From: Candidatus Sumerlaeota bacterium | GTDB taxonomy: Bacteria; Sumerlaeota; Sumerlaeia; MWCT01 | Assembly (NCBI GenBank): GCA_026398545.1 | Contig: JAPLSR010000267.1 | Coordinates: 1-33,292 of the forward strand | Direction of reading: 5' to 3' | DNA length: 33,292 nucleotides | Shown: positions 1-33,292 of the stretch, piece after piece | Layout: every line of letters begins with the position of its first letter | Numbering within the stretch: the first letter of the stretch is position 1 | Position numbers and translations under genes: made by a program | The notes under the pieces: model-generated | Told to the model about the DNA's origin: nothing | What the model saw: only the letters and a program-made list of their open reading frames with translations | Databases searched by the model: none

Positions 1-2899
1 GGTAATCATTCAGAATTTTCAGGGCGACGATATCATTGACCACCTTGTCGCGCGCCCTGTAGATGACCCCCATCGAGCCACGGTTCACCTCTTCCATGAT
101 TTCAAAGCGGGCATCCTGTATCACCGGTGCAGGGTGCGCAATCTCTGCCTCCTTTTGCTGGAGCTGGATGCGGTAATCAATTTTTTTCCATTTTGTAGAT
201 ACGTCTTTGTATTCTGGTGAGTTGTCCATAATTAGTTGATAAATATCCTTGGCACCGTTCAGGTCCACCGCCTTTTCCATATCATTCGCAAGGCGATACA
301 GAATATCGGTGATTTCAGGGTTTAAGGGAAGCATCTTGAATGTGTGCCAGGCAAGGGAATACATATTTTTCTGCCAGTAACTGAGCCCGAGTATTTTCAG
401 GGCGCGTAATTTGTAATTCTCATCCTTGGCAAGTTCCTGGAGGATGTTTATTGCCTCATCCATCTTGTTCTTCTTGAGGTATATCTTGACAAGTTTGAAT
501 TGGATTCCCGGGCTTTTCTCTGTTTGCAGATATTCCTCATAGAGGGTTTCGAGGGTATTTACGATTCCCTCTTCCTCGCCCTGTTTCTGGAGGTTCTCAA
601 AACTTATAATCGCCTCTTTCCACTTCTTGAGCTGCTGATACAGCCCGGCGCGTTCGCGGATAGCCAGCTTGTAGTTTGGGTAATGTTTGACCAGATACTC
701 ATAGGCTTCCAGCGCCTCAGCCGGATTCTGCTCGGCTTTCTCCATATAAATCTTGATGGCATTGCGAGCATCCTCCGGAAAACGGCACAGAATATGAACC
801 CTTGAGAGGAGCAGATACAAATCGGCTGGCAGCGGGATATTTTTATTTATCAGGTCGCCGACATTTTCACAAAAGCGCATGTATGTGGAGATGGTACTTT
901 CGCTCCTGTCCTCTGACGCCGCAAGTTCCTGAACCTGATGGAGCATCTCCCGGGTAATCGGCAATGGAAGTTCAGGTGGAGCGGAAACTTCTCCACCGGG
1001 CGCCACCTGTGTCGGGGGCCGAGGAAATGTTAGCGTGTCTTCTGCCCCTAATGGGGTGGCAGGAATCTCTTGAAGGTCTTTTTTGGGAAACAGCGGTTCA
1101 ACGGTGAGGGGCTTGGCGCTTGCCGTTGCCTTTTGGAGCGATGGAGAAGGAGAAACCGCAGCCGGTTCCGTTATGACTTCTTCAGGTTGAGTGTCAGAGA
1201 CAGCGCGAAATCTCCCCGGTTGCTTATCAATGTCATAGAGGCTCTCTGGTGGGGTTGTGGGTGTCCCCAGCTGAACAGCGGAGAGAATATCCGCCGTTGC
1301 AGCCTCAGCGCGCACAGGTCCCGGCTTCAAGGGATAAGCGGCAATCTGTCTCTGTTTGCGCCTGCTTTTTTGTTTCTTCTTTTCCTCAGATGTGAGGAAG
1401 GTGTGCGTGATGGTAAGTTTTTTCTCCTTTCCGGTTGCCATATCATTGGCGAATATCTCAAGAACGCCATCGGAGTTAATAAAAAAGGTGATCCTGATTC
1501 GTGGCGTGCCAGCCGTTGCGGGCTCAACATCGCTCAGGTTGAATTTTCCCAGGCTCCGGTTATCTTCCGCATTTTCGCTCTCCCCCTGAACCACATGGAT
1601 GTTGACAAAGGCTTGGTTATCCTCCGTGGTGGTGAAGGTCTTTGCCGCCTTGATGGGGATGGTGCTGTTTTTCTCAATAATATTTGAGACCTTTCCATCC
1701 TTGACTTCCACCCCGAGAGAGTGGGGGGTAATGTCAAGGAGCACCACCTCTTGAAGATCGCCTGCAAAAATGCCCGCATGAGTGGCGGCTCCAAGGGCTA
1801 CAATTTCATCCGGATTTACACCCTTGAACGGCGTAACGCCGAAAAAATCCTCCACCTCTTCCTGGACAAAGGGGATACGGGATGACCCTCCAACAAGGAT
1901 CACCTTGGATAAATCCTTTTTGGAGACCCCTGCCGCCTCCAGAGCATCCCGAGAGCATTTGATAGTCCGCTCCACATACGTGGCGATGAGGGATTCAAAT
2001 TCTCTCCGTGTAATCATCCTCTCAAGGTGGATGGGACGCTTATCCTTTTGCGCCACAAAGGGGAGGGAGATGAGGGTATGATTGGTGGTGGAGAGTTCGC
2101 ATTTCGCCTTTTCCGCCACCTCTTTCAGGCGGTAAAGTGTTACCGGATCCTCCAAAAGATTGACTCCGTGCTTTTGCTGAAATTCTTCAACAATGAGTGT
2201 GACGATGGCATTATCCAGGTCGTCGCCGCCCAGGTGGGTGTCTCCATTGGACACAAGCACCTCAAAGGTGTTGTGGTCTATTTCGAGTATGGAGATATCA
2301 AATGTGCCGCCGCCAAAATCATACACAGCCACAATCTCTTCGGTGTTTTTACCAAGCCCGTAAGCCATGGCCGCGGCGGTGGGCTCATTGAGAAGTCTTA
2401 ATACCTCCAATCCCGCCAGACGACCTGCCTCCATCGTGGCATTTCTCTGCAAATCGTCAAAATAGGCTGGAACTGTGATGATAGCTTGATGAACCGGCTC
2501 CTCTAAGTAGCCCTCCGCCGATTCCTTCAGCTTCTGGAGGATTAATGCGGAAATTTGCTCCGGCTTATATCCCATCCCGTTAATGTCAATATACAGCTGG
2601 TCTTCCTTTTGGGTGAGTTTGAATGGGAATTTTTCCCCGGAATCCCAGACGTCTGAAAAGCTCCTCCCCATCAGCCGTTTGATAGAGTTAATGGTGCGGG
2701 TGGGATTTGTGGGTGCCTGACGGCGGGCAATCTCCCCAACAATAACCTCACCATTATCCAGAAAGGCAACAACCGAGGGTGTCTTATTGCCCCCTTCCGG
2801 CGTCGATATAATGACAGGTTCGGAACCCTCAACATATGACGCAAGGGAATAGGTTGTTCCAAGGTCAATACCGATAATTTTTCCTTCTTTTAATTCCAT
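1..2899 (-). CDS. Hsp70/DnaK-like protein fused to TPR-like repeats and a Ser/Thr protein kinase domain (C-terminus truncated by window edge)
   Basis: Manual minus-strand translation from ATG at 2899-2897 (MELKEGKIIGIDLGTTYSLASYVEG...) contains DFGGGTFDIS, LLNEPTAAAMAYG, VILVGGSSRIP and an SBD-beta (DITPHSLGVEV...). Next come a low-complexity linker, repetitive helical TPR-like sequence, then DARFEIMEEVNRGSMGVIYRARDKVVNDIVALKILNDY, i.e. a kinase glycine-rich loop and the VAxK strand. The frame was checked at 2366, 1082, 962 and 71, all the same frame, and no stop was seen. Not in the ORF table because it runs off the window. Confidence 0.88.
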   Translation of the reverse strand, partial: MELKEGKIIGIDLGTTYSLASYVEGSEPVIISTPEGGNKTPSVVAFLDNGEVIVGEIARRQAPTNPTRTINSIKRLMGRSFSDVWDSGEKFPFKLTQKEDQLYIDINGMGYKPEQISALILQKLKESAEGYLEEPVHQAIITVPAYFDDLQRNATMEAGRLAGLEVLRLLNEPTAAAMAYGLGKNTEEIVAVYDFGGGTFDISILEIDHNTFEVLVSNGDTHLGGDDLDNAIVTLIVEEFQQKHGVNLLEDPVTLYRLKEVAEKAKCELSTTNHTLISLPFVAQKDKRPIHLERMITRREFESLIATYVERTIKCSRDALEAAGVSKKDLSKVILVGGSSRIPFVQEEVEDFFGVTPFKGVNPDEIVALGAATHAGIFAGDLQEVVLLDITPHSLGVEVKDGKVSNIIEKNSTIPIKAAKTFTTTEDNQAFVNIHVVQGESENAEDNRSLGKFNLSDVEPATAGTPRIRITFFINSDGVLEIFANDMATGKEKKLTITHTFLTSEEKKKQKSRRKQRQIAAYPLKPGPVRAEAATADILSAVQLGTPTTPPESLYDIDKQPGRFRAVSDTQPEEVITEPAAVSPSPSLQKATASAKPLTVEPLFPKKDLQEIPATPLGAEDTLTFPRPPTQVAPGGEVSAPPELPLPITREMLHQVQELAASEDRSESTISTYMRFCENVGDLINKNIPLPADLYLLLSRVHILCRFPEDARNAIKIYMEKAEQNPAEALEAYEYLVKHYPNYKLAIRERAGLYQQLKKWKEAIISFENLQKQGEEEGIVNTLETLYEEYLQTEKSPGIQFKLVKIYLKKNKMDEAINILQELAKDENYKLRALKILGLSYWQKNMYSLAWHTFKMLPLNPEITDILYRLANDMEKAVDLNGAKDIYQLIMDNSPEYKDVSTKWKKIDYRIQLQQKEAEIAHPAPVIQDARFEIMEEVNRGSMGVIYRARDKVVNDIVALKILNDY

Positions 2900-3183
2900 A
2901 GGTGGTTAGATTTTCTATACCTTAAAAAAAAATAATCCACATCTCTTTTAAAGTGGATGAAAAAAATTTACATATATAATCAGCAAATTCAATGCCATAA
3001 TAAAAAAAAGCGCCCCCTTTTCTAATATTATGAGATGACTTGAATTATCAGAAAGTAAAGGGAGAAATTGAATTATTTTCGTGTTTTCATGAGCGCATAT
3101 TTTACACAAAATGGGAAATGTAATTCACACTGTCAATTATTTCCCCCCTCTGATAAAACCCGTTTTTTTTACAAATGTTTATC

Positions 3184-4302
3184 CTACCCTTGATACCCCT
3201 CCTTCTTCTTGAGGAGGCGTTCCTCCCTTGCTTCAAAGACGCGTTTTTCCTCCTTTTCCCTTTCTTCAATCTCTTTGATTGAAATTTTTTTTGCCCTAAT
3301 CTCAATATGACGCTTTTTGAACAATTCCCTCATACTATCCAGGAGGTCTTTTGGGGTGAATGGTTTTGTCAGATACATATCCGCCCCAAGCTTCATGGCA
3401 TAATCTATGTCCTTCTGGCTGGTTTTGGCAGAGATAAACATGATGGGCGAGTTCTGAAATGTCACATTGCGGCGCAAAGACTGGCACAATTGGTATCCGC
3501 TCATCTTGGGAATCATGATGTCCAGAATAAAGAGGTCAGGTTGGTAAATAACGAGTTTTTTAACCGCCTCTAACCCGTCACTTGCGGTCACGACTTCAAA
3601 ACCCTCTCTGAGCGTCATCCGGGTGAATTCCAGCATATCCGCCTCATCATCCACCACCATCACGCGAGGTGTCACAATAGAGCGGAGTTCGACATAGGGG
3701 CTTTCTTTATGCGTGGGAATGGGTTGCCGCCCTGCAATGCGCTCATATTCGGATTCGCAGGTTTTTACCTTTTCCGCTGTTGGAGCAGTCGGGATGGCAG
3801 GGGGCTGCTTTGATGTTATAGCCTCCACTGGCGCGCCTGTCACAGCGCCGGATTTTTCCATTTCACGAATCTGCTGAAGGGTGTATTGCTTTTTCTGCGG
3901 AGGATAGCGATGTTTTTTGAGGGTGTTTTGAACAGTCGTCAGCAGATGTGAGGTATCTATGGGTTTGGTGAGGTAAAGGTCTGCACCCGAGCGGTATGCC
4001 TTCTCCATATCTTCACGTGAGGAGAGCGCAGAGATGAACAGTATGGGGATATAACTGAAATTCGGATTCTCGCGAATCGCCTCACTTGCCTCCAGTCCAT
4101 TCATGAGGGGCATCATGACATCCATGATAATAAAATCGGGTTGGCAGCGCTCCAGTTTTTCCAGTGCATCCAGTCCGTCAAATGCCTCAACAATCTCAAA
4201 CTGGTTTGACAGGACGGTGGATATGAGGACACGGATATCTTTATCATCATCCACAATCATGATGCGCCAGGGGATATTATCTTTGACTTCTTGTATTGAC
4301 AA
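3184..4302 (-). CDS. Response regulator with two tandem receiver (REC) domains and no recognisable output domain
   Basis: Two REC signatures: IMIVDDDKDIR...FIIMDVMMPLMNG...YLTKPID and VMVVDDEADML...FILDIMIPKMSG...YLTKPFT; charged C-terminal tail. Confidence 0.9.
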   Translation of the reverse strand: MSIQEVKDNIPWRIMIVDDDKDIRVLISTVLSNQFEIVEAFDGLDALEKLERCQPDFIIMDVMMPLMNGLEASEAIRENPNFSYIPILFISALSSREDMEKAYRSGADLYLTKPIDTSHLLTTVQNTLKKHRYPPQKKQYTLQQIREMEKSGAVTGAPVEAITSKQPPAIPTAPTAEKVKTCESEYERIAGRQPIPTHKESPYVELRSIVTPRVMVVDDEADMLEFTRMTLREGFEVVTASDGLEAVKKLVIYQPDLFILDIMIPKMSGYQLCQSLRRNVTFQNSPIMFISAKTSQKDIDYAMKLGADMYLTKPFTPKDLLDSMRELFKKRHIEIRAKKISIKEIEEREKEEKRVFEAREERLLKKKEGYQG

Positions 4303-4357
4303 TTTTTTCCTCCCGGTATGGATTCCAGATACTTATGGTCAGTGTGCAAGTCAATAA

Positions 4358-5491
4358 TTACCCCGCAAAAGCCTGATAACCTCCTTTACTAACGCCAACA
4401 GATTGAACAATGGCAAAAAGTATATAATTTGTCAACAAAAACGACCCGCCATAGCTGAAAAATGGCAGGGGGAGTCCAGTGACGGGTAGCAAACGAAGCG
4501 ACATCCCTATATTGCAGAAGATATGGATAAGAAAACATCCCAGAATGCCGGTCGCAAGGAGACGCCCGAATTTATCAGGCGTATTCCTCGCCGCATTGTG
4601 CGCTCGCGCCGTGATAAGACCATAGAGAAGTAGTAACAATCCACACCCGACAAAACCGAATTGCTCCCCGAGGCTGGAAAAGATGAAGTCCGTGTGGCGC
4701 TCGGGAAGAAAACTCAGTCTTGTCTGAGTCCCCGCCTTCCACCCCTTGCCAAGAAGACCGCCGGAGCCGAGAGAGATTTCCGCCTGTCGGATGTTGTATC
4801 CCTGCCATTTTGTATCGTGTTCAGGGTTGAAAAAGACCTTGATGCGCGCCTTCTGGTATGGTTTAAGAAAGGGATAGGTCACAACTGTTCCCCACACCGC
4901 CATGAGGATGCACAGGAGAATAAGTTTGTGTGATGCGCCTCCCGCATAAATCATTATCAGCAGGAGGGGGAAAAAGAGCGATGCCGTGCCGATATCCGGT
5001 TGGTATAGAATCAGCGCCATCGGCAACCCGACAATTACAATGGGCGCGAGAATATCCCTGATTCTTGTGAGCGGTTTTTCACGCCAGGCAAGGCAGTGCT
5101 CCAGGCACAATATGACGGCTATCTTGGCAAACTCTGAGGGCTGGACGCGGTGAGTGCCAATGTCATACCAGCTCTTGGCGCCCTTCACCTGATGACCCAG
5201 AAAGATTAGTAGGATTAGTAACAGGATTGAAAAAGTGTAGATAGGCCATACCAGATGTCTCAACCACCTGTAATCAAGAAGTGAGATAACAGTATAAGTA
5301 GCCAGGCTCACAAGTAACCATAAGGTTTGTTTCCGGGCGTAATCTGATAGTTCAGGGATGGAATAGGTGGCTCCGTAAATGACAATAATGCCGAAGAGGG
5401 TGACCAATATGAGCGGGAAAAAAAGCATCACGTCAAAACGGCGGGTGAATTTTCGCATCAATGAATATCTATTAATTCGTTCCACTGTCAT
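4358..5491 (-). CDS. rodA: Rod shape-determining protein RodA (SEDS family glycosyltransferase)
   Basis: Multi-TM; KGAKSWYDIG, QPSEFAKIAVIL, YQPDIGTA, LPERHTDFIFSSLGEQFGF, GLPLPFFSYGGS are SEDS hallmarks; follows mreBCD. Confidence 0.95.
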   Translation of the reverse strand: MTVERINRYSLMRKFTRRFDVMLFFPLILVTLFGIIVIYGATYSIPELSDYARKQTLWLLVSLATYTVISLLDYRWLRHLVWPIYTFSILLLILLIFLGHQVKGAKSWYDIGTHRVQPSEFAKIAVILCLEHCLAWREKPLTRIRDILAPIVIVGLPMALILYQPDIGTASLFFPLLLIMIYAGGASHKLILLCILMAVWGTVVTYPFLKPYQKARIKVFFNPEHDTKWQGYNIRQAEISLGSGGLLGKGWKAGTQTRLSFLPERHTDFIFSSLGEQFGFVGCGLLLLLYGLITARAHNAARNTPDKFGRLLATGILGCFLIHIFCNIGMSLRLLPVTGLPLPFFSYGGSFLLTNYILFAIVQSVGVSKGGYQAFAG

Positions 5492-5510
5492 TCACCGGCA
5501 TGGGATAAAT

Positions 5511-5999
5511 TCATATCCATTTCTTACGCCATTGCCTCTTTTTTGCACGGAACATTCTCTCGAGACCGGGAAATGTCAGGGCAAAAACCAACCCACCCGT
5601 CAATGCGCTTCCGAAACGCAGGGTGAAAAACGGCGCAACACAAAGCGTCATCATGAGACTTGCCAGAAGGTCTGCGAACCCGAGGAAAATCAGGGCAAAA
5701 ATGAAAAGGACAGGACGCGGCGATTCCCTGAGATAAAATGAGGTTCCTCCCATCAGGTAGCCTGTAAGCGCAAGGGCAAGGGCAAGCAAACCGGCGGGTT
5801 CGCCAAACATCGCCGCATGAATGAACCCGATAGTAAAACCCGTAATCGCCCCCGCCGCCTGACCCCATTGCATGGCGGCGAAAAAGACAAAGAGGACGGA
5901 CGGGCGAGGAAAAAAACTTTCACGCCACCCCGGCGCCATCAGCGCCCATTCAAGAAAAAAGGACACCATCAGGAGCGTCATGAATTTAATCACCCTCAA
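5511..5999 (-). CDS. mreD: MreD-like rod shape-determining membrane protein
   Basis: Small hydrophobic protein, position directly after mreC (14 bp overlap) and before rodA. Confidence 0.75.
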   Translation of the reverse strand: MRVIKFMTLLMVSFFLEWALMAPGWRESFFPRPSVLFVFFAAMQWGQAAGAITGFTIGFIHAAMFGEPAGLLALALALTGYLMGGTSFYLRESPRPVLFIFALIFLGFADLLASLMMTLCVAPFFTLRFGSALTGGLVFALTFPGLERMFRAKKRQWRKKWI

Positions 6000-6846
6000 G
6001 GCGTTTCTCCTTCATGGACTCACTTCCCAGTAGTATGAGGAGAAAATCAAGGCGCATAAAGTCCGCCGTCGGTCTTACGTAAACCTTTGAGCGACCGTAT
6101 TTGTCCTTCTCTATGCTTTCCACCTCGCCAACCGGCAGGTCGCCTGGAAAGAGGGACTGTTGTAAACCGGCAGTGACCACATGGTCATTCCGGCGCAGGC
6201 GGCGACTCAGTCCCTCCGTCCGCAGATTCAAGATATCCGGCTTTCCCGTCCCCTCCACAATGCCAAGCTCTCCCGTTTCGGAGACACGGACCATGAGCGC
6301 ACTCTGAATGTCAATCAAAAGATGCACCAGAGCCATATCGCCTGACGCCTCCTTCACCACCCCCACCACGCCCTTCTCATTCACCACGGTCTGCTCAGGT
6401 CTGACTCCATCTTTTGCGCCCCTGTTCACAAGGATGGTTCTTGTCCAGGGATTGGAGCTGTATCCAATGATGTTGGCGGGAAGAAGGGAATATCGGGCGA
6501 TGGTGTGACCGGCGGGGGAGGAGACAAGATGCTGTGTGCGCTCAAGCGTGGTGAGCGCATTTCTTGTCTCGTTTAATTGCAGGCGAGCGGCGACAAGGTC
6601 ATGTTTCAGTCTTTCATTATCCTCCGCGAGGCTCTCCGAGCCGAACCAGGCAGTTGTGAGCCTTTCAGCGAGCCTTCTCACGTATCCGGCGCCTTTCACA
6701 AGAGGCTGGCAGACGGACATAATCACTCTGCCGGCTGGGGTTTTGTAAAAAGTCTGAGATACATTGGAAAGGAGAGCGGAAAGGGAAATGATGAGCAAAA
6801 TGATGAGGAGAATCCTGCGCCGTCTTTTTTGTATCTTGGAAACCAT
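5986..6846 (-). CDS. mreC: Rod shape-determining protein MreC
   Basis: N-terminal TM, coiled coil, then ANIIGYSSNPWTRTILVNRGAKDGVRPEQTVVNEKGVVGVV typical of MreC beta domain; next to mreB. Confidence 0.93.
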   Translation of the reverse strand: MVSKIQKRRRRILLIILLIISLSALLSNVSQTFYKTPAGRVIMSVCQPLVKGAGYVRRLAERLTTAWFGSESLAEDNERLKHDLVAARLQLNETRNALTTLERTQHLVSSPAGHTIARYSLLPANIIGYSSNPWTRTILVNRGAKDGVRPEQTVVNEKGVVGVVKEASGDMALVHLLIDIQSALMVRVSETGELGIVEGTGKPDILNLRTEGLSRRLRRNDHVVTAGLQQSLFPGDLPVGEVESIEKDKYGRSKVYVRPTADFMRLDFLLILLGSESMKEKRLEGD

Positions 6847-6932
6847 ACCATCATCGGTTGAATATCCGGCGTTTGAGAATAACTCATAAAGATGAGGTCA
6901 TAAGGTCAGTCATTGAACCATTACTGCCGAAT

Positions 6933-7979
6933 TTAGAATCGGTGTTTTGCGCTTTCATAGCGGGCAAGAATCTCAATGGTGTCAAGCGATTTGCCCGTGC
7001 CGAGAACGACAGCCGTTTCCGGATTGTCCGTCACCCGGACAGTCAGGTCTGTTTCAGAGGCAATGAGGGAATCCAGACCGCGGAGCTGTGAGCTCCCTCC
7101 GACCATAGTGATGCCCGCATCCACAATATCCGCAGCAAGTTCCGGCGGCGCCATTTCCAGCGTGGACTTTACTATATTCACAATGACCATAATCGGGTCC
7201 TGGAGTGCCTCCCTGATTTCATCCGAGTGTATCTCAATACTTCGGGGCAGACCTGATATCAGGTCGCGCCCTTTGATAATCATCGATTTTTCCTCAGGCA
7301 GCCTGTCTGCGGAGCCGATTTTTATTTTCGCCTCCTCTGAAGTCCGCTCGCCAATAATCATATTGTATTTTTTCTTGATGTGACTGGCGATTGCCATATC
7401 AAACTCATCCCCCGCCACGCGGACAGATTTGGAGACTACAATTCCCCCCAGGGAGATGATAGCCACTTCCGTTGTGCCGCCGCCGATGTCAATAATCATG
7501 TTGCCGGTTGGCTCTGTCACCGGCATTCCTGCGCCAATTGCCGCCGCCATAGGCTCCTGAATCAGATACACCTTCCATGCGCCAGCCTGGTTTGCAGCCT
7601 CCTGCACGGCGCGCTTCTCCACCTCGGTTATGCCTGAAGGGACGCCGATGACAATCCGCAATCGGGGGTGAAAGATATTTCGTCTGCGTTTTTTGACTTT
7701 ATTGATAAAGGCGCGAAGCATCTCCTGCGCCATGTCGAAATCATTGATGACCCCATCCTTCATGGGTCGGACGGCAACGATGTTTCCCGGAGTGCGTCCC
7801 AGCATCCGTTTTGCCTCCGCCCCCACAGCAATGACTTCATGGGTGTTTCTGTCAACAGACACCACGGATGGCTCGGCTAAAACAATCCCCTCGCCCCTGA
7901 CATACACCAGCGTTGTGGCAGTCCCGAGGTCGATGCCGATATCCATGGAAAACCACTTGTTCAATAACTCTATTGCCAT
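6933..7979 (-). CDS. mreB: Rod shape-determining protein MreB (actin-like)
   Basis: DIGIDLGTATTLVYVRGEGIVLAEPSVVS, RPMKDGVINDF, IIDIGGGTTEVAIISLGG, TMVGGSSQLRGLD. Confidence 0.97.
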   Translation of the reverse strand: MAIELLNKWFSMDIGIDLGTATTLVYVRGEGIVLAEPSVVSVDRNTHEVIAVGAEAKRMLGRTPGNIVAVRPMKDGVINDFDMAQEMLRAFINKVKKRRRNIFHPRLRIVIGVPSGITEVEKRAVQEAANQAGAWKVYLIQEPMAAAIGAGMPVTEPTGNMIIDIGGGTTEVAIISLGGIVVSKSVRVAGDEFDMAIASHIKKKYNMIIGERTSEEAKIKIGSADRLPEEKSMIIKGRDLISGLPRSIEIHSDEIREALQDPIMVIVNIVKSTLEMAPPELAADIVDAGITMVGGSSQLRGLDSLIASETDLTVRVTDNPETAVVLGTGKSLDTIEILARYESAKHRF

Positions 7980-8164
7980 GAATAATGATTTCTCCCCTGT
8001 ATTATTAAAACTGTTTTTACATCTTCTTCTAATTTTTAATCACGTATCTATAGCCATGGTTTATTTCAACTGTAAATAAAAAAATTCAAGCACTGGTTGA
8101 AGGTAACCTTATTACGCTCCCTTGCGCCTCTCCCCCTGTTTACACAATAGTATGGTGTTCAGAC

Positions 8165-9022
8165 TTAAACCGTTCCTTTAAGGAAATAACATATCAGGGA
8201 AAGTGCGGAAATCAACCAGCAATACCAGGCGAAGTAGTGAAGCTTGCCCCCCTTGATGAATGAGAGCAGCCACCGGAGAGAGATATATCCCGCCACAAAG
8301 GCGACGGCAAACCCCATTATAAGTGATGGGATTTCCCCTTTTGGCAGTGTTGATATATCTTTCAGTGTGAGGAGGAGGGCGCCTGTGATGGCTGGGATGG
8401 AGAGGAGAAAGGAATATTCCCCTGCCTCACCTCTATCGAGCCCCATCCACAATCCAGCCGTGATAGTGGAACCGGAGCGTGAAATCCCCGGTGCAATTGC
8501 CACACCCTGCACCGTGCCCACAATTATCGCCGTCCAGAACCCATGACCCCTTGAACCCCTGCGACTTGCCGGAATGAATCTTGTTGAATAGATGAGCGCG
8601 CCTGTCAGTGCAAGCGCCACTGTCACAAGTAAGACGTTGCCGAAAATCCTTTCCAGCATGTCCTTGAACAGCACGCCGATTATGGCAGTTGGAATGCTGC
8701 CGATGATGATGGCGGAGATAAGGCGCCCTCGCGGGTCATTCCAGAAGACAGCGCGGATTCCCTCATTCGGCGCCCTGCGCGGGGCTTCTTTCAGAATATG
8801 CCGCACCATCTCATATATCGCCTTGCGGAAAACCAGAATGGTTGCCACAAGTGTCCCCATGTGCAACACAGCAACAAAACCTAAATTTGATTCCATGTTG
8901 TGGTGAAGATAGTGTTGTGCAAGGACGATGTGTCCGGAGGAGCTGATGGGGAGAAATTCTGTTAATCCCTGAAGGAGCCCGAGAATAGCGCTTTTCAACA
9001 AGTCCATTTTATCATTTTCCAA
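8165..9022 (-). CDS. uppP: Undecaprenyl-diphosphatase UppP (BacA)
   Basis: LGLLQGLTEFLPISSSGHIVL and GVAIAPGISRSGSTI motifs; polytopic membrane protein. Confidence 0.96.
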   Translation of the reverse strand: MENDKMDLLKSAILGLLQGLTEFLPISSSGHIVLAQHYLHHNMESNLGFVAVLHMGTLVATILVFRKAIYEMVRHILKEAPRRAPNEGIRAVFWNDPRGRLISAIIIGSIPTAIIGVLFKDMLERIFGNVLLVTVALALTGALIYSTRFIPASRRGSRGHGFWTAIIVGTVQGVAIAPGISRSGSTITAGLWMGLDRGEAGEYSFLLSIPAITGALLLTLKDISTLPKGEIPSLIMGFAVAFVAGYISLRWLLSFIKGGKLHYFAWYCWLISALSLICYFLKGTV

Positions 9023-9196
9023 TAGAGTAGATGAATTTTATGGAATCACACCCGTGAAAAGGCAAGGCAAAAACGCTTCTGGCTATGAAGGTTTCATGCT
9101 CGGGGTTTTGATAGAGCCTTTATCAGTTGACGGGAAATGGGATTTTATGTCATTTTTATTTTATAAACAGTGAATCATAGATGGGAGAAGGATAAC

Positions 9197-9415
9197 ATGA
9201 AAAGTTGCTTTGGAACGCACTTCGGATTTTTTTTTGAAGACCATATCGGCGATGAGCAGGCGATGAAGAAATGCTATGATTGCGAGGATTTTGAAAAGTG
9301 TTACAAAATGTCACTTATCCAGAGTCTCAAGGGTCTGAAGATGGAAATCCGCCAGGGTGTCCGCAATCTGCGGAATTCCCTTGGTGGAAGCCATTCCGAA
9401 TATCCCTTCGGTTAA
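9197..9415 (+). CDS. Small cysteine-containing protein of unknown function
   Basis: ATG at 9197 preceded by a purine-rich GGGAGAAGG; MKSCFGTHFGFFFEDHIGDEQAMKKCYDCEDFEKCYKMSL... with a CX2CX5C motif. Confidence 0.6.
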   Translation: MKSCFGTHFGFFFEDHIGDEQAMKKCYDCEDFEKCYKMSLIQSLKGLKMEIRQGVRNLRNSLGGSHSEYPFG

Positions 9416-9459
9416 TTAAATCCTGAATTCATACTATCAATGATAAAATCCCGAATGCC

Positions 9460-9690
9460 TTATTCTTTTCTCAGTGTGTTATTAAATTCAACAACCGTCA
9501 AGCCCGCCGAACGTATTAAACTTCGCAACGTCCCACGGGCGACTTCTTTATGATTGGGTATTGACAGTGTTACGTTAATGCCTTCTTTGACCATAATAAT
9601 ATGGCTTCCTTTTCGGCGCGCGACCTCCCAGCCAAGATTCTCAAATACCCGAACGACGTTACGTCCGCTCATGATTGGAATCGGAGGCAT
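9460..9690 (-). CDS. hicA: HicA-family mRNA interferase toxin (YcfA-like)
   Basis: MSGRNVVRVFENLGWEVARRKGSHIIMVKEGINVTLSIPNHKEVARGTLRSLIRSAGLT: HicA dsRBD-like fold signature with G-S-H. Confidence 0.9.
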   Translation of the reverse strand: MPPIPIMSGRNVVRVFENLGWEVARRKGSHIIMVKEGINVTLSIPNHKEVARGTLRSLIRSAGLTVVEFNNTLRKE

Positions 9691-9917
9691 CAGACAGCAA
9701 CCTCCACCTGCCTCGTTTCAATAGTCAGGGGCAGACCTTTCTCAGCGCGAACTTCAAGGCAGAGTCCAATGGCATCCTTGATATTCTTCCGCGCTTCGTC
9801 CTTGGTTTTACCCTGACTGACGCATCCGGGAATGGAGGGACATTCGGCGATCCAGATACCGTCTTCATCTCGGTCCAGTGTTATCATAAACCTCATGATT
9901 GGAGCCTCCGAAGACAA
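9690..9917 (-). CDS. hicB: HicB-family antitoxin
   Basis: MRFMITLDRDEDGIWIAECPSIPGCVSQGKTKDEARKNIKDAIGLCLE; directly abuts hicA. Confidence 0.9.
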   Translation of the reverse strand: MSSEAPIMRFMITLDRDEDGIWIAECPSIPGCVSQGKTKDEARKNIKDAIGLCLEVRAEKGLPLTIETRQVEVAV

Positions 9918-10227
9918 ATAAATCCTTTTACAGCATATTCAATGAACAAATTTAAATTCTCAATTTATTTACCAACAATGCAAGTTTAAAATAAGGTGAA
10001 GAATGAAAAAAAGTCCACTTCGGTGTGACAACATCTTCATGGATGCTCGGCGCTCAAGTAAAATTGTATAATGGAAATAGCTCTGATTTAAATCACGATG
10101 ATGAGCGAATCTGATACCAGTCATCTTTTAATTGTGCAATAAGAGTAATCTAACTTTAGCCACATATAAAGAGTGTTCAATCGATTTACTGACAGATACT
10201 CATCCGCCACTTGAACAAGATATTCTA

Positions 10228-11136
10228 TTATCCAGTTGTAATACTCTGGGCGACATCATCCCGCACTTCGTTAACAGACTGCAAATGTTTCCTATATTCG
10301 ATGAATTTCATTAAGATATCATGTTTCTCAATCACTGTTGAAGGCGGCTCTCCCTCTGACTTAAAGATAGCCAGGCCGACAGTTTCTTCATCATCTTTCA
10401 AATGGAACTCTATTTTAAATCGGTCTATTGCATCACGAATCGTCTTTTCCCAACTATCGCTATCTTCAGCCAATGTCCGACGAACCTCATTATGGATTGC
10501 ATTAATGCATCCGAAATATTCACGAATGTGATATTTGAGATCAATTGGATCCGTCAATGCGTTAATTTCAGTTCGCACCGAAGGTTTAATTTCCTTGTCC
10601 TCAAGAAGATGTTTTTTCAACGTTTGTGGTGTTAACGTGCAGGCAAATTGGGAACTTAATTTCAATTTGGTGGCTGTATAACTGACAGAAATTGAGGGTG
10701 CAGCTAATCCGTAGTGTTGAACATAATTGCGAAGCTGTTCCATGAGTCGATAACTGAAACAATTATCATATTTCTGATTTGTCAATTTTTCAATGCTTTT
10801 CGGTTTTATTGCGCCTTCACCATAAATCATATTCATGTTACGTAGGAGTTGATCGAGATACGATCTTGCAGACGAAAGAAAATTAGCAATCCGTCGGTTA
10901 AGTTCTTTGCGTTGGGGTCTCAATTCATAATGCAGTTCGGTAGCGAATATGTTGTGTCGCAGAGACATTGTCAGGATTTCTTCTTCAAACTCACGATAAT
11001 TTCCGAGGAGAATATCGAAGTTCACTTCAATATTGAGCGCTCGTATCAGATTCGCTTTGTGATTACGTATGTTTTCATAGTAATCGCTATCGATACGAAT
11101 AACATCACTTATTGGTCTGCCTAAATAGTAAATCAC
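10228..11136 (-). CDS. Uncharacterised protein with a HEPN-type Rx4H motif (candidate RNase)
   Basis: 302 aa, largely helical; ...FSYRLMEQLRNYVQHYGLAAPS... contains RNYVQH, matching the HEPN RNxxxH pattern; accessory context next to hicAB. Confidence 0.6.
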   Translation of the reverse strand: MIYYLGRPISDVIRIDSDYYENIRNHKANLIRALNIEVNFDILLGNYREFEEEILTMSLRHNIFATELHYELRPQRKELNRRIANFLSSARSYLDQLLRNMNMIYGEGAIKPKSIEKLTNQKYDNCFSYRLMEQLRNYVQHYGLAAPSISVSYTATKLKLSSQFACTLTPQTLKKHLLEDKEIKPSVRTEINALTDPIDLKYHIREYFGCINAIHNEVRRTLAEDSDSWEKTIRDAIDRFKIEFHLKDDEETVGLAIFKSEGEPPSTVIEKHDILMKFIEYRKHLQSVNEVRDDVAQSITTG

Positions 11137-11148
11137 AATTCTCCTATT

Positions 11149-12639
11149 TCATCCTTGATCCTTCATCATTTTCTGCAGGATTTCATCCGCGACTTCGTAA
11201 TCGTTAAAGTGAATGGTGTGTTCCTTGAAGGTCTGTGTGCTTTCGTGTCCCTTGCCTGCGACGAGGACAAGGTCTCCGGGTTTTGCCATTTCAATGGCGT
11301 GCTTTATCGCATCATGGCGTGAATAGATGATTTCATAATTGCCGCCCTTTTTGTTTTTCAGACCCTCCACAATATCATTCATAATCTGTTTAGTGTCTTC
11401 AGTTCTTGGGTTATCCTCCGTGATGATGAAATAATCGCTTTGCTCCTCCACGGTTGCAGCCATCTGCGGGCGCTTGGTGCGGTCGCGGTCGCCTCCGCAG
11501 CCGAAGACGGTGATAATGCGGGCAGGTTTCATTGCGCGGGCGGCGGCAAGCACCTTTACCATCCCGTCCGGCGTGTGGGCGTAATCAATAATGACGGAGA
11601 ATTTCTGTCCACGCTCCACAGGCTGGAAGCGTCCAGCCACAATGATATTTTTCTCCAGCCCCGCCTTGATATCTTCCAGTGTGAGCGGTGTGTGGATGAT
11701 GGTGGCGACGGCGGCGAGCATGTTGTAAAGGTTGAATTCCCCGCGAAGGAGCGCTCTGATATTTATCGAGCCGCGAGGCGTGACAAGCGTGAATTCCGTG
11801 CCGGCGCCGGAGAGGACATAATTTTTTGCCGTCACATCCGCTTTGTTATGCAGTCCAAAGGTGACTTTGTGGGCGCGGGCGGCATCGAGAAAATAATGGG
11901 CGGATGGGTCATCAATATTGACCGCCACATACTTATCAGTTTTCAGGCTGGCAAACCAGCGGAGTTTCGCATTGCGGTAATTCTCCATCGTCTTGTGCCA
12001 GTCAAGATGGTCCTGCGTGAGATTTGTCCAGACGCCCGCATCATAATCAAGTCCCGCCACGCGGTGGAAATCCACGCCGTGTGACGAGACCTCCATGGCG
12101 CAGTAATCGCACTTCTCATCCTTCATGTGTGTGAAGATATCTTCCAGGTCAGGCGGTTCAGGCGTGGTGTCCTTTGATTGGCAAATCCTGCCATTGATTT
12201 TGTAATAAAGCGTGCCGATAAGACCCACGCGGAAGCGTGTCATGAGCAGACTCTCAATCACGTGTGTGGTTGTGGTCTTGCCATTGGTGCCCGTGATGCC
12301 GATAAGTTTGAAGACGCGTGCAGGATGGTTGTAAAATTCGGCGGCGATAAGGGCGAGGGCAAGTCGGGAGTCCGGCACCACTATCTTTACCACCTCGGGC
12401 GGGACAGGCATGTCCTGCTGTAAAATCACCGCGACGGCGCCCGCCTTGATGGCGTCGTTGACGAACGGATGCCCATCGGGGAGTTCGATTTTATCCAACT
12501 GGGTGTAAATATTGATGGCGGCATAAAGGAATCCGTGCTGGACGCGCAGGGGGTCATATACAACGCCCAGAATCTCCAGGTCCTGAGCGCCGGTGATGGT
12601 CTTCTCAGATAAGACGGATAATAACCTGCTTAGTTTCAC
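11149..12639 (-). CDS. murE: UDP-N-acetylmuramoyl-L-alanyl-D-glutamate--2,6-diaminopimelate ligase
   Basis: GITGTNGKTTTTHVIESLL, TTPEPPDL, VDYAHTPDGM-like IDYAHTPDGM, and DNPR motif associated with meso-DAP specificity. Confidence 0.96.
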   Translation of the reverse strand: MKLSRLLSVLSEKTITGAQDLEILGVVYDPLRVQHGFLYAAINIYTQLDKIELPDGHPFVNDAIKAGAVAVILQQDMPVPPEVVKIVVPDSRLALALIAAEFYNHPARVFKLIGITGTNGKTTTTHVIESLLMTRFRVGLIGTLYYKINGRICQSKDTTPEPPDLEDIFTHMKDEKCDYCAMEVSSHGVDFHRVAGLDYDAGVWTNLTQDHLDWHKTMENYRNAKLRWFASLKTDKYVAVNIDDPSAHYFLDAARAHKVTFGLHNKADVTAKNYVLSGAGTEFTLVTPRGSINIRALLRGEFNLYNMLAAVATIIHTPLTLEDIKAGLEKNIIVAGRFQPVERGQKFSVIIDYAHTPDGMVKVLAAARAMKPARIITVFGCGGDRDRTKRPQMAATVEEQSDYFIITEDNPRTEDTKQIMNDIVEGLKNKKGGNYEIIYSRHDAIKHAIEMAKPGDLVLVAGKGHESTQTFKEHTIHFNDYEVADEILQKMMKDQG

Positions 12640-12812
12640 AATTACCTCTCCCTTCTATCTCAACGTGTGTTATAAAAATGGAAGGAATATGCAAACCATG
12701 CCACCGAGCGTCAAGAGTAAAAGAAAATTTGCCCTTATCTGTGCAACTATAAACCCTCTTGACTAACCTCCTCATCCCCAGTGTAGTTTTTCATGTTCTG
12801 GAGGGTTGAGAC

Positions 12813-15695
12813 ATGGAGCCCAAAAAGATTGTCATCATTGGCGCGGCGGAGCATAATCTGAAGAATATTAACGTTGAAATCCCCCGCAATTCGCTCACCG
12901 TCATCACAGGTCTCTCCGGTTCCGGCAAGTCCACCCTCGCCTTTGACACCCTTTATGCCGAGGGTCAGCGCCGCTATGTGGAAAGCCTCTCCGCCTATGC
13001 GCGCCAGTTCCTTGAACAGATGCCCAAACCTCATGTGGAGCGAATTGAGGGACTTTCTCCAGCCATTGCCATTGAGCAGAAATCCGTTTCAAAAAATCCC
13101 CGCTCCACCGTCGCCACGGTGACGGAAATCTATGATTACCTGCGCCTCCTTTATGCGAATTTAGGAACGCCGCATTGCTACAAGTGTGGCAAACCCATCA
13201 CCCGCCAGACGGTTCAGCAGATTGTTGACCGCATTCTTGCGCTCCCCAAGGGGACACGCCTTATGATTCTTGCACCGGTGGTGCGCGGCAGGAAGGGTGA
13301 ATACTCCGAGCTCCTGAAAAAGGCGGAGCGCGACGGCTTCACACGCGTCAAGGTTGATGGTCACCTCTATGAGTTCTCAGAGGGACTTCCGTCCCTGAAC
13401 AAGCAGGTCAAGCACAATATCTCTATCGTGGTGGACCGTGTTATGGCTGAACCGGAGGCGAAGAACCGGCTCACTGAGTCGGTTGAGCTTGCCTTGAAGA
13501 AGGCGGAAGGTCTCGCCGCCATTGAGATTATGGATGAAGGTGTGTCCAGAGCGGAGATTCTGCGGGCATTATCTGCGAGCGGACTCTCAGGGCGTGAGTT
13601 CCTCTTCAGCGAAAATTTCGCCTGCATTGATTGCGGTGTCAGCATTGAGGAGATTGCCCCGCGCCTTTTTTCCTTTAACAGCCCCTATGGCGCCTGTCCG
13701 GTCTGCAAGGGGCTTGGACATCTTCAGGAGATTGATGAAAATTTAGTCGTGCCGGACAAATCCCTCAGCCTTGCCGGAGGCGCACTTCATCCCTGGTCAA
13801 GCAGGGAGGATTCGTGGACATTCACCTGGCTGAAGGCAGTTGCCGACCATTATGGCATTGACGTCAATGTGCCGTGGCATAAAATTTCCCGCCGCTCGCA
13901 GAAGGTGCTCCTCTACGGAACAGGCGGGGATACTGTGCAGGTTAGATTTGAGAGCGAACGGGGCATTCGCTACCATGAGCACATCGCCTATGAGGGAGTT
14001 ATTCCCAATCTTCAGCGCCGCTACCGTGAGACCGCCTCCGATTATATCCGTGAGTGGATTTCCACATATTTTGCCGAGAATCCGTGCGCCGCCTGCAATG
14101 GTGAGCGTCTGAGACCGGAAGCCCTCGCCGTGCACCTTGACGGGAAAAATATATCCGAAATTACCCATCTGACGGTCAGCGGCGCCATGGACTTTGTCCA
14201 AAATCTGCCGCTCTCGCCCAAACAGCGTGAAATCGGTTATCAGATATTAAAGGAGATAACCCAGCGCCTCGGATTCCTTACCAATGTTGGATTGGACTAC
14301 CTCACGCTTGACCGCCCCGCCGCCACGCTCGCCGGAGGCGAATCCCAGCGCATCCGCCTCGCCACTCAGATTGGCTCACAGCTTACCGGCGTCCTTTACA
14401 TCCTGGATGAACCGTCCATTGGTCTCCATCAGCGCGATAACCGCCGTCTCCTCAAGACGCTTCTGAAACTCCGCGACCTGGGTAACACGGTGATTGTGGT
14501 CGAGCATGATGAACAGACCATCCGCACTGCGGATTATGTGGTTGACCTCGGTCCGGGCGCGGGGAAAAACGGCGGGCATGTCGTCTGCTCAGGTCCGCCT
14601 GAGGGTATGATAGATTGCCCGGAATCCATCACGGGACGCTACCTTGCGGGACTAGAGTTCATTCCTGTGCCGCACAAGAGGCGAAAACCCACAGTCGGAC
14701 GCTCCGTCTGGGTTCGTGGCGCAAAGGAACACAATCTCAAGGACATTGATGTGGAATTCCCCCTTGGTCTCTTCATCTGCATCTCTGGCGTGTCCGGTTC
14801 GGGAAAATCCACCCTCCTTCTGGATATCCTTGACCGTGCCCTTGCCAAAATCCTTTACAAGAGAAGTGAGAGCGTCGGAAAACACCGCTGTATTGATGGA
14901 GCCTCAAATCTTGAGCGTGTCATCAATGTGAACCAGTCGCCCATCGGGCGCACACCGCGTTCCAACCCCGCCACATATACCAAGACCTTTGACTTCATCC
15001 GCGACCTGTTCGCCCAGATACCTGAGGCACGGATGAGGGGCTATACACCTGGGCGGTTTTCCTTCAATGTGAAGGGCGGGCGATGCGAGGCATGTCAGGG
15101 CGCGGGGGTCATCCAGATTGAGATGCACTTTTTGCCCGATGTTTTTATTGAGTGTGAGGCATGCCGCGGGAAACGCTTCAACCGCGAGACGCTTGAGATT
15201 TACTACAAGGGCAAAAATATTGATGACATCCTGAATATGACGGTGCGCGAGGCGCTTGAATTTTTTTACCATATCCCGCCCGTCCGGGAAAAATTGCAGA
15301 CCCTCGATGACGTCGGACTATCCTACATCACACTTGGACAGCGCGCCACAACACTCTCCGGCGGCGAAGCGCAAAGGGTTAAACTCTCCCGGGAACTCTC
15401 CAAGCGGAGCACCGCCCGCACGCTTTATATCCTTGATGAACCTACAACGGGACTCCATTTTGATGATATCAAAAAGTTGTTGAATGTCCTGAACCGCCTT
15501 GTGGATATGGGCAGCACGGTCATCGTGATAGAGCATAACATGGATGTGCTGAAATGCGCGGACTGGATTATTGACCTTGGACCGGAGGGAGGAGAGGCGG
15601 GAGGTCTTGTTGTGGCTAAAGGGAGACCTGAGGATATTGTCAGGCGTCCACACTCCTATACCGGAAAGTTTCTGAAACGGGTGCTTTCAAAATGA
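12813..15695 (+). CDS. uvrA: Excinuclease ABC subunit A
   Basis: 960 aa; [38 protein letters not shown], CxxC zinc motifs, two ABC cassettes with [12 protein letters not shown] and [12 protein letters not shown]. Confidence 0.99.
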
Positions 15696-17425
15696 CAGCC
15701 ACTCAAAAGGCAATGGTTGTAAAATGTCAAAGGACGGGGTCGGCAATAAAACGAAATCCTTGCACATTCAGTGTTTTTTCCGCCCTGTTTTTGCGATTGG
15801 CGATTTTTGCCACTTTTATCCTTGCATCTGACACTATCGCCGATTCGCCGCCATGGATTGAGGGTCATTCAATCTCGCCCTCCATAACATATCAATACAG
15901 AGTGGAGCAGCGTTCCGGTTTTCATCAGCAGATTCACCGTGTGCGGATTGACCTCCGGGGGGAAAATGTCACCATCAGGCTTTCCCCGGCTGCAGAATTT
16001 CCGCGCCACAAGTCACTTCCCAGCGAGATGAGGAGCCGGCTGAAATCGCAGGTCGTCGTTCCCGCACCGCTTGCTGTGCAAACGAGAACGGGTCGTGAGA
16101 TGCCGCTGGGGAGGTTATTAGCCCCGAACACTTATTATTTAACGGGGGGCGGATTTCCCGAGGTGCGCATAAGACCGCTGAACAATGTCATATTTTACCG
16201 TGGTGGGGAGGATGACACTGCGCCGCCGCGCCTTGCTCTGGAATCAAGCGGAACCCTCACCCTCGCCGGATTCAATACCCCTCCCACAGGAGCCGGACTC
16301 TATTTATACCAGAAATCCTTTTCACCCATTTCGGCGCGCGAGCTCAGTGACTGGAAGGTGTCGGCGTGTTACTGGCTGGAGAGGGTATTAAGCTCATCTG
16401 AGCCCGATGTTTACCGGGTTCGCAAATCTGCCAGCGCGCCTTCATCTCTCACAATTCCGGAAAATAATCTGCTCATTCTAAATGTGATGACCAATGATGT
16501 GAGACTTCCGGATTATCTTTCCGTCGGGAGGCGTGTGCGCGTGATGGCGGTGGAAACAGAATTGCGAAAACTCATCCGGGGGGTCTTTTGCGGAGGTCCG
16601 TATTTCATGCATGAGGGGGTTTATGACGAGGAGGCGGTGCGCGCCTTCTGTAATAAACCCGGCGCCCCGCCTGTGTCCCAGTACACCGAGCGGAGGGCGC
16701 GGCTCGCCCTTGCGATTGGTTCAAACCGGCGTTTCCTTTCCATATATGCCGTTGACCAGAAGGGTTTCACGCGTGAGGGCATGACGCTTCGGGAATTCGC
16801 CGCCTTCCTTGCTGACGAAGGGGTCAAGGAGGCGATGGAACTCCCCGATGGAGATGATGCCTCCCTCGCTCTGCCCTATGGCCAGGTGAACACCACCCCG
16901 GATGGGATAGAGACGCCTGTCATGGCAGTCCTCACCATAACAGAGCGCTCACCGGATAAGGATGAGATTGTCAATCTGCTCAGGAGCGTGCCCAATATGG
17001 TGACCGCTTGCGGCGCCGAGCCGCTCAATCCGCCGGACGCCGTCAAGGATGGCTCATATTCTCAAGCGCTGTCCCTTGATAATTACTGGGAACATAAGCA
17101 ACCCGACCCTTTTCACAAACATGCCCTGTATATTGACCTTTTGAAGCCATGCGAGCTCAGAAGTCTTGAGATTTTTTATGCTGAGGAGGCGGGATTTTCA
17201 TCGCAATATAACTGGCGCGCCTTCACCATATACGGTCATGATAAGGATAAAAATTCTATGAGGAGGGTGATGGAGGTGAGAAACCCGGATGGACGCCCAT
17301 GCCAGTGGGTGGAGTTCCCACCGGCGACTAAATTGCGCTATCTCAAACTTGAGGTGGAACAACCCACCGGATTCAAAGATGTTTCCTGTGCGCGGCTGGC
17401 AGAGATTGTCCTCTGGGGAAGATGA
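15692..17425 (+). CDS. Secreted protein with a DUF2233/NAGPA-like (phosphodiester glycosidase-like) region and a C-terminal discoidin/F5-8C-like domain
   Basis: Hydrophobic N-terminal signal; RRARLALAIGSNRRFLSIYAVDQ...GMTLREFAAFLADEGVKEAMEL resembles the NAGPA family core (GMTLxExAxxLxxxG); C-terminal DGSYSQALSLDNYWEHKQ...LYIDLLKPCELRSLEIFYA...YLKLEV...LAEIVLWGR resembles F5/8C. Confidence 0.65.
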   Translation: MTATQKAMVVKCQRTGSAIKRNPCTFSVFSALFLRLAIFATFILASDTIADSPPWIEGHSISPSITYQYRVEQRSGFHQQIHRVRIDLRGENVTIRLSPAAEFPRHKSLPSEMRSRLKSQVVVPAPLAVQTRTGREMPLGRLLAPNTYYLTGGGFPEVRIRPLNNVIFYRGGEDDTAPPRLALESSGTLTLAGFNTPPTGAGLYLYQKSFSPISARELSDWKVSACYWLERVLSSSEPDVYRVRKSASAPSSLTIPENNLLILNVMTNDVRLPDYLSVGRRVRVMAVETELRKLIRGVFCGGPYFMHEGVYDEEAVRAFCNKPGAPPVSQYTERRARLALAIGSNRRFLSIYAVDQKGFTREGMTLREFAAFLADEGVKEAMELPDGDDASLALPYGQVNTTPDGIETPVMAVLTITERSPDKDEIVNLLRSVPNMVTACGAEPLNPPDAVKDGSYSQALSLDNYWEHKQPDPFHKHALYIDLLKPCELRSLEIFYAEEAGFSSQYNWRAFTIYGHDKDKNSMRRVMEVRNPDGRPCQWVEFPPATKLRYLKLEVEQPTGFKDVSCARLAEIVLWGR

Positions 17426-17895
17426 AAGGAATGCCCATGTTATACGCAAAGACTTTCAGAATCCGCCTTTCCGAGACATGGCGCGACTCGGATGAATCGC
17501 TCCTGAATGACTTTCTTGAGTCGGTCGTCCCCGAGCAGGTGGAGTCGGCAATCATACATCATCCCGTTGAGCCATACTGGAGCGTCCTTGTCATCTATAC
17601 GCCCCGTGAGGATGTCGTCCTTTCCGATGGCGAGCGCATCCTGTTTGACACGTATGAGCCGCTAACCCCTGAGGAGGAAATCCTGTTCATGAAACTCAAG
17701 GCATGGCGTGATGAAATAGCTCAGCAGGACGCCGTTCCACGGCACCAGATTCTCCATGATGCCCATCTCATGACACTGGTCAAACTCCATCCGACAAAGG
17801 CTGAGGATTTGGAAAAGATGAAGGGACTGGGAGACCGCAAACGTGAAAAGTATAAGGAGGCGCTTTTAGCATTTTTCCGCAAAGAGGCAAGGTGA
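17422..17895 (+). CDS. Stand-alone HRDC-domain protein with an uncharacterised N-terminal domain
   Basis: C-terminal LKAWRDEIAQQDAVPRHQILHDAHLMTLVKLHPTKAEDLEKMKGLGDRKREKYKEALLAFF is a clear HRDC domain; no helicase or exonuclease domain in the ORF. Confidence 0.85.
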   Translation: MKGMPMLYAKTFRIRLSETWRDSDESLLNDFLESVVPEQVESAIIHHPVEPYWSVLVIYTPREDVVLSDGERILFDTYEPLTPEEEILFMKLKAWRDEIAQQDAVPRHQILHDAHLMTLVKLHPTKAEDLEKMKGLGDRKREKYKEALLAFFRKEAR

Positions 17896-18007
17896 GATGC
17901 CTGTTTTCCCTTGCGGCGAAAGCCCTTTTATCTTGACGGAGAATCCTCATTTGGTTTGAAAGGGCATTCAGTCTTTTGCCCGCGCGATTAGAAAAAGGAG
18001 ATTTTGA

Positions 18008-18679
18008 GTGGAGTCCTTTGTCAAATTCATCGTGGACATGGTCGGGAACTGGGGTTATCCGGGGATTATCATCATGATGACAATAGAGAGTTCCTTCATC
18101 CCCTTTCCCAGCGAGGCGGTCATGATACCGGCGGGATATCTGGCACAGCAGGGCAAGATGAGCCTCCCGCTGGCGATCATTTCAGGGGTCTTTGGCAGCA
18201 TGCTGGGGGCATATTTCAACTATTACCTCTCCATCTGGCTGGGGCGTCCCGTGCTCATCAAGGTGGCGGGCTGGTTCGGGATTTCGGAAAAGAAATTCAA
18301 CAAGGTTGACATCTTTTTCCACAACCATGGAGAGATAACGACATTTGTGGGGCGTCTGATACCGTATGTGCGGCAGATTATCTCATGTCCCGCGGGGCTG
18401 GCGCGGATGAACATCGCAAAATTCTCCATTTACACCGCGGCGGGGGCGGGACTCTGGGTCACTGTTCTTGCATTCCTGGGATATTTCATTGGAGAAATCG
18501 TTGGCAAAAACAGGGAATTGCTAAAGCAATACTCCAGGCAATACTCATGGCAAATAACCATCGTCCTGCTCATCTTTTGCGCCTTGATTGTGGCAATTTA
18601 TGTGCATATCAAGCACAGGCGTGCGCGCGCGGAAAAGCTGGCGGAGACGGCAAAGGCGCAGGCAGTAAAAAACAGTTGA
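18008..18679 (+). CDS. DedA family membrane protein (GTG start)
   Basis: ESSFIPFPSEAVMIPAGYLA, GAYFNYYLSIWLGRP, FVGRLIPYVRQIISCPAGLARM: DedA/SNARE-associated family signatures. Confidence 0.93.
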   Translation: MESFVKFIVDMVGNWGYPGIIIMMTIESSFIPFPSEAVMIPAGYLAQQGKMSLPLAIISGVFGSMLGAYFNYYLSIWLGRPVLIKVAGWFGISEKKFNKVDIFFHNHGEITTFVGRLIPYVRQIISCPAGLARMNIAKFSIYTAAGAGLWVTVLAFLGYFIGEIVGKNRELLKQYSRQYSWQITIVLLIFCALIVAIYVHIKHRRARAEKLAETAKAQAVKNS

Positions 18680-18741
18680 CGCTTCATGGCTCTCTGTGTG
18701 AAAAAGATATGTTTTTTGATAAAAAATAAACATAGCATAGT

Positions 18742-18819
18742 CGGGGTGTAGCGCAGTTGGTTTAGCGCGCAGCGTTCGGGACGCTGAGGTCGCCGGTTCA
18801 AATCCGGCCACCCCGACCA
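18742..18819 (+). tRNA. tRNA-Pro (anticodon CGG), CCA encoded
   Basis: CGGGGTG...CACCCCG acceptor stem, CAGCG-TTCGGGA-CGCTG anticodon arm (CGG), GCCGG-TTCAAAT-CCGGC T arm, A discriminator + CCA. Confidence 0.95.
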
Positions 18820-18822
18820 TAA

Positions 18823-19215
18823 GAAACATTTAACGAATTATATGGATACGAGACTCCAAGTAAAGCTCGAATGATAATAAAAGCTGGTGATGTAATAATA
18901 GCTTCGCTTTCTGGTTCACTAAATAATATAGGGCTAGTTCCAAAACAATTAGATGAAGAATTAGCCAACACGGTTTTCTTCATCATTAATTCAGAGAGAA
19001 GCATCAGCGAATTTTTATTTTTGTTTTTTAGATCAGAAATTTTAAAGATACAATTAGAACAGATGACTGCCGGCGCAATTATGGCGGCTATTCCCAAAGG
19101 TGTTTTCGGTGATTTATTGGTTCCGCTTATTCCTAAACAAAAACAAGAAAAAATAATCGAGTTAGTAAAACAATCTGATGAAGCAATGAAAAGATCGGAA
19201 AAAGTTATTGTTTAA
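18823..19215 (+). pseudogene. Truncated type I restriction specificity subunit (HsdS C-terminal portion)
   Basis: Open frame from just after a TAA at 18820: ETFNELYGYETPSKARMIIKAGDVIIASLSGSLNNIGLVP...GAIMAAIPKGVFGDLLVPLIPKQKQEKIIELVKQSDEAMKRSE; HsdS-like TRD end and conserved helix; no N-terminal half, no hsdM/hsdR in window. Confidence 0.7.
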
Positions 19216-19272
19216 TTTTATAGATTAAAATTAAGATTATCATTATAATAAACTTAAGGAAGGTTAACCTGT

Positions 19273-20328
19273 ATGGCCAAGAAAACAACCAAACAAACAA
19301 AACCCGCCTCTCGTTTAGAGTTAATTAAGCAGATTGGAAAAGAACGAAATTCTGCTGTGATTTGCTATGTTACGGGAGACAGAGAGAATTTTAATACAAA
19401 AATTGGAGAGGATGTTATTCCGATATTTTTTAGGCATCTTGAGTTAATTAGCAATAGAAATAATATAGATCTATTTCTTTACACCAGAGGCGGAGATATG
19501 GTTGTGCCAATTAGAATAGTAAAATTATTAAAAAGTTATTGTAAGAAATTTAGCGTTCTAGTTCCTTACAGGTCACATAGTGCTGGGACGCTTATCGCCC
19601 TTGGTGCTGATGAAATTGTAATGACTAAATTAGGAGAACTAACACCAGTAGATCCCACAACAGAACACCCATTCAATCCGCAAGATCCAGTAGATAAAAG
19701 GAAAGTTATTCCTATTAGCGTTGAGGATATTACTTCATACTTGCTTTTAGCAAAGGACAAAGGTATGGTTAAAGGAAATAAAATGGCTGAAATCTTCGAT
19801 AATCTTACAAAACATTTATATCCAGACTCTAAACATCTTCATCCCCTAGCGTTAGGAAATGTTTACCGCGCTCAAAGAATGATTAGAATTTTGTCTCAAA
19901 GATTATTAAGTTTACATATGGACATTGAAAAAGAAAGTAGTAAAAAAACCATTGACAAAATTGTTAATGAAATTACCAGCGATATATGTATACATAATTA
20001 TCCTATTTACCGAGATGAAGCAAAAGCATTAGGACTTCCAATAATTATGCCAGAGGCCAAGTTGGGGAAATTGCTATGGGATTTATACGAAAAGTATGCT
20101 GAAGATATGGAACTTAGAAAACAATTTAATCCTTTAGAAATTTTAGGACAAGAAAATGGTAAAAATATAAAATATGGAGCGGCTTATATTGAAAGCGTTG
20201 AGGCACAGGATACTTTTTATTATGATATTCGTATAAATAAAATTATGACTCCCCAAGTACCAGCCCAGCTCCCCTTGCCAGCAATAAATGTAAACGTGGC
20301 AGGTTTTTCTTGGGAAAAAGTGAGGTAA
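19273..20328 (+). CDS. SDH-type (SppA/ClpP-fold) serine protease family protein
   Basis: LFLYTRGGDMVVPIRIVKLLKSYCKKFSVLVPYRSHSAGTLIALGADEIVMTKLGELTPVDPT matches the ClpP/crotonase-like 'serine dehydrogenase proteinase' family core, candidate nucleophile in SHSAGT. Confidence 0.82.
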   Translation: MAKKTTKQTKPASRLELIKQIGKERNSAVICYVTGDRENFNTKIGEDVIPIFFRHLELISNRNNIDLFLYTRGGDMVVPIRIVKLLKSYCKKFSVLVPYRSHSAGTLIALGADEIVMTKLGELTPVDPTTEHPFNPQDPVDKRKVIPISVEDITSYLLLAKDKGMVKGNKMAEIFDNLTKHLYPDSKHLHPLALGNVYRAQRMIRILSQRLLSLHMDIEKESSKKTIDKIVNEITSDICIHNYPIYRDEAKALGLPIIMPEAKLGKLLWDLYEKYAEDMELRKQFNPLEILGQENGKNIKYGAAYIESVEAQDTFYYDIRINKIMTPQVPAQLPLPAINVNVAGFSWEKVR

Positions 20329-20330
20329 TT

Positions 20331-20756
20331 ATGAATACAACAAACACATCAATTATTAGTGAAAACATTGATTACAACCCACAGCAGGTGGATTCGGTTG
20401 GAAGTTTTCCTATTTTTGCTTTTCCAGACTTTCTTCGCATCGTCATACCTTCGAAAGATGATATTTTCAAAAGAAAAACCGAAAAGTTAGAAATTGAAAA
20501 ATTAAACATTCCTAAAGATGTAGATATACTTGAATTTGCTAAAAATTTTTATTTGGACCACAAAGAAGCTTTATTAAAGAAATATAGAAACAGATATGTT
20601 GCTATCCTGAATAATAAAGTTGTTGGCTCCGATAAAGATTTTTCAAAATTAGCCCAGAGAGTTTACGCAAAATATGGTTATCAAACTATTTATATGCCTT
20701 TTGTTGAAATTGAAGAAAGGATAGTAAGAATTACTTCCCCGAGAATTAAAATTTAA
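20331..20756 (+). CDS. DUF5678-like protein
   Basis: C-terminal KKYRNRYVAILNNKVVGSDKDFSKLAQRVYAKYGYQTIYMPFVE matches the YxGxYVAxxxxxVVxxGxDxxEL pattern; ATG 2 nt after the preceding stop. Confidence 0.65.
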   Translation: MNTTNTSIISENIDYNPQQVDSVGSFPIFAFPDFLRIVIPSKDDIFKRKTEKLEIEKLNIPKDVDILEFAKNFYLDHKEALLKKYRNRYVAILNNKVVGSDKDFSKLAQRVYAKYGYQTIYMPFVEIEERIVRITSPRIKI

Positions 20757-20784
20757 TAATTTATGTATGGCTAAATAAAAATCA

Positions 20785-21165
20785 ATGTTAGCTTATCCTT
20801 ACAATACAAACAAATTTAACCCTCCAGCTCCTGTTTTTGAGGTTTCTTTATCTTCTCCAACATCTCAAGGAGAAATTATAAAAATTCCAGCTCTCCTTGA
20901 CTCGGGAGCAGATATAACAGTAATTCCACAGAATGTTGCTCAACAATTACAGCTTAAATATGTAGACGAGATTACGGCGACTGGTTACGACGGGGTTGAA
21001 AAAAAGGCGTTTGTCTATTCAGTAAAAATTATTTTTGATAATTTAGGCGATTTTATAATCAAAGTGATTATCTCGGAAAGAGATTATGTCTTAGTTGGAA
21101 GAGATATACTTAACAAATGGTCTGTGTTTTTAAAAGGACGAAATAAGATTTTTGAAATTAGTTAG
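20785..21165 (+). CDS. Retropepsin-like aspartic protease
   Basis: KIPALLDSGADITVIPQNVAQQL (D-S-G-A-D catalytic loop) and YVLVGRDILNKW (retropepsin-like LxGRDxL). Confidence 0.85.
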   Translation: MLAYPYNTNKFNPPAPVFEVSLSSPTSQGEIIKIPALLDSGADITVIPQNVAQQLQLKYVDEITATGYDGVEKKAFVYSVKIIFDNLGDFIIKVIISERDYVLVGRDILNKWSVFLKGRNKIFEIS

Positions 21166-21209
21166 TTTAATTCGGCGGTTCGCTCGCCAGTTTTGAGCGT
21201 TGGGTGGGT

Positions 21210-21232
21210 GTGCGTCGCCGAAGGCGACGCAC
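21210..21232. repeat. Perfect inverted repeat: GTGCGTCGCC-GAA-GGCGACGCAC
   Basis: 10 bp perfect stem with 3 nt loop read directly; no T-tract follows on the plus strand. Confidence 0.9.
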
Positions 21233-21326
21233 AAGTCAGTCAGGATTTCGTTCAAAATAGGTTCACACCGCGTTCAATAATTGCGACCAGATTAGACATT
21301 TGCCAGCCTGCCGAATATCGAACTAA

Positions 21327-21518
21327 TTAAAATCCCTTTGGACTTTGGAAACAGCGGGGAAAATAGGTAGATATCTATTCTTTCGTCATTTCTTCACGCA
21401 TGCTTACGGTTTCCTTATAGATGAGGCAAAATTAAAACCTTTAATGAACAACATCCCAAACGTTTATTCTGAGTTCAAAGGGGAAATAGATAATTATCTC
21501 ACAAAAATTGAAGGATGA
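21327..21518 (+). pseudogene. Remnant of a HepT-like HEPN ribonuclease gene
   Basis: Frame without ATG: ...GKIGRYLFFRHFFTHAYGFLIDEAKLKPLMNNIPNVYSEFKGEIDNYLTKIEG*; RHFFTH fits the Rx4H motif and the C-terminal pattern of HepT-like proteins. Confidence 0.55.
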
Positions 21519-21575
21519 ACCGACAGTAATTTCAAAGACTTCGCGTAAACGTCAAATATTGCCACAAAATACCAT

Positions 21576-22289
21576 TCATGCGTAATAGCGGTTGTATGTT
21601 TCAGATTGACTTCGTTTTCTGATAAATACCCTGAGCAGGATGATTCCACTGATGAAGCCCGCAATGTGCGCCCAGAAAGCTATCCCACCGACCTGCCCCG
21701 CACCTGACAAGAGCGCCTGAGTCCCGCTCAAGAATTGTAATATGAACCAGAATAATAGGTAAACTACCGCCGGTATCTCGAAGAAGAGTGGGTAAAAGAA
21801 TATTGGCATCAATACGAGGATACGCGCCCCCGGGAACAGGATAAAATACGCACCCATCACTCCGGCGATTGCGCCGCTCGCACCTATGGTCGGGATGGGG
21901 GAGGAATGATATAGAACCATGTTTGCAGCACTGGCAATCAGTCCGCACAAAATGTAAAATATAGGGAAACGGAAATGTCCCATACGGTCTTCCACATTAT
22001 CCCCGAAAATCCAGAGCGCCCACATGTTTGCAATGAGGTGGAACCAGCCGCCGTGCAGAAACATGGAGGTGAAAAGCGGCAGGGGCGTCCGATGCGGATA
22101 GCCCATATACTCAGCCCAGCCGGGACGGAAAAATCTCGCCGGCACCACGCCCCACACATACAGGAATCGGTTCAGCGCATTTGGCGGCAGGTTCAACTGG
22201 TAAATAAAGACCAGCACATTTGCAATGATGATAATGACAGTCATCACCGGCGCATGTCTTGACTTGATGGTGTCCTTAATAGGAATCAT
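21576..22289 (-). CDS. Rhomboid family intramembrane serine protease
   Basis: FHLIANMWALWIFGDNVED, PTIGASGAIAGVMGAY, FWAHIAGFISG: catalytic GxSG and His with rhomboid topology. Confidence 0.95.
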   Translation of the reverse strand: MIPIKDTIKSRHAPVMTVIIIIANVLVFIYQLNLPPNALNRFLYVWGVVPARFFRPGWAEYMGYPHRTPLPLFTSMFLHGGWFHLIANMWALWIFGDNVEDRMGHFRFPIFYILCGLIASAANMVLYHSSPIPTIGASGAIAGVMGAYFILFPGARILVLMPIFFYPLFFEIPAVVYLLFWFILQFLSGTQALLSGAGQVGGIAFWAHIAGFISGIILLRVFIRKRSQSETYNRYYA

Positions 22290-22439
22290 GGGTTAGATGC
22301 CCCTGTTTAGAATCCGATATAATTCCATATTAAAAAAATCGCCGGGTGCAATAAAAAAAGTCTTGCACATATCATACGGGTTTATTAATACAGGCGATAA
22401 ATCGGGTTTGAGTTTTGGCAAATAGTCGGGGGTGAACAA

Positions 22440-23216
22440 ATGGAGGTTCAGTTTCCAGAATCACAGGTTTTCAAATCCTCGCAAGCCAAGATTAGCTGGG
22501 CGCAGAATCTTGCGCTGAGGCATTTTAATCTGCCCGTTGTGCCTGTGTGCCAGACGGATGACATCTCCTGCGGACTCTGCTGCCTGCGCATGGTCATGCT
22601 TTATCACGGGAAGGATGTCACTCTGGAACACCTGAAAGAGATAATGCCTCCGCATCAGGAAATTGGGCTTTATGACTCCCAGGTCGGGCTTGCGGCAATG
22701 AAACTGGGCTTCACCGTCACCATCTTTTCGTATAACTACAGGATCTTTCACCCGCTCTGGAACCATCTCGATAGTGAGGAACTTATTCAAAAACTTCAAT
22801 TGAAAAAGAGGATTGATAATTCACCTCAACTTGCCTTTCCAGTGGAAAGCTATATTGAGTTTTTGAAGGGCGGCGGAAACCTCTTATTTTATCCCCTCTC
22901 CAAGGAAATGGTGCTTGCACATTTCGACCATGAACTTCCCCTCATCGTGGCGCTTGACATGAGTTTCCTGTATGACTGCGCTGACTTTCAGGATGAAATT
23001 ACCAACTCCCGCCCCACCCATTTTGTCGTCCTGCATGGGTATGACCTCGGGCGTAACACATTTGATGTCACCGACCCCTGGTATAACATCCCCTTCCCGC
23101 ATGAAAACGGACATTATCTCCTCGATGCCGACCGAATCATCAATGCCATCATGATAGCCCAGGACAAGCACGACTCCGCCGTGATTGTCATCCAGAAAAA
23201 GGCGGAAAGTCCTTGA
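22440..23216 (+). CDS. C39-like (papain-fold) cysteine peptidase family protein, stand-alone
   Basis: PVCQTDDISCGLCCLRMVMLYHGKDVTLEHLKE (Q...CG..C), PTHFVVLHGYD (His), VTDPW (Asp); no TM or ABC segment. Confidence 0.75.
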   Translation: MEVQFPESQVFKSSQAKISWAQNLALRHFNLPVVPVCQTDDISCGLCCLRMVMLYHGKDVTLEHLKEIMPPHQEIGLYDSQVGLAAMKLGFTVTIFSYNYRIFHPLWNHLDSEELIQKLQLKKRIDNSPQLAFPVESYIEFLKGGGNLLFYPLSKEMVLAHFDHELPLIVALDMSFLYDCADFQDEITNSRPTHFVVLHGYDLGRNTFDVTDPWYNIPFPHENGHYLLDADRIINAIMIAQDKHDSAVIVIQKKAESP

Positions 23217-23365
23217 TTATCCTCGTAACGCGCAATTGAATATTATCGGTTGACAAACAGTGACTTCCACATAGGATTTCATATACGAACGGATGTATGG
23301 AAAAGGATGCTGAAAATTAAAATACTTTTATCACAAGCCATTGTGGAATTTTCTGAAGGGGTTGA

Positions 23366-24577
23366 GTGAATATGAGCAAAACGAAGGGGATTGTGGTTGC
23401 ATTTTTTATTATTGCTGTGCTGGTGGCATTGTCAGTGGGGGGGGCTTATCTTGTGACTGCCGCAAGGCAGAAAAAGGCGATGAATGAGCTCCAGAACGCC
23501 AAAGACCTCCTCGCCAACCAGAAGACGGAAGTCGCTTTCAAACTCCTGAAGGAACATATTGTCAGGTATCCAAAAGGTCCCACAACGGCGGAAGCCCTTT
23601 TCCTGTTGGGAAAAATCCAGCTTGACGAGAAGCCCGATTCCCCCGATGCCATCGCCCTCTTTGAGCGCATCCTCAATGATTTCCCCAATTCACCTTACTC
23701 CGGACAGGCGATGTATTACAAGACCCTCAGCCTGCTCAATGAGCGACCCTTCAAGGAGGAGACCATAACCATTTTTGAGCAATTGACTAAAAATCCGGAG
23801 AGGAATAAGCAGGCGGCGTCTGTGGCGGAGTTCGGGCTTGCACTCGATGAACTTGATTCAAGAAACCCCTCTCAGGCAAAATCCAGAATGGATGCACTCC
23901 TTGAGCGCACTATCCCCAATGAACTTTGCTCACGCATCGAGGATGCCCTTGGCGAACTCAATCTCCGCATGCTCTTTTCCCAGGAGTTGTATGGCGATGA
24001 CCAGACACATGAGATGAAAACGGGTGAATACCTTTATAATCTTGCCAGGAAATACCACGTCACTCTGGAGCTCCTGATGAAAGCCAATAATATAACCGAC
24101 CCCAAACGGATGCAGACCGGGCAGAAGCTCAAGGTCCCCAAGGTCTCCTTCAGTATTGTTGTGGATAAAAATACAAACACCCTTACACTCCTTAACGATG
24201 GCAAATTCTTCAAGAAATACCGCGTGAGGACGGGCGCTTATGAAAACCAGACCCCCGTCGGGGAGTATAAAATCCAGAACAAAAAGATTAACCCCGCATG
24301 GGTGAATCCGCGCACACTCAAGATGTATAAGGGTGGTGACCCGGAAAATGAACTGGGCAACCGCTGGTTGTCCTTCAAGGATGACAGGCTTGGCATTCAT
24401 GGCACCATCAAGCCTGAGACAATCGGTTATTATTCTTCCTATGGCTGCATCGGGATGTACAAGGCGGAAGTTGAAGAACTTTACGACCTCATCACTGTGG
24501 GGACTCCCCTCAAGATTGTGGGGCAGATGAATCCCAAGATTGTCGAAAAATCCAAGGCGCTCGGGTTCAGAGATTGA
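23366..24577 (+). CDS. TPR-like + LysM + L,D-transpeptidase (YkuD) protein
   Basis: N-terminal TM; TPR-like repeats; GEYLYNLARKYHVTLELLMKANNITDPKRMQTGQKLKVP (LysM); LGIHGTIKPETIGYYSSYGCIGMYKAEVEELYDLITVGTPLKI (YkuD). Confidence 0.92.
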   Translation: MNMSKTKGIVVAFFIIAVLVALSVGGAYLVTAARQKKAMNELQNAKDLLANQKTEVAFKLLKEHIVRYPKGPTTAEALFLLGKIQLDEKPDSPDAIALFERILNDFPNSPYSGQAMYYKTLSLLNERPFKEETITIFEQLTKNPERNKQAASVAEFGLALDELDSRNPSQAKSRMDALLERTIPNELCSRIEDALGELNLRMLFSQELYGDDQTHEMKTGEYLYNLARKYHVTLELLMKANNITDPKRMQTGQKLKVPKVSFSIVVDKNTNTLTLLNDGKFFKKYRVRTGAYENQTPVGEYKIQNKKINPAWVNPRTLKMYKGGDPENELGNRWLSFKDDRLGIHGTIKPETIGYYSSYGCIGMYKAEVEELYDLITVGTPLKIVGQMNPKIVEKSKALGFRD

Positions 24578-24643
24578 GGATTTGGAACGGATGCACATTC
24601 TGGAGTGTGACACAATATCCCTATACCTGATGGTTGACTCTTT

Positions 24644-25444
24644 ATGAATGATATGAGAATCATCTGTATCATACCTGCGCGTTACGCCTCAACCCGTTTT
24701 CCGGGGAAACCGCTTGCCCCGCTTTGCGGCAAGCCCATGATTCAGTGGGTTTATGAGTGCGCAAGGTCGGCGCGCATGGTCCAGAAGGCTTATGTCGCAA
24801 CGGATGACCGCCGCATCCATGATGCCGTCAGCGCCTTTGGCGGTAACGCCGTGATGACTTCCGGCAATTATCAGTCCGGCACTGACCGCATTGCGGATGT
24901 GGTGAAGAATATGGAGTGTGACATTGTTGTGAATCTCCAGGGGGATGAACCTGCCATGAACCCCGAGACCATCGACCTTGCGGTGAAGGCGCTCATTAGC
25001 GACCCCGTATGTGACATCTCCACCGCCATGGTCAGGATAAGGGATGAAAATATTTATCTCTCGCCAAATGTTGTAAAGGTGGTCTGTTCCCTTGACGGAC
25101 AGGCTTTATATTTTTCCCGTTCCCCGATTCCCTCCCGCGCACGTGCCGGAGGAAAGACGGAATATGAGCGCTTCTTCGGATACAAACACCTTGGACTTTA
25201 TGTTTACCGGAAGGACGCCCTTCTATCATTTCCCACCCTGCAACCCACATTTCTTGAAAAACTGGAATGTCTGGAGCAACTTCGCTTCCTTGAATATCAT
25301 TACAAAATCAAGGTGGTGGAAACCCCTCACGACTCCATCGGTGTGGACACTCCGGAAGACCTGAAGGCGCTGGAGGCGCGCATAAAAGGCGGATGCGGGG
25401 ATGATGTGTGCGGACAGGGAAGAAAGGTTTCATCGCATGATTGA
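24644..25444 (+). CDS. kdsB: 3-deoxy-manno-octulosonate cytidylyltransferase
   Basis: IPARYASTRFPGKPLAPLCGKPMIQWVYE, VNLQGDEPAMNPETID, YFSRSPIPSRARAG, HLGLYVYRKDAL. Confidence 0.96.
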   Translation: MNDMRIICIIPARYASTRFPGKPLAPLCGKPMIQWVYECARSARMVQKAYVATDDRRIHDAVSAFGGNAVMTSGNYQSGTDRIADVVKNMECDIVVNLQGDEPAMNPETIDLAVKALISDPVCDISTAMVRIRDENIYLSPNVVKVVCSLDGQALYFSRSPIPSRARAGGKTEYERFFGYKHLGLYVYRKDALLSFPTLQPTFLEKLECLEQLRFLEYHYKIKVVETPHDSIGVDTPEDLKALEARIKGGCGDDVCGQGRKVSSHD

Positions 25445-27061
<1,617 letters not shown>

Positions 27062-27213
27062 AGAAGGCATGTAACAAACTATTGACAGTCATGCCGGTGG
27101 TTGTTTAAATTTATACTGAATTTGAGGGTTGAGCAATTTTTTTATCCGGTCATTTCCTAAATGAGCAAATACTCAAATCCTCAAATTCTCAAATCTCAGG
27201 TGAGGGGTTACAC

Positions 27214-28341
27214 ATGATGCGATGGATTGTCCTTCTGGGCGGTGTCCTTATTCTGCTTTTTGCTCAGGCGTATGCAAGGGATATGAAGCCACTCGAAGGT
27301 GGCGACCTGATTGTTATGGAGCGTGAGATGGATGCCCCCAGTCGCCAGGAGGGGATGGATATCGCCGCACGGGATGCCGTACAGAGTTGTGTTGGTCGGG
27401 TCTATTATTCCGAGCAGATTGTCATAGCCCGTCCGCTGCTTGAAAAATATATCGATAGTTATTACAAGAAATATATCTTTACCGTTGTTGTGGATTCTCA
27501 AAAGCAGATTGGTGACAGAATTCATCTCACACTGAAGGTTTTTGTCAACTATACCCGGCTTCTCAAGGACCTTGAGGAGAAACGATTTTTCTTCAGACCG
27601 AATGTGCGTCCCCTGTTTATTGTCTTTCTAAAGGAGACGTTGGATAATGAGTCAGCCACATATAAGGATGGATGGGAGACTGTCCGCAGCTCCTGGAGAG
27701 ACCTCACAGGTCAGCGCCTGCCGGAGACTGAAATAACCGCCCCAATGTCCAATGTGAATGTGGTGGGCCCCCCCTCCCTGCTGGCAGAGGCAATCAGGAG
27801 CGCACAGAAAAACGGCGCGGAGATTATCATCACCGGTGAGTCATCCACGGTGCGTGAAAAGAGGGAGGAAATATATTACGACACTTATGCCTTTTATCGC
27901 ACCAATGTTACCCTGAAAATCATTCGTGCCGATACGGGGAGTATTCTGGATGAGGCAACGGCGACCAGCCTTGCCGGCAGCACCATGCAGAGCCAGGCAA
28001 TAAATCTCTCCATCGTCAACGCTGTCAGAAAGGCGGTTTTCCAGCTGGCGGAATATTATCAGAGTAACTGGGACAAAATTGTCCGCAACAAAGGAGATTA
28101 TCTCCTGATGTTCACCGGCGTCTCCGATGAAAAACTGGAACTGATTAAAAAGAGACTTTCCTCCCTTGATGAATCGGCGGCGGTATATGTCAAAAGCTTT
28201 TATGCCGATACGGCGGTTGTGAACCTCGTTTATAAAGGGAACCGTCAACTGCTCAAGGATGCCATCGAAGGCTCATCCTATCCACGGATGCATATCATCA
28301 AGGAGGAAGGCAGCAATTTCGAAGTGCAGATAAAGAATTGA
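27214..28341 (+). CDS. Secreted/periplasmic protein with FlgT-like or LPP20-like organisation, function unknown
   Basis: Signal peptide MMRWIVLLGGVLILLFAQAYA; RQEGMDIAARDAVQSCVGRVYYSEQIV... followed by repeated alpha/beta modules resembles FlgT-type proteins. Confidence 0.5.
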   Translation: MMRWIVLLGGVLILLFAQAYARDMKPLEGGDLIVMEREMDAPSRQEGMDIAARDAVQSCVGRVYYSEQIVIARPLLEKYIDSYYKKYIFTVVVDSQKQIGDRIHLTLKVFVNYTRLLKDLEEKRFFFRPNVRPLFIVFLKETLDNESATYKDGWETVRSSWRDLTGQRLPETEITAPMSNVNVVGPPSLLAEAIRSAQKNGAEIIITGESSTVREKREEIYYDTYAFYRTNVTLKIIRADTGSILDEATATSLAGSTMQSQAINLSIVNAVRKAVFQLAEYYQSNWDKIVRNKGDYLLMFTGVSDEKLELIKKRLSSLDESAAVYVKSFYADTAVVNLVYKGNRQLLKDAIEGSSYPRMHIIKEEGSNFEVQIKN

Positions 28342-28349
28342 ACAATTTC

Positions 28350-29110
28350 TCAGTATCTGATATTATCGATTAATCGCGTTTTGCCGAACCGGGCGGCAAT
28401 GGCGATGAGTGTATCATCCTTTTTCACCATGTTCATGCCTTCAAGGCTTTCCATTGAGACAATCTCAACATAATCAATACGTCCGTGTTTTGTCTTTTCA
28501 ATCTCGCCGCGGATGAATTGTTTCAAGATTGCGGCGTCAGTTATGCCCTCTTTAATAATCATGCGTTTTGCCTGAGATAGTGAGCGGGAGAGGATGATCG
28601 CCTCCTCCTTTTCCTCCGGCGTCAGATATATGTTGCGCGAGCTCATGGCGAGTCCGGTTGCACAATGTTGAACAATTTCAGCACAATAGTGGCGACGCCG
28701 CGGAAGTGGGTCGGGCGCGTGGCACCGCAGAGAATATTCCCCCAGCCCTCCACCTCAACATAGGTGCGGCAGCCCTCCGGATACATGTCATTTTTATCCG
28801 GCGCGAACATGACATCCACCGACACGCCTTCCGCCATGCGGCAGTCCCGTTCAAAATCGCGCGGATATGCGGCGAAGTCCTCACCGGGCGCAAATTGGGT
28901 TGGATTGACAAAATTGCTGACAACCACAAGGTCGGCGTGTTTGCGGGCAAGACGCATGAGGGAAAGGTGCCCTTCGTGCAGAAATCCCATCGTTGGCACA
29001 AGTCCGATGCGCTGTCCCTTTCGTTTTGCCGAGAGGGCGAATTTCTGCATCCCGGATGGATTTCTGATAATTTCCATGTTTTTACCGCCTTTTCGTGAAT
29101 CAGGCTTCAC
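28350..29110 (-). pseudogene. panC: Pantothenate synthetase with internal out-of-frame deletion
   Basis: ORF 28643-29110 ends ...RGVATIVLKLFNIVQPDSP*; ORF 28350-28646 starts MSSRNIYLTPEEKEEA...; in intact PanC about 38 residues including FGxKDxQQ lie between QPD and GLAxSSRN. Confidence 0.85.
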
Positions 29111-29155
29111 ACATGGTTAATTCTAAAATCTTTTTTTGAATGAACGGGCTCTATT

Positions 29156-30877
29156 TTAATGCTGCACCTGCGCCGCCGTTGCGGGTCTATTCAGCCGCTC
29201 CCATTCGGCAGGTGTCTTATAAAGCGGGAATAGAACGGACATGAGGAACAGCCCGATGAATATCATCACCCAGATATACACGAGAAGCTTTTTAGTGAGC
29301 TTGATTACATCCTCATTGATGTAGTTGGCAATCCAGACGTTGTGGGTATTTGTGGGGTCGCAGACGCCCTGCATGGCGCCCGTTGTAATGAAGATACCCA
29401 TGACTGCTGCGGCGGAAAGGGGACTCTGGTTGTAAATCAGCATCGCCAACCCCAGTCCGAGTCCGTAAAGGTTCAAAGGTCCGCGATAGAGCGCCAGAGG
29501 CGCGCACAGACCAAAGACCATGATGTAAGGGAGACGGGTCGAGGGAATTATGGAGCGTATCAGCGGTTCCAGATAATGGCTCACAGCCGGATGTTTGACG
29601 GCATTCAAGAGCATTCCGATTCCTATCATGAGAAGGACGGCGGGCATGACACTTTCAGCGCCCTCAATCATGGACTTTGTCAGCACCTTGATATTATTCC
29701 CGTCCTTTTCCCATGTGGTCACAAGGCAGAAAATAATGCCGGCAATAAAGGCGGGGATGAATTCCCACGCGCCGATGTATGTGTCCCAGAAGTTCGCCGC
29801 CTTCGAAAGAACACCAATCACCGCATCCAGCCAGTAAGACCACCCGCTAATCCACTGCGTCAGGTCTATAAAGGTCTTGAATCTGAACACCAGCAGGATG
29901 GGAATGATGGGTGAGAGGAGGGCGACAGGATGAACCTTTTTCCACTCCTCGCCGGTCTCAGTGGCGGCGACCGAAAAGTAGCGGCGGCGACGCCTCCCGC
30001 GTGTATTAAGAATAATGAAAAGGCAACCTGTCCCCAGATAAAGCACAATCATGACCAGCGCCGCAAGCTGTATCTTGCCCGTTCCCACGCTGAGGGATGC
30101 CTGATAAAGCGCCCAGTTCCCCGGATTGAAAGAACCGCCGGCGCACAGCCCGAGCAGAATCACGCCGCCCGCCACAAGTGGCTCAATCCCCAGTGACATC
30201 ATGATTGGTAGGATGATGGTTCCTATCATGATGATTGCACCCAATCCGCCAAGGGTGGTGAATAAAAGGAAACAGACAAACATCATAACGATAGCCACAA
30301 TGACGGGATTGTCACCCGCCAGTTCTGCGGCATACCTGATAAATGTCTCCGCAATCTTCTTGTCCTTCACAAGGATTGCAAGCATTCCTCCGAACATTGC
30401 CACGGTATAAGCCGAGTGAAGGAAAAGCGCCCCATCGCCCAGGATGTCTTTGATTACAACCTTAGTGCTGAGGCATGCAAAAATCTGCCCGAGGATGGAA
30501 AAACTCATAATCCTCTCCAGACCCCGGAAATTGATGATAAGGATGGCAAGAAGGGCAAGGAGCGCACCCAGAATTGCACCGCTGACAGACATCTTCTTCC
30601 GGGATGCAAGGAGAACCAGCGCTGACACAATCACAAGCCATAAAGCCTTGCTCCACAGTAAAAATACAAAGGCTTCCTCCCCCATGAATTTCATGAGGAG
30701 ATAAAACATCTCCACATACCGCACAGTTCCGATGATGGCGAAGAGAAATGCCATGAGGGGGAGCGCAAGGAGGGCTGCAATCTTTCGCGTGTACATCCCC
30801 GTCATCATGGCAAGGAACACAAATAGCATCAAAAGACCGGGTAAATATTCCGTTATAAATGTGACAAACATATTCAT
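29156..30877 (-). CDS. Polytopic transporter, ion transporter (CitMHS/GntP-like) superfamily
   Basis: Many TM segments; GLCAGGSFNPGNWALYQASLS and GAMQGVCDPTNTHNVWIANYI in symmetric halves; substrate not inferable. Confidence 0.7.
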   Translation of the reverse strand: MNMFVTFITEYLPGLLMLFVFLAMMTGMYTRKIAALLALPLMAFLFAIIGTVRYVEMFYLLMKFMGEEAFVFLLWSKALWLVIVSALVLLASRKKMSVSGAILGALLALLAILIINFRGLERIMSFSILGQIFACLSTKVVIKDILGDGALFLHSAYTVAMFGGMLAILVKDKKIAETFIRYAAELAGDNPVIVAIVMMFVCFLLFTTLGGLGAIIMIGTIILPIMMSLGIEPLVAGGVILLGLCAGGSFNPGNWALYQASLSVGTGKIQLAALVMIVLYLGTGCLFIILNTRGRRRRRYFSVAATETGEEWKKVHPVALLSPIIPILLVFRFKTFIDLTQWISGWSYWLDAVIGVLSKAANFWDTYIGAWEFIPAFIAGIIFCLVTTWEKDGNNIKVLTKSMIEGAESVMPAVLLMIGIGMLLNAVKHPAVSHYLEPLIRSIIPSTRLPYIMVFGLCAPLALYRGPLNLYGLGLGLAMLIYNQSPLSAAAVMGIFITTGAMQGVCDPTNTHNVWIANYINEDVIKLTKKLLVYIWVMIFIGLFLMSVLFPLYKTPAEWERLNRPATAAQVQH

Positions 30878-31082
30878 CTCCTGTCTTGATTAACGCATAT
30901 GTTAAAACGATTGAATGGAGAGGGAATATTTGTTGTCAATCCAGATTTTGCACTGACGGCATAACATGGAGCTGACAGGTGAAATTTTAAAATAAATTTT
31001 ATCCATTGTGAAAATAATCAGGGGAGGTCGCCCTGAAGACCTCCCCCATGAAAAATTGCCATGTGCAAATTTATGTTATGTC

Positions 31083-32669
31083 TCACACCTTGAAGAACTT
31101 GACGCTCAATACATCCTTGAGTTTGCCAATCTCCCGGATGATGTCACTGGTGATTTCCTGGTCGGTGTTGATAATGGTCATGGCATCCCCGAGAGGCTTT
31201 GAGCGTCCCCAGGTCATGTGGGCGATATTGACGGCGTGATTGCCGAGGATGGTCGCCACGGCGCCGATTATGCCCGGAACGTCCTTGTTCTTGATGACCA
31301 GCATATTGCCTTCGGGGAAGGCATTAAAGTGACGGTCGTTGAGGATGACAATCCTCGGCATATCCTTTGTGTAAAGGGTGCCGGAGACCTTGTGCCTCTC
31401 GCCGTTTTCCATCTCTGTCTCAACGGAAATCAGGTTGGCATACTGGTGGCTGGATGTGCTCTTGGATTCAATCAACTCGATGCCCCGCTCCTTTGCAAGG
31501 TTCATGGCATTGATGTAATTGACCGAGAGGTCGGTCACCGGTTCGAGGAATCCCTTGACCACGGCGGTTGTGAGCGGTGCGAGTGGATAATCGAGGATGC
31601 CACCGCTATACCAGCAGTTGATTTTGGAAACGCGGGAATCGGCGTAGCTGGAGGCGAATTTCCCCAGTCTTTCCGCCAAGTCCAGATATGGACGCATGGC
31701 GCGCAGGAGTTCCGGGTCGATGGACGGGGCATTCACAGCGTTGATGACCTCGCCGCCTTTCAGGTATGTGACAATTTGCACGGCAACCTGTAGTGCGACC
31801 TTTTCCTGCGCCTCCACCGTTGCGGCGCCCAGGTGTGGCGTGAGAAGTATCTTGTCGCACTTTCTAAGAGGGGAGTCCTCCGGCAGCGGCTCCGCTGAGA
31901 AGACATCCAGAGCCGCCCCTGCAATCCGTCCCTCATTAATTGCCTTCAGGAGGGCATGCTCATCAATGATTCCGCCGCGCGCGCAGTTAATAATCCTGCA
32001 GTTCTTCTTCATATACTTAAACTGCTCCTCGCCGATGATTCCCTTGGTTTTTTCCGTCAGCGGGGTGTGAATGGTGATAAAATCGGACTCCTTGATAATC
32101 TCCTCAAGCGTGGCGTTGACCATTCCCAGTTTCTGAATCTCCTCAGGGGAGACGCCCGGGTCAAAGCAGATAACGCGCATATCAAAGGCGAGTGCGCGCC
32201 TGGCGACAGCCTTCCCGATGCGTCCCAGTCCAATGACACCCAGGGTCTTGCCGTACAGCTCCACGCCGGTGAGGGCTTTCTTCTCCCACTTTCCCTCCTT
32301 CATGGTCTTATCCGCCCTTGCGATGTTGCGGGAGAGGTCCATGAGCATACTCATTGTGTGTTCGGCGGCGGAGATGGTGTTGCCATCCGGTGTGTTCATG
32401 ACGATAATGCCACGTCGGGTGGCGGCGGGGACATCGACGTTATCCACGCCAACGCCGGCACGTCCCACCACCTTTAAATTCTTTGCCTTTTCCAGAACGG
32501 ACGCCGGGACCTTTGCCCGGCTGCGCACCACAAGGGCATCAAATTCGGGAATAATCCCCGCCATCTCATCGGGTGTGATTTCAGGTTTATAGACGACCTC
32601 GAAATTCCCGCCGTCTTTCAGGATTTGCAATCCCTCATCGGCAATCTTATCCGCGACTAAAATCTTCAT
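31083..32669 (-). CDS. serA: D-3-phosphoglycerate dehydrogenase
   Basis: VVRSRAKVPASVLEKAKNLKVVGRAGVGVDNVDV, GKTLGVIGLGRIGKAVARRA, NCARGGIIDEHAL, C-terminal ACT domain NKDVPGIIGAVATILGNHAVNIAHM; 528 aa long form. Confidence 0.98.
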   Translation of the reverse strand: MKILVADKIADEGLQILKDGGNFEVVYKPEITPDEMAGIIPEFDALVVRSRAKVPASVLEKAKNLKVVGRAGVGVDNVDVPAATRRGIIVMNTPDGNTISAAEHTMSMLMDLSRNIARADKTMKEGKWEKKALTGVELYGKTLGVIGLGRIGKAVARRALAFDMRVICFDPGVSPEEIQKLGMVNATLEEIIKESDFITIHTPLTEKTKGIIGEEQFKYMKKNCRIINCARGGIIDEHALLKAINEGRIAGAALDVFSAEPLPEDSPLRKCDKILLTPHLGAATVEAQEKVALQVAVQIVTYLKGGEVINAVNAPSIDPELLRAMRPYLDLAERLGKFASSYADSRVSKINCWYSGGILDYPLAPLTTAVVKGFLEPVTDLSVNYINAMNLAKERGIELIESKSTSSHQYANLISVETEMENGERHKVSGTLYTKDMPRIVILNDRHFNAFPEGNMLVIKNKDVPGIIGAVATILGNHAVNIAHMTWGRSKPLGDAMTIINTDQEITSDIIREIGKLKDVLSVKFFKV

Positions 32670-32743
32670 AATTCCCGCTCCTTTATAATAAAATCACAAG
32701 GGTTTTAAAGTCATCAATGATTGTCAGCATGGTGGGAATCCTT

Positions 32744-33292
32744 TTAACTTGCATAGAGGACTTTGAGTGCGGCGCGAATGCCGGCACCATCCTCAAACTT
32801 ATACCCCAGTTCTTTGAGCGTCAATTCAAGGGCGCAGATGGCAGTTGTGGCGTCAAAAACCGTGGCGTATCCCAGCGTGGCAATGCGGATGACCTTTCCT
32901 TTAAGTTGCTCCTGACCACCGGCAATCGTTACACCGTATTTATCGCGCAGGACCTTCGTGATGGCTTCGCCATCAATGCCCGCAGGCACTTTGATCGGAG
33001 TAACCACATGCGAGGGTGATTTGGAGTAAATTTCCAGCCCGATTGCCCTGCAGCCCGCCTGAATGGCTCTGGAGAGCCTCGCATGACGAGCCCAGATGTT
33101 ATCCATCCCTTCCTTCCTGATCATCTCAAGTGATTTGTCTAAGGCAAAAATCAGGGAGACCGCCGGGGTATATGGTGTTGTCTTCTTCTCAAGATTCTTC
33201 AGATATGCCTTGAGGGAGAAATAATAGCATGCCGACCTGGCTTGCTTCGCCATCTCCCGGGCGCGCGGGCTGACACTTAGAAAGGCAAGTCC
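32744..33292 (-). CDS. Class V aminotransferase (serine-pyruvate/alanine-glyoxylate type), N-terminus outside window
   Basis: Frame open to window edge: GLAFLSVSPRAREMAKQARSACYYFSLKAYLKNLEKKTTPYTPAVSLIFALDKSLEMI...GKVIRIATLGYATVFD; typical of the family. Confidence 0.9.
   Translation of the reverse strand, partial: GLAFLSVSPRAREMAKQARSACYYFSLKAYLKNLEKKTTPYTPAVSLIFALDKSLEMIRKEGMDNIWARHARLSRAIQAGCRAIGLEIYSKSPSHVVTPIKVPAGIDGEAITKVLRDKYGVTIAGGQEQLKGKVIRIATLGYATVFDATTAICALELTLKELGYKFEDGAGIRAALKVLYAS

What the first reader, a model, noticed from the sequence alone, without database searches (positions are those of the whole stretch)
19273..21165. Two-protease cassette: SDH/ClpP-fold serine protease + DUF5678-like + retropepsin-like aspartyl protease
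Three codirectional, tightly spaced genes (2 nt, then about 28 nt apart) in an island. One encodes a ClpP/SppA-fold protease (RSHSAGT), one a small DUF5678-like protein, one a soluble retropepsin (LLDSGADITVIP). Two unrelated proteases plus an adaptor-like protein suggest a proteolytic cascade or toxin-antidote/defense logic, with DUF5678 as substrate or inhibitor. I know of no described system with this composition.
Basis: partly seen in the sequence, partly recalled or inferred. Interest (0 to 1): 0.78.

Follow-up and report, generated by a model that had tools for sequence, protein, structure and literature searches.

The report
Protease-linked toxin–antitoxin-like three-gene cassette
Three neighbouring bacterial genes encode a protein-cutting enzyme, a likely inhibitor protein and a second, HIV-protease-like cutting enzyme, and related enzymes sit in front of many different toxin–antitoxin pairs, so this looks like an undescribed kind of protease-controlled self-poisoning switch.

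Summary
19273-21165 encodes an SDH-type ClpP-fold serine protease, a DUF5678 protein and a retropepsin, tightly spaced and codirectional, in an AT-rich island beside tRNA-Pro. The trio is not chance: all three close SDH relatives found (71-78% identical; Aerophobetes, WOR-3, an unclassified bacterium) carry the same trio in the same order with unrelated flanks. All three genes are under purifying selection.

The interpretation needs rebuilding. Two modules are joined. (1) DUF5678 + retropepsin is a widespread two-gene pair without SDH; one DUF5678 protein carries an antitoxin-type ribbon-helix-helix domain. (2) This SDH clade is followed by a small co-directional partner ORF in 102 of 111 loci (control 36%). 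In about 20 loci the partner is longer (median 104 versus 64 aa) and a toxin or toxin-like gene follows: MazF/PemK, Fic/Doc, PIN, ParE-like, or the retropepsin.

Best reading: a tripartite toxin-antitoxin-type operon with exchangeable toxin modules. DUF5678 sits in the antitoxin slot, retropepsin in the toxin slot, and SDH is a dedicated protease acting on the antitoxin's disordered N-terminal extension. Organisation is shown; toxicity, neutralisation and cleavage are inferred. Nearest precedents are toxin-antitoxin-chaperone systems and the MaOC1-ParDE locus.

The parts
18742..18819 (+). tRNA-Pro (CGG); left edge of the AT-rich island
   Evidence: ARAGORN; GC step; no second copy of the tRNA 3' end in the window
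18823..19215 (+). 5'-truncated hsdS / MAD5-like specificity-subunit fragment; flank, not conserved with the cassette
   Evidence: NCBIfam MADS5 1.9e-9, PADLOC mad5 7.9e-13 and Specificity_I for ORF 18871-19215; frame open to the tRNA edge; absent from L022 and L024
19273..20328 (+). SDH-type ClpP-fold serine protease, 351 aa, with C-terminal beta extension (residues about 296-349)
   Evidence: PF01972 1.1e-18; AF2 pLDDT 90.8, pTM 0.88; Foldseek SppA 3rst 3.7e-5, ClpP and 1510-N
19579..19581 (+). codon of Ser103, presumed nucleophile
   Evidence: invariant in 101 of 101 SDH sequences
19651..19653 (+). codon of Asp127, candidate catalytic residue
   Evidence: invariant in 101 of 101
19993..19995 (+). 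codon of His241, candidate catalytic residue
   Evidence: invariant in 100 of 100
20331..20756 (+). DUF5678 protein, 141 aa; antitoxin slot (inferred)
   Evidence: PF18929 2.5e-8
20331..20516 (+). N-terminal extension (residues 1-62), predicted largely disordered, in the position of the SDH small partner
   Evidence: AF2 mean pLDDT about 35-53 over residues 1-60; position and length pattern
20517..20684 (+). folded DUF5678 domain (residues 63-118, helix-helix-strand-strand-helix)
   Evidence: AF2 pLDDT about 90; no PDB fold match
20785..21165 (+). soluble retropepsin-like aspartic protease, 126 aa; toxin slot (inferred)
   Evidence: PF13975, PF00077 and PF13650 above cut-off; TIGR03698 39 bits, below its cut-off of 57; motif residues conserved in 4 of 4
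20899..20901 (+). codon of the catalytic Asp39 (D-S-G-A)

Best explanation
The cassette is a tripartite, toxin-antitoxin-type mobile operon. The retropepsin is the effector (toxin slot). The folded C-terminal DUF5678 domain binds and restrains it (antitoxin slot). The DUF5678 protein carries a 60-residue disordered N-terminal extension that is the substrate or docking segment of the co-encoded SDH ClpP-fold protease. When SDH acts on that extension, the DUF5678 protein is lost and the retropepsin cleaves cellular or invader proteins, causing growth arrest or abortive infection. Shown: gene content, recurrence, selection, folds, catalytic residues, the general SDH + partner pair, partner extension where a toxin follows, and exchange of toxin families. 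Inferred: toxicity, neutralisation, SDH acting on the extension, the trigger, and any defence role.
For: The trio recurs in four genomes with unrelated flanks and forms one SDH clade, support 99*. A same-strand 50-160 aa ORF starts within -60 to +90 nt of the SDH stop in 102 of 111 non-redundant loci, against 311 of 853 control gene ends, Fisher p about 8e-31. Partner ORFs are under purifying selection, dN/dS mostly 0.06-0.27, so they are real genes. Third genes match toxin families by Pfam: PemK in L028 and L088, Fic/Doc in L079 and L086, PIN in L115 and L101; Fic 4, PIN 3, PemK 2, ParE-like 1 (weak) and RVP 2 of 36, while no toxin family matched two or more of 100 controls. Partners followed by a toxin or toxin-slot gene are longer, median 104 versus 64 aa, p 7e-9, which fits an added antitoxin domain. 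On the SDH tree the cassette's nearest relatives include a MazF operon (L028, 98*), and one 97* clade of nine rows holds Fic, MazF, ParE and PIN operons. DUF5678 + retropepsin pairs occur without SDH, 10 of 10 tested neighbours matching retropepsin models, and L147 couples a ribbon-helix-helix antitoxin-type domain (PF07704 1.4e-6) to DUF5678.
Against: Profile comparison of the window N-terminus with the conserved partner segment of the Chloroflexota/archaeal operons is not significant (45 of 200 shuffles score as high), so homology of the N-terminal extension to other partners rests on position, length and disorder only. Most SDH + partner loci have no toxin, and in Desulfotomaculia-type Firmicutes the pair sits at a conserved chromosomal locus, so SDH + partner is not toxin-antitoxin in itself. 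Most partner C-termini match no antitoxin family in Pfam. The SDH of L023 has an in-frame TAA near the contig end. No direct evidence of toxicity or cleavage.
Confidence: 0.55

Rival explanations
1. Two-effector system with a bifunctional antitoxin: SDH itself is a toxic protease held in check by its small partner, and fusing that partner to a second antitoxin domain lets one short-lived protein restrain two toxins (SDH and retropepsin, MazF, Doc and so on), released together.
For: SDH + small partner pairs stand alone in E. coli prophages, in IMG/VR contigs and in many genomes, as a simple toxin-antitoxin pair would; the partner often overlaps the SDH stop by 8-11 nt.
Against: In Desulfotomaculia-type Firmicutes the pair is fixed beside ymxH, dapB and dpaA-like genes, unlike a selfish addiction module. 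Partners are small, Ser/Thr-rich segments without a recognised fold.
Confidence: 0.2
2. Proteolytic cascade: one protease processes or activates the other through DUF5678, independent of toxin-antitoxin logic.
For: Two intact proteases and a predicted disordered 62-residue segment in the protein between them; the trio is kept together in four genomes.
Against: Retropepsin + DUF5678 is usually encoded without SDH, and SDH of this clade is encoded with non-proteolytic toxins, so neither protease generally needs the other.
Confidence: 0.12
3. Chance or passenger grouping: accessory genes accumulated in a mobile island without shared function.
For: AT-rich island at a tRNA gene with an hsdS fragment; patchy distribution, 1 of 17 genomes in the L022 phylum and 4 of 334 in the G102 phylum.
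Against: Same order and near-identical spacing in four genomes with unrelated flanks; purifying selection on all genes; enrichment of partner and toxin genes after SDH.
Confidence: 0.05

Closest known systems
Toxin-antitoxin-chaperone (TAC) systems, M. tuberculosis HigBA1-SecB(TA) (PMC5105189)
   Same: Third gene encodes a dedicated proteostasis factor; antitoxins of unrelated families (HigA, MqsA, HicB) carry an added variable terminal extension that confers dependence on it; the extension is transferable.
   Different: Here the third component is a ClpP-fold protease, not a SecB chaperone; the extension would be N-terminal; toxins include MazF, Fic/Doc, PIN and retropepsin; nothing is tested.
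MaOC1 orthocaspase with the ParDE-like module of Microcystis (PMC7935541)
   Same: A protease gene directly precedes a toxin-antitoxin module, and the protease cleaves the antitoxin and frees the toxin.
   Different: Cysteine protease of the caspase fold at one locus with a known toxin; here a serine ClpP-fold family recurs with many exchangeable toxin modules and an extended antitoxin-slot protein.
SDH-type serine proteinases (PF01972, NF047768)
   Same: Fold and Pfam model over cut-off.
   Different: Only 78 of the 250 bits required by the NCBIfam equivalog; this clade carries a partner gene.
Prokaryotic retropepsins (PF13975, PF13650, TIGR03698)
   Same: D-[ST]-G-A and I-G-R-D motifs, single-lobe size expected to dimerise.
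   Different: Encoded after DUF5678 in a protease operon; TIGR03698 score is below its cut-off. No paper found that links retropepsins to toxin-antitoxin systems.

Membership tests
PF01972 SDH_protease / ClpP-SppA superfamily | Profile match above the curated cut-off and ClpP/SppA fold | tested here: met
   67.7 versus 31.3 bits; Foldseek SppA, ClpP and 1510-N, probability 1.00, E 4e-5 to 3e-4
PF01972 SDH_protease / ClpP-SppA superfamily | Conserved catalytic serine with candidate partners | tested here: met
   S103, D127 and H241 invariant; the triad geometry itself was not measured
NCBIfam NF047768 SDH family Clp fold serine proteinase (equivalog) | Score above 250 bits | tested here: not met
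   78.3 bits
DUF5678 (PF18929) | Profile match above cut-off | tested here: met
   34 versus 23.2 bits
Retropepsin-like aspartic protease (PF00077, PF13975, PF13650) | Profile match above cut-off and D-[ST]-G motif | tested here: met
clan_AA_DTGF TIGR03698 | Score above 57.35 bits | tested here: not met
   39.1 bits
Type II toxin-antitoxin system | Small codirectional gene pair, recurrent and mobile, antitoxin and toxin adjacent | tested here: met
   DUF5678-retropepsin pairs; patchy spread
Type II toxin-antitoxin system | Toxin toxic alone and neutralised by the antitoxin | not testable with these tools
   needs expression experiments
Three-component organisation like toxin-antitoxin-chaperone | Dedicated proteostasis gene joined to unrelated toxin-antitoxin families, with an extended antitoxin | tested here: met
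Toxin-antitoxin-chaperone (TAC) system proper | SecB-like chaperone gene in the operon | tested here: not met
   third gene is a ClpP-fold protease; no chaperone gene in the cassette
MADS / type I restriction system | Complete hsdM, hsdR and hsdS or mad gene set around the cassette | tested here: not met
   only a 5'-truncated hsdS/mad5-like fragment; absent beside the cassette in L022 and L024; no Methylase_S match over cut-off in the genome

The most novel reading that the evidence does not exclude
A general class of protease-controlled toxin-antitoxin operons: a dedicated SDH ClpP-fold protease recognises a short N-terminal tag that has been fused onto unrelated antitoxins, putting diverse toxins (MazF, Doc, PIN, ParE-like and here an aspartic protease) under one sensor protease, with the retropepsin acting as a proteolytic toxin.
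Probability: 0.4. Interest if true: 0.9.

Novelty: new variant of a known kind. Interest (0 to 1): 0.77.

Why it matters
How antitoxins are selectively degraded, and what releases the toxin, is an open question; a 2021 review notes that only general AAA+ proteases and one caspase homologue had been tied to antitoxin degradation in bacteria (PMC8165232). An operon class that encodes its own non-AAA+ protease next to a tagged antitoxin would make that question directly testable, would give a function to DUF5678 and to many orphan bacterial retropepsins, and would add a protease as a toxin-slot enzyme.

Tried and rejected
Profile-profile comparison of the window N-terminal extension with the conserved partner segment (TSGLxSxxQLIDTTxxxIFSF...TS) gave no significant match, so sequence homology is not claimed. 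A MADS or type I restriction system was rejected: only a truncated hsdS-like piece is present and it is not conserved with the cassette. A PADLOC defence family was rejected: no hits for SDH or DUF5678 and only sub-noise hits for the retropepsin. A phage origin of the cassette was not supported: the cassette retropepsin has no relative in viral contigs, although other SDH + partner pairs occur in E. coli prophages and IMG/VR contigs. The DUF5678 fold gave no PDB match. A direct repeat of the tRNA 3' end at the right island edge was not found. HicB/HicA-like identity of the L063 second and third genes, suggested by eye, was not confirmed by Pfam, NCBIfam or PADLOC. TepA-YlzJ of Bacillus was considered, from memory, as an analogous ClpP-fold plus small-gene pair; not tested.

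Full report
Observation. They lie in an AT-rich island (GC about 0.32 against about 0.50) that begins at the 3' end of tRNA-Pro with an hsdS-like frame lacking its 5' part. The DUF5678 gene most likely starts at the ATG at 20331, 2 nt after the SDH stop; the aligned relatives start at the same place.

Recurrence. A scan of 85,462 species genomes found three SDH proteins 71-78% identical to this one. All three are followed by DUF5678 and retropepsin genes in the same order, 2-5 nt and 2 nt apart, in MAGs labelled Aerophobetes, WOR-3 and an unclassified bacterium, with unrelated genes on either side and no tRNA. The four SDH proteins form one clade (99*). dN is far below dS in all three genes. 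One copy (L023) has an in-frame stop in SDH close to a contig end. This DUF5678 protein has no relative in 39 other genomes of the window's phylum. The simplest account is that the cassette was assembled once and moved across phyla as a unit (inference).

Module one: DUF5678 + retropepsin. PF18929 was found in 42 of 301 sampled genomes of the phylum of G103, an Anaerolineales genome. Of the loci fetched, roughly two thirds of the small DUF5678 proteins are followed at once by a retropepsin ORF (motif search), and 10 of 10 neighbours tested match Asp_protease_2 or gag-asp profiles. No SDH was seen next to them. One DUF5678 protein (L147) has an N-terminal ribbon-helix-helix domain (PF07704 1.4e-6, RHH_1 0.0025), the architecture of a DNA-binding antitoxin. 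In other Chloroflexota proteins DUF5678 is fused to a long enzyme, so the domain is not exclusively antitoxin-like.

Module two: SDH + small partner. Across 111 SDH loci (score at least 100, near-identical copies removed) 102 have a same-strand ORF of 50-160 aa starting -60 to +90 nt from the SDH stop; 311 of 853 control gene ends in the same loci do. The loci are related by descent, so the Fisher p value (8e-31) overstates the evidence, but partner ORFs also show purifying selection. In E. coli prophages the partner is a 59-aa ORF that RefSeq does not annotate. Partners are short and Ser/Thr-rich and match no Pfam family convincingly.

Joining the modules. In about 20 loci the partner is longer (79-157 aa, median 104, against a median of 64 otherwise, p 7e-9) and a further small gene follows. 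Pfam identifies PemK/MazF (L028, L088), Fic/Doc (L079, L086) and PIN (L115, L101); the pooled third-gene set gives Fic 4, PIN 3, PemK 2, one weak ParE-like and RVP 2 of 36, while no toxin family matched two or more of 100 control third genes (only 25 of the 86 control families are printed, so single matches could be hidden). L217 has a MazF-like gene directly after SDH (NCBIfam 7e-4, below cut-off). Unidentified third genes occur in L067/L074 and L104/L114. On the SDH tree these labels change at least 11 times among 20 rows; a 97* clade of nine rows holds Fic, MazF, ParE and PIN operons; the cassette clade groups with the MazF operon of L028 at 98*. Toxin modules are thus exchanged behind the same protease.

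Structure and active sites. AF2 gives a confident SDH model (pLDDT 90.8) with SppA and ClpP as the nearest solved folds and a beta extension at the C-terminus. Ser103, Asp127 and His241 are invariant over 100-101 sequences and form a plausible catalytic triad (geometry not measured). The DUF5678 model is confident only for residues 63-118; residues 1-62 are mostly low-confidence, as expected for a flexible tag. No PDB fold matches it.

Mechanism. By position, DUF5678 fills the antitoxin slot and retropepsin the toxin slot. The simplest common function for one protease joined to many toxin families is control of antitoxin stability through a shared kind of tag, which parallels the transferable ChAD tag of toxin-antitoxin-chaperone systems (PMC5105189) and the cleavage of an antitoxin by MaOC1 (PMC7935541). 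The weak points are that the window's N-terminal extension is not significantly similar in sequence to other partners, that most SDH + partner loci have no toxin, and that nothing has been tested for toxicity. The alternative that SDH is itself a second toxin restrained by the same protein fits nearly as well.

Defence link. Here only a truncated hsdS-like piece flanks the cassette. Elsewhere SDH-family genes overlap or abut type I restriction genes by sequence inspection (hsdS before SDH in L004; an HsdR-like gene overlapping SDH in L253; hsdS-like genes near L028 and L074), and sit as an opposite-strand insert between holin and antiterminator genes in E. coli prophages. This suggests a defence role but no enrichment test was run.

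Limits. Genes in unannotated loci were called by simple ORF rules, not by a trained gene finder; several loci are MAG contigs; the partner and toxin counts depend on those rules. Calls that returned nothing were errors and carry no evidence.

Noticed in passing
L018 8001-8975 and L248 2891-3886 (E. coli prophages): SDH gene between holin and antiterminator Q on the opposite strand, followed by an unannotated 59-aa ORF; the stretch is nearly full length in 47 of 5426 complete E. coli genomes.
   Followed up: partly
L154, L155, L157, L159, L163-L165, L167, L168, L171, L172, L175, L178: In Chloroflexota DUF5678 is fused to the N-terminus of proteins of about 550-680 aa with an LYLVGGAVRD motif (CCA or poly(A) polymerase-like, by eye), a second architecture for this unknown domain.
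   Followed up: no
window 21345-21518: 57-aa ORF with RHFFTHAY, resembling the RX4HXY motif of HepT toxins, perhaps a remnant at the right end of the island; a HepT-like profile search of the genome did not list it.
   Followed up: partly
window 18823-19215: hsdS-like frame cut off at the 3' end of tRNA-Pro, suggesting a decayed or recombined integrative element; no integrase recognised in the island.
   Followed up: partly
L033-L075 (Desulfotomaculia-type Firmicutes): SDH + partner is fixed in a chromosomal cluster with ymxH, dapB and dpaA-like genes, pointing to a housekeeping or sporulation-linked role of the same protease pair.
   Followed up: no
L067 11406-11723, L074 7745-8053; L104 11376-12107, L114 2580-3002: Two unidentified small protein families in the toxin slot behind SDH and an extended partner; candidates for new toxins.
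   Followed up: partly
L023 1-120: In-frame TAA in the WOR-3 SDH copy near the contig start; decay or assembly error.
   Followed up: partly
L253 and L004: SDH-family gene overlapping an HsdR-like gene (L253) or preceded by an overlapping hsdS (L004), a possible link to type I restriction.
   Followed up: no
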